DNA of 64,000 nucleotides from Magnetovibrio sp. GTDB taxonomy: Bacteria > Pseudomonadota > Alphaproteobacteria > Rhodospirillales > Casp-alpha2. Numbering within the stretch: position 1 is the first letter of the stretch; each line of letters starts with the position of its first letter. A program made the translations under genes and the position numbers. The stretch is taken from the NCBI GenBank assembly GCA_002690705.1, contig NZFO01000002.1, positions 1 through 64,000 on the forward strand. Reading direction: 5' to 3'. A model generated the notes under the pieces. It ran no database searches. It was not told the DNA's origin and saw only the letters and a program-made list of their open reading frames with translations. Below, piece after piece: positions 1 to 64,000 of the stretch.

Positions 1-18
1 CAATCAATCAATCAATCA
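1..18. repeat. CAAT tetranucleotide tandem repeat
   Basis: Four and a half perfect copies of CAAT lie at the very edge of the window, about 45 bases upstream of the TPR-protein start. The array may continue outside the window. It is short and could be chance or a slippage-prone promoter tract. Confidence 0.5.
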
Positions 19-61
19 GGCATTAGAGTATGCCCATTACCTCGGTTAAACTGGTGGTAGT

Positions 62-1867
62 ATGTTAATTAAGTTTTCAATACGTTTTTTTAAGATGCGC
101 TCTATTACCATCGTCCTATTGGCTGGAATAGCAGTTCTGGTTCCAAGCGCTCTGGCTCCTTTAGGGCAGTTGTACGCGACCAATACATCGGATGACGGGT
201 CGACCCTCCTGAAGGTTGGAACATCTGCCGTTGGCAATTATCTTGCTGGCCGCCACGCTCAGGGGCGCCACGATATGGGTGCCGCTGTCATGTTTTTTAC
301 TGCGGCACTGGAGGATCTGTTTTTTGCACCGGATCTCCGGCGTCGTACGTTTCTTTTGTTGGTGGCTGAAGGGCGGATTAATGATGCATTGCCGCTCGCT
401 CGCACATTGAAATTGGAAGAGCCAAAGGCGTCAATTGTAAATCTCGTTCTCTCGGCAGCTGACCTGGCGGACGGCGAGAATAAAAAAGCTGAGAGAATTT
501 TAAGGGATGTCAAAGAAACTGGCCTTTCCGCGTATACTACCCCGCTTTTAAGAGCTTGGAGCTTGGCGGGTGAACAGGATAAGAGCGGGGCACTTAAGGC
601 TTTGAGGCCCCTTCTAAAGAACGATAGCACAAAAGGGCTTTATTCGGTCCAAAATGCTATGCTATTAGATTTTTTTGACGATCCAAGAGCAAGCGCAGCA
701 TATGACGAGCTGTCAAGGAAGAAGTTATCTGGGACTTCTCGGCTTACTCGGCACATGGGACAATACTATGAACGCCAAGGCGAGGTAGATAAAGCCCGTG
801 CCATATACAAGTTAGTGAGCCGTGATCTGCCGGGGTCGCCTCTTCTGGACGCTCCAAAAGCCCGACTTGAGATTGGCCAAAAACCGCCCAAGCTTTTACG
901 GACAGCGAAAGATGGGGCCGCTGAGGCCTTATTCTCGTTAGCCAGCTCTTTACGACGTCAGCGAGGCCATGAGACGGCACTCATATTGGCTAGATTGGCA
1001 TTACATTTGAGGCCTGATTTTCCAATAGCGTTAGTTCTCGTCGCAGACATGTTGAGTGATGAAAGGCGTTATGCCGAATCAAACGTTGTTTATAATAAAA
1101 TCGACGTGCGTTCGCCGTATCGCGCCTCTGCCGATCTCAGTCGTGCCCGCAATTTTGATTATTTGAAAAACACGGAAGCGGCTGCGGACCTGTATAGAGA
1201 GGTAGCTAAGGAGCGAACACATGATCCGCAACCACTGATGCAGTTGGGGAACCTTTTGCGCCGCCATGAGCGGTGGAATGAAGCCATTGATGCTTACACA
1301 ACTGCAATTTATCGTGTCGGAACTTTAAAAAAACATCATTGGCGAATGCTGTATGCGCGGGGGATAACCCTCGAACGCGCCAAAAGGTGGCCTGAAGCTG
1401 AAAAAGATTTTCTAAGGGCCCTTGAATTTGAGCCCGAACAACCGTTCGTTCTAAATTACTTAGGCTATTCCTGGATTGATCAAGGCCTAAACTTGGCGCG
1501 CGCACAGGACATGATCCGTCGTGCTGTGGAATTACGACCGAATGATGGATACATAATAGATAGTCTCGGATGGGGGTATTACCGACTTGGTAAGTTTGAG
1601 GAGGCGGTGCGAGAAATAGAACGTGCTGTTCAAATCCGTCCCGAAGATCCAATTATAAATGACCATCTAGGGGATGTGTATTGGTGCGTTGGACGAGAGT
1701 TAGAAGCGCGCTACCAATGGCAGCGGGCCCTCTCATTGGGAGCCGAAACTGACCGGGAGAATACAATTAAAAGTAAGCTAGCGGTCGGGATAAAACCCTC
1801 TGAGATTTTAACAGTAAAAAAAATAGGGTTGGGGAAAAAAAGCAAGTCCTGTGGCTCCCCGATATAA
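62..1867 (+). CDS. TPR-repeat protein, exported
   Basis: A 601-residue tetratricopeptide protein. The N-terminus is basic then hydrophobic (MRSITIVLLAGIAVLVP from residue 12), consistent with a signal peptide or membrane anchor. TPR-like helical pairs run from about residue 280 to 560; the clearest are at 385-415 and 430-560, with motifs such as 'YARGITLERAKRWPEAEKDF' and 'SLGWGYYRLGKFEEAVREI'. TPR proteins mediate protein-protein contacts; the partner cannot be read from the sequence. It lies 16 bases upstream of ispE on the same strand, an order seen in many alphaproteobacteria, so the two are probably cotranscribed. The ATG at 62 follows a weak GGTGG; ATG at 95 is an alternative start. Family call is firm, function unknown. 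Confidence 0.85.
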   Translation: MLIKFSIRFFKMRSITIVLLAGIAVLVPSALAPLGQLYATNTSDDGSTLLKVGTSAVGNYLAGRHAQGRHDMGAAVMFFTAALEDLFFAPDLRRRTFLLLVAEGRINDALPLARTLKLEEPKASIVNLVLSAADLADGENKKAERILRDVKETGLSAYTTPLLRAWSLAGEQDKSGALKALRPLLKNDSTKGLYSVQNAMLLDFFDDPRASAAYDELSRKKLSGTSRLTRHMGQYYERQGEVDKARAIYKLVSRDLPGSPLLDAPKARLEIGQKPPKLLRTAKDGAAEALFSLASSLRRQRGHETALILARLALHLRPDFPIALVLVADMLSDERRYAESNVVYNKIDVRSPYRASADLSRARNFDYLKNTEAAADLYREVAKERTHDPQPLMQLGNLLRRHERWNEAIDAYTTAIYRVGTLKKHHWRMLYARGITLERAKRWPEAEKDFLRALEFEPEQPFVLNYLGYSWIDQGLNLARAQDMIRRAVELRPNDGYIIDSLGWGYYRLGKFEEAVREIERAVQIRPEDPIINDHLGDVYWCVGRELEARYQWQRALSLGAETDRENTIKSKLAVGIKPSEILTVKKIGLGKKSKSCGSPI

Positions 1868-1883
1868 TAAAATCTAAAGTCAG

Positions 1884-2762
1884 GTGATGAAGAATACTTT
1901 TAAACAATTCGCTCCAGCTAAAATCAACCTCTATCTGCACATTACTGGACGGCGCGATAATGGATATCACGAACTTGATAGTCTCGTTGTCTTTGCAGAA
2001 ATTGGGGACATGTTGCGTGTTGAACCTAGCTCTACACTCAGCCTCGAGGTTACGGGTCCATTTGCACGTGACATCTCGGTTGATCACGATAATCTTGTCT
2101 TGCGTGCGGCAAAATGGCTATTGGACAAATTGGGTAATCCAGTTGGCTTAGGTGCCGCAATGCACCTAGAGAAGAACTTACCTGTATCATCGGGACTTGG
2201 GGGTGGTTCGGCTGATGCAGCGGCAACGATCAAGACCCTTGCATGCCTTTGGGGGGGGCCTTTGGCTCAAACTGACACTTCAAGTCTAGCGCTTGGTCTT
2301 GGGGCGGATGTACCGGTTTGTATGGCGGGTGTTCCTGCTGTAATGCGGGGGATTGGTGAGGTGCTTCTGCCGATAGATAAGGTCCCGGCGTTATCAGCTG
2401 TTCTTGTTAATCCAGGTATTTCTGTCTCCACGCCTGCGGTATTTAAAGAGCGAGACAATGTTTTTTCGGGTTTCTTTAATATTGGAGATCCGGCTGGCGA
2501 TGCTATCGCGCTGATTTCTGCTCTTAGGAAATCACGAAATCATTTAACGAAATCAGCAATGCTTTTGGCACCTGAAATCAGTGCGACTCTGAGCGCAATT
2601 TCCGCAACTTCAGATTGTTTGCTTGTGCGCATGTCTGGGAGTGGTGCGACATGCTTTGGGTTGTATGGGAGCAATGAAGCTGCGGCTTGTGCGGCACGAG
2701 AGTTGCGGGCTAACCGACCGGATTGGTGGGTTGAGTCAACAGTTTTTCAAGGTAACGCTTAA
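1884..2762 (+). CDS. ispE: 4-diphosphocytidyl-2-C-methyl-D-erythritol kinase
   Basis: IspE phosphorylates CDP-methylerythritol with ATP in the MEP pathway of isoprenoid synthesis, in the cytoplasm. The 292-residue protein shows the GHMP-kinase features: N-terminal 'APAKINLYLHITGRRDNGYH', the glycine-rich ATP loop 'PVSSGLGGGSADAA' near residue 100, and C-terminal 'MSGSGATCFGLY'. Length fits the family (about 280-300). GTG at 1884 is directly followed by ATG at 1887, so either could start translation. It follows the TPR gene by 16 bases and precedes tRNA-Gln. Nothing unusual is seen in the catalytic motifs. Confidence 0.96.
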   Translation: MMKNTFKQFAPAKINLYLHITGRRDNGYHELDSLVVFAEIGDMLRVEPSSTLSLEVTGPFARDISVDHDNLVLRAAKWLLDKLGNPVGLGAAMHLEKNLPVSSGLGGGSADAAATIKTLACLWGGPLAQTDTSSLALGLGADVPVCMAGVPAVMRGIGEVLLPIDKVPALSAVLVNPGISVSTPAVFKERDNVFSGFFNIGDPAGDAIALISALRKSRNHLTKSAMLLAPEISATLSAISATSDCLLVRMSGSGATCFGLYGSNEAAACAARELRANRPDWWVESTVFQGNA

Positions 2763-2882
2763 CAACAACGGGCATGTCATTGTAGACGCTTGCGATGCAG
2801 GGAATTTCCTCTTATGTTTTCGCGTTCGGTCTTGTCAGGTCGGTATGGTATTAGTGGATATATGATGGTCCCGCGAAATAAT

Positions 2883-2959
2883 TGGGGCGTGGTGAAGAGG
2901 TCTAACACACCGGTTTTTGGTACCGGCATTCGAAGGTTCGAATCCTTCCGCCCCAGCCA
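2883..2959 (+). tRNA. tRNA-Gln (anticodon TTG)
   Basis: A complete cloverleaf can be folded by eye: acceptor TGGGGCG pairs with CGCCCCA, the D stem is GTG/CAC, and the anticodon stem CCGGT/ACCGG encloses loop TTTTGGT with anticodon TTG. The T arm is GAAGG-TTCGAAT-CCTTC, discriminator G, and CCA is encoded. The anticodon and U1-A72 pair fit glutamine. It lies 120 bases after ispE and is followed by a short hairpin and a run of eight T. Confidence 0.96.
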
Positions 2960-2979
2960 ATTTTTCTGGCGTTTTTTTT
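2956..2979 (+). terminator. probable rho-independent terminator after tRNA-Gln
   Basis: The last bases of the tRNA, GCCA (2956-2959), can pair with TGGC (2967-2970) across a seven-base loop, directly followed by G and eight T. The stem is only four pairs, so termination is inferred mainly from the T run. Confidence 0.5.
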
Positions 2980-3151
2980 CAGGTTTGTATTAAAAATTAT
3001 TTTGGCAAAAAGCGTGACGTTACCATCACATTTTGGCCATACCTAATAGCAAATGGGATCGCATGAAAGACAAAAATAAAGCAGCCTATTGCAAGACTGG
3101 TGAAACCCATCTCAAACGGCTCGATTATCCGATAGTCGTTGGTGTGCGGCG

Positions 3152-4579
3152 GTGACGTCCTTAGTCTGGTTCCGGGAAGACTTGCGGCTAGTGGATAACC
3201 CAGCACTCGCCCAAGCGGCCGCTCGTGGAGAGATTATTCCTATTTTTGTATTTGATGATACTGTAAAACGCCCTTTGGGCGCCGCCAGTTGTTGGTGGCT
3301 AAATCACAGCCTTTCATCGCTTAGAAATCATTTGGGTGGTCTTTTAACACTGCGTGGGGACCCTATTCAAATTATCCCCAAAATTGTTAAGCAAATCGGG
3401 ATTGGAGCTGTTTTCTGGAATCGCTGTTACGATGATCACGCTATATCCCGAGATAAGCTGCTCAAAGCCTCTTTGCGTCGAGACGGGGTTTGGGTGCAGA
3501 GCTTTAATGCTAATCTATTGCATGAACCTTGGGAAATTCTGACTCAAACCGGAAATTGTTTCAGAGTGTTTTCACCATTTTGGAGGAAAGCTCGGCAGCT
3601 CCCCGTTAGTGAGCCGATCCCAGCACCAAAGTTAAGGATCTTAACACCCAAAAAAATTGACCAGATGTTTGACACCGTAAATTTTTTACCCCGTAACCCT
3701 AAGTGGGCTGACGACTGGCTGAATATATGGAAACCTGGTGAATGTGGAGCTCGTGAGAGGCTCAACGATTTTTTTTTGAGAGAAATCGAAGGATACGGAT
3801 CACTGAGAGACCGACCGGACATTGGAAATGTCTCCCGCCTCTCGCCACATCTTCGGTTTGGTGAGATTTCTCCGAGATATATCTTGCAGCACGCGCGATT
3901 GCAGAGAGAGAAACGTCCACAATTAGCCAAGGATATAGAAAAATTTATTTCTGAAATTGGCTGGCGGGAGTTCTCGTACCATCAATTGTTTTATTTTCCG
4001 TCATTACACACGCGGAACCTACGGTCTGCATTTGATGCCTATCCATGGCGTAACGACCCTGCGGCTCTTCATGCGTGGCAACAAGGGAAAACGGGATATC
4101 CTTTTGTGGATGCAGGTATCCGGCAGCTGTGGCGAACCGGTTACATGCATAACCGGGTAAGGATGGTTGTTGCGAGTTTTCTCGTAAAACATCTGCAAAT
4201 CGATTGGCGGAGAGGGGAAGCGTGGTTTTGGAATACCCTTTTGGATGCGGACCCAGCAAATAATCCCGCTGGGTGGCAATGGGTGGCTGGAAGTGGAGCT
4301 GATTCTGCCCCTTATTTTAGGATTTTTAATCCTATTGTGCAGGGACGAAAATTTGATCCCACCGGCGCCTACGTGCGAAAATGGTGCCCTGAGCTGACCG
4401 GCCTTGCGGACAAGGTGATACATGCGCCATTTAAGGCCCCTCGGGAGATATTGAAGGTCTCTGGGGTTCGTCTTGGTGTTAATTATCCTTATCCTATAGT
4501 TTCGCATGAGGATGCGAGGGCTGCTGCACTAGCCGGTTATGAGGAGGTAAAGAGATCAAGCGCTCTCAGAACGTTGTAA
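3152..4579 (+). CDS. phrB: deoxyribodipyrimidine photo-lyase
   Basis: A 475-residue photolyase/cryptochrome protein that repairs UV-induced pyrimidine dimers using light, FAD and an antenna chromophore. It begins 'TSLVWFREDLRLVDNPAL', the typical first strand of the N-terminal alpha/beta antenna domain. The C-terminal FAD domain is clear from about residue 210: 'SRLSPHLRFGEISPR', 'GWREFSYHQLFYFP', 'GKTGYPFVDAGIRQLWRTGYMHNRVRM' (split here as one conserved block at about 310-335), and 'LDADPANNPAGWQWVAGSG' with 'YFRIFNP'. Length matches class I CPD photolyases. Start is GTG at 3152. It stands alone, with no partner gene on its strand, and ends near the convergent purK. Confidence 0.95.
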   Translation: MTSLVWFREDLRLVDNPALAQAAARGEIIPIFVFDDTVKRPLGAASCWWLNHSLSSLRNHLGGLLTLRGDPIQIIPKIVKQIGIGAVFWNRCYDDHAISRDKLLKASLRRDGVWVQSFNANLLHEPWEILTQTGNCFRVFSPFWRKARQLPVSEPIPAPKLRILTPKKIDQMFDTVNFLPRNPKWADDWLNIWKPGECGARERLNDFFLREIEGYGSLRDRPDIGNVSRLSPHLRFGEISPRYILQHARLQREKRPQLAKDIEKFISEIGWREFSYHQLFYFPSLHTRNLRSAFDAYPWRNDPAALHAWQQGKTGYPFVDAGIRQLWRTGYMHNRVRMVVASFLVKHLQIDWRRGEAWFWNTLLDADPANNPAGWQWVAGSGADSAPYFRIFNPIVQGRKFDPTGAYVRKWCPELTGLADKVIHAPFKAPREILKVSGVRLGVNYPYPIVSHEDARAAALAGYEEVKRSSALRTL

Positions 4580-4873
4580 TGTTCGGCTCCACAGTGTGCA
4601 TTTAAGTTTGACTTTCACAATGATTAACTTTGGGCGAAGCATGTATTTTTCTGTAACGTCTCTCTTCCATGAAATTCATGATAGTGGGCTACCTTTTGTT
4701 ATCTCAAATATTCTTATTTTGTCCACTACTCGGCGGGGATCTGGGGCGAATATGACCTCTCAGAGGTTAGAGGACAAAGTACCAATAAGGCATATTGAGA
4801 AAGTCCTAAAAAATCTTGCGCCCAACGAGTTACGTACCAAACTATCTGTGCATAAAGGCTAAATACTGTTAGC
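4580..4873. other. gap between convergent phrB and purK; one doubtful small frame
   Basis: An open frame of 88 codons exists on the plus strand (4596-4862), whose last third from ATG 4752 looks more protein-like (hydrophilic, Lys/Arg/Glu rich). There is no good ribosome binding site and no recognisable domain. I do not call it a gene. Confidence 0.3.
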
Positions 4874-6001
4874 TCACTCTGTGAGGGAAGTTTTGTTGAG
4901 AAACGTTACGTGCCCCATTTTGCGCCCGGGTCTAGGGTCTGTCTTGCCGTAAAGATGCACTTTAACATCAGCGACGCCCTCGTACTGCTCAATCTTGTGA
5001 ATGTCGGCTCCGATCAGGTTTTTCATGTGGGCACTAGTGAAACGGCTTGGATCGCCAAGTTTTAACCCGGTTATGGCTCGGACAAGTTGTTCAAATTGTG
5101 ATGTATGAGAAGCGTCGAGAGTCCAATGGCCTGAGTTATGTGGTCTCGGTGCAATTTCGTTAACGAATAGTTCTCCAGTCGGCATGAGAAACAGTTCGGT
5201 ACAAAGAAGGCCCACTAAATCAAGTGTTTTTGCTAATTTGAAACAAATCGACCGGGCACCTTTTGATGTTTCAGCTGAGATTGGTGCCGGGACCGTTGAG
5301 GTGTCAAGGACGTGGTTTTTATGAATATTATGGGTAGGATCATAAGTGGCGGTGTTTCCATCAGAATCCCTGGCGATGATAACGGAGAGTTCGCTATCAA
5401 AGCTGAGCCTCCGCTCTAAAACCCCAGTCATACTGACGCCTTTAGATAGGTCATCCCATGCGGATAAGATTTCATAGTCGTTTTCATTGCCGTCTATTAT
5501 TGCTTGGCCCTTCCCATCGTAACCGCCATAAGCAACTTTAAGGATCGCTGGATACCCTATTATCTCCAACACAGATAATAATTCATTACGTCCTCGCACA
5601 GCATGCCAAGGCGCAGTTGGTATGTTATTAACAGCGAGAAAGGTTTTTTCATTTATCCTATCTTGTGCGACTTGAAGTGCTTGGATCCCCGGTACGATCG
5701 GTACAATAGGTGCTAAGAACTGCAGCGCTGTTATGGGAAGTTGTTCAAGCTCATATGTCACAACATCGGCCAACTCAGCTAATTTCGTAAGGCCCGCTGG
5801 ATCGTCGAAGGTGGAAGGAATATGGTGGTTCGCAACGTGAGTTGCTGGGTCCTCAGGTCGCTCTGACAGAACGGCTGTTTTGAAGCCTAGATGATTAGCC
5901 GCAATCGCCGTCATGCGACCAAGCTGGCCCCCACCTATAATCCCAATGACGGCGCCAGGCTCCAACGTTCCAAGTTTTCGGTTGCCATGTATCCCGGTCA
6001 T
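4874..6001 (-). CDS. purK: 5-(carboxyamino)imidazole ribonucleotide synthase
   Basis: PurK uses ATP and bicarbonate to carboxylate aminoimidazole ribonucleotide at N5, in de novo purine synthesis. The 375-residue ATP-grasp protein has the N-terminal 'GIIGGGQLGRM' loop, the ATP-grasp lysine region 'ILKVAYGGYDGKGQ' around residue 150, and 'NEIAPRPHNSGHWT' at about 265. Length is normal. Its ATG overlaps the purE stop as TAATG, so translation is probably coupled. The consumption of bicarbonate is relevant because a bicarbonate-transporter pair lies just upstream on the same strand. Confidence 0.96.
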   Translation of the reverse strand: MTGIHGNRKLGTLEPGAVIGIIGGGQLGRMTAIAANHLGFKTAVLSERPEDPATHVANHHIPSTFDDPAGLTKLAELADVVTYELEQLPITALQFLAPIVPIVPGIQALQVAQDRINEKTFLAVNNIPTAPWHAVRGRNELLSVLEIIGYPAILKVAYGGYDGKGQAIIDGNENDYEILSAWDDLSKGVSMTGVLERRLSFDSELSVIIARDSDGNTATYDPTHNIHKNHVLDTSTVPAPISAETSKGARSICFKLAKTLDLVGLLCTELFLMPTGELFVNEIAPRPHNSGHWTLDASHTSQFEQLVRAITGLKLGDPSRFTSAHMKNLIGADIHKIEQYEGVADVKVHLYGKTDPRPGRKMGHVTFLNKTSLTE

Positions 6002-6507
6002 TATGACTTTGCTGAGCCTTCTGGGTTGAGAGGAACATTGGCTGATTGGTTTTCACGCCACTCGACGACGCGCTCTCTAATATTGAGGTCCTGAAGCGCC
6101 ACAATTTGTGCCGCAAGCAATCCAGCGTTGATTGCTCCAGCTTGGCCAATCGCTAGAGTCCCAACAGGCACTCCACCCGGCATTTGAACGATGGATAATA
6201 GGCTATCCATGCCGTCCAGACTCTTAGACTGAACCGGAACTCCTAGTACGGGCAACGTCGTCATCGCTGCAACCATTCCCGGTAGGTGCGCGGCACCTCC
6301 TGCTCCCGCAATAATTACCTCGAACCCATTATCGATTGCGCTACTGGCAAAAGAAAATAGACGGTCTGGTGTTCGGTGCGCAGAAATGATCAATGATATG
6401 TTCCCAACCCCCAGATCATTAAGCAGTTTTACGCTGTTTTGCATAGTAGGCCAGTCAGATTGACTGCCCATGATAACGGCCACGCGTGGGGTGTTATCAT
6501 TTGTCAT
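6001..6507 (-). CDS. purE: N5-carboxyaminoimidazole ribonucleotide mutase
   Basis: Class I PurE moves the carboxyl group of N5-CAIR to C4, the step after PurK. The 168-residue protein shows '[12 protein letters not shown]', 'SAHRTPDRL' and '[17 protein letters not shown]', which are the family signatures for substrate binding and the catalytic histidine. It overlaps purK by one base and is the first gene of the purEK unit. A 105-base spacer separates it from the sbtB-like gene and presumably holds its own promoter, though cotranscription from sbtA cannot be excluded. Confidence 0.96.
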
Positions 6508-6612
6508 GGTCTATATCTCCAGCCATAAATTTATTAGATTATCTTATTTTTAAATTTGATAATTGACACTAGCTTTTTCTATTTAAAATTGTGTGTTTCT
6601 ATGGATTAGAAC

Positions 6613-6927
6613 TTAGAAATGCTCGTCGCGGATGACTTCAACATCGGATATGGTAATGATTCCAATGCGATTTTTCATAAATTCATATAGACGGCTGAGA
6701 ATTTCTTCAACGCGGGCAGGGTCAAGGATACTGACGATGACTATCATCTGACCTGCGCCACTAATCAAGCCATCGCCGCGCCAAACACCCTCTTGTCCGC
6801 GCCCAAAGATAGCGGGAATAATGGTGTAACCTTTTACTGAGAGCTCGTCGAATAGATCTATGATGTTAATTTCCAAAGGTGCTTCAATGATCATTTCAAT
6901 GCGTTTTTTAAGGTGTGTTTTGATCAT
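6613..6927 (-). CDS. sbtB: PII-like signalling protein, SbtB-like
   Basis: A 104-residue PII-superfamily protein. Core strands match SbtB: 'LSVKGYTIIPAIFGRG', 'MIVIVSILDPARVEEIL' and the C-terminal 'IGIITISDVEVIRDEHF', which resembles the end of cyanobacterial SbtB. It lacks the long uridylylated T-loop tyrosine of GlnB and has no C-terminal Cys-Gly extension. Known SbtB proteins bind adenine nucleotides including cAMP and gate the SbtA bicarbonate transporter in the inner membrane. I chose ATG at 6927 because GGAGTG lies correctly upstream; the frame extends 11 codons further. It begins 13 bases after the sbtA stop, which strongly supports the pairing. Confidence 0.8.
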   Translation of the reverse strand: MIKTHLKKRIEMIIEAPLEINIIDLFDELSVKGYTIIPAIFGRGQEGVWRGDGLISGAGQMIVIVSILDPARVEEILSRLYEFMKNRIGIITISDVEVIRDEHF

Positions 6928-6940
6928 TCTGACACTCCAA

Positions 6941-7918
6941 TTAGCCAAATGACATAGCAATTGTTATGTATATTGGGATGCCAATAGTCAGATTGAATGG
7001 GAAAGTAACGCCCAACGACATTGTCAAATAAATCGACGGTTTTGCGTGCGGTAGTGCAAGCCGCATAGCCGCAGGAACTGCAATATAAGAGGCACTAGCT
7101 GCGAGGGTAAATATCAATGCGGTCCCACCCGCAGAAAGCTCGAGGAACATAACAAATACGGAAGCGAGCCCGACAGATATTAGTGGCATCAGCATACCAA
7201 AGCCGATCTCGCGAGGGCCGATCGCCTGTCCTTGGTCGCGGAAACCGCGTCCAGCGACAAGTCCCATATCTAGTAAGAATAGGCAAAGCACCCCCTTAAA
7301 CGGATCTACTAAAAACGGCGCCACCTCGGTTAACCCTTTTTCGCCAGAAATCCATCCGATCGCGAATGCCCCAACAAGAACTACAATTGAGCCGTTTAAA
7401 AAAACATGACGAAGTAGCCCACCGTTGGAGGTCCGCTTGACCTCTGTATAGTGATGAGCAAGCCATAGCCCGGAAATGATGGCTGGGAATTCCATTACAG
7501 CTGCAGCTGCCACAATGTATCCTTCGTACTCTATTCCTAACTGTGCAAGCGCTTGGATAGCAGCAGCTAACGTTACAACGCTTATAGATCCATAATGGGC
7601 TGAGACCGCGGCAATATCAATTGCGGGCAATTTACTGATACGCTGAAGCAAAAAGTAAGCAATGACGGGTGTTACAAAACTCAATATTGCGCAGGAAATC
7701 AAAGTCGTAATTAGCCGTAATTCTATGCCCGTTGTTGCCACGGCTGCCCCGCCCTTAAAGCCGATGGCTAACATTAAATAAATTGCCAACAACCGCGCTG
7801 CTGCTTGAGGGATTTCAAGGTCTGACCGCAGCATGGATGCGCCAACCCCTAAAACGAAAAACAACACCACTGGTGAAGTGATGTTTTCGAGTACCAAAAT
7901 TAAAAGTTGGTCCATCAT
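6941..7918 (-). CDS. sbtA: sodium-dependent bicarbonate transporter, SbtA family
   Basis: A 325-residue, strongly hydrophobic protein with about ten predicted membrane segments in two inverted halves. Family marks are the N-terminal 'SPVVLFFVLGVGASMLRSDL', 'AIGFKGGAAVA', 'AHYGSISVVTLAAAI' and 'VMEFPAIISGLWLA', all characteristic of the SbtA (DUF897) family. Cyanobacterial SbtA symports Na+ and bicarbonate; in heterotrophs the substrate is inferred. It is followed by the sbtB-like gene and then purE-purK on the same strand. No carbonic anhydrase or Rubisco gene is present in the window, so an anaplerotic or purine-related role is more likely than carbon fixation. Confidence 0.88.
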   Translation of the reverse strand: MMDQLLILVLENITSPVVLFFVLGVGASMLRSDLEIPQAAARLLAIYLMLAIGFKGGAAVATTGIELRLITTLISCAILSFVTPVIAYFLLQRISKLPAIDIAAVSAHYGSISVVTLAAAIQALAQLGIEYEGYIVAAAAVMEFPAIISGLWLAHHYTEVKRTSNGGLLRHVFLNGSIVVLVGAFAIGWISGEKGLTEVAPFLVDPFKGVLCLFLLDMGLVAGRGFRDQGQAIGPREIGFGMLMPLISVGLASVFVMFLELSAGGTALIFTLAASASYIAVPAAMRLALPHAKPSIYLTMSLGVTFPFNLTIGIPIYITIAMSFG

Positions 7919-8304
7919 TTCACCAAATTAGGTTGCCCGGTGTATGTCTTGCTAACCGTATATCTTGATAACCGTGGCAACACGCATGATGTCAACGACA
8001 TTAAAATCTCGAATCCTCTCATTTTAATGTACACTTGATCACTCCTTTGCTCAAGAACGGTGCACTAGTTTGGTTATCTACGCAATCCAAGTCTCAATCT
8101 TTTAGCGAGATGTTGCGTCTGCATCTATGTAGCTCTGTGGTATGGCGGTATGCATTGAGTGAAAGAGGCAGAGATGAGGTATACGCCATTAAGCTGAATT
8201 CACGTTGAGGGAAACTTACTTGGCACTCGACGGGGTAAGTTCTAGCCCCTTAAAAGCCATATGCACTGGTTTTACTCTCGCCGGTTAATTCATCTTGAGT
8301 ATTA
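7919..8304. other. 386-base intergenic stretch upstream of sbtA
   Basis: No frame with protein-like character or good ribosome site was seen on either strand. The stretch must hold the sbtA promoter (minus strand) and the end of the flavoprotein transcript. No clear hairpin or repeat stands out. Confidence 0.4.
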
Positions 8305-10272
8305 CTAGCGATTTGCTTCAATCTCTGCACCAGCGGTGCTACCCGGTTGAATTATTTTAGCAGTATTGGAAGGCCCTAATATCTCGCGATAGCGCCGCTC
8401 GAGAAGGCTATCAAGAATTTTTTTTGGTAATAACTTCAACGCTTTCACCTGACTTTTTCTCCAATTTTCTCTCAGTCGAAAAGCCACAAGACGCCTAATC
8501 GGCGTTCGAGGGCGATCTTCACGTCGGACCTTAAAGGACCTTCGTTCATCCCGGTCAAAGTCCAGACCAAGCTTAACAACTGTCGAATAGGGTTTGGCGA
8601 AGATGGATACGTTATTGCAATCTAATCGAACATGGCCCCCTACGCTGGCGTCCCGCTCACGGGCAGCAACTGTGATGGCCTCAGCTACGTCGAGCAAGTT
8701 CCTGAGTTCTTGAAATTCGATAAATGCTTGGTTCCACTGTCCATAAGCTGGAATGCTGATATCGTGTAACAACGATGAGATATGTGAAATGGTAGCATGC
8801 ATTTTTTCAAGGCTTGTAGAGCTCCGAGCAGGCCCAATACATTCCCATGCAGCTAATTGAAGCTGCTGTTTAAGAGGCGCTGCTTGAGCTGTTCCAGATT
8901 GCCCAAACTGTTGTTTGATGGTTCCAAGAACCTCAGCAAAACCATGATCGGAGATGTTGTTTGTATCGCGAGCTAGTCGCGCTGCCTCCTGACCAGCTCT
9001 AAGGCCAAAAACTACATTTTCCGTCAATGCAGTTGAGCCTAAACGGTTAGCACCGAAAACCCCACCCATGGCTTGCCCAGCTGCGAATAGTCCCAAAAGC
9101 TCAAGATTTTTTGCTCCTGTATCGTGCCCACTGATGCTGGCGCCTGATGCATCCACCCGAATGCCTCCCATCATGTAGTGCGCCGCTGGCCGAACCTCCC
9201 AAGGTTGTAAACCCTGAATTGCAGATTGCCCGAGTGCTTGGCGCGCATTGCGGTAGCCGGATGGCAAGGCCGTCTCTAAATAACGTAAATAAAAGCCGCC
9301 TGATTTTGGTAGGCGAACATTAGCGGTAAGATCAAGATATGCGCCACCACTGTCAGTGCCGTTACCTGAGGCAACGCTGCGCATGATTGCTGCGGAGCAT
9401 TCTGCGCGAGTCCGCAAATAGATTGTATCGAGAATTACTTTACCATGTTTATCGCGCAACACGCCCAGAAAACTGGCTGTTGTTGGTTCGCCTGCCAACA
9501 ATCCCTCGTAAGATGGCGGTGAGGTGAGGCAAAATGGAAGAAATTGAACCTGCTCCATATCGATAAGTTCGGCTCCGGCGCGCGCCGCGACTGCGTAACT
9601 ATCACCAGTATTGCCTCGCATTGTATCGGTCTTTGGGAAATAAAGAGTTGAAAGCCCCCCAGCGGCAATCACGATAGAAGGTGCGCGGACTGCAATTAAT
9701 ATACCGCGTGCGGCATCGTAAATAACACCCCCAGACACCCGCTTTTGTTCCAAGGTCTGACTTTCGGTTATTAGTTCTAAGAACCAAGCATCCTCCAAAT
9801 AATCAATGCGCTCGCTCTCAACAACCGCCTGCCATCCGGCATGTCCGAATGCAATACCCGCATTTCTGTGGCCGACTGACCTTCCAATAGTATGGCCCCC
9901 TTTGGCCAAAGGTCGTGCAAAGGGACCGTTACGATCCGTGTTGATTTTTGGACGAAGGCCGTGGGACCGGTACCAGTCATATGCGTGACGGCTATCTGCC
10001 GCATAGGCATTAGTTAATTCTGGAACCGGTAAATCGGCGCCAGACACGCGTAAATTATCAGAAAGTTCTTGTTTTGTATCGGCATCGCTGGCCGATGCAC
10101 GAACAGTTGCATTCCCCTCTGATATTTTAGTATCAGAGCATCCGATAGGGTCTTTCGAAACAATTAAGACCCTTGCGCCAGCGTTAGCGGCCGCGTCTGC
10201 TGCGGCGCTTCCCGCGCCGCCAGATCCAACAACGACCACATCGTAATCACGCCACTCAATCTCAATCGTCAT
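8305..10272 (-). CDS. SdhA/FrdA-family FAD-dependent oxidoreductase
   Basis: A 655-residue flavoprotein of the fumarate reductase/succinate dehydrogenase A family. The dinucleotide fold 'VVVVGSGGAGSAAADAAA' is at the N-terminus; the FAD/substrate region 'HTIGRSVGHRNAG' is near residue 125; the capping and C-terminal FAD parts show 'AAHYMMGGIRVDASG' and 'AGQAMGGVFGANRLGSTAL'. The last 60 residues are very basic. Members reduce or oxidise alpha,beta-carboxylic acids or related substrates. No iron-sulfur or cytochrome subunit is nearby, so it is probably soluble or uses another electron carrier. Start chosen at ATG 10272 because family homology begins there; AGAGGA lies unusually close to it, and the frame runs 33 codons further upstream to a TTG. 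Substrate unknown. Confidence 0.85.
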   Translation of the reverse strand: MTIEIEWRDYDVVVVGSGGAGSAAADAAANAGARVLIVSKDPIGCSDTKISEGNATVRASASDADTKQELSDNLRVSGADLPVPELTNAYAADSRHAYDWYRSHGLRPKINTDRNGPFARPLAKGGHTIGRSVGHRNAGIAFGHAGWQAVVESERIDYLEDAWFLELITESQTLEQKRVSGGVIYDAARGILIAVRAPSIVIAAGGLSTLYFPKTDTMRGNTGDSYAVAARAGAELIDMEQVQFLPFCLTSPPSYEGLLAGEPTTASFLGVLRDKHGKVILDTIYLRTRAECSAAIMRSVASGNGTDSGGAYLDLTANVRLPKSGGFYLRYLETALPSGYRNARQALGQSAIQGLQPWEVRPAAHYMMGGIRVDASGASISGHDTGAKNLELLGLFAAGQAMGGVFGANRLGSTALTENVVFGLRAGQEAARLARDTNNISDHGFAEVLGTIKQQFGQSGTAQAAPLKQQLQLAAWECIGPARSSTSLEKMHATISHISSLLHDISIPAYGQWNQAFIEFQELRNLLDVAEAITVAARERDASVGGHVRLDCNNVSIFAKPYSTVVKLGLDFDRDERRSFKVRREDRPRTPIRRLVAFRLRENWRKSQVKALKLLPKKILDSLLERRYREILGPSNTAKIIQPGSTAGAEIEANR

Positions 10273-10429
10273 GTCCTCTGTGCTTTCATCTTGGGCATTC
10301 CAGCATCCAACAACGGTAGCATAACGAGAATGAAAAAAAAGGACAGGATGTCTGAAAACCTGCAACATCAATTTATTGGATAACTGCCGAATGGCGTTTT
10401 AATATTCAGAGCTATCAGAGGGAGTAAAC

Positions 10430-10780
10430 GTGAATAGACGATTTATCGGTTTTATTTGCTTTCTAGCTTGCTTGATCTCGTTGGCCTGCAGCAATGTGGT
10501 TGATCGACTTTCCGAGGCTCGGCGAGATATTCATAGAGTTGCCCCATTTCTGGGTATGGCCGATGATAAATGCTTGCAACACACTTACTTTGCGTGGCCG
10601 CGAGTGTCCATTACAGGTAGTGTCAACTGGAGGAAATTTAGAATCCTAGGAAATAATCAAGTAATTTTTAAAGTTAAAAAATTTATACAATTCGTTGTTG
10701 TTGAACGCCGTCGACGCGGTCGGGTAGATCGTCGCGGTATCATGCATTATCAAATAGGTAATGGAGAATGTAGCCTGTGA
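10430..10780 (+). CDS. hypothetical small exported protein or lipoprotein
   Basis: A 116-residue protein I do not recognise. It starts with GTG preceded by a good GGGAG site. The N-terminus 'MNRRFIGFICFLACLISLAC' is a typical short signal sequence; Cys20 could be lipidated, although the -3 residue is Ser rather than Leu, so a plain signal peptide or anchor is possible. The remainder has three further Cys or short basic stretches ('VVVERRRRGRVDRR'). Its stop overlaps the next frame by four bases (GTGA). It is divergent from the flavoprotein, with about 157 bases between starts. Confidence 0.55.
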   Translation: MNRRFIGFICFLACLISLACSNVVDRLSEARRDIHRVAPFLGMADDKCLQHTYFAWPRVSITGSVNWRKFRILGNNQVIFKVKKFIQFVVVERRRRGRVDRRGIMHYQIGNGECSL

Positions 10781-11097
10781 TGATGGCTCGATTTAGCCCG
10801 AGGTGCAGTATATCCCTTGGAAGGGCTTTTAAGTACGGTTCCTATGAAGTGGCGGATGCGTTGATGACCCTCGGCCCAATGCTAGAACCTCATGATAGCC
10901 TTGTATTGCTTAATCCGCCAATAGCTATCGTTGAAGACGCATGGGGCGTCCGAGTGGCGTACATTGATACAGGTGTAAATTATCTTTTCCAAAGCATAGG
11001 AACACGCTTGGCCCGCGGTGATGAGGGTCGTGCACTTGGATGGGATCATTTGGATACCAGTTTCCTTGAGAGTGAGCCCGTCAAGGGTGAACACTAG
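10777..11097 (+). CDS. hypothetical protein, coupled to the preceding gene
   Basis: A 106-residue frame beginning at GTG 10777, or the ATG codons at 10780 and 10783, which overlaps the preceding stop by four bases. No signal peptide and no family recognised. The middle is moderately hydrophobic ('DSLVLLNPPIAIVEDAW'), the end acidic. Support is the overlap with the upstream gene and an apparently protein-like composition; it could still be a chance frame or a degraded gene. Confidence 0.35.
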   Translation: MMMARFSPRCSISLGRAFKYGSYEVADALMTLGPMLEPHDSLVLLNPPIAIVEDAWGVRVAYIDTGVNYLFQSIGTRLARGDEGRALGWDHLDTSFLESEPVKGEH

Positions 11098-11497
11098 CAC
11101 GTGTGTTCGTCAGCTATGGAATGGCGGGTGGTGATCTATAGTTTCTCTAGTGCACGTCGCGCCTGATTCTGGATCAAAAGTGGAAATCTTGAAAACGGCT
11201 TTATGCGCGTTGCAGACTTGAACTGGCGCCTCGCTGTCAATAGTGCTCGAACCGATGATCCCAATTATGATCAGATAAATTACCGGTAAAACAAATTAAA
11301 CATGAAATTTGTAAACTTGAAAAATTGGAAATTCAAACATTCAACATCGTAACATTCTAAAACTTGATCGTAACAAAAGTCACTGAAAGTATAGTTTGCT
11401 GTTGATTCTTTATTGGGACGAGGCATTCTTTAAAAATTGTGTGCGACGTAGTTTAGTTTGTCCCGATCAAACCAATATTAAAAGAGGGGGGTTTCCT
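11098..11497. other. 400-base gap; short frame at 11203-11286
   Basis: The stretch is AT-rich towards its end. A 28-codon frame starting ATG at 11203 encodes 'MRVADLNWRLAVNSARTDDP' and ends near 11289. It has protein-like codons but no ribosome site, and could be the tail of a decayed gene. Nothing else is evident apart from the GGGG-rich ribosome site of the next gene. Confidence 0.3.
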
Positions 11498-12223
11498 ATG
11501 ACCGAGACAGCTATCGCAGACTTGTCACGACGCAGTGTTCTGCGCGCTGGAGTAAATCTTGGAAATATTCTTCTAGTGACGGGGCAGAGCACAAACGGCG
11601 ACCCCAAGGGAATATCACCGGATATGGCGGCAACAATTGCAAATCAACTTGGTGTAAAGGTTGAGTATATTACCTATGCAACTCCGGGCGCAGTTGCGGA
11701 TGCAGCTGACCGGGACGAGTGGGATATAGCGTTGATTGCCAACGAACCGAAGCGAGCTGAAAAAATCGCTTTTTGCTCAGCATATGTGGAAATTGAGGCC
11801 ACTTACCTTGTCCGGGCGGGGGCACCATTTAAAGTTGTAAGCGATGTTGACACGCCAGGTGTTAGCATCGCTGTTTCCGCTCGCGCCGCGTACGACTTGT
11901 ATCTCAGTCGAAAGCTTAAGCACGCAACCCTGCATCGAGCTGAGGGCCTTTCCGGTGCATTTGATCTTTTCCTCAATAAAAAACTCGATGCTTTGGCGGG
12001 GCTTGCCCCTGCTTTGATAGATAATGCTAAAACCGAACAGGGCTTGGTGGTTTTGGGTGGTTGCTATACGTCTGTTCAACAAGCGATTGGTACGCAGTTT
12101 GGAAAGGTTGCTTTGAATAATTTTGTCGAGAGGGTTATTGGCGAGGCACTAGTAACTGGTTTTGTAACTGAACTGATCGAAAAGCATGGTGTGACAGGCA
12201 AGCTGCAGGCAGTTGGCCTCTAG
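11498..12223 (+). CDS. family 3 substrate-binding-domain protein without signal peptide
   Basis: A 241-residue protein with the fold of polar amino-acid ABC binding proteins (SBP_bac_3). Recognisable parts are 'GISPDMAATIANQLGVKVEY', 'WDIALIANEPKRAEKIAFCS' and 'AYVEIEATYLVRAG'. The mature-like sequence begins only about 13 residues after the start ('RRSVLRAGVNLGN'), leaving no hydrophobic signal sequence, so it is probably cytoplasmic. I chose ATG 11498 because AGAGGGGGG lies upstream; the frame is open 34 codons further. No permease or ATPase gene is adjacent. It may be an enzyme-like or ligand-sensing relative rather than a transporter part. Confidence 0.75.
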   Translation: MTETAIADLSRRSVLRAGVNLGNILLVTGQSTNGDPKGISPDMAATIANQLGVKVEYITYATPGAVADAADRDEWDIALIANEPKRAEKIAFCSAYVEIEATYLVRAGAPFKVVSDVDTPGVSIAVSARAAYDLYLSRKLKHATLHRAEGLSGAFDLFLNKKLDALAGLAPALIDNAKTEQGLVVLGGCYTSVQQAIGTQFGKVALNNFVERVIGEALVTGFVTELIEKHGVTGKLQAVGL

Positions 12224-12416
12224 TCATACAATGAACATTCGAGTCCCTAATTTTAATTTTCAGCCTTTGTTTTGTGCTAGAGACGAGTGAGGCTTTTTAT
12301 GATATTCTATCTAAAGTGGTAACCTGTTGGACGTTAAATTTACGTAGATCATTTTCCCGGGAGACGCGCTAAACTAAATTGTGGTTGATTAAAAAACATG
12401 ACCTCAAGGCACCGAC
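12224..12416. other. gap between convergent genes
   Basis: Convergent gap between the binding-domain protein and the GST. No gene and no strong hairpin seen. Confidence 0.3.
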
Positions 12417-13118
12417 TCAACCGACCTCGTTTGCAGTTCTGGCCGTTTGATTAAACATAATTTTTCGTTCTTCGAGCGAGGGTGGCCGGTGACGGCGCCA
12501 TTCTTTGTGCAGGTTGACAGCACGCTGCACTGCGGGACGGCTTTTCACTTTTGCCCGCCAGCGGGTTACGTTAGGGAACTCGTCTAACGGCTGCCCCAAG
12601 GCTTTGGCAATTAAAACCCACGGCCAGCAAATCATGTCAGCGATAGTGTATTCCCCACTGGCCAGATACTCACGATTTTCCAATCGTCGCTCTAAAACGC
12701 CTATACAGCGGTTGTATTCGTTTTTATAGCGCATCTCGCTATATACTTCATTTTTTTGTGTATAGTTGAAGAAGTGACTATGTTGTCCGCCCATAGGTCC
12801 GAGATTACCAACTTGCCAAAATACCCACTCCAGAACTTCTTTCCGTCCAAGAGGGTTGGTTGGCATGAATTTTTTGAATTTTTCAGCTAAATAAATCATG
12901 ATTGCTCCAGATTCGAAGACTGTTACCGGGTTATCCTCAGCATCATTATCAACAATAGCCGGCATACGGTGATTTGGATTGATAACCAAAAATTCTGGGT
13001 CGAATTGATCGCCTTTCAAAATGTTTAATGCGATTACGTCGTATGGAATCCCCAATTCTTCAAGCATTATGGCAACTTTCCAGCCATTTGGTGTCGGCCA
13101 GTAGTAAAAATCGATCAT
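12417..13118 (-). CDS. glutathione S-transferase family protein, YfcG/Ure2p-like
   Basis: A 233-residue GST. The thioredoxin-fold N-terminal domain starts at ATG 13118 with 'MIDFYYWPTPNGWKVAIML', and contains 'NPNHRMPAIVDNDAED' followed by 'VFESGAIMIYLAEK', the glutathione-binding segment. The helical C-terminal domain has 'WVFWQVGNLGPMGGQHSHFF', typical of the Ure2p/YfcG group, whose E. coli member is a glutathione-dependent disulfide-bond oxidoreductase. Cytoplasmic. The frame extends 38 codons upstream but homology starts at 13118. Substrate unknown. Confidence 0.9.
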   Translation of the reverse strand: MIDFYYWPTPNGWKVAIMLEELGIPYDVIALNILKGDQFDPEFLVINPNHRMPAIVDNDAEDNPVTVFESGAIMIYLAEKFKKFMPTNPLGRKEVLEWVFWQVGNLGPMGGQHSHFFNYTQKNEVYSEMRYKNEYNRCIGVLERRLENREYLASGEYTIADMICWPWVLIAKALGQPLDEFPNVTRWRAKVKSRPAVQRAVNLHKEWRRHRPPSLEERKIMFNQTARTANEVG

Positions 13119-13642
13119 TAGTCCTGTTGCTCCCAAAAAGCTAGGGTGGCAGCGCCACATGCTGTATATTATGTCGATTGATAAAAACGCGTCGATTCCA
13201 CTCAGTTTGTCTGGCACCCGTTCAGCACTCAAAATTGTCGATAATCGGTTCCCCCAACTTGCTCGACTGAGGTTAGTATTGCGCGTGGTCCTGAAACCAT
13301 GGATGTCAGGTTGTCAAGACTGCCTCAGTGCTGTGGGTCGGGCACAGGTAAAACCCACAAAAATTAAACTTCTCAGCTACTCTATATTCTATCTCATTTA
13401 GAGTTAGATTTTCCAGTTTTGAAATATATTGATCCGGTTTTTTATTTATTAAGAAAGTGACTCATTCGACCCTTGTTGCATCATTGTCTTACGTCACACG
13501 ACTATTTAAGCTACGGCCCGTTGGTGCTGTAGTTTTTCGCTTTAACCTGTGAGAGGGAATTGTCCCAGTTCCCCGGATGTAATAATGTATTAGCGGTGTT
13601 GGTTGCTTTATTAAGGTTTTGGATTTTCGGCAGGAGAAAGTA
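13119..13642. other. 524-base divergent intergenic region
   Basis: Lies between the divergent GST and cupin genes, and so carries both promoters. No convincing gene was seen; the plus-strand frame at 13159-13401 has no recognisable content and no ribosome site. Confidence 0.4.
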
Positions 13643-14146
13643 ATGAATTATACCTTGGATGAATTCGCGACCGATTGCAGAATGGCATTGCAAGCTAATC
13701 ACGGCCCAGAAGGTTATGAAGCTGTGCGCCAACACGTCATGCGCGCTCTGACTGACGAGTTATTTGTCGCTACATATTTGGGAGAAGACAATACAATTCA
13801 ACGTCAGATTCTTTATGAGGACTCTGAACTAGGATTTTGCATATGCGCCCACGTTTATGATGAGGCGAAGGAGGGTTCCCCTCACGATCATGGTCCGACT
13901 TGGGCTATATATGGCCAAGCTATTGGGGAAACTAAAATGACTGACTGGGAGATTGTCTCGCCGCCGGAGGGTGATGTGCCGGGGAAAGTCAGACTGGTGC
14001 GCAGTTACACGCTGATAGCAGGTGATGCCCATGTCTACAAACCGGGTGATATTCATGCGCCTTTAAGAGATGGCCCAACCCGATTGATCCGGATAGAGGG
14101 CCAAAATACAGATAAAGTTAAACGTACGCTCTTAGAGGCAGTTTAA
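13643..14146 (+). CDS. cupin-type dioxygenase-like protein
   Basis: A 167-residue single-domain cupin. Metal ligands are likely the histidines in 'SPHDHGPTWAIYGQAIGETK' and the later 'GDIHAPLRDG', a three-His arrangement like cysteine or 3-mercaptopropionate dioxygenases. The long acidic tail and 'RLIRIEGQNTDKVKR' are seen in small cupins annotated only generically. Start at ATG 13643 follows a CAGGAG ribosome site; eight upstream codons remain open. Stands alone, convergent with the MBL-fold gene. Thiol dioxygenase activity is inferred; the substrate is unknown. Confidence 0.75.
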   Translation: MNYTLDEFATDCRMALQANHGPEGYEAVRQHVMRALTDELFVATYLGEDNTIQRQILYEDSELGFCICAHVYDEAKEGSPHDHGPTWAIYGQAIGETKMTDWEIVSPPEGDVPGKVRLVRSYTLIAGDAHVYKPGDIHAPLRDGPTRLIRIEGQNTDKVKRTLLEAV

Positions 14147-14180
14147 TTAAGTCGTTCATGCTATTTTTAAATTCAGCTGT

Positions 14181-14921
14181 CTAAATCTCTACGGTCATAT
14201 GATCGCGGGCAGTCTCTTCAGATATCTTGTCGACCATAGGCAACATTTCGCTGCTCATATGCGTAAGAATGATGCGCTTTGCGCCAAAGTCATCCCAATG
14301 GCATTTAATGTCTGGGTAATTGAGATGAAATTTTATAGGTTTAGCAAAAGAGTAGCATTCTAGTATTAAGAGATCGGCATTCTTGCCAAGTGCAGACATG
14401 TGTTTGTTATATGCACTGTCCCCCGTGTAGGAAATAATTTTCTCGTCTACTTCACATCTTACGGAGGTCGGGTTCGTCCCTCCTGTATGCACGGCCGGAA
14501 ACGGCGTAACTGTTACCAAGCCCACTTGGTTGGGTCTCATAATTTCCATTTCAATATATTGCAGATCGAATTTTGGAGACATTGTGTTCATTCCCGGAAA
14601 CAAAGCCTCACACATATTTTTTAAGCGTTTTTCCAACTCGCGTGGCCCAGCCACAATCAGAGGTTTAGTGCGTTTCGCCCCCAGCATGGCGTCCATCAGC
14701 ATGAATGGAATGCCCGCGCAATGATCCCCATGAATGTGCGTCAGAACGATTGCATCAATCTCGTTATGAGCGATGCCAAGTTTATTCAGGGAAATGAGCG
14801 AGGATGCTCCGAAGTCAATAACGAAATTGAAACCGGGGGAACGGACGAAAAAACACGTTTGGAAACGTCCACCCGACCCAAATGCGTCCCCTGAGCCAAC
14901 AAATGTTACGCTGACTGTGAT
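14181..14921 (-). CDS. MBL-fold metallohydrolase (RNase Z-like) with apparent AUC start
   Basis: A metallo-beta-lactamase-fold hydrolase of about 246 residues. Reading the minus strand from 14921 gives 'ITVSVTFVGSGDAFGSGGRF' and then the metal motif 'VLTHIHGDHCAG' (HxHxDH), followed by 'YTGDSAYN' and 'IILTHMSSE', so the fold is complete. The frame is closed upstream by TGA and contains no ATG, GTG or TTG before the metal motif. An AGGAG sits seven bases before ATC at 14919-14921, exactly where relatives start. The next ATG (14702) lies after the HxHxDH motif, so initiation there would remove the active site. Either AUC is used, or the start has been mutated and the gene is weakly expressed. 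Cytoplasmic; substrate unknown. Confidence 0.75.
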   Translation of the reverse strand: MTVSVTFVGSGDAFGSGGRFQTCFFVRSPGFNFVIDFGASSLISLNKLGIAHNEIDAIVLTHIHGDHCAGIPFMLMDAMLGAKRTKPLIVAGPRELEKRLKNMCEALFPGMNTMSPKFDLQYIEMEIMRPNQVGLVTVTPFPAVHTGGTNPTSVRCEVDEKIISYTGDSAYNKHMSALGKNADLLILECYSFAKPIKFHLNYPDIKCHWDDFGAKRIILTHMSSEMLPMVDKISEETARDHMTVEI

Positions 14922-15211
14922 TTGCTGTCTCCTGTTTCTCTTAAAATTAGAACGTGGTCATTTTATTCCACCTGTTGAGAGATATACCTCAGCCATTTGT
15001 CCTGCCCTAATTTATATTAACGTCGCAAATAACTGCTCGCGAGACGCGCGTGGTTACATATAGCTTTTCCTAATTAATAAAGTCATTGTACGTCCAAATC
15101 ACCAGTCGTCATCAACAAACACGTTAGCTATAGTTTGGATTTCTGGGATTAAAAAACATTAATACAAACATACCCGTTTTTTTACCTAGCCCAAAATAGG
15201 TATGCTTCAAT
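14922..15211. other. 290-base gap upstream of the MBL-fold gene
   Basis: AT-rich minus-strand spacer between msrB and the MBL-fold gene. I see no gene in it. Confidence 0.3.
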
Positions 15212-15613
15212 TTAACTGCCGTGAGGGGGGAGCAAGTCTAGGGAGGCTGAATTCATACAATACCTGAGTCCAGTTGGGTCTGGGCCATCAGGAAATACGT
15301 GACCTAAGTGGGAACCACATTTCGCACATATAACTTCGGTCCGACGCATAAAAAAACTATCATCTACCTCCTCAATAACAGCATTTTTGTCGATTGAAGA
15401 GTAGAAGCTCGGCCATCCAGTGCCCGAATCGAACTTGGTCTCTGAATCGAATAAAGGATTGCCACAGCAGACACAAACGTAGGTGCCACGGGCAGTGCAT
15501 TTATCGTATTTACCAGTGTAGGCACGTTCTGTTCCTTTCTGACGGCAAACCCTAAATTGTTCTGCTGTAAGTTGTTCACGCCATTCGGTCTCGGTCTTGA
15601 TGATCATGTCCAT
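15212..15613 (-). CDS. msrB: peptide-methionine (R)-S-oxide reductase
   Basis: MsrB reduces methionine-R-sulfoxide in proteins, repairing oxidative damage. The 133-residue protein has the two zinc CxxC pairs ('CVCCGNPLF' and '[17 protein letters not shown]'), the signature 'SGTGWPSFY', and the catalytic Cys in '[11 protein letters not shown]'. Start chosen at ATG 15613, which follows GGAGGAGTAGAG; seven upstream codons are open. Monocistronic by appearance; no msrA nearby. Confidence 0.95.
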
Positions 15614-15755
15614 CTCTACTCCTCCTATCGACACCGATAACGATTTAAATAAGTTCCTAAGATAAAAATTTTATTGCATAGAGTCATGGCTTGGTCACCG
15701 CCTATTTTCGAAGTATGCCAGTGAAGTTTATTGCAATGTGCTGAATTAACGATTT

Positions 15756-17384
15756 CTAAAACCGACCGTTGTAAGCTTGGCTTCCAATAGGACAGGCAAT
15801 TACTGTAAATTTGTCTGCCGATATAGCTTTTAACAAGGCAGAGGTTAGCATTTTACGCGTTTCTGCGAGAATACCGTACCCCCCCATTGCTTGCGCGACG
15901 GCAACAAAATCTGTGCCACCGAAATCAACGCCTAAGTTTTGTAACTGGTCTCTTCGTTGCTTAATCTCAATCAGCGCTAATTGTTGATCGACAAAGACTA
16001 TAATAGGAATGGCAAGTTCAAGGTCGCGGGCCGTTGCTAGCTCGCCTAAGATCATCTCTAAGCCGCCATCACCTGTCAATGCTACGACGGGTATTTCTGG
16101 TTTAACTAATTTGTATCCCATAGCCAAAGGCAGGGCGACCCCCATCGTGCACAGTCCTGTTGACTGGAGAATCTGCCGTGGCTCATAGGATTTCCATTGT
16201 TGACTAATTAATATTCTGTGTGCCCCAGTATCGACGCATACTACGCCGTTACGTGGGAGTGTATCACGCACACTATCGATGACCGCGGCGGGGCCCCAAG
16301 CTTCATCGGTCGGAAAGGCCTGAGCCAAAGTTTTTTTTATTTTTTCTGGCAGACCATCGGGCCAAATATTGGCTGATGCTGAGATACCTTGAGTTAGTCT
16401 TTTCAATCCGGCCCCCACGTGTCCAACGAAACTATACGTGGATTGGTGTACATAATGAGTATTGATCTCTGCACTAAAGTCGATGACTGTCTTCCCGACG
16501 CTGTCGGATGGCCAAGGGTTGATCCAGTCATTGCGCATTTCAATGGGATCGTAGCCTACAAGAAGAATGACATCCGATGCATCAATTAGGGGTTTAATAA
16601 TATCAAAAGATTTTGGTGACAAACCATGTCCGCCAAGCGCTAGATGATCGTCTTCTGGTAAAATACCTTTAGCTTTATAGGTTGTGAGAACTGGGATCTT
16701 AAACCGATGGGCTGTATCGCAAACAACAGCCGCTGCATTATGATGCAGAGTATCGACTCCAGCGATTATAAGAGGACGTTTTGCTGAGCTGAGGGCTTGA
16801 CGTGCGGCATTAAGTTTGGTGCTTGGTGCGGGCGCAGCCTGAGCAGGCATTGCTGAATTGGGAGAGGTAAAAGGTTCACTTTTACTGTTAGCAACTGAAA
16901 TGGGAATATCCAGATGCACTGGTCCGGGTCGACCTGTTGTGGCAATGGTTATTGCTTTGTCGATCGCAATGCCAACTGCGCCTTCAGCAACCCTGAAGCT
17001 AGCCTTAGTGATTGGCTCAAGTACCTTAGTATGGTCAAAAACTTGATGAGTAAACTGCTGCGTATCAACTGCATCTACGCAACCGGAGAGAAAAATTAAT
17101 GGCACTTGGTCTTGCCAAGCGTTAGCAACCGTGTTGACAGCATTTACTACTCCGGGTCCGACAGTGGCAAGCAAGACACCGGGTGCGCCATTGGCATGAT
17201 GCACCCCTTCAGCCATAAACCCACCGGAATTTTCATGTTTGACTAAATAAAAAAGTAATCCAGCATTTTTAAGGGAATTCATTACGGTTAATACTTCACC
17301 GCCCGGAATACCGAAAGCGTGCCTGCACCCGGCACGGAAAAGTCGATCGGCGATAATATCGGCGGCGGTTTTTGCAATACTCAT
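15756..17384 (-). CDS. ThDP-dependent enzyme, acetolactate-synthase-like
   Basis: A 542-residue ThDP enzyme with the three-domain layout of acetolactate synthase and related decarboxylases or lyases. The Pyr domain begins 'KTAADIIADRLFRAG' with 'VKHENSGGFMAEG' holding the catalytic Glu; the central domain spans about 190-330; the PP domain has 'VVALTGDGGLEMILGELATA', where the motif ends in Asp (FVDQQ) rather than the usual Asn-Asn, a change seen in some subfamilies. It is the last gene of an operon with a CoA-transferase and an acyl-CoA dehydrogenase (gaps 11 and 13 bases), so a CoA-linked substrate (for example oxalyl- or 2-hydroxyacyl-CoA) is more likely than branched-chain amino acid synthesis. 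No small regulatory subunit is near. Substrate not determined. Confidence 0.85.
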   Translation of the reverse strand: MSIAKTAADIIADRLFRAGCRHAFGIPGGEVLTVMNSLKNAGLLFYLVKHENSGGFMAEGVHHANGAPGVLLATVGPGVVNAVNTVANAWQDQVPLIFLSGCVDAVDTQQFTHQVFDHTKVLEPITKASFRVAEGAVGIAIDKAITIATTGRPGPVHLDIPISVANSKSEPFTSPNSAMPAQAAPAPSTKLNAARQALSSAKRPLIIAGVDTLHHNAAAVVCDTAHRFKIPVLTTYKAKGILPEDDHLALGGHGLSPKSFDIIKPLIDASDVILLVGYDPIEMRNDWINPWPSDSVGKTVIDFSAEINTHYVHQSTYSFVGHVGAGLKRLTQGISASANIWPDGLPEKIKKTLAQAFPTDEAWGPAAVIDSVRDTLPRNGVVCVDTGAHRILISQQWKSYEPRQILQSTGLCTMGVALPLAMGYKLVKPEIPVVALTGDGGLEMILGELATARDLELAIPIIVFVDQQLALIEIKQRRDQLQNLGVDFGGTDFVAVAQAMGGYGILAETRKMLTSALLKAISADKFTVIACPIGSQAYNGRF

Positions 17385-17395
17385 GCCATTATTCC

Positions 17396-18610
17396 CTAAT
17401 TTTTGCCGGTTGCTGCAATATTAGAGTATCCGTCCCGAGTTTGTGGCACTTTCATATCAAGTATTTTCGATGCAACCAGATTGCGCAGTACTTGGGCGGT
17501 ACCTCCGCCGATCGTGAACATACGTGCGTCGCGGTACATGCGTTCCATCGGTACGTTACGAGAGTAACCCGCGGCCCCAAAGACTTGGAGCGCGTCACTA
17601 GTAGCTTTGATTGCCATATCCGCGGCGAATACCTTGGCCTGCGCGGCAAATAACACATCGGGAAACCCGCTATCTGAGTACTCTGCACTTACGGCTGCTT
17701 TGTGAACCATATTACGCGCGGCTTCAATTTGAATCGACATGTCAGCCAACATCCATTGTAGTCCCTGAAATTCGGCGATGGGACGATTGAATTGATGACG
17801 GGTCCGCGAATATTCTAATGCTTCATCGTACGCTCCAACTGCGATGCCGAGTGCTACTGTGGCAGCACCGACACGCTGCGTATTATATGCATCCATTAAG
17901 CCCGCAAACCCTCGTTTCATACCCTCTGGGGGTATGATCATCATGCTCTCGCTTATTTCCATATTCTCGAAAAGCATTTCACATTCTGGAATGCCCCTTA
18001 AGCCCATCGCGGGCTCTCGCCTTCCGACCACGAGACCGGGGGTCTTATCGCGGACTGCAATAAAACCGCCAATGCCTTGCTCTTCACCCGCCTCATCGTA
18101 AACGCGAGCAAAAATTAGATGCAGGCGAGACACGCCACCTCCAGTAATCCAGTGTTTGGTGCCGTTAATAAAATAAGTGCCACCCTTTTTATCGGCGCGA
18201 GTTGCCATATCCGTAGCGGCACTGCCGGCATTAGGCTCGGTAATACAAATAGCGGGTTTATCTCCTTCGAGAACTAGTTTTGCTGCTAATTCTTTTTGTT
18301 TCATTGAGCCATATTTCATAATAGCGCCGATCGCACCCATGTTGCCCTCAACCACGATTCGACCCGTTACACCGCACACCTTTGCCATTTCTTCAACGAC
18401 CAGGGTCACGTCGTGATAGCTGGCCCCTTTGCCACCGAGTTGCTCTGGTATTGTCATACCCATGAAGCCCGCGTCTGCTAATGCTTTAACATTATCCCAG
18501 GGATATTCCTCGCTGCGATCCACGTCGGCGGCTCGAGGTCGTATGATATCACGTGCTAGTTTGCGCGCGGCGTCCCGGATTGCGTGTTGGTTTTCGGTCA
18601 ATTGAAACAT
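17396..18610 (-). CDS. acyl-CoA dehydrogenase family protein lacking the usual catalytic Glu
   Basis: A 404-residue acyl-CoA dehydrogenase. The N-terminal helical domain, 'CITEPNAGSAATDMATRADK' at about 135-155 and 'WITGGGVSRLHLIFARV' are typical, with the C-terminal helical domain around 'SRTRHQFNRPIAEFQ'. The position of the catalytic base in MCAD (YEGTAQIQ) reads 'IGGGTAQVLRN', so Glu is Gly; the alternative base position of isovaleryl-CoA dehydrogenase reads 'YNTQRV', so Gln. This suggests an atypical reaction or another base. Middle gene of the CoA-transferase/ThDP operon. FAD-dependent, cytoplasmic. Family is certain, substrate unknown. Confidence 0.9.
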   Translation of the reverse strand: MFQLTENQHAIRDAARKLARDIIRPRAADVDRSEEYPWDNVKALADAGFMGMTIPEQLGGKGASYHDVTLVVEEMAKVCGVTGRIVVEGNMGAIGAIMKYGSMKQKELAAKLVLEGDKPAICITEPNAGSAATDMATRADKKGGTYFINGTKHWITGGGVSRLHLIFARVYDEAGEEQGIGGFIAVRDKTPGLVVGRREPAMGLRGIPECEMLFENMEISESMMIIPPEGMKRGFAGLMDAYNTQRVGAATVALGIAVGAYDEALEYSRTRHQFNRPIAEFQGLQWMLADMSIQIEAARNMVHKAAVSAEYSDSGFPDVLFAAQAKVFAADMAIKATSDALQVFGAAGYSRNVPMERMYRDARMFTIGGGTAQVLRNLVASKILDMKVPQTRDGYSNIAATGKN

Positions 18611-18623
18611 CGTTTGTCCTCCG

Positions 18624-19856
18624 TCATATTAATTTTTCTTCCCGAAGCTTTTGCCGCTCATTTTCATCGGTATCTAAAAGTTCTTCCAAGACTTCATCTG
18701 TATGTGCGCCCATCGTTGGTGGTGGGTGGCGATATGTGACAGGGGTGGCGGATAATTTGAGCGGATTGCCCAAAAGATCAACTTTGCCCGATCCTGAACT
18801 TTGATGCGACATTGAGATTTTCATGCCGCGGTGCAAAATTTGTGGGTCTTTAAATGTTTGTGCCAAATCGTTCACAGCGCCTGACGGAACGCCCAGCTTG
18901 GAGAGCCCTTTAATCCACGCGGCCGTTGTCTTACTGATACTAAGTTCATTAATTTTGTCGATTAGTATGTTGCGATTGAGCAAGCGCTGCGCATTTGTTA
19001 CGAACCGTGGGTCTCTCCCCAGCTTTGGTTCGCCAGCAAATTTACAAAATCGCTGGAATTGTCTATCGTTTCCGACCGCTAAAATAAAGTAACTATCCAA
19101 GGTAGGGAAGACTTGGTAGGGGACGATATTTGGATGTGCGTTACCGCGGCGCAAGGGCAACGTACCCGAAAGAAAGTAGTTGGTAGCCTCGTTTACTAAC
19201 CAAGCAACTTGTGTGTCAAGGAGCGCGACATCGATTATCTGCCCTTGGCCAGTTTTTTCCCGATGATGAAGCGCTGCTAATATCGCAGTAGTCGCATACA
19301 TGCCGCACATTACATCAGCAATACCGACTCCAACTTTTACAGGTTCGCCATCAGGCTCACCAGTTAGGCTCATTATTCCACCTAGACCTTGGGCTAGAAA
19401 ATCATACCCCGCTCGCGGAGCGTAGGGGCCGGTTTGTCCGAAACCTGTAATTGCACAATAGATTAGCCCGGGAAACTCGGTCTTCAGATCACTGTAACCC
19501 AATCCGTATTTTTCTAATCCACCGACTTTAAAATTATGAGCCAGAATGTCGCAATGGCGGAGTAAACGCTTAAGCAAGCGAACACCGCCCGGCTTGGCAA
19601 TATCGAGTGTGATTGACCGCTTATTCCGATTAGATGACAGATAATATGCGCTTTCACTTGTTTCATTACCATTCGAGTCCACGAGGTAAGGTGGCCCCCA
19701 TTTTCTAGTGTCATCCCCGAGCCCTGGACGCTCAACCTTGATGACGTCAGCACCTAAATCACCCAATAATTGTGTACATGTTGGCCCGGCTAAAATGCGA
19801 GTTAAATCAAGAATTCGCAAACCTTTTAGCGGTCCTGACGCAAATTCCTCGCTCAT
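18624..19856 (-). CDS. family III CoA-transferase (CaiB/BaiF type)
   Basis: A 410-residue family III CoA-transferase, which moves CoA between carboxylic acids by an enzyme aspartyl-CoA intermediate. N-terminal 'LKGLRILDLTRILAGPTCTQ', 'LGADVIKVERPGLGDDTRKW', 'GYDFLAQGLGGIMSLTG' and 'VGIADVMCGMYA' (with the probable catalytic Asp) are typical. First gene of a three-gene minus-strand operon with the acyl-CoA dehydrogenase and the ThDP enzyme, so it likely activates the substrate of that pathway. AGAGGAG-like sequence precedes the ATG. The acid substrate is unknown. Confidence 0.92.
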   Translation of the reverse strand: MSEEFASGPLKGLRILDLTRILAGPTCTQLLGDLGADVIKVERPGLGDDTRKWGPPYLVDSNGNETSESAYYLSSNRNKRSITLDIAKPGGVRLLKRLLRHCDILAHNFKVGGLEKYGLGYSDLKTEFPGLIYCAITGFGQTGPYAPRAGYDFLAQGLGGIMSLTGEPDGEPVKVGVGIADVMCGMYATTAILAALHHREKTGQGQIIDVALLDTQVAWLVNEATNYFLSGTLPLRRGNAHPNIVPYQVFPTLDSYFILAVGNDRQFQRFCKFAGEPKLGRDPRFVTNAQRLLNRNILIDKINELSISKTTAAWIKGLSKLGVPSGAVNDLAQTFKDPQILHRGMKISMSHQSSGSGKVDLLGNPLKLSATPVTYRHPPPTMGAHTDEVLEELLDTDENERQKLREEKLI

Positions 19857-20146
19857 GTCACACTCCTCTATATCTTTTCTTATTTTAACGCCTGAGTTTC
19901 AATAAAAAAGCTAATAATAATCTCATTAAGGGGTGGAAAAAACATCCGATAGTGCCGTCTTTGTCATTAATTTCAATCGACAAGTAAAGGATACATTGAT
20001 GGAGTGAAATTTGATGACAAGAGCAGCATCCAAGTGATTGATAAAGTGTGTATTACCGAAAACTGAGAACCCCAAAGCATTGCATAGACCTTTCCTCTTC
20101 TGTAGTTGGTGGTGTAACTATTATAGTATCACCACTGGAGGATGAC
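19857..20146. other. 290-base divergent promoter region
   Basis: Divergent spacer between the CoA-transferase operon and the TauD-like gene. An open frame continues from the TauD gene up to GTG 20048, but homology starts later. No other feature seen. Confidence 0.35.
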
Positions 20147-21019
20147 TTGGCTTTTAATGTAAAAGCGTTAGCGCCCGGATTTGGGGCGGAAGTCTCCGGC
20201 CTAGAATTGCGAGAGGGCATGGATGACGGATTAGCTCAGACTTTAATTAGTATCTGGCGTGATGCCGGTGGGCTGATGGTAATTCATGATCAACAATTGA
20301 GTTCAGAGCAGCACATTTCTTTATCTCGTTATTTTGGCCCGCTATTTGGTGATCTCGGAGAACAGCCTTTGCAGGATACAGTTAGCCAGTATATTCACCC
20401 GGATTACCCCGAAATTTATCGAGTATCGAACCAAGTGGACAATAATGGACAGCCGCGTGGCCGCAAGGGTGCCGGAACTTATTGGCATTCAGACGTAAGT
20501 TTTCGCGAATATCCTGCGCAAGCGTCAATTTTGCTTGGGAAGCAGGTCCCCGAAACGGGCGGTGATACAATTTTTGCAGATCAAGCTAGGGCATATGAGG
20601 CCTTAAGTGATGCGATGAAAAAATTGATTGCTCCGCTCTATGCGTGGCATGACTTTGAAATCGCTGCACGCACTCAGTATGCTAAGCCGGTGGTCGTCGA
20701 GGATGACATGTCAGGCACTAACCGTGCGAGACACCCGGTTGTGAGAACAAAACTGGAGACTGGACGTAAAAGTATATATGTTAATCCGGGCTTTACATCT
20801 CATATAGAAGGTATGCATGCCGAGGAGAGCAACGCACTACTTGACTATATGCAGAAACATTGTACGCAACCCCAGTTTCTTTACCGTCACCGCTGGAGGA
20901 AGGACGATTTAGTGGTTTGGGACAATCGTTCGCTTATGCATTATGCTGTTATGGACTATCCAGATGATGCACCACGCTACATGGAGCGTTGCACGGTAAT
21001 TGGTGAACGTCCACAATAG
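20147..21019 (+). CDS. TauD/TfdA-family Fe(II)/2-oxoglutarate dioxygenase
   Basis: A 2-oxoglutarate-dependent oxygenase of 290 residues. The iron ligands are in 'TYWHSDVSFREYP' (HxD) and the distal His in 'WDNRSLMHYAVMDY', followed by the 2-oxoglutarate Arg in 'RYMERCTVIGER'. I chose TTG at 20147 because GGAGG lies five bases upstream and because the family N-terminus ('VKALAPGFGAEVSGLEL') starts here; GTG at 20048 is an alternative giving 323 residues. The TauD family hydroxylates taurine, 2,4-D or other anions; the substrate cannot be told. An ABC ATPase gene begins nine bases later. Confidence 0.88.
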   Translation: MAFNVKALAPGFGAEVSGLELREGMDDGLAQTLISIWRDAGGLMVIHDQQLSSEQHISLSRYFGPLFGDLGEQPLQDTVSQYIHPDYPEIYRVSNQVDNNGQPRGRKGAGTYWHSDVSFREYPAQASILLGKQVPETGGDTIFADQARAYEALSDAMKKLIAPLYAWHDFEIAARTQYAKPVVVEDDMSGTNRARHPVVRTKLETGRKSIYVNPGFTSHIEGMHAEESNALLDYMQKHCTQPQFLYRHRWRKDDLVVWDNRSLMHYAVMDYPDDAPRYMERCTVIGERPQ

Positions 21020-21028
21020 GTTACACTC

Positions 21029-21808
21029 ATGGATATATGTGCCCCCCTTCTTCAAATTATTTCTGCTGAAAAATATTTTGGCAAGAATCATGCCTTGCGA
21101 GAAGTCAATTTATCCATTTCTAAGGGAGACGCACTCGTCCTTATTGGTGGCTCCGGGTCGGGCAAGACGTTGTTGTTGAAATGTATTATGGGGCTTGTGC
21201 CCCTAGATGGCGGCTTAATAAATTTTGAGGGGTGCGATATATCTGCGCTAAGGACCGGGGGTCGTTCGAAGTTTCTTGATAATTTTGGCATGACTTTCCA
21301 AAAGTCAGGACTGTTTGACTCTATTCCGGTATGGCAGAACGTGGCTTTCAAGTTTTTGCAAGACGGCGCTTTAAGCCGAAATCATGCGAAAGCTCTTGCT
21401 GTTGAGAAACTCGGTGCAGTAGGTTTAGAGGCTACAACTGCGGACCTTTTTCCAGCTGAATTGTCTGGCGGTATGCAAAAGCGTGTAGGCCTTGCACGCG
21501 CCATTGCCAACAACCCCAACATCCTTTTTCTTGACGAACCGACTGCTGGTCTTGACCCAATTATGACTAATGTCATCAACGAATTGATCCTAGAAATTGC
21601 AGATAGCTTGGGCGCGACCATCATTTCTATCACATCAGATATGTCGAGCCTCCCCGTAATTTCCCGCCGCGTTGCAATGATGCACGAAGGCCAAATGATA
21701 TGGGAGGGTTTGACGTCCGACGTTGAGGAATGCGGCAACCCTTATGTGGACCAGTTTGTCCACAGTCGCGCCGAAGGCCCAATTGAAATGGCGGTTCGAG
21801 CGTTTTAG
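21029..21808 (+). CDS. MlaF/Ttg2A-like ABC transporter ATPase, standing alone
   Basis: A 259-residue ABC ATPase of the MlaF (Ttg2A) type, which normally powers phospholipid or toluene-tolerance transport with MlaE and MlaD. Walker A 'GGSGSGKTLLLKCIMG', the MlaF-like 'GMTFQKSGLFDSIPVWQNVAF', signature 'LSGGMQKRVGLARAI' and Walker B 'ILFLDEPTAGLDP' are present. The H-loop reads 'ISITSDMSS', with Ser where relatives have His, which would be expected to weaken ATP hydrolysis. No mlaE, mlaD or mlaC gene is in the window. It is nine bases behind the TauD-like gene and overlaps the convergent PhyH-like stop by four bases. Possibly a lone subunit for a distant permease, or decaying. Confidence 0.85.
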   Translation: MDICAPLLQIISAEKYFGKNHALREVNLSISKGDALVLIGGSGSGKTLLLKCIMGLVPLDGGLINFEGCDISALRTGGRSKFLDNFGMTFQKSGLFDSIPVWQNVAFKFLQDGALSRNHAKALAVEKLGAVGLEATTADLFPAELSGGMQKRVGLARAIANNPNILFLDEPTAGLDPIMTNVINELILEIADSLGATIISITSDMSSLPVISRRVAMMHEGQMIWEGLTSDVEECGNPYVDQFVHSRAEGPIEMAVRAF

Positions 21809-22614
21809 CTGAGATGCGTCAAGATTGCTTGGCGGAGAGTGTTAGCCCGCTCATGCTCGGCAATGGCTGCAGCATCCATATTATTTTCAGGTGCGGCCTC
21901 CAAATGAAAATGGCCATAGTCGTCGTGGCCGCGCAGGAGAATCGCGCTCTCGTCTCCTGCAAGGGACTTTACGTTCGGGGATATGTAACGGATAGCAATG
22001 CCTATGCGCCGGTCATTTGTCATATTGGGAGCAGAGGCATGAGCCGTTCCCCCATGGTGCAATGATATTTCGCCCGGCTGCAACTCGATAAAAAAGGCTT
22101 TGTCCTCGTTAATACTGCTAGAAATTTCTTGGCCACGTGTTAGAAGATTTGCTGTATCGCTTGTTTCGTGGTGTTCTAGCCTAGGTTTTTTATGTGATCC
22201 GGGGAGCATGCGCATGCAACCCGAATCTTTAGTTACAGGTGAAAGCGCTAACCAAGCTGTCAGAACGTCGTCTGGCTCCAAACCCCAATAGGTGATATCT
22301 TGATGCCACGAGACGAAAGTTCCATCCCAGGGTTCTTTGATAAAAAAGCTGGTCCCCCAGCATAAAATATTTTCGCCCAGAATATCCTCGACATTATCAA
22401 GAATATTCTTGTGGTTGACGAGGTCGAACATCCATTTGAGAAGTAAGTGGGTCTTGCGACTTTGGGTCTTGGGGTCGACCTGGCCACGTGCTGCTTCGTA
22501 AGCCTCTAGTTTTAATCGATAGCCAAGTGCCTCTTCATACGAGAGAATAGATAAGGGTGATGCGAACCCGTTAGCATTAAATGTCGTTGATAGTGTCTCT
22601 CTCGTTATACCCAT
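21805..22614 (-). CDS. phytanoyl-CoA dioxygenase (PhyH) family protein
   Basis: A 269-residue PhyH-family Fe(II)/2-oxoglutarate oxygenase. Iron ligands are in 'VSWHQDITYWGL' (HxD) and 'HHGGTAHASAPN', with the 2-oxoglutarate Arg in 'RIGIAIRYISP'. 'MLPGSHKKPRLEHHET' is typical of the family. Members hydroxylate acyl-CoAs, ectoine, phosphonates and other compounds. It overlaps the convergent ABC ATPase gene by four bases. The next gene on this strand, a 2-hydroxyacid dehydrogenase, is 375 bases upstream. Substrate unknown. Confidence 0.9.
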   Translation of the reverse strand: MGITRETLSTTFNANGFASPLSILSYEEALGYRLKLEAYEAARGQVDPKTQSRKTHLLLKWMFDLVNHKNILDNVEDILGENILCWGTSFFIKEPWDGTFVSWHQDITYWGLEPDDVLTAWLALSPVTKDSGCMRMLPGSHKKPRLEHHETSDTANLLTRGQEISSSINEDKAFFIELQPGEISLHHGGTAHASAPNMTNDRRIGIAIRYISPNVKSLAGDESAILLRGHDDYGHFHLEAAPENNMDAAAIAEHERANTLRQAILTHLS

Positions 22615-22989
22615 CTAGGTAACCTCTGCGTTGAGCTTTTATCTGAAATTTCTTCGCCCAGAACAAATACCAATCGCCACAACTTCATTACCCCCGCTGG
22701 TGAACCGTTGAATTATTGTCCAACTTCCCATTCTATAACTTTAAAATATCTGAAGAGTACTAGCTATGTAAAACATTTCAATACGGAATTCGGTACATTG
22801 TGCCATGGAGATGGTTAGGCAGGGAGTTAACGCTTCTGACCATAGTAAAAAAAGCGCATGCCGCAGTGTTTATCCAAGATATTGCAACATGTAGAATTGT
22901 TCCAGAAGAAAATAATTTCTGTCCGGTGACACTCTGCGTGGAAACATAGCCACTGCCCCCAACAATGGAATGCGGGATGGGCCCATAGT
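22615..22989. other. 375-base gap
   Basis: Minus-strand spacer. A frame at 22778-23029 starts with GTG inside the end of the dehydrogenase gene and has no recognisable family, so I do not call it. No hairpin or repeat stands out. Confidence 0.3.
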
Positions 22990-23970
22990 TTAAACGATCT
23001 GGTTTAACAAATCCGTTTTTCCGCTCCACAAGCGATTAAGGTTCTCGAAAAGTATATCTATAACGTTATCTTCGTATTTCTGGGTCTCGCCGGCTGTATG
23101 AGACGTGAGTATGACATTTGGTATGTCCCAAAGCCTTGAACCAGTGTCCAGAGGTTCTTCAATGGTAGTGTCGATCCCAGCACCTGCGATTTCCCTCGCC
23201 TCTAAAGAATGAATAAGTGCCTCTTGATTGACGCAGCCCCCGCGGGACACGTTGATTAAGTAAGCTGATTGGGGCATGGCAGTTAGAGCATTTGCATCGA
23301 TGATATTTGCGGTCTTATCGGTGAGTGGACACGTGAGAGCAACAAAATCTGAACGCCGCAGAACATCATAGAGCTTATTCGGTGTCACAGCTTCGTCGAC
23401 CAAGCCCTCAATTTCTGAAATATTTCGTCGTATCCCAATAACGTGCATATCAAACGCATGAGCACGTCTTGCTAAACGTTTCCCGATCGTCCCCACACCC
23501 AAAATAGTTAGGGTTTTCCCTGCTAATTCATCTTCGCGTTTCTGAATATCGCTAATCATACCGCGCCAATGTTTGGCGCGTTGGTTGTCCCGTGCTGTAT
23601 GAATTTTTCGGCTCAAGCCGAGTATGAGAGCCATGGCATGGTCGCTAACCGCGTTCGCGTTGACGCCCCTTGAATTAGAGAGGCGGACACCTGCCTTTGA
23701 AATAGCGTTCAAGTCGTAGTTTTCAAAACCAGCAGCGCAGACTTGAATAAGTTTCAAGTTGTGCGCGGTTGAGATAAAGTCGTTTTTCCAATACCCCGAC
23801 CCGACAAAAACGTGTCCACTTCCAATTTGCGCGGCAGTTTCATCTGGTGTGAAGGTTTGAAAATTTCTAATCAAGGGATCGCGTGCGTTGAGGCATTCAG
23901 CCAATTGGTATGCACCATGAGCAAAGTGTATAATAATATCAGATTTAGATGGGAAAGCACTCACACGCAC
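22990..23970 (-). CDS. D-isomer-specific 2-hydroxyacid dehydrogenase
   Basis: A 326-residue NAD(P)-dependent 2-hydroxyacid dehydrogenase, which interconverts D-2-hydroxyacids and 2-oxoacids. NAD-binding 'KTLTILGVGTIGKRLARRA' is near residue 155, the Arg region 'LINVSRGGCVNQEALIHSL' near 240, and the catalytic His in 'ILTSHTAGETQKYED'. 'VRLSNSRGVNANAVSDHAMA' is also typical. Length is normal for the family. Divergent from the aminotransferase gene, with about 114 bases between starts. Substrate (glyoxylate/hydroxypyruvate or other) is not determined. Confidence 0.93.
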   Translation of the reverse strand: MRVSAFPSKSDIIIHFAHGAYQLAECLNARDPLIRNFQTFTPDETAAQIGSGHVFVGSGYWKNDFISTAHNLKLIQVCAAGFENYDLNAISKAGVRLSNSRGVNANAVSDHAMALILGLSRKIHTARDNQRAKHWRGMISDIQKREDELAGKTLTILGVGTIGKRLARRAHAFDMHVIGIRRNISEIEGLVDEAVTPNKLYDVLRRSDFVALTCPLTDKTANIIDANALTAMPQSAYLINVSRGGCVNQEALIHSLEAREIAGAGIDTTIEEPLDTGSRLWDIPNVILTSHTAGETQKYEDNVIDILFENLNRLWSGKTDLLNQIV

Positions 23971-24084
23971 ACCTTTATTTCAATAAACGAGTTTATAGTC
24001 TCCTTTTAGGGTGGGCAAGAGAGACGCTATTTACTCTCATACGTGCCCGCTTCTACGATACGGGAGACTAATGGAGAACCTGAT

Positions 24085-25416
24085 ATGACTGAGGATTTAA
24101 AATCATCCGCACAGGAGTTCCTGGTGCGATATGGGGGTGACCAATTCCCAGAACTATTCACCTCCGCCAAAGGATCGATTGTGGTGGACGTTAAAGGTAG
24201 GGAAATCCTCGATTTCACGTCAGGACAGATGTGCGCCACAATTGGTCATAACCATCCCGCCATATTGACTGCTTTGGAAGAGGCTGGTGAAAAGGCTGTT
24301 CATATGTTTAGCGGTATGATCCCAGAGGTTGTTGTGAAACTCGCAGAAAAGCTCTCTAGTTGGCTGCCTAGTCCTTTAAAGAAATCGCTTTTTGTTTCGA
24401 CTGGTGGAGAGAGTAATGAAGCGGCGCTTCGAATGGCTAAAATGTTTACCGGTGGATACGAGGTAATTGCTTTAGGTGGTTCATGGCATGGAACTGGCGC
24501 TGGTGCGAGTGCAGTGTCCTATGCCAGCGACCGCAGAGGTTATGGCCCAAGCATGCCAGGAACGTATGTGATTCCCGAGCCTAATGCCTACCGATGCCCG
24601 ATTGAGCACTGCCGTGATGTTTGTGACCAAACCTGTTTAAAAGTTGGCATGAACATGTTTGATATGGCTTCTAGGGGGGAAGGTGCCGCTATAATCGCTG
24701 AGCCAATTCTAAGCGCTGGTGGCGTTATTGTGCCGCCGCAGGACTACTTTAAAACACTAAAAGCTGAAGCCCATAGACGGGAGATGGTGCTTGTGTATGA
24801 CGAGGCACAGACAGCATTCGGTCGAATTGGTGTTCCGTTTGGCGCCGAATATTTTGACTCTGTGCCAGACATCATGACAGTTTCTAAAACGCTTGGTGGG
24901 GGAGTACCTTTAGCCGCTGTTATCACGACCGATACTATTGAGGCGAATGTCCATGAGAAGGGATTCACTTTCTATACTAGCCATGTGGCTGATCCTTTAC
25001 CAGCGGCGGTGGGCTTAGCCGTACTGGCAACTATTGAGATAGAAAACTTGGTTTTAAAAGCGTCAGAAAAAGGTGCGTATTTGCGCGCTCGGTTAGAGGA
25101 TTTACAACAAAAATATGAGGCTATCGGGGATGTTCGGGGTGCCGGGTTGCTGCTTGGCGTGGAATTAGTTAAAGACCGTGAAAGTCGAGAACCCGATCAT
25201 GAACTGGGTGCGGTGACGACGAGACGTTGTTTTGAATTGGGTTTGTCTATGAACATACGTCGTCGCCCAGAACGCGGAGCAGTTTGGCGCATTGCGCCAC
25301 CTTTAACAGTGAAGGAATCCGAGATAGATCAAGGAGTCGATGTTCTTGATCGTGCTCTTGGAGAGAGTCAGATAAAATTGAAAAAAAACATGGTACGTGG
25401 AATGAGCATATTATAA
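24085..25416 (+). CDS. class III aminotransferase, dialkylglycine-decarboxylase-like
   Basis: A PLP enzyme of about 443 residues. The PLP lysine is in 'DIMTVSKTLGGGVPLAAV', the cofactor Asp in 'LVYDEAQTAFGRIG', and 'STGGESNEAALRMAK' lies near residue 120. The segment 'PEPNAYRCPIEHCRDVCDQT' is typical of 2,2-dialkylglycine decarboxylase-like aminotransferases. Start at ATG 24085 follows GGAG; the frame runs 14 codons further. Its stop overlaps the next ATG as TAATG, so it is probably cotranslated with the SDR. Amine donor and acceptor are unknown. Confidence 0.9.
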   Translation: MTEDLKSSAQEFLVRYGGDQFPELFTSAKGSIVVDVKGREILDFTSGQMCATIGHNHPAILTALEEAGEKAVHMFSGMIPEVVVKLAEKLSSWLPSPLKKSLFVSTGGESNEAALRMAKMFTGGYEVIALGGSWHGTGAGASAVSYASDRRGYGPSMPGTYVIPEPNAYRCPIEHCRDVCDQTCLKVGMNMFDMASRGEGAAIIAEPILSAGGVIVPPQDYFKTLKAEAHRREMVLVYDEAQTAFGRIGVPFGAEYFDSVPDIMTVSKTLGGGVPLAAVITTDTIEANVHEKGFTFYTSHVADPLPAAVGLAVLATIEIENLVLKASEKGAYLRARLEDLQQKYEAIGDVRGAGLLLGVELVKDRESREPDHELGAVTTRRCFELGLSMNIRRRPERGAVWRIAPPLTVKESEIDQGVDVLDRALGESQIKLKKNMVRGMSIL

Positions 25417-26156
25417 TGGGTGAATTGTTTGGAAAGCTGGCATTAATAACAGGGGCCGGCACAGGTATTGGGCGTGCCGTTGCGCGGGGATTGGCAAAAA
25501 ATGGGTGTCGTGTGATTGTCTGTGGGAGGCGTCTTAATCGTCTCCAGTCTGTTGCAGCAAGTTTGCCAGACAAATCGATTTTACCCTTTGTTTTGGACGT
25601 GAAGGATAGCGCCGCTGTTGACGCCTTGCCCCAGAGCTTGCCAAAAGAATGGAAGCAAATTGATATTCTGATTAATAATGCTGGCCATGAGGTTGGTGGC
25701 CGCAGGCGATTTGGAGAAGGCACAGCAGATGAATGGGCGGCTATTCTCGAAACCAATGTATTGGGCTTATTTAGGGTTACACGTGCAATTTTGCCAGATA
25801 TTGTGGCGCGCGGTGATGGCCACGTGATTAATATAGGCTCCGTTTCAGGACTTCGGCCGGGCGCGACGCGAACTGCCTATTCAGCATCCAAACACGCAGT
25901 CCATGGTTTCTCCGAGAGCCTACGAATGGATTATGCGGGCACGGGCCTCCGTGTGACAGAAATTTTACCGGGGATAGTCAAGACTGACTTTTCTCTAGCC
26001 CGGTGGGGTAACGTGGCAAGGGCGAAAAAATTTTATGATTCTCATCCTGAGGCATTGGAGCCTGACGACATTGCGGAAAGTATTCTTTACGCGTTGCGTC
26101 AGCCAAAAAGGGTTAACGTTTCACAGGTTGTCCTTACTCAATCCTCCATGCCTTGA
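25416..26156 (+). CDS. short-chain dehydrogenase, YdfG-like
   Basis: A 246-residue SDR with the NAD(P) motif 'LITGAGTGIGRAVARGLAKN' at the N-terminus, 'NNAGHEVGG', and the catalytic Ser and Tyr-Lys in 'NIGSVSGLRPGATRTAYSAS' then 'KHAVHGF'. YdfG members reduce 3-hydroxy acids or related carbonyls. It overlaps the aminotransferase stop (TAATG), so the pair likely works on one substrate, converting an amine to a carbonyl and then an alcohol, or the reverse. Substrate unknown. Confidence 0.93.
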   Translation: MGELFGKLALITGAGTGIGRAVARGLAKNGCRVIVCGRRLNRLQSVAASLPDKSILPFVLDVKDSAAVDALPQSLPKEWKQIDILINNAGHEVGGRRRFGEGTADEWAAILETNVLGLFRVTRAILPDIVARGDGHVINIGSVSGLRPGATRTAYSASKHAVHGFSESLRMDYAGTGLRVTEILPGIVKTDFSLARWGNVARAKKFYDSHPEALEPDDIAESILYALRQPKRVNVSQVVLTQSSMP

Positions 26157-26559
26157 AAAAAGATAAGATTGCAAAAAATAAGTGTCTCAATCCTGTCTCA
26201 TTCATAATTGCGGTTTTATGGACCGTGGCTAATACTTTGGATGTCGATATTACGTTCATGATATCAACAAGCACAGCACATTAACGCTAAGATTTTAATC
26301 TTAGGCCGTTTGCACGGAGCGATGGATCAGATTTGCGAGGAATGCCTCTTTGCTCGGGCTCCATGTGTGGTTCCAAGCGAATTGAATTAGCGCTGGCATG
26401 CACGCACGCAATCTCCGATACCGCATTGGCAAAAAAAGTATTTAGCTAATACAATCTGCTATTTTTTATTGTTCATGGCTGAGTTCGTGGGAAGCCCGTA
26501 AGGCTGTGTAGACAGTGTGTTAATAATAAAACTGATGCATTAGGTTGGAGGACTAATTG
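26157..26559. other. 403-base gap
   Basis: AT-rich spacer after the SDR. No gene is evident; the T-rich parts do not form a clear terminator hairpin by eye. Confidence 0.3.
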
Positions 26560-26700
26560 ATGACGACACGTTTATACTCAGCAGCCGCTTTGATGAAGGT
26601 TATGGTTCAGCAAAGATCGGGACTTGTAATCACCCGGAATCGATCATATTTCACTGAGTGGAAGTTAACTCAGTCAACAAGTATGGACAATGACAGATAG
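26560..26700 (+). CDS. candidate 46-residue leader or small protein
   Basis: A short frame starts ATG 26560, eight bases after a strong GGAGG, and ends TAG at 26700, overlapping the DUF1289 start at 26690 by 11 bases. Sequence begins 'MTTRLYSAAALMKVMVQQRS'; no domain. The DUF1289 gene has no ribosome site of its own, so this frame could drive coupled translation. Could also be chance. Confidence 0.35.
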   Translation: MTTRLYSAAALMKVMVQQRSGLVITRNRSYFTEWKLTQSTSMDNDR

Positions 26701-26953
26701 TGTAAAAATCGTATCGCCCTGCATTGGAGTCTGCGAATTAGACGAAGCACAAAATTTTTGTTTAGGTTGTTTCCGATCAGCAAAAGAGATAGGTGCATGG
26801 CGCTACGCTGATGATATTGGAAAAATAAAAATTTTACGGGACAGTTTTGAGCGCTGGCAGGCTGCACCCAAACCAAGCACGGGCGATAATTTGGGTATGA
26901 TTAATTACGCGGATATGGCTGAGAGATTCACGTTAATGGGCCTACTGAAATAG
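26690..26953 (+). CDS. DUF1289 family protein
   Basis: An 87-residue protein whose first 55 residues form a DUF1289 domain: 'SPCIGVCELDEAQNFCLGCF' then 'RSAKEIGAWR', with the four conserved Cys that probably bind metal. Function of the family is unknown; members often sit beside other metabolic genes. The start lies inside the preceding 46-codon frame. The C-terminus is unrelated and may vary. Convergent with the enoyl-CoA hydratase gene, 27 bases apart. Confidence 0.85.
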   Translation: MTDSVKIVSPCIGVCELDEAQNFCLGCFRSAKEIGAWRYADDIGKIKILRDSFERWQAAPKPSTGDNLGMINYADMAERFTLMGLLK

Positions 26954-26980
26954 GGGTCAAGGGAGAAGTAAAAAACGTTT

Positions 26981-27736
26981 CTACTTCCCTTTGAAGTTTG
27001 GCTTGCGCCTCTCCACTCGTGCACGAACTCCCTCGAGTGCATCGTCGCTTGACCAGAGACTACGTACCCCCGCATCTATCTCTGAGTGCTCAGGAAGGTC
27101 GTAGATAGCCATTTGTTTTACGATTAGTGCTTTCATCACTCTAACTGAGAGCGGAGCATTTGCGGTGACCCGACTTGTGAGCTTGCGGACTTCGGCATTA
27201 AGCGCCTTCCTCGGTACAGCGCGAGCGATGACGCCCAAGTTGTAGAGTTTCAGAGCTTCTATAGGGTCGCCTAACAACAGAAATTCACGACCTATAACAG
27301 GACCCGCAGTTTCCATAATTTTTTTGGTAAGAAACCATGTTGTTGCAACTCCAATCTGCGCCAACGGCATGGCAAACTTCGCTTTTTCTTCTGCAACTGT
27401 AAAATCACAATGAAGAGCTAACTCGCAGCCCCCTGCGATAGCCCAGCCTTGAACCCGAGCGATAGTCGGCAATGGGTAATGCTGCAAGGTATCGAACATG
27501 GCCTGGATTAATTCAGCCACTTCTGACTCAATACCGCCGGTTACTAATTCCAATCCCGTACAAAATGATCGCCCCTCGCCCTGAATCACTGTTACACGTT
27601 CGTCTGGATGGGGTGTGTCGAGGAATAATTGGTGAAGTTCGTGTATCATCTCACCTGTTAGAGCGTTGTGTTTTTTTGGGCGGTTCAACGTGATTAGGCG
27701 AATGGGGCCGTCACGCGCGACACGGATAAGGGACAT
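26981..27736 (-). CDS. enoyl-CoA hydratase/isomerase family protein
   Basis: A 251-residue crotonase-fold protein. Typical segments are 'IRLITLNRPKKHNALTGEMI', 'VIQGEGRSFCTGLELV' (oxyanion hole) and 'RVQGWAIAGGCELALHCDF', with 'FAMPLAQIGV' following. One of the usual catalytic Glu positions is occupied by Glu in the GGCELALHCD segment; the second is not clear, so the reaction (hydratase, isomerase or hydrolase) is uncertain. It lies 21 bases downstream of a CoA-transferase, implying a shared pathway acting on a CoA ester. Confidence 0.9.
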   Translation of the reverse strand: MSLIRVARDGPIRLITLNRPKKHNALTGEMIHELHQLFLDTPHPDERVTVIQGEGRSFCTGLELVTGGIESEVAELIQAMFDTLQHYPLPTIARVQGWAIAGGCELALHCDFTVAEEKAKFAMPLAQIGVATTWFLTKKIMETAGPVIGREFLLLGDPIEALKLYNLGVIARAVPRKALNAEVRKLTSRVTANAPLSVRVMKALIVKQMAIYDLPEHSEIDAGVRSLWSSDDALEGVRARVERRKPNFKGK

Positions 27737-27757
27737 TACGGAATCCTTTGCTGATTT

Positions 27758-28873
27758 TCAGGGGATTAGTTCACCATTTGCGCTGCCGAGTGATGGTGGC
27801 GTGCTGCGCATGTGCGGACGCTTACCATTGACTGATACGGGGAGGCCAACCAATGTCAATGGTGTTCCGTTGACAGGTTGTAAGATATCAAGGTCTAACG
27901 TTTGTGGCGTATTGAGAACCTCTGGGATGGTTTGAACTGGGGCAGATGGAACTCCTACCTCTCTGAATTTTGCAATCCAAGTGTCGCGTGATGCTTGGCC
28001 TACAATTGTTTGAATAGCGCTTACCAGCTCATTTTTGTTTTCAACCCGACTTGGATTAATTTTGAAGCGTGGGTCTAGGTTCCACTCCGGCTTGCCGATG
28101 GCTGTTGCAAGCTTTGCGAATAAGCGGTCATTTCCGGCTAGGATCATAAATGCACCGTCAGATGCTTCGAATGCTTGGTAGGGAACGACGGCAGGGTGAC
28201 CAGTGGCTTGTCGAGGAGGAACGGTTCCAGTCGCGTGATATTCCGCCATATGGTAGTTACCCCAAGCAAGGGCTGTTTCGTACAGCGATGTGTTGATCGT
28301 ACAACCGACACCCGTCTGATTTCGATGATGTAAAGCTGCCAGTGCCCCTATGGCTGCCCACATACCGGTACTCAAATCAATAATTGAAACCCCAATTCGG
28401 GAAATGGGCCCATCGGGATGACCATTTATACTAATGAGCCCGCCATAGGCTTGCATCAAAGGTTCGTACCCGGGCTGATCCTTTAACGGGCCAAGATGCC
28501 CGAACGCGCCAATGTCACAGTATATTAATTTTGGAAATTGTTTACGCAAATCTCTCGGTCCTATGCCGAGCTTGTCGGGAGTTCCGGGACGTAAATTATG
28601 GATAAAAATATCTGCATCATCTAACAGGGTAATTAAACGGGCGTAATCACCCGTTTGTTTGATATCCAGTGTTATTGATTTTTTGTTCCTATTGAGCGTC
28701 TGATACATGGTCGTCGAATCGGATGTAACCTTGGCACCCCAAGTGCGAGAATCGTCCCCCGTTGGGCGCTCGACTTTTAATACGGTGGCGCCTAAATCAG
28801 CTAAAATTTGCGCACCATAAGGTCCGGCTAAATTCTGGCCTAATTCAACCACCTTTACCCCACCTAACAACAT
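27758..28873 (-). CDS. family III CoA-transferase (CaiB/BaiF type)
   Basis: A 371-residue family III CoA-transferase, second of three in the window. 'LGGVKVVELGQNLAGPYGAQ', 'LGATVLKVERPTGDDSRTWG', 'GYEPLMQAYGGLISING' and 'VSIIDLSTGMWA' with the probable catalytic Asp are present. ATG 28873 follows AAGGAG; seven upstream codons are open. It precedes the enoyl-CoA hydratase gene by 21 bases and likely supplies its CoA ester. Substrate unknown. Confidence 0.9.
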   Translation of the reverse strand: MLLGGVKVVELGQNLAGPYGAQILADLGATVLKVERPTGDDSRTWGAKVTSDSTTMYQTLNRNKKSITLDIKQTGDYARLITLLDDADIFIHNLRPGTPDKLGIGPRDLRKQFPKLIYCDIGAFGHLGPLKDQPGYEPLMQAYGGLISINGHPDGPISRIGVSIIDLSTGMWAAIGALAALHHRNQTGVGCTINTSLYETALAWGNYHMAEYHATGTVPPRQATGHPAVVPYQAFEASDGAFMILAGNDRLFAKLATAIGKPEWNLDPRFKINPSRVENKNELVSAIQTIVGQASRDTWIAKFREVGVPSAPVQTIPEVLNTPQTLDLDILQPVNGTPLTLVGLPVSVNGKRPHMRSTPPSLGSANGELIP

Positions 28874-29065
28874 GATAGGCCTCTCCTTTCTCACTCATTG
28901 AAACTACAATAACTTGGTGTGAAGCATTTCCTTGACGCCGAGTTGATATATGAGAGGGATGTTAGAAATTAGAAAATTAATCAAGCAATCTTGCCAGTTC
29001 TTGGTAGCAGAGGATTTTTGGCCGCACAACAAATCGCTCTATTAAATGGAGTTTTTACGGGATTC

Positions 29066-29139
29066 TGGAGCGGGTAGCGGGAATCGAACCCGCGCATTCA
29101 GCTTGGGAAGCTGAAAGGCTACCATTACATCATACCCGC
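29066..29139 (-). tRNA. tRNA-Gly (anticodon CCC)
   Basis: On the minus strand the acceptor GCGGGTA pairs with TACCCGC, and the anticodon stem TCAGC/GCTGA holds loop TTCCCAA, giving anticodon CCC. The T arm GCGGG-TTCGATT-CCCGC is intact, discriminator T, and CCA is encoded. The cloverleaf is complete. It stands alone between the CoA-transferase and radical SAM genes. Confidence 0.95.
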
Positions 29140-29407
29140 TTCACTCGAATGGTCGATGCCCCCATTGGCGAGTATTGAGGTATAGGACAGCATCGAATTC
29201 TGTGCAAGTATCCGCAACTAAGTCTGGCTTATATTGCTACTTTTCACATAACAATTTATGAATCTTGCCACTCAGGCTATTATGGAATTGTTTTGGGACA
29301 CAGTTTATTTAACTAGCAAGGGAACAGGTGGGTCGTTTTAAAAGTTTGCATCTTCGATATTTAATTGTTTATTGCCTTTACCCTCTCGAACAATGTTTTA
29401 GACTTTG
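29140..29407. other. gap before the radical SAM gene
   Basis: AT-rich region of about 270 bases between divergent tRNA-Gly and the radical SAM gene. No gene seen. Confidence 0.3.
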
Positions 29408-30379
29408 ATGAGAAAAATGTTAAAGACTACTTTCATGTATTCAAAACTACGCCCGTCAATCGACAAATTTGAGGATCCAATGATAACCGCAACGGGTGAA
29501 GAACGCGCTGTTGTGAGGCTGATCCGTTTGCGAACACTTTGGTTCAATACAGGAAGCTTATGCAACATACAATGTGCTAATTGTTATATGGATTCCAGCC
29601 CCACCAATGACGAATTGACTTATTTAACGTTAGAGGATGTTAGAGGTTATCTCACTGAATTAGCATCGGGGGAGTACTCAGTCGAAGAAGTAGCTTTTAC
29701 CGGTGGCGAGCCCTTCATGAACAGGGAGCTTCCATATATGTTATCCGAATCTTTGGTGCGTGGTTACAGAACCTTGGTTTTAACAAATGCAATGAAACCA
29801 TTGCAACAAAAACAATCCCAGCTATTAGATTTGCATCAGTGTTATGGTAATGAGTTGGTAATTCGTGTTTCGTTAGATCATTTTTCTCAAAAATATCATG
29901 ATCATGTCCGTGGCACTGGATCTTGGGCGTGTGCAATGGAGGGGCTCCGCTGGCTCACAGAAAACAGGTTGAATATTACCATTGCTGGCCGCACTTGTTG
30001 GGATGAAACGGAAGAGGATGTGCGCCTTGGTTTCGCCAGCTTGTTTAAGGACCAAAACATTCGGGTTGATGCATTTAATCCTGCCTCATTGGTCTTATTT
30101 CCAGAGATGGCCATGGAAGCTGATGTGCCGGAAATTACGACTAATTGTTGGGACCTCCTAGGAGTAAAACCCGATACAATTATGTGCGCGACCTCAAGAA
30201 TGGTGATACGCCGCAAAGGCAGGAAATCGCCCAATATCGTGCCTTGCACACTACTGCCGTATGACACAGAATTTGATCTTGGTGAAGATTTATCCAATTC
30301 AGCAACCTCAGTGCGTCTCAATCACCCGTATTGTGCAAGATTTTGCGTTCTAGGCGGTGCGTCTTGCAGTACGATTTGA
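29408..30379 (+). CDS. radical SAM protein with C-terminal cysteine region
   Basis: A 323-residue radical SAM enzyme. The 4Fe-4S motif is 'SLCNIQCANCYMDSSPTND' (CxxxCxxC), followed by 'VAFTGGEPFMNRELPYML' for SAM binding and 'TLVLTNAM'. The C-terminus contributes further cysteines in 'IMCATSRMV', 'IVPCTLLPYD' and 'HPYCARFCVLGGASC', which look like ligands of a second cluster (SPASM-like). The N-terminal 'DPMITATGEERA' region recurs in alphaproteobacterial relatives. Start among ATG 29408, 29417 and 29435 is unresolved. apaG follows 12 bases later. The substrate is unknown; a peptide or small-molecule maturation role is possible. Confidence 0.85.
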   Translation: MRKMLKTTFMYSKLRPSIDKFEDPMITATGEERAVVRLIRLRTLWFNTGSLCNIQCANCYMDSSPTNDELTYLTLEDVRGYLTELASGEYSVEEVAFTGGEPFMNRELPYMLSESLVRGYRTLVLTNAMKPLQQKQSQLLDLHQCYGNELVIRVSLDHFSQKYHDHVRGTGSWACAMEGLRWLTENRLNITIAGRTCWDETEEDVRLGFASLFKDQNIRVDAFNPASLVLFPEMAMEADVPEITTNCWDLLGVKPDTIMCATSRMVIRRKGRKSPNIVPCTLLPYDTEFDLGEDLSNSATSVRLNHPYCARFCVLGGASCSTI

Positions 30380-30391
30380 GGTTGTAGATTG

Positions 30392-30796
30392 ATGAATGAT
30401 AGAATTACATACCGAGGGGAGAGCCATGGAGTAATACTTATAGTATCTGCAGAATACCTCGACGGTCAGTCTGACCCAGAGCAAGCTCGATTTGTCTGGG
30501 CTTATCATGTGCGTATTGAAAATCATGGTGATCAGGCTGTGCAATTAATTTACCGTCATTGGATGATAGCAGATTCGATGGGGGGCTCTCATGCTGTGGT
30601 TGGTGATGGTGTTGTTGGCGAAAAACCAATTTTGAAACCCGGTGATTTTTACACCTACTCAAGCGGTACCCCTCTTGGGACACCTAGCGGTTTTATGTCG
30701 GGCCGTTTTAATATGATCCGTGCGGATGGCCTCCGTTTTAATACTGAAGTCCCAGCGTTTTCCTTGGATCAACCCGGCGGAGATGTAGTCCATTAA
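30392..30796 (+). CDS. apaG: ApaG domain protein
   Basis: A 134-residue ApaG (DUF525) protein with the FnIII-like fold. 'FVWAYHVRIENHGDQAVQLI', 'YRHWMIADSMGG' and 'GVVGEKPILKPGDFYTYSSG' are characteristic. ApaG is linked to Co2+/Mg2+ resistance and Ap4A metabolism, but its biochemical role is not settled. GAGG lies upstream of ATG 30392. Twelve bases after the radical SAM gene, probably cotranscribed. Confidence 0.95.
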   Translation: MNDRITYRGESHGVILIVSAEYLDGQSDPEQARFVWAYHVRIENHGDQAVQLIYRHWMIADSMGGSHAVVGDGVVGEKPILKPGDFYTYSSGTPLGTPSGFMSGRFNMIRADGLRFNTEVPAFSLDQPGGDVVH

Positions 30797-30954
30797 AAAT
30801 TACATCTGAGGAAACCAGATCATTGCCACTAACTTGAAAAATCTGCAGGGACGCCCAAATAAGTTGATGCGTGTGCACATGTCATCACCATAGTAAAAGC
30901 TTATTTTTACACAATTTACATGCAACGGCTAACCTCAATAAGGAATTTTTAAGG

Positions 30955-31602
30955 ATGCCCCCAGAAGAGAGTTTAAGCGTTATTGGCCAAGATGGTCACG
31001 ATAGTTCAAGCAAACCCACACGTGGGGATGCCGAGAGCGCAGTTCGAACCCTTATTCGCTGGGCTGGTGACGATCCTGACAGGGAGGGGCTCATTGATAC
31101 ACCGTCTAGGGTCGTCAGGGCCTATGAGGAATTTTTTAGAGGCTATAAGGTCAGAGCAAAAGAATTACTTGAGCGAACATTTGAAGAGGTCGACGGTTAC
31201 GATGAAATGGTATTATTGCGTGATATCAGGGTTGAATCACATTGTGAGCACCACATGGTGCCGATTATAGGAAGAGCTCACATTGCTTACTTACCTAAAC
31301 ATAGGGTGGTTGGAATAAGTAAGTTAGCCCGGGTAGTGGACGCCTATGCTAACCGTTTGCAGATTCAAGAAAAGATGACATCCCAAGTCGCCAACCTTAT
31401 CGATGAGGTTTTGCAGCCGAAGGGAACCGCCGTGGTAATCGAAGCTGCACACCAGTGTATGACAACGCGTGGTGTTCATAAACCGGGTGTGAGTATGGTA
31501 ACTAGCCGGATGTTGGGCGCCTTCCGTGATGATGTTGCAACACGCCGTGAATTTCTCGCTATGATTGGGAATCCTGTAAGTCAAATATCTACGTTTGCTT
31601 AA
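30955..31602 (+). CDS. folE: GTP cyclohydrolase I
   Basis: FolE converts GTP to dihydroneopterin triphosphate, the first step of folate synthesis. The 215-residue protein has the zinc-site '[17 protein letters not shown]', '[20 protein letters not shown]' and '[20 protein letters not shown]', all conserved with catalytic His and Cys ligands. The N-terminal part has a variable extension. ATG 30955 follows AAGGA; the frame extends 28 codons upstream without homology. Same strand as apaG and trkH. Confidence 0.95.
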
Positions 31603-31726
31603 TCCTAATACGAAGGGCCGATCAATAATTTATTACCCATAAAGGTTGACCTACCGATAAAGAGGGGCTTGAGTGCGTTTTGGGCATCAAAGGCAGCCCC
31701 TAGTATTAGTGGCACACAGGTTTCTT

Positions 31727-33172
31727 ATGGACTTTCGGCCCGTATTCTTAGTAATCGGAATTCTATTATCCACCCTAGCGTTGATGATGATCGTACCGGC
31801 TGTCTTCGATTTAATGTCGGAGCATCCGGATTGGGAAGTATTTATGGTGTCTGGTGGCGTGACATTGTTCGTGGGAGTTGCGACAGCCTTGGCAAGCCGG
31901 ACGGGAGGTGGACGCCTGAGCGTCCGACAGGCCTTTATTATGACAACTCTTAGCTGGTTGGTGTTGACAGTTTTTGCGGCCTTACCATTTCGGTTTTCCG
32001 AACTGGAATTAAGCTTTACTGATGCTTTTTTTGAGGCAATGTCGGGTTTAACAACCACCGGGTCGACAGTGATTACAGGGCTTGACCATGCGCCACCAGG
32101 GATACTTATTTGGCGTGCTATATTACAATGGCTTGGTGGTATCGGCATCATAGTTATGGCAATTGCAATTTTGCCATTACTTCGAGTAGGTGGCATGCAG
32201 CTGTTTCGTATGGAAAGTTCAGACCAGTCGGAAAAAGCACTACCACGTGCAGCTCAGATTGCCTCCGCTATCGGTGTAATTTACGTAGGGCTGACTGGTA
32301 TTTGGGCCTTGGGGTATTGGCTTGCTGGCATGAGTGGCTTTAATGCTCTAGCGCACTCGATGACGACTATTGCGACCGGCGGTTTTTCAACTTCTGATCA
32401 ATCTATCGGGTATTTTAACAGCCCACTTATCGACTATTGGGCGGCTGCGGGAATGCTGGTAGGTGCCCTACCTTTTATTGTGTACTTAAAAACATTGCAG
32501 GGAGATTGGAGAGCCCTAGCTGCAGATACCCAAGTGCAATGGTTTTTATCGTTGGTTGCACTTTTGATTTTGGCAACGACGGGGTGGCTATGGCTTGAAA
32601 ATAATATCGCATTTGAAGATGCTGCTAGATTGGCGACTGTTAATTTAATTTCTATTATTACAGGCACAGGGTACGTCACAGACGATTTTGGTATGTGGGG
32701 CAGTTTTGCTTTACCGATTTTCTTTTTTATCATGTTTGTTGGTGGCTGTGCCGGTTCAACTACCTGTGGAATTAAAGTATTTCGATTTCAGGTCCTGTAT
32801 GCCTCAGCTCGGACTCAAGTTCACCATCTTTTGCAACCTCATGGCGTCTTCATTCCCTATTATAATCATCAACCTATTTCTGATGAGGTTATAACTTCAG
32901 TGCTGAGTTTTTTCTTTATGTGGTTTTTTGCGTTTAGCCTATTAGCCCTTGGTCTGGGTTTTTTGGGGCTTGATTTTTTGACGGCTTTTTCCAGTGCAGC
33001 GACCTCAATCGCGAACGTTGGCCCGGCACTGGGACCGATTGCTGGCCCCGAAGGAACTTTTAAGACTATGCCGGACGAGGCAAAATGGCTTTTGAGCGGC
33101 GGTATGTTGCTGGGAAGGTTGGAGCTGTTTGCCGTGATTGTGCTTTTCACCCGTAATTTTTGGCGCGGCTGA
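31727..33172 (+). CDS. trkH: TrkH-family potassium uptake protein
   Basis: An integral membrane protein of 481 residues with about ten membrane segments in four repeats. The four selectivity-filter-like segments are visible: 'LTTTGSTVITG', 'TIATGGFSTSD', 'ITGTGYVTDDFG' and 'IANVGPALGP'. TrkH forms the K+-translocating pore in the inner membrane and normally needs TrkA, which is not in the window. 'FIMFVGGCAGSTTCGIKVFR' is a conserved TrkH loop. ATG 31727 follows CACAGG; the frame is open 18 codons upstream. Follows folE with 124 bases between. Confidence 0.95.
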   Translation: MDFRPVFLVIGILLSTLALMMIVPAVFDLMSEHPDWEVFMVSGGVTLFVGVATALASRTGGGRLSVRQAFIMTTLSWLVLTVFAALPFRFSELELSFTDAFFEAMSGLTTTGSTVITGLDHAPPGILIWRAILQWLGGIGIIVMAIAILPLLRVGGMQLFRMESSDQSEKALPRAAQIASAIGVIYVGLTGIWALGYWLAGMSGFNALAHSMTTIATGGFSTSDQSIGYFNSPLIDYWAAAGMLVGALPFIVYLKTLQGDWRALAADTQVQWFLSLVALLILATTGWLWLENNIAFEDAARLATVNLISIITGTGYVTDDFGMWGSFALPIFFFIMFVGGCAGSTTCGIKVFRFQVLYASARTQVHHLLQPHGVFIPYYNHQPISDEVITSVLSFFFMWFFAFSLLALGLGFLGLDFLTAFSSAATSIANVGPALGPIAGPEGTFKTMPDEAKWLLSGGMLLGRLELFAVIVLFTRNFWRG

Positions 33173-33434
33173 CGTATAAATATCTGCAAGGTGGAGAAAA
33201 CCGATAAAAAACTTGGCCGTAATTCCTTGATTTGGTTGACGTGGCACCCCTAAAATACATATAGCAGCAAGTGGCGACGGGAAACGCACAGATCGCTGAC
33301 GATGTTCGGGACGAGACACTTAAGTGTAAGCGCATTATAACGACACTGCTAAACGGTCAAACAGTCGGAGGTAAAGGCTAGTTGTGGCCATTAATCGAAT
33401 TGGGTTAAAATTTTTAATCAAAAGGATGCCCCAC
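33173..33434. other. 262-base gap
   Basis: Spacer between trkH and the OmpA-like lipoprotein on the same strand. No gene; AAAGG near 33421 serves the next gene. Confidence 0.3.
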
Positions 33435-34298
33435 ATGAATCAAGTTAAATTTTACATTATGAATGGACTGACTGCCGTCTTGGTTGCGGGTTGTGGAACG
33501 GTTGATACGAAGGGTGTCGGCGACATGCAGACGACGCGTGATGCCTTTAAGTCTGCTTTACATAAGGAATATGTAGCGCTGGCTGATGCCGAGAATAAAG
33601 AGAGTGATATTGACGACGCCGAGTTTTTTATTGCGAAAGCCAAGGAATCCGGCCTAGGTCTTGACGTTGCTCCGCAGGCCATGTCTGAACGCACGATACC
33701 ACTTTATGCAAAGAAGAGCATGGCAAAGGCTCGTGCGGAATTAGTGCGCAAACTGTGGAATGGTGCTGACGAGTTAACCCCGCTCGCGGCGGCGCGAGCT
33801 CAAGCTATGTTTGATTGCTGGCTGCAAGAGCAAGAGGAAAATAACCAACCCGATGATATTCGCGCGTGCCGTAAGGCTTTCACATCTGCGTTGTTTGACA
33901 TGAAAGTTCATTCTAAAAAATCTGTAATGACGAAAAAACGAAGAGTTCGTGCTAAGACGTCTATGCCGCCTTCGTACATAATTTATTTTGGATTTGATAG
34001 TGCTGACATTACAAATATTGAAATGATAAAAATTAAACAAGCTTATGCTGATTTCCGTTTGCGTAAGCCGTCAAAGGTTTTTGTTGCTGGTCATACTGAT
34101 ACGTCTGGTAATAAAACTTACAATTTAGGCTTATCGCGTTACCGTGCCGCTGAGGTATCAAACCGTTTGATGGAACTAGGCGTGCCACGCGGCGCTGTTA
34201 AGCGTTCGCGTCATGGTGAAGTAGCACCAGTTGTTGAAACAGGTGATGGAAAACCTGAGGGCAAGAACCGACGGGTATCGATCACGTTTATTCGGTAA
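33435..34298 (+). CDS. OmpA/Pal-like lipoprotein
   Basis: A 287-residue outer-membrane-type lipoprotein. Signal with lipobox 'AVLVAGC' ends at Cys about residue 20; a helical region (about 30-130) follows. The C-terminal OmpA domain (about 190-285) shows 'IIYFGFDSADITN', 'VFVAGHTDTSGNKTYNLGLS', 'RYRAAEVSNRL' and 'GKNRRVSITF', including the Asp and Arg that bind peptidoglycan. It should anchor the outer membrane or envelope to the wall. ATG 33435 follows AAAAGG at nine bases; ATG 33426 is another candidate. A perfect inverted repeat follows the stop. Not linked to tol genes here. Confidence 0.9.
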   Translation: MNQVKFYIMNGLTAVLVAGCGTVDTKGVGDMQTTRDAFKSALHKEYVALADAENKESDIDDAEFFIAKAKESGLGLDVAPQAMSERTIPLYAKKSMAKARAELVRKLWNGADELTPLAAARAQAMFDCWLQEQEENNQPDDIRACRKAFTSALFDMKVHSKKSVMTKKRRVRAKTSMPPSYIIYFGFDSADITNIEMIKIKQAYADFRLRKPSKVFVAGHTDTSGNKTYNLGLSRYRAAEVSNRLMELGVPRGAVKRSRHGEVAPVVETGDGKPEGKNRRVSITFIR

Positions 34299-34325
34299 GA
34301 CGCGATAATGGGTTAGGAATAAAAG

Positions 34326-34350
34326 ATCGAGGGGTATTCACTGCCTCGAT
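34326..34350 (+). terminator. inverted repeat, possible terminator after the lipoprotein
   Basis: ATCGAGG (34326-34332) pairs perfectly with CCTCGAT (34344-34350) across 11 bases, 28 bases after the stop codon. The following T tract is weak (GTTTATC), so termination is probable but not strong. Confidence 0.55.
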
Positions 34351-34404
34351 GTTTATCATGACATCGGTCAGATATAATTATCCACGGGGGTTTCGTCCAA
34401 AAGA

Positions 34405-35025
34405 CTATAGGGTCCATGCCACTAAATGTTTGTCAATTGCGGTTTGCATCCCGTTGTTAAAGTCTTGCAGCAACTGATTAACTGCCTCAAATAAGGCCCT
34501 CTCTCGATCATTTAAACTTAAGTCTTCGCGAATGGTAATCGAACGTCGTGCTGATGCAAAGGCTTGCCCCCGCTCTCCCGTAAGATCACTTATCACCTCA
34601 AGATTTGCCGTAATTTGAAAATCGTAACGATCAGACTGTTGCTTCGTAAAGACTCCCTTAAGGCTCTTGTCTTGAATTAGTGCGGTCTTTGTCACGCTAA
34701 TATTTTGAATAATGAATTGGGCTGATCCAGATTGCCCCCCTGATCTGAGTCGATCTCGTGCCCATTGCCTAAGTCCCATCGCAGGGGATATCGGTAACCT
34801 ATACATAATTTGGGAAAATTTTTCCGAGGTTCTTTGTTTATTTACTAATTGGATATTAGCCACATCTAGAGTTATTGGTGGCAAGTGCGCAAATGTTACC
34901 TCTGGCCAACGCTGTGTATTGGTTGGTGTCTCGCAGCCGATCAGTAATGAGAGCATAATCAAAATTTGTGCTTTTTTCAAAAGCTTGCTTACAATAATCT
35001 TCACTGCTTTTTTTCCTATGCTCAT
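34405..35025 (-). CDS. putative lipoprotein downstream of hslO
   Basis: A 206-residue protein with a signal peptide ending in lipobox 'LLIGC' (Cys about residue 31), so probably outer-membrane anchored. Beyond that 'YDFQITANLEVISDLTGERG' and the repeated Arg/Glu stretch suggest a beta-rich domain, but I do not recognise a family with certainty. It lies five bases after the hslO stop, so it shares a transcript; such neighbours are common in alphaproteobacteria. Function unknown. Confidence 0.7.
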   Translation of the reverse strand: MSIGKKAVKIIVSKLLKKAQILIMLSLLIGCETPTNTQRWPEVTFAHLPPITLDVANIQLVNKQRTSEKFSQIMYRLPISPAMGLRQWARDRLRSGGQSGSAQFIIQNISVTKTALIQDKSLKGVFTKQQSDRYDFQITANLEVISDLTGERGQAFASARRSITIREDLSLNDRERALFEAVNQLLQDFNNGMQTAIDKHLVAWTL

Positions 35026-35030
35026 AATAT

Positions 35031-35942
35031 TTAGCCAAAAATCAAATCCAAATCTACACTACTGAATGAGTAATCGTTTTTGCAAAACTCGCAAGTAACG
35101 GTCACAACTCCATCTACTTTCATGGATTCGATTTCCTCACGTGAAAATGAGGATAAGGTGCGTGATACTCTCTCGCGGGAACAACGGCAGGCGAACTTTT
35201 GCGATTTCGGACTAAAAATGGTCACGTCGCACTCATGGTAAGTATTTGTTAATAACTGTTCCTCTGATATTGAAAGGTTAAGAAGTTCATTAGGTGTAAT
35301 CGTGTTTAACAATAGCGTTGCTTCACGCCATGCGTCCTCAGCATCATTAATTTCAATTCCCTCTATGGGCAGACGTTGAATCATCATTACGGCAACAACT
35401 GCTTGTTTACGTTTAGTGTCGCTCTTGGTATCAGCTAAGGCTGAAATAATTGCTGTTTCCAACTGTTCTGAGTCCCGAAAATAACTTGTAGCTGAGTCGC
35501 TCAAACTTGTGCCGCTTAATTCGGTGATTCCCTGATATCGCTCCGTGCCGGGTCCTTGATCGACTGTGAACGCCATATGTCCACTACCGATAAGGTTCGG
35601 AAAAAGGCCTTCTTGTTTTGTCAATTTTTTGGATAGAATACTTTCGTCATATTTAGCGTAGGCTCTTAACTCTCCCTCGCTGGTTGCGTTTGCGATCAAT
35701 AAATTTATCGGTCCGCTACCTCGGATTTGTGTAGAAAACATCCCTTTGTATTTTAGTGCACTGGCAAATAATGCGGTCAGTGCCATTGTTTCGGACAATA
35801 GATAGGAGACCGCTTTTGGGTATCTGCTGTTAGTGGTGAGTGTGCTTGTTGCGTCATTTAATCTTACCACGCGACCGCGTACCCCAAGAGATCCTAATTG
35901 AAACGGTACTACCTGGTCAGTTGCTATTTGTGTTCCTATCAT
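35031..35942 (-). CDS. hslO: redox-regulated chaperone Hsp33
   Basis: Hsp33 is a cytoplasmic holdase activated by oxidation, when a zinc site of four Cys forms disulfides. The C-terminal motifs are 'FACRCSRERVSR' (CxC) and 'VTCEFCKNDYSFSS' (CxxC). The N-terminal domain shows 'PFQLGSLGVRGRVVRL' and 'ALTALFASALKYKGMFSTQ'. Start at ATG 35942 follows GGAG at nine bases and gives 303 residues, normal for the family; the frame is open to 36029. Precedes the lipoprotein by five bases. Confidence 0.94.
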   Translation of the reverse strand: MIGTQIATDQVVPFQLGSLGVRGRVVRLNDATSTLTTNSRYPKAVSYLLSETMALTALFASALKYKGMFSTQIRGSGPINLLIANATSEGELRAYAKYDESILSKKLTKQEGLFPNLIGSGHMAFTVDQGPGTERYQGITELSGTSLSDSATSYFRDSEQLETAIISALADTKSDTKRKQAVVAVMMIQRLPIEGIEINDAEDAWREATLLLNTITPNELLNLSISEEQLLTNTYHECDVTIFSPKSQKFACRCSRERVSRTLSSFSREEIESMKVDGVVTVTCEFCKNDYSFSSVDLDLIFG

Positions 35943-36225
35943 TTTTACTGACTCCACTATGCCCGTCATTAGTTCCAATAAATAAACCAGAGACCGAGTC
36001 CGGCTGGACAGCATATTGATATTGACCAATTAGCTCGCTTGAAACTGCGTGTTTAATACTTTGTCGTAACCCTTTAGGCACGAAGGTAAATATAGCTTTT
36101 TTATAGCGGGGTGGCCAAGTCTGTGTTTCTAGTTTGAGTGAAACCGGCTTAAGTCATTTGCCGACACGGCTCCGTGGGTTTAGGGCGAGTACGCTAAAAA
36201 CAATAATTTTAGTCTGTAAATTAAG
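35943..36225. other. 283-base gap between hslO and argF
   Basis: Minus-strand spacer; 36105-36170 resembles the 5' half of a leucine or serine tRNA (GCGGGGTGGCCAAGT) but no matching 3' half follows. No gene is called. Confidence 0.3.
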
Positions 36226-37137
36226 TTATGATAAAGACCAAGCGAGTACGCCTTTCTGTGCGTGCAACCTGTTTTCTGCTTCATCCCAAATAACTGATTG
36301 CTGCCCATCCATTACCGAATTAGTCACTTCATCACCGCGGTGAGCAGGGAGACAGTGCATGAAAAGGGCCTGATCGCTGGCCGCTGCCATAAGGTTGTCG
36401 TTCACTTGAAATGGCAGCAGTATTTGACGTCGTTGGTCCGCATTTGCATCACCCATTGAAACCCAAGTATCTGTTACCACCAAGTCGACATCTTTAACCG
36501 CAATCTCCGGAGTATCAGCGATTATAATGCGGGCTCCGTTTGCGCGCGCCTTTGAGACAATATCCTCATTTGGTTGCAGCGAAGCTGGACAGGCTAACCG
36601 TAATTTAAAGCCAAATTGAGATGCTGCATGTATCCAACTATGCGAAACATTGTTACCGTCCCCAACCCAAGCTATTGTGCGGTCTCTAATCGGGCCTCTA
36701 TGTTCTTCGAATGTCATGATATCAGCCATTATTTGGCAGGGGTGGGAGCGGTCTGTCAATCCGTTGATTACCGGCACTGTTGCATAAGCCGCAAGCTCTA
36801 ACAATTTAGCATGGTCGTGAGTCCGCATCATAATTATATCAGCATAACGAGATAGCACCCGAGCGGTGTCGGCAATTGTCTCACCTCGTCCAAGTTGCGA
36901 GTCTTTCTCCCCCATCACAACAACCATGCCGCCCAGCTGTTGCATAGCAACCTGAAATGATACGCGTGTGCGTGTTGAAGGTTTTTCAAAAATCATAACA
37001 AGGGTGCGGCCGGCAAGAAGATCTGAATAATCAACACCGGCTTCGGAACCTTTGATACTCGTGGCTCGTGACAGAATTACCCTAAGATTATTCTCATCAC
37101 ATTTGTCGATGTCGAGGAAATGTCTAGGATTGAGCAC
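36226..37137 (-). CDS. argF: ornithine carbamoyltransferase
   Basis: ArgF joins carbamoyl phosphate and ornithine to citrulline in arginine synthesis. The 303-residue protein has the carbamoyl-phosphate motif 'FEKPSTRTRVSFQ', the ornithine site 'FMHCLPAHRGDEV' and 'VINGLTDRSHPCQIMADIMT'. Length fits the anabolic trimeric form. It follows argD with 11 bases between, on the same strand, so the two form an arginine operon. Confidence 0.97.
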   Translation of the reverse strand: MLNPRHFLDIDKCDENNLRVILSRATSIKGSEAGVDYSDLLAGRTLVMIFEKPSTRTRVSFQVAMQQLGGMVVVMGEKDSQLGRGETIADTARVLSRYADIIMMRTHDHAKLLELAAYATVPVINGLTDRSHPCQIMADIMTFEEHRGPIRDRTIAWVGDGNNVSHSWIHAASQFGFKLRLACPASLQPNEDIVSKARANGARIIIADTPEIAVKDVDLVVTDTWVSMGDANADQRRQILLPFQVNDNLMAAASDQALFMHCLPAHRGDEVTNSVMDGQQSVIWDEAENRLHAQKGVLAWSLS

Positions 37138-37148
37138 AAGTGATCCCT

Positions 37149-38324
37149 TTACTTAACGCGCCGTGCAGCCCGGTCAAGGATTAGTAGTGCTTCATCGACA
37201 TCCTTTTTGGTAATTACTAATGGTGGCACCAAGCGCTGCACATTGTCGCCCGCCGGGACACTGAGAAGTCCCTCGTCCATTGCGGCTTGAACTAGGTTGC
37301 TGTTTTGATGGTCTCTCTGACACTGTAATCCGATCATAAGTCCTTGACCTCGTACTTGTCTTAGCACGTGTCTATGTTTAGCAACTAAACTCTCGAGCCC
37401 ATTATGAAAATATGAAGCTACATCGGAAACCTGAGTCAAAAAACCATCCGCAAGCACAACGTCAAGAACCGCGTTACCTACTGCCATCGCCAAAGGGTTT
37501 CCTCCAAAGGTGGATCCGTGGCTGCCAGCAGTCATACCAGCTGCAGCTTCCTTCGTAGCCAAACACGCCCCGATAGGAAAACCGCCACCTAAGCCTTTAG
37601 CCGACGCCAGTATATCTGGTTTAACACCCGCGTGTTCATGGGCGAAAAGCTTACCCGTCCGTCCAACGCCACTCTGGACTTCATCAAACATTAATAAAAT
37701 GCCAAATTCATTGGCTATTTGTCTCAATTCACGAAGATAGTTGGGGTCTACTGGGCGGATGCCACCCTCACCTTGGATGGGTTCAATAACTATACCCGCC
37801 GTTTCTGCGGTAATGGCGGCTCGTAACTCATTCAAATTACCAAAAGCTACCTGATCGAAGCCGTCCATCAGCGGACCAAAACCGGCAGTATACTTTTCTT
37901 GACGGGTCGCAGCTATGCAGGCTAGCGAACGTCCATGGAAGGCACCTTCAACACTGATTACTCGATAGCGTTCTGGACACTTGGAATTGGAAAAATATTT
38001 CCTTATAATTTTAAATCCCATCTCTACGGCTTCGGCACCGGAATTATTAAAAAAAACAGTATCAGCGAAAGAACTTTCAACCAATCGTTCAGCGAGTCGT
38101 TCTTGGACTGGGATATTGTAGAGATTTGAAGCATGCCAGAGTATTTCTGCCTGATCTTTGAGTGCACTTACTAAAATTGGATGACAATGACCAAGCGATG
38201 CGACTGCAATGCCAGCGCCGAAATCAAGATATTGTTTCCCGTCTGTTCCATAAACGTAGACCCCCTCACCACGCTCGAGTGACACGTCGTAACGAGCGTA
38301 GGTTGGCATCACCGCAGGGCTCAT
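37149..38324 (-). CDS. argD: acetylornithine/succinyldiaminopimelate aminotransferase
   Basis: A 391-residue class III PLP aminotransferase. The PLP lysine is in 'DILASAKGLGGGFPIGACLA', the Asp in 'LLMFDEVQSGVGRTGK', and 'FNNSGAEAVEMGFKIIRKY' is near residue 100. The neighbour argF supports the acetylornithine role rather than ornithine or lysine transamination. ATG 38324 follows GAGGAAG; the frame extends 29 codons. First gene of argD-argF. Confidence 0.95.
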   Translation of the reverse strand: MSPAVMPTYARYDVSLERGEGVYVYGTDGKQYLDFGAGIAVASLGHCHPILVSALKDQAEILWHASNLYNIPVQERLAERLVESSFADTVFFNNSGAEAVEMGFKIIRKYFSNSKCPERYRVISVEGAFHGRSLACIAATRQEKYTAGFGPLMDGFDQVAFGNLNELRAAITAETAGIVIEPIQGEGGIRPVDPNYLRELRQIANEFGILLMFDEVQSGVGRTGKLFAHEHAGVKPDILASAKGLGGGFPIGACLATKEAAAGMTAGSHGSTFGGNPLAMAVGNAVLDVVLADGFLTQVSDVASYFHNGLESLVAKHRHVLRQVRGQGLMIGLQCQRDHQNSNLVQAAMDEGLLSVPAGDNVQRLVPPLVITKKDVDEALLILDRAARRVK

Positions 38325-38462
38325 GGTACTTCCTCGAATCTTGCAGCCTAAAAGTCCAAGCTGTAGTCTGAAAAAACCACAGAGTATCAAGATCACGCCC
38401 TGTATTGTCAACTCAAGCTTAGCAGCAGCCGGCTACTAACCCGGCAGGATTTATAGAGTAAA

Positions 38463-39242
38463 CTAGGGCCTTAACTTACAGCTATTAGCGAATAGCCGCG
38501 CGCATACGAATACTAATGTTATATTAATGGCGGCAATAACAAATAGGCCAACTACTATACTACCATCTGCTTTTCCAATAAATCCGTAGCGAAACCCATC
38601 GATCATGTAAAAAAACGGATTGAATTGGGCCATAACTTGTGTTGCGACTGGCAGTCGGTCGATAGAGTAGAACGTGCCAGATAAAAAAGATAATGGGGTA
38701 ATTACAAAGTTTGTAACAGCAGAAATATGATCATATTTTTCTGCCCAGATTGCCCCTATCGTACCCAAAAGGGCTAACATCATCGCGCCCATGATACCAT
38801 GGTAAAAAATATAGTTGATATTGTGAAGACCAATATCGATAAAAACAGTCATCGCGATTGTAACGGCGGCACCGACTAGAACACCACGCGTAATGCCACC
38901 CATTACAAAACCGATTGTCAATTCGTACGGCGTCAATGGTGGCAAAAGTGTATCAACAATATTCCCCTGAATTTTGGCTGTCATCAATGAGGAAGATGTG
39001 TTGGCAAAGGCATTTTGCGCTACCGCCATAATTATGAGTCCGGGTCCGAGAAACTCGGTAAGTGGAACCCCGGCAAAGGATCGTGCCGCATTGCCTAAGG
39101 CTAGAGAAAACACAGCCAAGAATAGCAGGGTAGTGACTACCGGTGCCATTAAAGTCTGCATATAGACTTTAGTGAAGCGGCGAATCTCTCGCAGATAAAG
39201 TGTCCAAAGACCGATCCAATTCGCAGCAGCGGGATCGCGCAT
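38463..39242 (-). CDS. ABC-2 type transporter permease
   Basis: A 259-residue hydrophobic protein with six membrane segments, of the ABC-2 (drug/polysaccharide/lipid exporter) type. 'FLGPGLIIMAVAQNAFANTS' and 'ISAVTNFVITPLSFLSGTFY' followed by 'SIDRLPVATQVMAQFNP' are typical. No ABC ATPase gene is adjacent, so the partner is elsewhere. ATG 39242 follows AGAGGA; the frame is open 17 codons upstream. It stands upstream of argD with 138 bases between and divergent to recX. The exported substrate is unknown. Confidence 0.9.
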   Translation of the reverse strand: MRDPAAANWIGLWTLYLREIRRFTKVYMQTLMAPVVTTLLFLAVFSLALGNAARSFAGVPLTEFLGPGLIIMAVAQNAFANTSSSLMTAKIQGNIVDTLLPPLTPYELTIGFVMGGITRGVLVGAAVTIAMTVFIDIGLHNINYIFYHGIMGAMMLALLGTIGAIWAEKYDHISAVTNFVITPLSFLSGTFYSIDRLPVATQVMAQFNPFFYMIDGFRYGFIGKADGSIVVGLFVIAAINITLVFVCARLFANSCKLRP

Positions 39243-39379
39243 TTTTATTTTCCTCTTAGGCCAGCTGATACAGCGAGAGCTTATAAAGGGCATTTGTGAA
39301 GCTGACTAGGATGATAGGTCAACATGTATTTTAAGTTGTGATTGACTTGTTGAAAGTTGACTTGCATGCAAGATTAAGA

Positions 39380-40006
39380 GTCATGACAAATAAAAAAGCC
39401 AGAATCATTGATGATATTAATGCTGTTCGAACGAGTAAAAAAGATCTCAGTCTTGGGAAATTAAACCCGGGTAGTCTTGAAAAAGCCGCGTTGGTGTATC
39501 TCCAGCGGTTCTCCTCGTCAAGAGAAAATCTACGGAAAGTGCTTATGAGGCGGGTCTGGCGGGCTGTAAATCATGATGGCGGCGACAAGAACCAATGTCA
39601 GGAGTGGGTTGATTTAGTCGTTGAGAAAATGGAATTACGCGGCTTTGTCAATGACCGTTTATTTGCAGAGGGCCGGATGCACTCATTGCTGACCCGCGGC
39701 AAGTCTTTAAGGGGTATTCGAAATCACTTGCATGACAGAGGTATTAGCCCGGATATAATCGACGATGTTCTTAATCTAGCTGAGAAAGATGAGGGTAATC
39801 TTGATTTCACTGCCGCTATAAATTTAGCAAAGCGCCGCGGCCTTGGGCCGTTCTCCAAACGGGCGGGCGGCCGCAGACCACGTGAAAAAGATATGGCAGC
39901 TATGGCACGTGCTGGATTTAGCTTTGAGGTAGCGGTTCGGGTTATTGAGGCAGAGACGCCCGGAGACTTGGCATTAATGGGCCGAGATGATGACGATTAT
40001 GCTTAA
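39380..40006 (+). CDS. recX: regulatory protein RecX
   Basis: RecX controls RecA filaments, capping or disassembling them. The 208-residue protein is built of RecX three-helix repeats: 'KAALVYLQRFSSSRENLRKV', 'LELRGF'-like 'KMELRGFVNDRLFAEGRM', 'TRGKSLRGIRNHLHDRGI' and 'RPREKDMAAMARAGFSFEVA'. The N-terminal 25 residues are variable. Start ATG 39380 chosen; the frame is open 14 codons upstream. Divergent from the ABC permease. recA is not in the window. Confidence 0.9.
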   Translation, partial: VMTNKKARIIDDINAVRTSKKDLSLGKLNPGSLEKAALVYLQRFSSSRENLRKVLMRRVWRAVNHDGGDKNQCQEWVDLVVEKMELRGFVNDRLFAEGRMHSLLTRGKSLRGIRNHLHDRGISPDIIDDVLNLAEKDEGNLDFTAAINLAKRRGLGPFSKRAGGRRPREKDMAAMARAGFSFEVAVRVIEAETPGDLALMGRDDDDYA

Positions 40007-40909
40007 AAATTTTCTGGTCTTCTCTCAGTCTTCTCAGAAGCGCTAAATTAACCAAGGGTGCTGTGACACTTTTTTAATAAAGTTGTGGAGGATCAACTGA
40101 ACATTAAGAGTTACCATAAGCCAAGATGTTAACCATCACTATAATTAATGGCCTTATTGAGTGACAATAGTATTGAATTAGACGTTTTGGGATACCTGTA
40201 AATACCGTTATCCATCGCTAAATCAAAGCCCTTGGTGAATAAGCTTAGGTTAAACCCGCGCGGCATAATGTGAGACTGGGAAGCAGCATAAGAGAGAATC
40301 GCTGTCGATAAGGAGGGGGTGGCTTCAAAAAATACAATCGTTAAGTATCCCCGTGTTCTGCAATGGCCAATTGTTGTAAATTGTGACAAAGCATGTAGTG
40401 CCCGCCCACCAAAAGGAGGTTTAGAGATATTTTAATCAAGGCAAACCAAAATTAGAGAAGGGGGTTCGAGCGCAAGACTTTGGCGGATTTTTTTCAGTTA
40501 ACCTCTAAATAGTTTGCTTACGAACAAAGAGATTAGAAAATTTGATAATTAATTGGGGGATTGGTGTAACTAAAACTCAAAAAACAAGAAGCTGGTCCAA
40601 TAAATTAATGTTTGATTATGAAAAGTTGCATATCCGGGTCTAGTGCAATTTTGGGATACAACTAATCTTCCGAAGTACATCGGAAATAATAGCGAACCGA
40701 TGAGTTCCAAGGGTGCGCATTAATTAATTTATTTCTAAACCATCTCAGCGGTTGCAGTTAGAATAATACCAAACCACTCGACGGGTCATATAAAGCAAGC
40801 GTTAACCGAATATTTGCCACTTTTTGTTGTAATGGGAAAAACAAAGGCCGTCTCTTTATTTGAAATGGTTTGATTTTAAAAGTGATACCCTCGATGGTGA
40901 AAGGGGCAA
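40007..40909. other. 903-base gene-poor stretch
   Basis: AT-rich. A minus-strand frame at 40129-40389 (86 codons) has a protein-like middle ('HIMPRGFNLSLFTKGFDLAM') but starts with TTG and has no recognised family, so it may be a decayed remnant. An AAAGGAGG at about 40430 precedes no start codon in a useful frame. I see nothing else. Confidence 0.4.
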
Positions 40910-42697
40910 GTGAACGTGGCCAAACGAGAGCAAACCTATAATAATGGTCAAATTATCTTCCGTAAGGGTGATGAAAGTGACCGTGCTTTCGAGGTAATCT
41001 CGGGTGCAGTGGAACTGCTCGCAGGTGACGGCAAAGAAGAAAAACGCGTTGGTGTTGCACGCGCGGGGGAGATGTTTGGTGAGTCAGGCCTAATAGGAGG
41101 CGGGGAACGTGAAAATACTGCTCGCGCTGTGGGGAATGTCGTCGCCCGAGTTATCGTTCATGGAACCTCAAGTTATGAGAGCAGCGCGCGTGGCAGCAAT
41201 ACAGGCATTTTGAATGGTTTGATGGAGCGCATCAGTGGAAAAAAAAGAACTCCGACGTCGATTGAACTCATAGCATCCGACTCGACCGGTGCTCCGTCAA
41301 GTATATTCAAGCGAATGATAGATTCAGTAAATCCATTGGAAGGTCGGATAGAAATCTGCTTAGCAAGCCTTATTGGCGATGAAAATGGCGCACAAGCTGA
41401 ACAAATTGTTACAGCGTTGATGAGGTTTCGAGATGTCCGTATTCGGCTGATCGACGATGAGTTTGCTCTAAACCTCCAAAATAGTTTTCGGGGAGAGTTG
41501 ATTTCCTTTCGTCGTCTCTTAAAGGCGCATGATGCGGATTTGATGATTTGGGGACGGGTTCCCTCCGCTGGCACCGGGCCGGAGCTACATTTTTTAGCTC
41601 GTGGAGATTGGGATGAGAGGCTACCTGGCGCTTTTTCACCATCAACAAACCTGCTTTTACCAAGCTTAATGAACGACGCGGCAGCCGATCTTTTACATGC
41701 AGTCATAATAGCAGCAACGCGTCCTAAGCGTGGTGAGCAGGAGGCTCTCCGAAAAATCACTCTGCCTGGAGCTGCTAAAACGGCGATATTTGCGGCTGAC
41801 GAATTAACATTGGGGTTTGGACTCCGAGAACGAGCAGCTACACAACTCTGTCTAGGTAATATTTTTTCGGCGCTCTGGGCCCAAGATAGAAATATGGATC
41901 ACCTCTATCAAGCGAATAAAGCCTACCAGCGGGTAATAAGCTTACTAGCGGGAGAGGCAACTGCCATGGATAGTGCCTTTGCACATAAACACATCAGTGC
42001 TATTTCTATCATCCGTGCTGAGGAAGACGGCGAGCGTATCCATTATGATGAGGCTGCAGCCAATGCGATGGCCGCGCTTGAGGAAATCACAGTGGAAAAT
42101 CATCCTGTCGATTGGGCATCCCTAAACTTCAGACTCGGTGCAATCAATTACAAGTTAGGTTTTGAGAGTGGCGACACAGATGTCCTTCGTCGTTCACTTC
42201 GCTATCATCGACAGGCATTGAGAGGATATTCTCGGAAACACACACCAGATCGATGGGCAGAAGCTATGTCGGCTTTTGGTCAAGCGGCACAGGTTTTTGG
42301 CGAACTCGTTAAAAGCTTGGATGCTCTGGCAACGGCCGTAAATGCGTGTCGAGCGGTTGTTGAGGTCCGGGATCAACAAAAAACTCCTCTTGCATGGGCT
42401 GCAGCCCAAAACAATCTTGGTTCAGCGCTCTTCCTTTTGGGAAAAAAAGCACGTAACCCAGAACGAATTCAGCTCGCGATCTCAGCGTTTGAAAGCGCGT
42501 TGCTAGTGTATCAAAAGAGGAAATTATTCCGACTTCAGGAAGTTATTGAAAAAAATTTAGAACGTGCGCAGGACACGATAGCGTGGTACTCGCCGGACGG
42601 TATCCCGATAGTTGATATGGTTGACCCGTTGGCTAATCAATTTCCCGCTTCAAAGGTATCGATTTCGTCAGGAGAAGTTATTAAAGTCGTCGAGTAA
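40910..42697 (+). CDS. cyclic-nucleotide-binding domain plus TPR protein
   Basis: A 595-residue protein. Residues 1-85 form a cNMP-binding domain: 'IIFRKGDESDRAFEVISGAV' and the phosphate-cassette-like 'AGEMFGESGLIGGGERENTA'. Residues 125-290 form an alpha/beta domain with 'RLLKAHDADLMIWGRV', seen in some TPR proteins. Residues 300-570 carry TPR-like helices, for example 'LNFRLGAINYKLGFESGDTD' and 'AWAAAQNNLGSALFLLGKKA'. There is no DNA-binding or enzymatic domain. It may sense cyclic nucleotides and act by protein contacts; this is inference. Start is GTG 40910 or GTG 40916, after AAAGGGG. Its end overlaps the convergent ptsI by 30 bases. Confidence 0.75.
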   Translation: MNVAKREQTYNNGQIIFRKGDESDRAFEVISGAVELLAGDGKEEKRVGVARAGEMFGESGLIGGGERENTARAVGNVVARVIVHGTSSYESSARGSNTGILNGLMERISGKKRTPTSIELIASDSTGAPSSIFKRMIDSVNPLEGRIEICLASLIGDENGAQAEQIVTALMRFRDVRIRLIDDEFALNLQNSFRGELISFRRLLKAHDADLMIWGRVPSAGTGPELHFLARGDWDERLPGAFSPSTNLLLPSLMNDAAADLLHAVIIAATRPKRGEQEALRKITLPGAAKTAIFAADELTLGFGLRERAATQLCLGNIFSALWAQDRNMDHLYQANKAYQRVISLLAGEATAMDSAFAHKHISAISIIRAEEDGERIHYDEAAANAMAALEEITVENHPVDWASLNFRLGAINYKLGFESGDTDVLRRSLRYHRQALRGYSRKHTPDRWAEAMSAFGQAAQVFGELVKSLDALATAVNACRAVVEVRDQQKTPLAWAAAQNNLGSALFLLGKKARNPERIQLAISAFESALLVYQKRKLFRLQEVIEKNLERAQDTIAWYSPDGIPIVDMVDPLANQFPASKVSISSGEVIKVVE

Positions 42698-44437
42698 GGT
42701 TGTAATTCGACCTGAATCTGTTTGGTCCATGATCAAAGTGGCTCGTGTTGTCGCGGCTACAGCATCCATGGAGAGAATACGTTTTTTTACATGTGGGATA
42801 TTGGCCGGTGTCATCGAAAACTCCCGTAATCCCAATCCAGCGAGAAGGGCGGTAAAACGGGGATCGCCGGCAATCTCACCACAAATACTGACTGGTATTC
42901 TCGCGCGAAGCGCGGCGGTCGTCGTAAATTGAATTAGGCGCAATACTGCTGGGTGTAAAGGGTTATAAAGGTGCGCAACATGCTCATTTGCTCGATCTGC
43001 GGCCAAGGTGTACATTGTTAGATCGTTGGAGCCAATAGCAAAGAAGTCACTCACTTGAGCAAGTGCATCAGCTGAAAGGGCAGCCCCCGGAACTTCAATC
43101 ATCACACCTAATGGTGGCATGGGATTTGGGATTTTGAGTTTGCGGCGGCGTAACTCGGCGACTGCAAACTTCAGCGTTTGCCGGGCTTTTTGAACCTCCG
43201 AAACTGTGCTGACCATTGGTAACAGAATCCGGATGGGCCCATGGTTGGCGGCCCTGAGAGCGGTCACAAATTGAGTCAACAAAAGATCCTCGTTTAAGTG
43301 TGCTAAACGAATACCGCGTAAACCCAAAGCGGAGGCCGCGCTGTCATTAAGCTCGCCTATGGTCGATTGGCCACGCTTCTCAGCACCAACATCTAGGCTA
43401 CGAAACGTTACTGGTCGACCATTCATACCTGCTACGAATTTAAGTAGAATAGAGAGTTGTTCGTCCTCATCAGGTGGTGTTTCGCGATTCATGAACATGA
43501 ACTCACTTCTCAACAAGCCAACACCCTCGGAACCAGCCTGCTCGACCATAGGCATTTCAATGGGTAGTTCTACATTCGCTTGTAACGAGAAAGTTGTGCC
43601 ATCTCTACTCTCGGCAGGTAATCTCCTCAGACGGTTTAATTGGCGATTACGTCGAGTTAGATTATCCCGGCGGCGCCGGTAGCGGTCCAAAGTTGACTTA
43701 TCCGGCAGTACGACTACTTGACCTGCCTTCCCATCGACAATTACCACATCGCCCCCAGAGACGGCTGAAAGAAGATTTTCAGCGCCTAGGACTGCAGGAA
43801 GGCCGAGTGCGCGAGCCATAATAGCAGTGTGCCCCTCGGCCCCCCCTAATGTCGTGGCGACACCGGCGATGCGATTGGGATCAATTTGAGCTATGTCTGC
43901 CGGTGTTAATTGGTCGGCGATTATAACGCTGCCTTTTGGTGCTGCAGAAAATGGCCGGATTGATTTAAGGGTAAGGTTGCGGATTATCCGGTTTCCTACT
44001 TCTTTTATATCTTCCAGCCGCGCTGCAATGTAAGTGTCGTCCATTGCCTCGAAGGTCGAAGCAATTCGTGCGAGTTCATGCTGAACAGCGGCTTCAGCAT
44101 TAACGCGTTCGTCTGTGATGCGGGTTTCTGCGTCGCGGACAAGACGTGAATCTTTGAGCATATGTGCATACGCTTCTAGCAAATAACCTATTTCCTCCGC
44201 CGCCAAGCCCTCCAAAGTGTTGGCTCGATTTTGTAACTTTCTGATTTGCCGCTGCGCCAATTGAACGGCTCTACCAAGCCGGTTGCGCTCAGTAGCAATT
44301 TTGCTCTTCGCAATTGAATACTCAGGGATCTCAATACCAGATGCTTCTCGCACATGGGCTGGGCCTACAGCAATGCCACTCGAGACACCTAATCCTTGAA
44401 AACAATCCCCAGGCGAGGCGGGTGTCACCGCGCTCAT
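42668..44437 (-). CDS. ptsI: PTS enzyme I (phosphoenolpyruvate-protein phosphotransferase)
   Basis: EI takes phosphate from PEP and passes it to HPr. The 589-residue protein has the phospho-His in 'GGAEGHTAIMARALGLPAVL', and the PEP-binding C-terminal barrel with 'GVGLLRSEFMFMNRETPP', 'FRSLDVGAEKRG' and 'FFAIGSNDLTMYTLAADRAN'. No GAF domain precedes it, so it is ptsI-type and not ptsP. ATG 44437 follows AGGAGG at nine bases; the frame is open 16 codons upstream. It is five bases after ptsH. No sugar permease is present, so the cascade is regulatory. Confidence 0.96.
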   Translation of the reverse strand: MSAVTPASPGDCFQGLGVSSGIAVGPAHVREASGIEIPEYSIAKSKIATERNRLGRAVQLAQRQIRKLQNRANTLEGLAAEEIGYLLEAYAHMLKDSRLVRDAETRITDERVNAEAAVQHELARIASTFEAMDDTYIAARLEDIKEVGNRIIRNLTLKSIRPFSAAPKGSVIIADQLTPADIAQIDPNRIAGVATTLGGAEGHTAIMARALGLPAVLGAENLLSAVSGGDVVIVDGKAGQVVVLPDKSTLDRYRRRRDNLTRRNRQLNRLRRLPAESRDGTTFSLQANVELPIEMPMVEQAGSEGVGLLRSEFMFMNRETPPDEDEQLSILLKFVAGMNGRPVTFRSLDVGAEKRGQSTIGELNDSAASALGLRGIRLAHLNEDLLLTQFVTALRAANHGPIRILLPMVSTVSEVQKARQTLKFAVAELRRRKLKIPNPMPPLGVMIEVPGAALSADALAQVSDFFAIGSNDLTMYTLAADRANEHVAHLYNPLHPAVLRLIQFTTTAALRARIPVSICGEIAGDPRFTALLAGLGLREFSMTPANIPHVKKRILSMDAVAATTRATLIMDQTDSGRITTLLDDFNNFS

Positions 44438-44441
44438 GATT

Positions 44442-44714
44442 TCAATCCTCCTGAAAATGATCGGCGATAAGACTGCATATAGCATTTAGTGCAGCTTTGG
44501 CGTCGGGGCCTGTGGCAGTCAGGGTAACATCAGTACCCGCACTAGCAGCCAGCATCATCAAGCCCATGATTGAACGTGCTGATACAGTTTGACCTTTTCG
44601 CGATACACAGATTTCTGCGTTAAACTCTCCTGCGAGACTGGAGAATTTTGCTGCAGCGCGTGCATGCAAACCACGTTTATTTAAAATTGTAGCGGTGCGT
44701 TCGTTCTTACTCAC
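44442..44714 (-). CDS. ptsH: phosphocarrier protein HPr
   Basis: A 90-residue HPr. The phospho-His is in 'NKRGLHARAAAKFSSLA', and the HprK target Ser in 'SARSIMGLMMLAASAG'. It receives phosphate from EI and passes it to EIIA-Man, while HprK phosphorylates the Ser. Overlaps manX by four bases (ATGA) and is followed by ptsI, consistent with one operon. Confidence 0.96.
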   Translation of the reverse strand: MSKNERTATILNKRGLHARAAAKFSSLAGEFNAEICVSRKGQTVSARSIMGLMMLAASAGTDVTLTATGPDAKAALNAICSLIADHFQED

Positions 44715-45118
44715 TTTGTATCTTGAGCCAATAATTGAGACGCTATGTTTATATATTTTCGACCTGCTTCTTGAGCGCTAGCAACGGCTTCTACAAGAGG
44801 CAGGCTATCTCGGACAGATGCAAGCTTAATTAACATTGGCAAATTGACGCCGGCAATAACTTCAACGCGCACATTATCCATTACAGAAATTGCAAGATTA
44901 GAGGGAGTACCACCAAACATATCTGTCAATAAAACAACCCCATCACCGCTATCTAATTGTCGCGTAGACTCAAGAATTTCAGCCCGCCGCTCCTCCATAT
45001 CGTCGTCAGGGCCAATGCATACAGCTTTTATCGCTTTTTGCTGTCCTACTACGTGTTGGAGTGCATTGATCAATTCATCGGCCAGGCGACCATGGGTAAC
45101 TAGCACCATCCCAATCAT
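44711..45118 (-). CDS. manX: PTS EIIA component, mannose family
   Basis: A 135-residue EIIA-Man domain with the phospho-His near the start in 'IGMVLVTHGRLADELINAL' and 'VVLLTDMFGGTPSNLAISVM'. In alphaproteobacteria this stand-alone EIIA is the end of the phosphorelay and acts in regulation, with no EIIBC partners here. Start ATG 45118 chosen; eleven codons upstream are open. It overlaps ptsH by four bases. Confidence 0.95.
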   Translation of the reverse strand: MIGMVLVTHGRLADELINALQHVVGQQKAIKAVCIGPDDDMEERRAEILESTRQLDSGDGVVLLTDMFGGTPSNLAISVMDNVRVEVIAGVNLPMLIKLASVRDSLPLVEAVASAQEAGRKYINIASQLLAQDTK

Positions 45119-45228
45119 TTGTTTCGGCCTTTTCCCTTTTTCGTGCCGCACAAGAAATACAAACCGCTAATAAATTAATTGACGCAAATTAACGGTATTG
45201 TGAGTTACAAAGGTTGATTATTGTGATC

Positions 45229-46140
45229 CTATTGTTTGGTCATTTCTAGATCTCTGTGTCGCAACAAGGGAAAATATCCATTTTTTGTAAACCAATCTCT
45301 CAATCGTTCAACGGTTAAAACAGAGCGGTGTCGACCGCCTGTACACCCAATGGCAATAGTCAGATAACTCTTGCCGTCTTCTGTAAGCTGTGGAACCAGC
45401 GGTTCTAATAGCGTTGTTAAATTGGAGAAAAAGACTTCAAACCCCTCATCATCTTCAATATACCGGGCTACAGCCTTATCACGACCAGTGAGTTCACGCA
45501 AATTGGGTTGGTAATGGGGATTGCGCAAAAACCTCACATCGAATACCAAATCAGCATCACGCGGTAGACCATTTTTAAACCCGAAAGAAGTAAGTCGTAC
45601 TAGGAGTTCTGGACGGTCACTTAGCTGAAAACGTGCTCGTAAAATTCGTTTTAGTTCTCGCATCTCCATTTCTGAAGTATCAACTGTTGTGTCAGCATAT
45701 TTCCGCAAAGGTTCTAGTAACTCACGTTCTTGACGCAATCCGTCTGAAATTGGGCGATCAACGGCCAAAGGATGGCGGCGGCGGGTTTCATCGAAACGGT
45801 TGATTAGAACACCGTCACTACAATCTATAAATAACACCCGCGCCACTATATCGCGACGATCCTGCAAAGTTTTAACTTCGCTTAACAACGCTTCTGAGTT
45901 GAAATTTCGTGTCCGGATATCGGCGCCTATAGCAAGTGGTTGCATCTCCTCGCTTTGAACAATTAAGCGGGGGATCAGGGATATTGGCACATTATCGATA
46001 GCCTCGTAACCGAGATCCTCCAAATATTTAAGTGCAGAACTCTTACCTGCTCCGGAAATACCGGTAATTAATACCACAGGGACCGCTCTCATTAACGGCG
46101 ATAAGGGCTCGTTAGTATGGGTTTCATCAGTTGACTTCAT
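45229..46140 (-). CDS. rapZ: RNase adapter protein RapZ
   Basis: RapZ is a P-loop protein that guides RNase E to small RNAs in enterobacteria; in other groups it is linked to PTS regulation. The 303-residue protein has 'LITGISGAGKSSALKYLEDL', 'VDRPISDGLRQERELLEPL' and the C-terminal 'IAIGCTGGRHRSVLTVERL' with the conserved basic patch. The N-terminal 16 residues are variable, so the start may be ATG of 'MRAVPVV'. It overlaps hprK by 14 bases and precedes manX. Confidence 0.95.
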   Translation of the reverse strand: MKSTDETHTNEPLSPLMRAVPVVLITGISGAGKSSALKYLEDLGYEAIDNVPISLIPRLIVQSEEMQPLAIGADIRTRNFNSEALLSEVKTLQDRRDIVARVLFIDCSDGVLINRFDETRRRHPLAVDRPISDGLRQERELLEPLRKYADTTVDTSEMEMRELKRILRARFQLSDRPELLVRLTSFGFKNGLPRDADLVFDVRFLRNPHYQPNLRELTGRDKAVARYIEDDEGFEVFFSNLTTLLEPLVPQLTEDGKSYLTIAIGCTGGRHRSVLTVERLRDWFTKNGYFPLLRHRDLEMTKQ

Positions 46141-46579
46141 GGCAGCGTAGTATAATGCCTGTAGACACTTTCAGAGCAAGCTTAACTTTGGCTACGGCGC
46201 TGATTTGAAATGGTGCGATCAAAACTGAATTGAGTGGGCAGTCAAGAATTTTGGTGAATGTGTTGTTTGGAAGACGTTCTATTTCTGCGGGGGTTACCAA
46301 CTCACAGACTATTTTAAGTGGAACCTCCTTGACTGAGTTTACTCGTAAAATCCCAATGCCGCGCACTTCAATAAGGCCCATTAACTCGGAGGGTGCCGTC
46401 GCGATAATAAGTCCATTAAGCAAGCGCAAATTGACTCGGTCGTCGGCAACGAGTTCCCAGCCTGCTTCAATTAGACGCAGTGCAAGATCTGATTTCCCAG
46501 AGCCTGATGGGCCTCGAAATAATACACCATAGCCATCGTGTGCTATGCAGGTAGCATGTAATTGAGTGTTTTTACTCAT
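46127..46579 (-). CDS. hprK: HPr kinase/phosphorylase, short alphaproteobacterial form
   Basis: HprK phosphorylates HPr on Ser. This 150-residue protein contains only the kinase core: Walker A 'LFRGPSGSGKSDLALRL', 'LVADDRVNLRLLN' and 'GLIEVRGIGILRV'. The N-terminal domain found in Firmicutes is absent, which is normal for alphaproteobacteria and not a truncation. It overlaps rapZ by 14 bases. Upstream, only 27 bases away, is the decayed chvI/chvG remnant where an intact chvG would be expected. Confidence 0.94.
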   Translation of the reverse strand: MSKNTQLHATCIAHDGYGVLFRGPSGSGKSDLALRLIEAGWELVADDRVNLRLLNGLIIATAPSELMGLIEVRGIGILRVNSVKEVPLKIVCELVTPAEIERLPNNTFTKILDCPLNSVLIAPFQISAVAKVKLALKVSTGIILRCHEVN

Positions 46580-46606
46580 GGCAAGAGTAATCCCTAAATC
46601 AATAGT

Positions 46607-46920
46607 TTAAGTCATTGGTAAGTAGAGGCTAAAACATGCACCGACAATGTCCCCAGAATTATCAGTTTGATTTGAAGCAAAAATTTCACCACCGTGGGCC
46701 TCTATAATCTGACAAGAAATACTCAAGCCTAAGCCTGAGTGGGTGCCAAATTCCCTCCCCCTGGTCGTTGCGAATAAATTCGTTCGAAGATTGAGTCTTC
46801 CCTACCAAAAAGTGCTGCTTCCCCGTCCGAATAGGTGTTTACTGAGTAGCCTTCATCCTCAAGTGTGGCAGGAAGCGAGACTAAGATGTTCTGGTCGTGA
46901 TTAACTAAAGCAATTTTAAT
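46607..46920 (-). pseudogene. fused remnant of chvI (N-terminal) and chvG (C-terminal)
   Basis: Minus-strand reading gives 'KIALVNHDQNILVSLPATLE' and 'DEGYSVNTYSDGEAALFG', which is the receiver-domain start of a ChvI-like response regulator, with the usual DDD acids changed to NHD. It then runs straight into 'EDSIFERIYSQRPGG', a histidine-kinase ATPase motif, then (after a one-base frame change in the G-rich run at 46753-46761) 'REFGTHSGLGLSISCQIIEA' and 'HGGEIFASN', ending at TAA 46607. That is the C-terminus of ChvG. The two genes have been joined by an internal deletion. No start codon is left. The place, just upstream of hprK, is where chvI-chvG sits in other alphaproteobacteria. Confidence 0.85.
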
Positions 46921-47087
46921 AAAAAATTCGTAGCTTTACTTATACCGCCAATGTGGCAGAAATATAGCGTGATTATGTTTAAATTTTCCAGATCGGTCCG
47001 AAATTATATTTATGAAAGCAATTGTGTTGATATCTTCAGCTATTCCTTACAAAGTTTTATCTCCCCCAATCTGCTTGAAAGGTGACG

Positions 47088-47810
47088 ATGAGGCCAACGC
47101 GCGCTGAACTGGGGTTCGCAATTCGTCAAATGATGCGGTCTTGTCGCTCTGCGTCCTTATCTACGGCTTCAGCAAAAAATGAGGCTTGGCCCTATGTTTC
47201 ATTAGTCACAGTTGCCATAGATATTAATGGAAGCCCCGTAATGCTTTTTTCATCATTATCCGATCATACACGCAATATAAAGGTTGATAACCGAGCATCA
47301 CTATTATTCGAACGCGCGTCGAACCACTCCAATCCACAGCGAGGCCCTCGCGTTAGCGTTTTGGGAAAAATTTCCCTAACTACTAAACAAGAGCACATCC
47401 GACCGTTTCTTAATAAGCACAGGGAAGCAAAAAAATACGCAGCTTTTGGTGATTTTGATTTTTTTCATATGTCCATTCATAGCGCGCATTGGGTTGGTGG
47501 TTTTGCAAAAGCTCAATGGTTGAGTGGGCGGTTTGTGACTGGCGATATCAAATCATCCCAAGCTATTGCTGCGTCAGCAGGCTCAATTGTGGAACACATG
47601 AATATGGATCACTCCGATACTGTCGAACTATTAGCCACCAAACTACTTGGCCGCAAAGGTGGTCGATGGCAAATGACTTCTGTGGACCCAGAAGGGGCTG
47701 AGCTTATGTTGGGGTATCGTTCAGCGCGCCTGTCCTTTCCAAAGCCTGCAACGGATGCTGAAAGTGTGCGAGTCTTGTTAATAAATATGGCTCATCGAGC
47801 AAGAGCCTGA
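47088..47810 (+). CDS. HugZ-like FMN-binding split-barrel protein with DUF2470
   Basis: A 240-residue protein with an N-terminal pyridoxamine-phosphate-oxidase-like split barrel ('SLVTVAIDINGSPVMLFSSL', 'HTRNIKVDNRASLLF') and a C-terminal DUF2470 domain ('SIVEHMNMDHSDTVELLATK'). The same pairing occurs in HugZ-type haem-iron-utilisation proteins. Start ATG 47088 follows AAAGG; GTG 47082 is an alternative. Its promoter lies between it and the chvI/chvG remnant. Haem degradation is inferred from the family; a general FMN oxidase is possible. Confidence 0.85.
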   Translation: MRPTRAELGFAIRQMMRSCRSASLSTASAKNEAWPYVSLVTVAIDINGSPVMLFSSLSDHTRNIKVDNRASLLFERASNHSNPQRGPRVSVLGKISLTTKQEHIRPFLNKHREAKKYAAFGDFDFFHMSIHSAHWVGGFAKAQWLSGRFVTGDIKSSQAIAASAGSIVEHMNMDHSDTVELLATKLLGRKGGRWQMTSVDPEGAELMLGYRSARLSFPKPATDAESVRVLLINMAHRARA

Positions 47811-47990
47811 ATGCGAAGTTTAGAGGATTTAATCCCCGGCTAATTAAAGATGCGATTTGTCCAAAAAACACAGTAAAGTAACAATGGTGTTGAGAGTCGT
47901 GAAAGCATTGTCTATGAACGATATTGTAGTGTGTTAACCGATAAACTCTCAAATCAGTGAGATGTGGCGGCACGAACCAAGGAGAACAGT

Positions 47991-49604
47991 GTGGATAATG
48001 TGGGCGTTAGGCCAAGCAAATTCGGCGTAGTTAATCACGGCCTTGAGGGTGTGGATAAAGTGTATTGGAACCTCGGCGCTGCACCCTTATTTGAGCAGGC
48101 GTTACAACGCCGAGAGGGCCTGCTGACTAAAGATGGAGCATTCATTGCGTTGACCGGTGAGCATACTGGTCGTTCCCCCAATGATCGGTTTGTTGTGGAT
48201 GAGCCCTCCACTACCGCTGATATTTGGTGGGGGGATGTAAATCGTCCGATTAGCCCGGAAAACTTTGACCGAGTGTTAAAAAAAATGTTAGCCCATTTGA
48301 AAGGACGAGAGATTTTTGTGCAAGATTGCTTCTGCGGTGCAAATATTGCGCACCGGCTAAAAATCCGTCAGATCAGTGAAAATGCGTGGCACAACCTTTT
48401 TGCGCGCAATATGTTTATTCAACCACCATTGGATGAGCTTGAGAATTTTGAGCCTGAATTTACAGTGATCCACGCTCCAAGCTTACTAGCGGATGCATCG
48501 ATAGACGGCACAACATCGGGAACCTTTATTCTAGTAAATCTAGCCAAGCGTTTGATCTTAATTGGTGGATCGGCGTATGCCGGGGAAATTAAAAAATCTA
48601 TATTTTCGATTATGAATTACCTCATGCCGGCCCAAGACGTGCTGCCCATGCATTGTTCGGCTAACGTCGGGGCGCAGGGTGATGTTGCGATTTTTTTTGG
48701 CCTTTCGGGGACTGGCAAGACGACATTATCGGCAGACAGTTCCCGCAAGCTTATTGGTGATGATGAGCATGGTTGGGGCGAAGAAGGTATTTTTAATTTT
48801 GAAGGTGGGTGCTACGCTAAGACCATTAATCTGACCCGTGAGGCTGAGCCGGAAATTTTTGATCTTTGCCATCGGTTCGGATCAATTATTGAAAATGTTG
48901 CGATGGATCCTGAGACTCGTGACTTGGACTTCTTTGACTCAACTCATTCTGAGAACGGACGTGTATCTTATGATATTTCTAAAGTTTTAAATGCAACCCC
49001 ATCAGGACACGCGGAGCATCCAAGAAATATTGTCATGCTGACCTGCGATGCCTTTGGGGTATTACCGCCAATCAGCCAACTGACATCCGACCAAGCCATG
49101 TACCACTTTTTAAGTGGTTATACGGCTAAGGTTGCTGGGACCGAACGCGGCCTAAAGGAGCCAGCAGCAACCTTTTCTACTTGTTTTGGAGCTCCCTTTA
49201 TGCCCCGTCATCCAACTGTTTATGCCAAGCTGTTGGGAGAGAAAATCGCTACCCATAACGCTAAATGTTGGTTGGTGAACACCGGCTGGTCTGGTGGTGC
49301 CTTCGGTACGGGGCAACGAATTAAAATTAGTCACACCCGTTCTATGTTAAACGCCGCGCTTACAGGTAAGCTAGAGAGGATTGAAGCTCGTCCTGATCCA
49401 AATTTCGGTGTGTTAGTCCCGCAGGGTTGCCCGGAAGTTCCACTTGAGATCCTGAACCCGCGAAATACATGGTATGATGTGAAAGCTTACGACGAGCAGG
49501 CGCGTGATTTGACCAAGCGCTTTGAAAATAATTTTCATCAGTTTGAGAAACATGTGGATGATCAGGTCAAAGCAGCAGCGATCCGTTCTTCTGCTTGTAC
49601 TTGA
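47991..49604 (+). CDS. pckA: phosphoenolpyruvate carboxykinase (ATP)
   Basis: PckA decarboxylates and phosphorylates oxaloacetate to PEP in gluconeogenesis. The 537-residue protein has the P-loop 'FFGLSGTGKTTLS', 'LIGDDEHGWGEEGIFNFEGG', and 'LVNTGWSGGAFGTGQRI'. Start GTG 47991 follows AAGGAG; the frame runs 9 codons upstream to GTG 47964, but 47991 gives normal length. In alphaproteobacteria pckA often lies next to the chvI locus; here the remnant and the HugZ-like gene are between it and hprK. Confidence 0.96.
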   Translation: MDNVGVRPSKFGVVNHGLEGVDKVYWNLGAAPLFEQALQRREGLLTKDGAFIALTGEHTGRSPNDRFVVDEPSTTADIWWGDVNRPISPENFDRVLKKMLAHLKGREIFVQDCFCGANIAHRLKIRQISENAWHNLFARNMFIQPPLDELENFEPEFTVIHAPSLLADASIDGTTSGTFILVNLAKRLILIGGSAYAGEIKKSIFSIMNYLMPAQDVLPMHCSANVGAQGDVAIFFGLSGTGKTTLSADSSRKLIGDDEHGWGEEGIFNFEGGCYAKTINLTREAEPEIFDLCHRFGSIIENVAMDPETRDLDFFDSTHSENGRVSYDISKVLNATPSGHAEHPRNIVMLTCDAFGVLPPISQLTSDQAMYHFLSGYTAKVAGTERGLKEPAATFSTCFGAPFMPRHPTVYAKLLGEKIATHNAKCWLVNTGWSGGAFGTGQRIKISHTRSMLNAALTGKLERIEARPDPNFGVLVPQGCPEVPLEILNPRNTWYDVKAYDEQARDLTKRFENNFHQFEKHVDDQVKAAAIRSSACT

Positions 49605-49660
49605 TTTTACACAACAACAAGCCAATTTTGTGCAGGTATTATATAAAAATATAATAAAAA

Positions 49661-50557
49661 TTACGACCCATTGTTTCCGGGTGGCGGGGCACAAACTTTT
49701 TTATAGGGGTGTCTTACTCTGATCAAGCCATTGTATTCATAAATGTCGAGTGTGGCGTTGAAGGCCTCCTCAGTTATCTCCACGTGTGGCGTCCAGCATC
49801 CAAGGTTTTGATATGTATCAATACATGCTGTTAGAACTGCCTCGTCGATATCGGGAAAATAGACTTTTTCGGCTTTGGCGATTTCGGCTGCTGGTGTATC
49901 GTTCATATACTGGCGAGTTTTTCTGTATGCTCGCATAAATGCTTGGGCCATATCTGTATCTAGCCATTCAGGCGTCGCTGCTAAACTGGAAAAGCCACAA
50001 AGACCAATTTTTGGCCCAACTTGTGCAACGACGTAGCCTAATCCATCTGCTTCCAGTTGCTGTGGGAACGGACCTTGCTGCTGAACATATTGCCCTTGTC
50101 CCTCACGGAAGGCTTGATCAATGGCTTTTGCATTACCGGGATTAATCGCCTTAATTTTTTTAAAATCAATCCCAGCCTTATGACAAGCATATTTGAACAT
50201 TGCCAGTGGTTGTCCGGCGTCAAATAGCACTACTTCAGCGCCCTCCAATTTTTCCCATTTGAAACTGGGATCATTTTCACGCGCCGCTATGAAAAAACCG
50301 TCCATCTCATTTATCTGCGCAAAATGCTTTGTAGTATTCTCTCTCCCATTGTTAAGAGCAGTGAAGCCGTGGGATAAGGCGGATTGGACTACATGTGCTG
50401 AACCTCTTTCCAAAGCGGTAATTGCAGATACTCCCGGTGGGGCGACGGACCATTCTGACTCTAAACCCTCAGCTTCTAAAAAGCCGCCAGACATTGTTGA
50501 AATTAGTGGCGAATAAAATGCTGAAAAAAGCGTGAATTGAATATTGATCTTGGCCAT
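49661..50557 (-). CDS. NMT1/THI5-like substrate-binding-type protein, no signal peptide
   Basis: A 298-residue protein related to NMT1/THI5 and SsuA/ThiY binding proteins: 'INIQFTLFSAFYSPLISTMS', 'GGFLEAEGLESEWSVAPPG', 'SAITALERGSAHVVQSA' and the later 'AAEIAKAEKVYFPD'. Binding proteins of this type normally have a signal peptide; this one begins directly with the first strand, so it is probably cytoplasmic. In yeast the THI5/NMT1 fold makes the thiamine pyrimidine. No ABC permease or ATPase is adjacent. Convergent with pckA. The ligand is unknown. Confidence 0.8.
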   Translation of the reverse strand: MAKINIQFTLFSAFYSPLISTMSGGFLEAEGLESEWSVAPPGVSAITALERGSAHVVQSALSHGFTALNNGRENTTKHFAQINEMDGFFIAARENDPSFKWEKLEGAEVVLFDAGQPLAMFKYACHKAGIDFKKIKAINPGNAKAIDQAFREGQGQYVQQQGPFPQQLEADGLGYVVAQVGPKIGLCGFSSLAATPEWLDTDMAQAFMRAYRKTRQYMNDTPAAEIAKAEKVYFPDIDEAVLTACIDTYQNLGCWTPHVEITEEAFNATLDIYEYNGLIRVRHPYKKVCAPPPGNNGS

Positions 50558-51080
50558 TGTCTTTTTTTCCTCGTAAAAGAATTTTTCTTCTGAAACGTGT
50601 CATAGGCCCTCTTGATTGGCAACTACCCCGTTCCTTTTATCGTTCAATCAAAACCGTTTCTGCGGGCTTAATCCATCCAGTTCCAAGTATTTAAGCCACC
50701 GATGGGTGCGCGATCGAGATAAACGCTTGGCTAGTATGCGCATTGTCGAAAACGTTAAATTCGAATAAGGCAGCACCATCAATACAAAATGTCGTTCAAG
50801 TTCATACTCATTGCCCGGCTTTTACTTATGACTACCAACTGCGCCTAACGTGCGAACGCATGATGAATGTCATTCTGGGCCGCAAGCGGAAATATGGATG
50901 GTTCAGACATTTAGGTTACACACTGTACATGTCGAAACCACCTTATGCGACAGCAAGTCTGCCAATAATATCGGAGGGGTCTTGACCCTACTTCGCCTCG
51001 AAAAGCTGGTTAAATTTTCACCATACGGGGCTGCAGCAAGACTATGTCTAACGAGACCCAATAAGCGATTTTTGGCACAG
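50558..51080. other. 523-base gap
   Basis: Minus-strand spacer between the binding-type protein and the glutamine amidotransferase-like gene. Plus-strand frames at 50743-51119 are not supported by a ribosome site or family. On the minus strand 'KFNQLFEAK' followed by a stop and 'GQDPSDIIGRLAVA' (about 50950-51030) looks like a decayed coding fragment, but I could not assign it. Confidence 0.3.
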
Positions 51081-51818
51081 TCATGGTTGGGAGGGAAGGT
51101 CCGCCGCTTTGATAAGTGAAGTGAATAAATTAAAATTTGGGTTATTTTTAAATGCGAAGAATTCTGGATGCCATTGTACACCTACACAGAACCGTTTTTC
51201 GGTTAGCTCAATACCTTCGATTACACCGTCTTCAGAGGTGGCTGATATGGTCAGGTTATCTAGATTATCCTTCAAAGCCTCTTTGTGTGCAGTGTTTACC
51301 ACCATCTTTGTGGTGCCTAGAATTTCATTAAGGTGCGTGCCTTCAACAATTGAAATTTCGTGTGCAGGACTCTCAGCGGGTTGGGCGTTAAGATGATCAA
51401 TATTAGTTGGCAATTCATTGCGAACATCCCGGTAAAGTGTGGCTCCAGTGGATGCGGCAAGAATCTGCATACCTGCACAAATGCCAAGAATTGGTGTATC
51501 GGCATCTAAGGCTTGTTGGACGAAGTCCTGCTCAAAAGCGTAGCGAGGGTGAATGGTCTCCCCCAGTTTTGCACTTTCACCGTAAATGGATGTTGGAAAG
51601 GGATAAAAACCACCGGGTAAGATTAATCCGTCGCAATACGTTAAGTAATCTCTCTTCGCGTCATTAATATATGGTATCGCGACAGGTAGGCCGTGCGCGT
51701 GCCACACCGCATCAAAATAGCTTTGGCGTAAAGCATAATGAGGTCGAGTAGAAAAAGTCCCGCTCTCGACATAATCAAGCAAGATGCCAATTTTCGGCCT
51801 ATTAAACGGGTTTTTCAT
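51081..51818 (-). CDS. class I glutamine amidotransferase-like hydrolase (peptidase C26)
   Basis: A 245-residue protein of the gamma-glutamyl-GABA hydrolase (PuuD) type. Cys nucleophile in 'ILGICAGMQILAASTG', the conserved 'GLILPGGFYPFPTSIYGE' and the His of 'CVGVQWHPEFFAFKN' are present. PuuD splits gamma-glutamyl-GABA in polyamine breakdown; other members act on gamma-glutamyl compounds. Stands alone on the minus strand; no other polyamine genes are near, so the substrate is unsettled. Confidence 0.88.
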   Translation of the reverse strand: MKNPFNRPKIGILLDYVESGTFSTRPHYALRQSYFDAVWHAHGLPVAIPYINDAKRDYLTYCDGLILPGGFYPFPTSIYGESAKLGETIHPRYAFEQDFVQQALDADTPILGICAGMQILAASTGATLYRDVRNELPTNIDHLNAQPAESPAHEISIVEGTHLNEILGTTKMVVNTAHKEALKDNLDNLTISATSEDGVIEGIELTEKRFCVGVQWHPEFFAFKNNPNFNLFTSLIKAADLPSQP

Positions 51819-52102
51819 AACTTCTAGTATCCTTACTTATTTAAATATCAATGTATAGCAAATGATTGTGTTGATCAGGAATCTTTAAGGATCATTTGGG
51901 TCAGTTCAGGCTCAAAACGAAATCACTAAAAATACACGGTCTGAAACGTGCAACGCTATTTTGCAAACATCCGGTGGCATTAATACAACTCCGTATATGT
52001 GATAATATTGTATCAATTATCATATAGTAGCCATTCTGCTCTGTTTTGAAAAAGCCATTGGCAAACGTGAAATATAGTCGCCTTCACATCCAATCACTTT
52101 TG
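51819..52102. other. 284-base gap
   Basis: AT-rich spacer upstream of the C26 hydrolase gene and at the 3' end of the CoA-transferase gene. Nothing recognisable. Confidence 0.3.
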
Positions 52103-53314
52103 TTAATTGGGGACTATTTCGGTGATCTCTTGGGTACTGTAACCAAGGTCCCGTAAAACGCTCTCTGTATCCTCACCGAGGCGCGGAGCCGAGGGTGGGG
52201 TATCTGCTGCCGGCCATCCCCCTTTTATAGGGTTGCGTGTGCCGCGCAACTTTCCCTCACTTGGGTGGTCGTATAACTCAAATAAACCGGTTGCCATCAA
52301 TTGTGGGTCTGAGAGAAGATCTTCCAGTGTCTGAACTGCAGTCACGGGAATGTCGAGTTCGCGAAGAGCTGCGATCCACATTGCGGTCGTGCGTCTGGGC
52401 ATTGCTTCGGCGATAATTGAGTATAACTCATCAATGCGAGAACTCCTCTTGGCAGGATTCCTGACCCATTCCGCCTTAGCTAATTTAGGTCTGCCGATTA
52501 ACTTAAGGAACTTACGCCATTGGGGTGTTGTATAGGGCAGAATAGCAATGAATGAGTCGCTCGTCTGGAATGTCTTGCGATCAGCGGATAGAACACGCTT
52601 GTAGCCGACATCGCCCATTGCGGGCTCGAAACTGGCTGCAGACAAATGCTCGACCATTAAAAAGTGTGCCATGCATTCGTACATAGGAACCTCAAGATAT
52701 TGTCCTTGTCCGTTCGATTTTAGATTCATTATAGCTGCCATAAGTGCATTTGAGAGACAAAGTGCACTTACTTTATCGGCTATAATGGTTCGGACCAATT
52801 GCGGCGAACCGTCGGGATGGGTGGTGATACTGGCCAAGCCCGATGCAGCTTGAATAATATCATCGTATGCCGGTAGTGCTGCGTTTGGGCCGCTTGATCC
52901 ATACCCGCATGCGAACGCATATATCAATTCTGGCTTCAAGGCGCTCAACATTTTATAATCAATGCCTAGACGTTCTGCGGCAGGGCCTCTCATAGAGTGG
53001 ACAAAGACATCTGCGCTTATAACTAGTCTTTTGAGTGCTTTGAGACCAGGCGAAGTTTTTAGGTCAAGGACAATACTTTTTTTTGCGCGGTTGGAATTTA
53101 GAAAAATAGCTCCCATACCCGGGGAGCGCATGGGTTCAATGTGCCGGAGACCGTCTCCACCAGGAGCTTCCACCTTGATAACATCTGCCCCCATATCGGC
53201 GAGTAATTGAGTTGCCATAGGGCCAAATATTATAGATGTCAGATCAATGACTTTTATTCCCTCTAGGGGTCGTGGTAGCCGTCGTTGCGCCGGGATTGGC
53301 GCCGGATAGCTCAT
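52103..53314 (-). CDS. family III CoA-transferase (CaiB/BaiF type)
   Basis: A 403-residue third family III CoA-transferase. 'LEGIKVIDLTSIIFGPMATQ', 'MGADVIKVEAPGGDGLRHIE', 'YDDIIQAASGLASI' and 'IIADKVSALCLSNAL' with the expected Asp are present. Compared with the other two it lacks the GDDTR segment and is closer to isomerase-like members. It stands alone on the minus strand, divergent from a decaying TRAP operon. Substrate unknown. Confidence 0.92.
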   Translation of the reverse strand: MSYPAPIPAQRRLPRPLEGIKVIDLTSIIFGPMATQLLADMGADVIKVEAPGGDGLRHIEPMRSPGMGAIFLNSNRAKKSIVLDLKTSPGLKALKRLVISADVFVHSMRGPAAERLGIDYKMLSALKPELIYAFACGYGSSGPNAALPAYDDIIQAASGLASITTHPDGSPQLVRTIIADKVSALCLSNALMAAIMNLKSNGQGQYLEVPMYECMAHFLMVEHLSAASFEPAMGDVGYKRVLSADRKTFQTSDSFIAILPYTTPQWRKFLKLIGRPKLAKAEWVRNPAKRSSRIDELYSIIAEAMPRRTTAMWIAALRELDIPVTAVQTLEDLLSDPQLMATGLFELYDHPSEGKLRGTRNPIKGGWPAADTPPSAPRLGEDTESVLRDLGYSTQEITEIVPN

Positions 53315-53594
53315 AAAAAACTCCTCTCTAAAATTAGCTTCCGATTCTGAGTATTAGTGATGTGCAAATTGAAAGTACCAATGCAATCGGTGTTTATAAA
53401 TTGACCTTAATAATTGACGTAAAAAAATAAAACTAATGCCCGCACGCTAGCCAAAGGCCCTGAATCAGTGATGTGACACTTCGAAAATTACGCAAATAGT
53501 ATTACTAGTTCACTTTTAGGGTGAGACTTTGCCATCAGTCAATCCAAACTAGTTTGTTCGATTCATAACGATCACCATAAATTTTGTACACGCA
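53315..53594. other. 280-base gap before the TRAP genes
   Basis: Region between the divergent CoA-transferase and dctP. A complete dctP would need a signal peptide and about 30 further residues here, and no frame in this stretch supplies them. The frame is closed by TAG about 50 bases upstream of the dctP ATG. Confidence 0.5.
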
Positions 53595-54530
53595 ATGAAA
53601 AGCCCACTTGGTCGGAGCAATCATTCTAAAGTTAAAAACACCGGATTTGCAAAGGCTTGGGCAAAACACGTAAGTGAAAAAACTGGTGGGAACTTTAAAA
53701 TTAAAATTTTCTATGGCGATCAATTAGGTGGTAAAAAGCAAAACCTTGACAATATCAAGGCCGGTGTGTTTAAAGCTTCAAAAGTTTGCTGGGCTTATCA
53801 CCCGGGTAAAAACCAAAGCATGACCGTTCTCAATCTGCCATTCCTCCCGGTTAGAAACTTCGATATGCAACGTAGGGTTGCCGAAGCTATTCACAAGCAT
53901 CCGATTTCGTCAGGGGAAGTCAAAAAAAAGTGGAATATAATGGCCTTCTCTAGCTCAAATTTGCCGCAGTATGAATTTCTTGGGCGAGGTGATGCACCAA
54001 CCAGCCTTGAAGGCTGGAAGGGTATGACGGTTCGAGCGCTTGGGGGGCTCGCCCGGGCTATGGAAAAACTCGGGACATCAATTTCTACCATGACTGCAAC
54101 GGAAGTATACCAAGCTATTGATCGTGGTGCGGCTGACGCCGTTTCCTTCCCGTCAACCTATGCACACTCTGCATACAAAATTGATGAAGTGGCCGAATGG
54201 TTCACATCCAACTTATCACCCGGCACCAATGACTGCCCCAATGTAATTAGCCTCACTGCATGGAATAAGCTTCCCAAGCAGTACAAAAGTCTGATGTATG
54301 AAGCCCGTGAGAGCGGGTACGCAGCACTTAAGGCAGCTTATAGCGCTAAGGATAAAGTTAATTTACCTAAGTGGCGAAAGTACTTGAAAGAGGTGAAATA
54401 CTCGGACGCTGAGTTGGCTAAATTCCGCAAAGTTGCCGGCCAGCCTGTTTATGACCAATGGCTTGCGGCAAACAAAAGCAAATTTGACTCTAAGGCTTTT
54501 TTAGATGCCGTGTTTGCTGCTGCTAAGTGA
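53595..54530 (+). CDS. TRAP transporter binding protein DctP, 5' truncated
   Basis: A 311-residue DctP-family protein lacking its signal peptide and first part. The sequence picks up at 'GFAKAWAKHVSEKTGGNFKI' and keeps 'LDNIKAGVFKASKVCWAYHP', 'VLNLPFLPVRNFDMQRRVAE', and 'MTATEVYQAIDRGAADAVSF', with a complete C-terminus. Without a signal peptide it cannot reach the periplasm. The gene precedes dctQ by 82 bases. Together with the nonsense codon in the large permease, this points to a TRAP system being lost. It might also have lost its start by assembly error. Confidence 0.75.
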   Translation: MKSPLGRSNHSKVKNTGFAKAWAKHVSEKTGGNFKIKIFYGDQLGGKKQNLDNIKAGVFKASKVCWAYHPGKNQSMTVLNLPFLPVRNFDMQRRVAEAIHKHPISSGEVKKKWNIMAFSSSNLPQYEFLGRGDAPTSLEGWKGMTVRALGGLARAMEKLGTSISTMTATEVYQAIDRGAADAVSFPSTYAHSAYKIDEVAEWFTSNLSPGTNDCPNVISLTAWNKLPKQYKSLMYEARESGYAALKAAYSAKDKVNLPKWRKYLKEVKYSDAELAKFRKVAGQPVYDQWLAANKSKFDSKAFLDAVFAAAK

Positions 54531-54612
54531 GGCCAAGGGTTAATTTTTATAACAGAGTAAGGATCACCCGCGCCGAAGTTAACAGCTTCGGCACGGGGCT
54601 TCGAGAGCAGTC

Positions 54613-55257
54613 ATGGTTGGAAATTCTGCAGAGAACACCCATTCGGATGGAAGTCTTCTGTCGCGTCTTGATCGGTTTTGGATCAAGATTGAAGATGCGC
54701 TTTGTTTTGGTGGTGCTCTTGTCATTTTAGGACTAATGATTTTTGGCACTGCGAATGCGATCGGGCGTAAATTCTTTGATATGCCACTTTGGGGTTACAC
54801 TGATCTTGTAACACTATTTATGGTGGCGTTTGCATTCTTGGCGGTCTCAGCCATGCAGCGAGTCGGTGGTCATATTCGAATGGAGTTATTTATCCGCCAA
54901 ATGAGTGGAAGAAAGATATGGGTTGTTGAATTTTTAGGTGTGATGGTAGCTCTTTTTATTATGGCTGTCTTACTTTTTTACACCTCAACGGCCTTGCTCA
55001 GGTCTGTCGAGTTAGGAGACACAACTATTGATCGGGAATTGGCAATTTGGCCAAGTAAAATATGCGTGCCAATTGCTTTTGCTGTTTTGATGGGGCGACT
55101 AATTTTGCAAAGTTGGGGTTACTGGCGATTAATTATTAATCCAATGTCAATTCCAATAGCTGTACCCCTAATGCACAACGAGGAAGAGTTAGCAAAAAAA
55201 GAAATCCAAGATACCTTTGGCGAGAGCGCTGCTGGCGGCGCTGGATTAAAGGAATAG
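54613..55257 (+). CDS. TRAP transporter small permease DctQ
   Basis: A 214-residue small TRAP permease with four membrane segments. The N-terminal 30 residues are hydrophilic, followed by 'FGGALVILGLMIFGTANAIG', 'GYTDLVTLFMVAFAFLAVSA', 'VEFLGVMVALFIMAVLLFY' and 'PSKICVPIAFAVLMGRLILQ'. It is intact. It sits between dctP and the interrupted dctM (nine bases). Unusually long acidic C-terminus. Confidence 0.88.
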   Translation: MVGNSAENTHSDGSLLSRLDRFWIKIEDALCFGGALVILGLMIFGTANAIGRKFFDMPLWGYTDLVTLFMVAFAFLAVSAMQRVGGHIRMELFIRQMSGRKIWVVEFLGVMVALFIMAVLLFYTSTALLRSVELGDTTIDRELAIWPSKICVPIAFAVLMGRLILQSWGYWRLIINPMSIPIAVPLMHNEEELAKKEIQDTFGESAAGGAGLKE

Positions 55258-55266
55258 CGTGCCGTA

Positions 55267-56574
55267 ATGGATGATCTAACCATAGGTCTTGTCGGCTCGG
55301 GTGTTTTAATTTTCTTAGTATTATTAGGGGTTCGTGTAGTTTACGCATGTGCCCTGATAGGGCTTTTAGGCATCACGACTATTGTTGGTTGGACTGGCGG
55401 CGCAGGTAACGCTGGCATGATTCCCTACGCCAAGGGAACTATTTACGCACTTTCCGTTTTACCTATGTTCATTTTAATTGGCTTTCTAGCCTATCACGCG
55501 GGTATGACAGAGAAGCTCTTCGATGCGGCACGAAAATGGTTTGGCTGGGTGCCGGGCGGATTGGCGGTGGCTACGGTTTTTGCAACAGCTGGTTTTGCAG
55601 CCGTTTCTGGTGCATCTACTGCAACGGCGGCTGTATTCTCCCGGGTCGCTATCCCCGAGATGTTACGGTATGGCTAAAGTCAGCGATTAGCGGCAGGAGT
55701 TGTTGCTGCGGGGGACACCTTGGCGTCACTTATACCACCAAGCGCGATCTTGGTGATTTATGCGATAATTGTTGAAGAATCTATTGGTCGATTGTTAGTT
55801 GCTGGTTTTATTCCGGGTATTGTTTCTGCCGTTATCTACGCCTTGTTGATCATTTTTATGGCCACGAAAAACCCAGAGATGGGCCCCCCAGTTAAAGGTT
55901 TTACTTGGTCAGATCGAATTGAAAGTTTACCCGGCACATTCCCGGTAATATTTGTCATCGTTATTATCTTCTTCTCCATGTACACCGGTACAGCGACCCC
56001 GACGGAGGCGGGCGCAGTTGGGTCCTTTGTAGTTTTCGTTATGGCGCTTTTGGGCGGCATGAAATGGAATACCTTGAAAGACGCTTTATTAGAAACGGCA
56101 CGCTTGACTGTGATGATTTTCTCTCTCGTCTGGGGTGTGCTGATCTTTGTTCGCTTTATGGGTTTTGCAGAACTGCCCTCGGTTTTTGCTGAATGGGTTG
56201 TTGGTTTGCCGCTTCCACCGGTTGTCACCATGATCTGTATTCTGATGTTTTATATTATCCTCGGTATGTTCATGGATGCCATTGGCATGTTGTTGTTGAC
56301 CTTGCCCGTTGTTTACCCAGCGGTGATTGGTCTAGGATATGACCCTATCTGGTTTGGCATTGTGGTTGTTAAAATGTGCGAGGTGTGCCTAATCACGCCA
56401 CCCATTGGGCTCAACTGTTATGTTGTTGCAGGGGTTAGGCCTGATATACCCCTGCAAGAGGTTTTTAAGGGTATCGGACCATTCTTTGTTGCGGATGTGA
56501 TCACGTTAGGCGTTTTTTTAGCTTGGCCAGAAGTTATTACTTGGTTACCCGATCTTATGATTAAAAAATTTTAA
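55267..56574 (+). pseudogene. TRAP transporter large permease DctM, interrupted by an in-frame stop
   Basis: A 436-codon frame encoding a DctM membrane protein, broken by TAA at 55675-55677. Before the stop: 'YALSVLPMFILIGFLAYHAG' and 'GASTATAAVFSRVAIPEMLR' then YG. After it, in the same frame: 'SQRLAAGVVAAGDTLASLIP' and 'PSAILVIYAIIVEESIGRLL'. Intact DctM reads YGY or YGH here, so one base change explains the stop. The downstream part is 284 codons from ATG 55720, and the C-terminus is complete. The permease is non-functional unless the stop is read through. Confidence 0.85.
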
Positions 56575-56639
56575 GATTGGGTAGAGTTCCAGTAAAGTGT
56601 CGTAATGGGTATAGCTTTCTAGATATCTAATTATATTCA

Positions 56640-57030
56640 TAAAGTGCTTTTGTATAACCTCGAAGACAAGCTCACCTCTCTGATAATGAATAGTGGAACT
56701 AACCGTCACAATACGTGCAGTATTTTGGAGCGTTGGTTCAGTTGCTTCTGCTATGGGGCTAAGAATATCCTCCGAGCAAACGGGCTTTATAAATTTTACT
56801 GAAGTCTAAAAAAAAGCAATTAAAATATCGCCTCTCGTTAACACTAATTGGCCGGCTCCAGTGGCCGTTTGGGCTAATAGTTGGATTTCATGCGCGAGCA
56901 CACCCGAATGCCTCCGCGCCTTGAAGTTCCATTTATCGGAGAGGATTTGGCGATTATCTCCAGACGTCAACTGAAAAACTGCAAAAAATATCTTTCTTAT
57001 TGTCCTCTACTTTATTGGCTATTGGCTCTC
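56640..57030 (-). pseudogene. PaaI-type (hot-dog) thioesterase pseudogene
   Basis: Minus-strand reading of this gene-free region gives a PaaI-like thioesterase with one in-frame TAG at 56806-56808: 'GDNRQILSDKWNFKARRHSG' and 'VLAHEIQLLAQTATGAG', which is a degenerate HGGxxAxLxDTAxG motif, then after the stop 'TSVKFIKPVCSEDILSPIAE' and 'IHYQRGELVFEVIQ'. A start codon is not evident and the frame closes upstream at about 57045. The Gly-Gly of the motif is changed to Ser-Gly. Convergent with dctM. PaaI enzymes hydrolyse aryl- or acyl-CoA. Confidence 0.65.
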
Positions 57031-57751
57031 AATTTTGAGGTCTTAGAATCTATTAGATTCAGCTAATACATGGGCGTGCGGGGCGAGACTTGCCTCCGTG
57101 ATTATCAAAAGTTTACCAATCAAATAAAATTGATCCCACATGACAAGTCTACTAATAATTTGGTGACAGAATCATGGCTGTGTATGCGAAAATATAGGGG
57201 CCTGCGTGTCTTCCTAGTTCACGTCAAAATCCTTGAAATGTGAGTCGGTTGGGAGCGAGCCGATTTTGGATAATTTTCTTCAGATGTGAGCGCGGGAATT
57301 TTTAAAGACCATATTCTTAAATGCTGATGCTTCCACTGAGTCGGTACTTCTATATCGCTGACACTCTGCCAGTCGGTTTCAATAGTGGAACCTTGATAAG
57401 GTATTCACGAAACTTGCTCTGATATTGGAGGGTGTAAACCTTTGCATGGTCTGGTTTAAAATTCAGAAATATTTTTTGTGAATTTCGTTCTACTTAGTTT
57501 GAAGACTTGGATACAAAACTGGCCGTTAGTCGAGTAATATTTTAACCTGATATACGGGGACGAATGGAAGTTGCATCTCTAATATATGACTAATTTGTAT
57601 GAAAAGTTTTTGTCCGGAAGCTCGATTCGTCTCATTAGCCGTCCCAAAGTAATCTAGTCAACGCAGGGACCATAACATCTTGGGTAACCATATACGCGTC
57701 TAATATTTTGGGACCTGCTGAAAATATATTTTTGATCAGTTGAAAAAGTAA
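57031..57751. other. 721-base stretch with possible coding remnants
   Basis: No intact gene. Directly after the gltD stop the same minus-strand frame remains open for 38 codons (57638-57751) and reads like protein ('AGPKILDAYMVTQDVMVPAL'). Another minus-strand open stretch at about 57230-57400 includes 'TDWQSVSDIEVPTQWKHQHL'. I could not assign either to a family. They could be decayed genes adjoining the PaaI pseudogene. Confidence 0.35.
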
Positions 57752-59179
57752 TCATCGCGGCAGATTAGTGCTACCCGTAAGGTACTCGTCCACCGCGCGG
57801 GCACACTGACGACCTTCACGGATTGCCCAAACTACTAGCGACTGCCCTCGGCGCATATCCCCGGCTGCAAAAACCTTATCGATCGACGTGGTGTAATTGT
57901 CGACGCTGGCTTTGACATTACCCCGTTCATCATAGGCCACACCGATGCCGTCTAGTAGTCCTTTGTGTATGGGATTATTGAACCCCATTGCCAACAAAAC
58001 TAGGTCAGCTTTTATTTGGAACTCGGAATTTGGAACTTCTTGCATGCCCTCCGAACCCCTCTCGAGGCGCACCGTATTTAAAGCGGATACCCAACCATTT
58101 TTGCCTTCAAAAGATTTTGTTGCCACCGCCCACTCTCTAAGGCATCCCTCATCGTGGGAGGAAGAGGTTCGAAGCTTTAGCGGCCAATTTGGCCAAGACA
58201 GACTTTTATCCTCGCTACTAGGAGGTTTTGGCATAATTTCCATTTGTGTAATTGATGCCGCGCCTTGACGATTTGAGGTGCCCACGCAGTCAGCTCCTGT
58301 ATCGCCACCGCCAATAACTACAACATGTTTTCCAGTGGCCAGAATGTCGAGATTGTCCACAATTAACTCTTCGGAAATACGCCTATTTTGCTGTGTTAGA
58401 AAACGCATGGCAAAATGAATGCCTTTTAGATCACGGCCCGGTAAAGGAAGATCCCGAGGAACTTCTGCCCCACCAGTTAGCACCAGTGCATCAAAATCCG
58501 TCATCAAAGTGAGAGGGTTAATATCGACGCCCACGTGGCTATTAGGGCGAAATTCTACACCCTCGGCTTGCATCTGCGAAATACGTCGGTCAATGAGGTT
58601 TTTATTCATTTTGAAATCTGGGATGCCATAGCGCATTAAGCCGCCAATTTTAGCATTTTTCTCAAAAATAATAACCCGATGGCCAGCACGCGCCAGTTGC
58701 TGTGCGCAAGCCATACCCGCAGGCCCAGACCCCACCACCGCAATCTGCTTCCCGGTGCCGTGAGGGGGAACAATCGGTTGCACCCATCCTTCTTCCCACC
58801 CTTTGTCAACTATGGCGCACTCAATTGTTTTGATGCTAACAGGTTCATCGCTAATATTTAGGGTACAGGCTGCCTCACAGGGCGCTGGGCAGATACGCCC
58901 GGTGAATTCTGGGAAATTGTTGGTGGAGTGAAGAACGTCCAAGGCTTGTCGCCAGTCGCCACGGTAAACCAGGTCGTTCCATTCTGGGATGATGTTATTG
59001 ACTGGGCACCCGTTATGGCAAAATGGAATGCCGCAATCCATGCAACGTGCACCTTGATTTGAGACACCCTCATCCGTCAGTGGGATAAAAAATTCATCAT
59101 AATTTTGAACTCGCGTCTCGGCCGCTGTATACGTTCTATCCGTGCGTTCTATCTCCATAAACCCCGTGGCTTTGCCCAT
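57752..59179 (-). CDS. gltD: glutamate synthase small subunit
   Basis: GltD passes electrons from NADPH to GltB for conversion of 2-oxoglutarate and glutamine to two glutamates. The 475-residue protein has two cysteine-rich cluster motifs ('[20 protein letters not shown]' and '[12 protein letters not shown]'), the FAD motif '[20 protein letters not shown]', the NADPH motif '[20 protein letters not shown]', and C-terminal '[20 protein letters not shown]'. It follows gltB by 27 bases on the minus strand. Normal length. Confidence 0.97.
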
Positions 59180-59206
59180 GGTGGCTATCCTCTCTCCTGA
59201 AAACTA

Positions 59207-62200
59207 TCAATTTCCCGCAGCAACATGTAATCTTGGCGAGTTTCTCTCCCCTACCCGCATATCTGTGAGGGCACGTTTATAATCAATGGGGACGACCTTG
59301 AGAAATTTAGCTATGTGGTTGTCCCAGTCAGCGAGGATAGACTTTGCCCTGCTGGAGTTGGTATAATGAAGATGCTGTTCAACCAAATAGTAGATACGTT
59401 GAGCGTCATCAGTTAACATATCGGTCATGACGTCGTCGAGCCTGAGCCCTTCTGTTGAGACGCTCTTTCCATGAATGCGCTCGAGTTCGACCATCTCGCC
59501 GTTGCAGCGTTTAGTGAAGTCACCGGTTTCATCTAAGATATAGGCTATGCCGCCGGACATTCCGGCTGCAAAATTTCGCCCGGTCCCACCAAGAACAACT
59601 ACGCAGCCACCGGTCATATACTCGCAACCATGGTCGCCGACTCCTTCAACAACAGCAATAGCACCGGAATTTCGGACCGCGAAACGTTCTCCGGCAACAC
59701 CATGAAAATAACATTCCCCGCTAATCGCGCCATAAAGAACAGTGTTACCAATGATAATATTATCCTCAGGTATGATTGAGCTGGCACTTGATGGCCTTAC
59801 AATCAAGCGACCGCCTGAGAGCCCTTTGCCAACATAATCATTCGCGTCCCCCTGTAAATCAATAGTTACACCTTTAGCTAACCATGCCCCGAGGCTCTGC
59901 CCGGCTGTGCCTGTCATGTTAATTTGAATTGTGTCGTCTGGCAGACCCGCGTGACCATAACGCTTGGCAATCTCGCCTGACAACATAGCCCCTACAGTAC
60001 GATTGATATTGCGGACTGACATCTCAATAATCACTGGAGTTTTATTTTTAATCGCAATTTGAGCTTGCTTGATCAGTTTTTTATCAAGGGCTTTGTCAAG
60101 TCCATGATTTTGGGTTTCCGAGTTGAAGACTGCTACGTCTGGTCCAACCACGGGAATGGTGAATATCGGCCTGAGATCTAAGCCCTTCGCTTTCCAGTGA
60201 TTAACTGCATCACGAGTATCCAAACGATCCATTCTACCGATCATTTCATTCATCGTTCGAAAACCAAGCTCTGCCATGATTTCCCGCACTTCCTCGGCGA
60301 TAAACTTAAAAAAATTCATGACATCCTCGGGTTTACCAGTAAAGCGTTTGCGAAGTTCTGGGTCTTGTGTTGCGACTCCGGTGGGGCAGGTGTTTAAGTG
60401 ACATTTACGCATCATAATGCAACCTGAGGAGATCAATGCGGCTGTCGCGAACCCAAACTCATCTGCACCCAGAAGCGCGCCGATAATGACGTCTCGGCCG
60501 GTGCGCAGTCCGCCATCCACTTGAACGGCGATTCGCCCGCGTAGTTTATTGAGAACCAGAGTTTGATGTGTTTCTGCAAGGCCTAACTCCCAGAACGAGC
60601 CAGCATTCATGATTGAAGTCAGCGGGCTTGCACCTGTACCGCCATCATTACCTGAAATGGTCACGTGATCAGCATGTGCCTTTGATACACCAGCCGCAAC
60701 TGTGCCAACACCAACCTCAGAAACAAGCTTCACCGAGATACGAGCTTTTGGATTGACGTTTTTTAAGTCGTGGATGAGCTGCGCCAAATCCTCAATAGAA
60801 TAGATATCGTGATGGGGTGGGGGTGAAATCAAGCCTACGCCGGGAGTTGAATGCCGAACCTTTGCAATACCCATATCAACCTTGTGGCCGGGGAGTTGGC
60901 CGCCTTCGCCGGGTTTCGCGCCCTGAGCCATTTTAATTTGAATGTCATCAGCGTTGACGAGGTACTCCGTAGTTACACCGAAGCGTCCGGATGCCACTTG
61001 TTTAATAGCGGATCGCATATTGTCGCCGTTTTTTTGCAATGTGTAACGGCTAGACTCTTCGCCACCCTCACCCGTATTTGATTTGCCACCCAAGCGGTTC
61101 ATGGCAATGGCAAGCGTGGTATGAGCCTCCCACGAAATTGAGCCGAATGACATAGCGCCCGTAGCGAAACGTTTTACAATTTTTGTCGCGCACTCCACTT
61201 CATTCAGCGGAACGGGGACCCCAGCACGTTTTAGTTTGAATAGCCCACGTAGATTTCGGAGCTTCAGACTTTGATCATTGACCTCGTCAGAGTATTCTTT
61301 GAACTTGTCATAATCGTTCGCTCGGACGGCGTGCTGCAGCCTACCCACAGTTGATGGTGACCAAACATGCTCCTCACCGCGCAGCCGATATGCATAATCA
61401 CCCCCTACATCAAGAGCGTTGGTTAGTATTGGATCATCGCCAAAGGCAGCTTGATGTCGTTGCAGGGTTTCTTCCGCCACCTCTTTCAAACCAATGCCTT
61501 CAATTACGGTTGCTGTTTTGGTAAAATATTTTTCGACGAATGCAGAATTGAGGCCAACAGCGTCAAAGATTTGTGCGCCACAATAAGACTGATATGTCGA
61601 AATACCCATCTTTGACATAACCTTCATTATTCCTTTTGAGATTGCTCGGGTGTAACGAGCGTGAATGTCACTTACTGTGACTGGCTCGTCCAGATCATCA
61701 CGAAGCGCAGACAGCGTATCCATTGCGAGATACGGGTTAATGGCCTCTGCGCCATATCCCGCCAACAGACAAAAATCATGTACTTTTCGGGCCTCACCTG
61801 TCTCTACCACCAAACCAACCTCCGTCCGTAAGCCCTCGCGGATAAGATAATGATGAACGGCGGCGGTGGCCAAAAGTGCTGGAATAGCAATATTATCAGC
61901 ATTCATTCCGCGGTCAGAAAGTACTAAAATATTGTGGTCGGTTTCCACGATGTTCTTGGCTTTTTCGCACAACTTATCCAGCGCGATAGCCATGCCCTCT
62001 GCGCCCTCTGATGCAGCGTAGCAAATACTGAGTGTCTCTGCACGAAAGTCAGCATCGAGGAGATTTTGTATTCGCCGTATTTTTTCTAAATCACCATTGG
62101 TTAGGATCGGTTGGCGAACTTCCAAGCGCTTGTGACTGCCCCCGGTCTCCAAATCAAGCAAGTTGGGCCTTGGCCCGATTAATGACACCATGGACATGAC

Positions 62201-63865
62201 CGACTCTTCTCTAATCGGATCTACTGGTGGGTTGGTCACTTGGGCAAAATTCTGGTGAAAGTAGTCAAATAACACTTTTGAGCGGTCTGATAGGACCGCG
62301 GGTGGTATATCCCGGCCCATTGACCCAACAGGATCCTGACCACCCTCCACCATTGGCATGAGAAAGAATTTGATATCCTCTTGACTATAACCGAAAGCCT
62401 GCTGACGATCGAGGAGAGTGCCTCGGTCTGGCGGCATGGCTGATATTTCTTGGGGAAGATTTTCCAATTTGATTTGCGTTGCCGCAAGCCAAGCACCGTA
62501 AGGTTTTGCCTCAGAGAGAGTGGCCTTTAATTCTTCATCATCAACGATGCGTCCCTCTTCCAAGTCAATCAGGAGCATTTTGCCTGGTTGCAAACGCCAT
62601 TTAGCAATGATGTTTTCTTCTTTGTATGGCAATACGCCAACTTCAGAGCCAAGCACAACATGATCATCATCAGTGACGATATATCTCGCCGGACGGAGGC
62701 CGTTCCGGTCTAATGTGGCACCAATTTGCTTTCCGTCGGTGAAGGCGATGGCGGCTGGGCCGTCCCAAGGCTCCATCAAAGCGGCGTGATATTCATAAAA
62801 TGCTCTCCGTTTTTGATCCATTAAAGGATGGCCATCCCAAGCTTCTGGAATCATCATCATCATTGCGTGAGCCAAGGAATAACCGCCTGCGACCAATAAT
62901 TCTACGGCGTTATCGAAAGTCGCAGTATCTGATGCCCCGTCGCCTATCAACGGCCACAGCTTTTCAAGATCATCACCGAGTAAGTTGGAGATCATGGAAT
63001 GGCGGCGTGCCAGCATCCAATTAATGTTACCACGCACAGTATTAATTTCGCCATTATGACAGAGATAACGGAAAGGCTGTGCTAATGGCCACGATGGAAA
63101 AGTGTTAGTAGAAAATCTCTGATGAACAAGGGCTAAGGCGGACATAAGGCGCTGATCCTGCAGATCAAGATAGTACTTATTCAAATTCGGCGCGAGAACC
63201 ATACCTTTGTAAACGATGGTACGGGCTGATAACGACGGCATATAAAAATGCCCAATGTCTTCGAGATCTGCATCCCAAACGACATGATGAGCTTGCTTTC
63301 GAATGACATATAACTTACGTTCAAAAGCATCAGTATCCTCGCAACTTTTACCTCGCTTAATAAATACCTGCCGAATGAGAGGTTCATTAGGTTTGACACT
63401 ATCGCCGAGCCAAGAATTATCGACGGGGACATCCCGCCAACCAAGAACTTCTTGGCCCTCCGCGCGTATGGTGCGCTCAATAGCCTCTTGGCACACGCTT
63501 GTGTGAGCTGGGCTCCGCGGCAGAAATACCATGCCGACCCCATATTCGCCCTCCACAGGCAGCTCAAAACCAAGATCGCCTTGTTCCGCTCTAAAAAAAA
63601 CGTCAGGAATTTGCAGAAGCATCCCCGCTCCATCGCCAGCTAGGGGATCTGCACCAACCGCACCTCGATGATCTAGATTGATAAGGATTTCTATACCCCG
63701 ACGAACAATGTCATGGCTCCTCCTATTCTTGATATTCGCGATGAATCCAAGGCCACAGTTATCATGTTCGCGCACAGGATCATAAAGACCTTGTTTTTTA
63801 GGTAATCCTGGAGCGGAACGCTCTTTAATCAAGTTGTGCGTGTCGGGCCTACCACTTCGGCGCAT
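59207..63865 (-). CDS. gltB: glutamate synthase large subunit
   Basis: GltB is the catalytic subunit of NADPH-dependent GOGAT. The 1552-residue protein has the N-terminal amidotransferase with Cys in 'EHDNCGLGFIANIKNRRSHD', which becomes the new N-terminus after propeptide removal, a central domain, and the FMN/synthase domain with 'SGNDGGTGASPLTS' and the 3Fe-4S motif 'IMMRKCHLNTCPTGVATQDP'. The C-terminal beta-helix GXXGXXXG repeats appear at 'GQSLGAWLAKGV' and 'GKGLSGGRLIV'. Start ATG 63865 follows GGGAGAG; ATG 63877 is four codons earlier. Ammonium assimilation gene with gltD. Confidence 0.97.
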   Translation of the reverse strand: MRRSGRPDTHNLIKERSAPGLPKKQGLYDPVREHDNCGLGFIANIKNRRSHDIVRRGIEILINLDHRGAVGADPLAGDGAGMLLQIPDVFFRAEQGDLGFELPVEGEYGVGMVFLPRSPAHTSVCQEAIERTIRAEGQEVLGWRDVPVDNSWLGDSVKPNEPLIRQVFIKRGKSCEDTDAFERKLYVIRKQAHHVVWDADLEDIGHFYMPSLSARTIVYKGMVLAPNLNKYYLDLQDQRLMSALALVHQRFSTNTFPSWPLAQPFRYLCHNGEINTVRGNINWMLARRHSMISNLLGDDLEKLWPLIGDGASDTATFDNAVELLVAGGYSLAHAMMMMIPEAWDGHPLMDQKRRAFYEYHAALMEPWDGPAAIAFTDGKQIGATLDRNGLRPARYIVTDDDHVVLGSEVGVLPYKEENIIAKWRLQPGKMLLIDLEEGRIVDDEELKATLSEAKPYGAWLAATQIKLENLPQEISAMPPDRGTLLDRQQAFGYSQEDIKFFLMPMVEGGQDPVGSMGRDIPPAVLSDRSKVLFDYFHQNFAQVTNPPVDPIREESVMSMVSLIGPRPNLLDLETGGSHKRLEVRQPILTNGDLEKIRRIQNLLDADFRAETLSICYAASEGAEGMAIALDKLCEKAKNIVETDHNILVLSDRGMNADNIAIPALLATAAVHHYLIREGLRTEVGLVVETGEARKVHDFCLLAGYGAEAINPYLAMDTLSALRDDLDEPVTVSDIHARYTRAISKGIMKVMSKMGISTYQSYCGAQIFDAVGLNSAFVEKYFTKTATVIEGIGLKEVAEETLQRHQAAFGDDPILTNALDVGGDYAYRLRGEEHVWSPSTVGRLQHAVRANDYDKFKEYSDEVNDQSLKLRNLRGLFKLKRAGVPVPLNEVECATKIVKRFATGAMSFGSISWEAHTTLAIAMNRLGGKSNTGEGGEESSRYTLQKNGDNMRSAIKQVASGRFGVTTEYLVNADDIQIKMAQGAKPGEGGQLPGHKVDMGIAKVRHSTPGVGLISPPPHHDIYSIEDLAQLIHDLKNVNPKARISVKLVSEVGVGTVAAGVSKAHADHVTISGNDGGTGASPLTSIMNAGSFWELGLAETHQTLVLNKLRGRIAVQVDGGLRTGRDVIIGALLGADEFGFATAALISSGCIMMRKCHLNTCPTGVATQDPELRKRFTGKPEDVMNFFKFIAEEVREIMAELGFRTMNEMIGRMDRLDTRDAVNHWKAKGLDLRPIFTIPVVGPDVAVFNSETQNHGLDKALDKKLIKQAQIAIKNKTPVIIEMSVRNINRTVGAMLSGEIAKRYGHAGLPDDTIQINMTGTAGQSLGAWLAKGVTIDLQGDANDYVGKGLSGGRLIVRPSSASSIIPEDNIIIGNTVLYGAISGECYFHGVAGERFAVRNSGAIAVVEGVGDHGCEYMTGGCVVVLGGTGRNFAAGMSGGIAYILDETGDFTKRCNGEMVELERIHGKSVSTEGLRLDDVMTDMLTDDAQRIYYLVEQHLHYTNSSRAKSILADWDNHIAKFLKVVPIDYKRALTDMRVGERNSPRLHVAAGN

Positions 63866-64000
63866 GTTCTCTCCCATTTATTGGAAAATTGAGGCCAGCG
63901 TAGATAGCAAAACTAAAGCTCTCATGCCAGCGCCAAATAGTATTTTAATACATTTACCATAACATAATCATCTTTGTGAAATTTTTAAGCACAAACAATT
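63866..64000. other. gltB upstream region, window edge
   Basis: AT-rich upstream region; the gltB promoter presumably lies here. No operator is recognisable by eye, and the window ends. Confidence 0.3.

Follow-up and report, generated by a model that had tools for sequence, protein, structure and literature searches.

The window (the whole 64,000-nt stretch of DNA analysed here) carries on its minus strand a gene for an MBL-fold hydrolase, which lacks a canonical start codon at the position where its relatives begin (Table 1). The gene is present in a single copy in the genome, a 3.03-Mb draft in 21 contigs that is 96.5% complete. Read directly, the frame is open from the ATC at 14921–14919 to the stop at 14181. 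The first ATG, GTG or TTG within it is the ATG at 14702–14700, which encodes residue 74 and lies downstream of the HxHxDH motif. The first-pass annotation had described the upstream closure by TGA and the lack of a canonical start before the motif, and both were seen again. Its warning that automatic annotation would start at 14702 and lose the active site also holds, the ORF expected from that codon being 173 residues long without HxHxDH. The start region shows no special RNA structure (fold z-score 0). The possibility that the N-terminus extends upstream of the ATC, directly or through a frameshift, was considered and rejected; there is no upstream conservation among relatives. A mini-ORF (ATG ACC ACG TTC TAA, encoding MTTF; 14947–14961, minus strand) overlaps the in-frame TGA and stops 13 nt before the AGGAG; it is probably a chance occurrence.

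Table 1. Features of the MBL-fold gene and its surroundings (positions in the window).
Feature	Position	Strand	Remarks
CaiB CoA-transferase	from 19856	same as MBL gene	
Acyl-CoA dehydrogenase	from 18610	same as MBL gene	
ThDP enzyme	from 17384	same as MBL gene	
msrB	15212..15634	(-)	upstream of MBL gene; 290-bp gap to ATC
In-frame TGA	14958..14960	(-)	upstream closure of MBL frame; read from sequence
Shine-Dalgarno-like AGGAG	14929..14933	(-)	7-nt spacer to ATC
ATC at homologous start position	14919..14921	(-)	ATG in 22/22 closer orthologs
MBL-fold hydrolase gene	14181..14921	(-)	246 codons, ATC to stop; Pfam match, full-length orthologs, pLDDT 93
HIHGDH metal-binding motif	14721..14738	(-)	residues 62–67; invariant alignment columns
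173-aa ORF without HxHxDH	14181..14702	(-)	expected from automatic caller; first canonical start
Conserved convergent gene	13619..14146	(+)	69% identical in a same-genus genome

The protein scores 68 bits against Pfam Lactamase_B_2 (gathering cutoff 27), with the metal-ligand motifs present. The invariant metal ligands (H62, H64, D66, H67, H145, D168, and H221) are all kept. Together with orthologs that align from end to end, this establishes that the frame from 14921 encodes a complete metallo-hydrolase including HxHxDH, as originally claimed. An AlphaFold2 model built from 26 aligned sequences has a mean pLDDT of 93.3 and a pTM of 0.92; the closest solved folds are the Bacillus anthracis ELAC homologue (1zkp), Bacillus subtilis YhfI, and Apyc1. 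Scores against the curated models fall below the cutoffs for RNase Z (88.6 against 293), for cyclic-nucleotide phosphodiesterase (NF041851; 60.8 against 400), and for Apyc1 (37.8 against 50). The protein is likely to be a phosphodiesterase-type hydrolase, by prediction, and we left its substrate unassigned because all three scores are below cutoff.

The MBL gene ends a run of genes that share its strand. The gene convergent to it contains an HDHG stretch, which suggests a cupin; searches of Pfam and NCBIfam gave no match. In many, more distant relatives (L004–L009, L016, L017, and L042), the MBL gene lies 10–45 bp behind a gene for a CaiB/BaiF family III CoA-transferase, and this arrangement suggests a possible role linked to the pathway of that CoA-transferase. 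In both same-genus genomes (L031 and L032), the order is msrB, DUF6272 (SiaB-like), SiaC, class III cyclase, and MBL gene. No such cassette separates msrB from the MBL gene in the window, just the 290-bp gap, in which no trace of the module is left. SiaB is absent from this genome and present in 5 of the 48 family genomes. Since SiaB is rare in the family and the MBL gene adjoins CaiB in more distant orthologs, gain of the cassette in those two genomes is more probable than its loss here. Loss of the upstream module as the cause of the ATC was rejected on the same two observations. A dedicated promoter for the MBL gene in the gap was likewise rejected, as promoter-like hits are at the level of shuffled sequence.

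Relics of other genes were noted. At 46607–46932 (minus strand) of the window, about 40 residues resembling the start of a response regulator are joined, with a frameshift, to the last part of a histidine kinase (HATPase_c, 2e-5); the relic adjoins HPr kinase and, by its position, is probably a deleted ChvI-ChvG pair. On contig C5 (about 13,966–14,092), a 73-codon frame holds an N-terminal fragment of glutaminase (PF04960, 53 bits). Single N bases, which may mark ambiguous assembly positions, are scattered in contigs C7, C8, C4, and others.

The start codon was compared with that of relatives drawn from the family genomes and from GTDB contigs (MAGs mostly labelled Rhodospirillaceae or Rhodospirillales), a check proposed at the outset. 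In every one of the 22 distinct closer orthologs (51–79% identity), an ATG falls exactly on the position of the ATC without a gap. This places the AGGAG seven nucleotides before the homologous N-terminus, where the first-pass annotation had put it. Both same-genus genomes are among the 22; their start region reads MSVSVTFVGTGDAF, as compared to ITVSVTFVGSGDAF here. In more distant homologs (about 40–46% identity), the ATG or GTG start lies two codons further downstream. A near-cognate start is thus not kept among the 22 closer orthologs, and since all of them have ATG, the ATC is a substitution specific to this genome. The initial reading had been AUC initiation, with a start mutation as its alternative; the ATG of the relatives favours the alternative and disfavours a long-established AUC start.

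The AGGAG is a 5-nt match to the anti-Shine-Dalgarno complement with a 7-nt spacer and is stronger than the upstream sequence of both same-genus orthologs. Shine-Dalgarno-like matches of at least 5 nt with a spacer of 4–12 nt precede 4.7% of 5,097 internal in-frame ATC codons, which is the chance level, and matches of that length precede about 18% of the first-start positions of predicted genes. Given these frequencies, the motif by itself is modest evidence for the start position. The position is fixed by homology to the aligned orthologs, and the AGGAG supports it modestly. It is also what a freshly mutated gene would retain.

Other non-canonical starts were sought in 1.26 of the 3.03 Mb of the genome. 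A dicodon model was run over this portion, which holds about 900 gene-like ORFs 150 codons or longer; apart from infC, no other convincing full-length gene was coding over a long stretch ahead of its first canonical start. The other hits that were inspected are short fragments, frames that are probably antisense, and genes whose normal start lies slightly further in. In the homology census, 40 places were testable at the start, and only the MBL gene and MoaB were flagged. MoaB was rejected, as it has a normal ATG. Systematic use of AUC starts in this genome is supported by neither census. The infC gene (contig C18, about 103,870–104,391) starts with ATC directly after a TAG stop (TAG ATC TCC AGA CGA CCC TTT), with an AGGAG 8 nt upstream; the infC genes of relatives that were read have ATA or ATC at the corresponding place. 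IF3 is essential in bacteria. As infC starts with ATC behind an AGGAG and its product is essential, AUC very probably works as an initiator in this organism.

Selection was assessed with a branch codon model from which the start codon was excluded; saturation at synonymous sites makes its estimates soft. With this reservation, omega is 0.018 on this lineage and 0.060 elsewhere (2ΔlnL 5.1). When a terminal neutral period occupying 1, 2, or 5% of the branch is introduced, the fit worsens by 1.3, 2.6, or 6.2 log units, respectively. For codons 2–73 alone, the model is without power. Relaxed selection or further damage was not found in the MBL gene; omega is low, the frame is intact, and the ligands are kept. 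One more change, W171Y, affects a site that is otherwise invariant, and it was rejected as a sign of relaxation because other orthologs carry as many such changes. A long-standing loss of function is unlikely. From the strong purifying selection on the lineage, the change to ATC would be either very recent or tolerated. Of the marks of a recent pseudogene by start loss, the gene shows the start lost relative to the relatives and neither relaxed selection nor further damage.

The ATC can be read as weak AUC translation, as a gene just switched off, or as an error of assembly, the last being less likely. We consider it probable that it represents a recent start-down mutation from ATG to ATC, the gene being otherwise intact and still initiated at AUC to a residual, IF3-sensitive degree. 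A conserved, normally ATG-started gene would have undergone a recent single-base change in this lineage, which would have left the Shine-Dalgarno sequence and the whole reading frame intact. The AUC would support fMet-tRNA initiation inefficiently and be rejected more frequently by IF3, so that translation would be strongly reduced; it would probably not be abolished, because AUC behind an AGGAG very probably works at infC. The result would be an allele with low expression or a gene that has taken the first step towards loss. We infer that the change is a real mutation, that it reduces expression, and that full-length protein continues to be made in some amount. A start mutation is favoured by the ATG in all 22 closer orthologs, the intact frame and metal-ligand positions, the lack of relaxed constraint before the change, and the absence of any other such gene but infC in 1.26 Mb. 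The gene relics elsewhere in the genome (the two-component remnant in the window, the N-terminal glutaminase fragment on C5, and, on C4, a cyclase fragment that contains stops) were also counted in its favour, as were the ATC start of infC and the lowered but persisting translation of Listeria rsbW start mutants (PMC13068326). Against it, there is no sign of decay beyond the start, and equal or stronger constraint would also be expected of a working AUC start.

A genuine, maintained AUC start, giving low-level translation coupled to IF3 availability as for infC and Streptomyces sigR, is possible but carries clearly less weight. The infC gene of the same genome has ATC behind an AGGAG, the AGGAG of the MBL gene sits at 7 nt and exceeds what precedes the same-genus orthologs, the branch shows no relaxation, and the ATC start of Listeria rnhC and the GTC start of sigR are precedents. 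However, every close relative has ATG, and there is no sign of a regulatory need. Moreover, reconstructed switches from AUG to a near-cognate start are rare (about 3 in 61,358, a count in which annotation bias hides AUC; PMC5622118). AUC initiation at this gene thus gains from infC and from the lack of relaxed constraint and loses by the ATG of the relatives. It seems doubtful that in this lineage AUC has become the regular start of a gene beyond infC, here a hydrolase gene, with a strong Shine-Dalgarno sequence and IF3 control shared with infC. An error of consensus or assembly, in which the true base at 14919 would give ATG, is unlikely. One wrong base would account for everything, the lack of relaxation included, and single N bases are scattered through other contigs of this draft genome. 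Contig C20, however, is free of N over 119,687 bases, the neighbouring genes are intact, and an error arising at random would be unlikely to fall in a start codon. It is very improbable that only the shorter protein from 14702 is made. No canonical start precedes that codon in the frame, but its product would be without HxHxDH and the first four β-strands of the fold, no ortholog starts there, and residues 2–73 are conserved better than the rest of the gene.

Near-cognate starts and start-codon down-mutations are already known, and the MBL gene adds an example: a clean change from ATG to ATC at the start of an intact gene, in a genome with an AUC-started infC. Should it be translated, it would lengthen a short list of genes that start with AUC; should it not be, it has been caught at the first step of loss. 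Homologous N-termini should be checked before the first ATG, GTG, or TTG is taken, which here would give the truncated protein without its active site. The protein shares its fold, HxHxDH, and a similar length with the YhfI / RNase Z / Apyc1 group (1zkp, 6kns, and 7u2r) but is about 20% identical to its members and below the curated cutoffs. In Listeria monocytogenes rsbW, changes of the ATG start to ATA or ATT lower translation and do not abolish it (PMC13068326). The MBL gene resembles this case as a single-base change of ATG to a near-cognate codon with the gene intact. It also resembles Listeria rnhC, which has an ATC start outside infC (PMC13068326). Start-codon changes of this kind are rare, though not without precedent. 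The two Listeria cases were measured by reporter or start mapping, whereas the MBL case is known from sequence alone. Streptomyces sigR, with a GTC start repressed by IF3 (PMC5472188), is likewise a case outside infC of a non-canonical start that annotation had missed; the codon differs, and IF3 repression has been shown there, whereas regulation of the MBL gene is hypothetical. The near-cognate start of infC (ATT in Escherichia coli, ATC in Streptomyces) serves IF3 autoregulation (PMC5472188) and is conserved across the family, whereas that of the MBL gene is found in one genome only. In both genes, AUC stands behind a good Shine-Dalgarno sequence, and the infC of this same genome has the two together.
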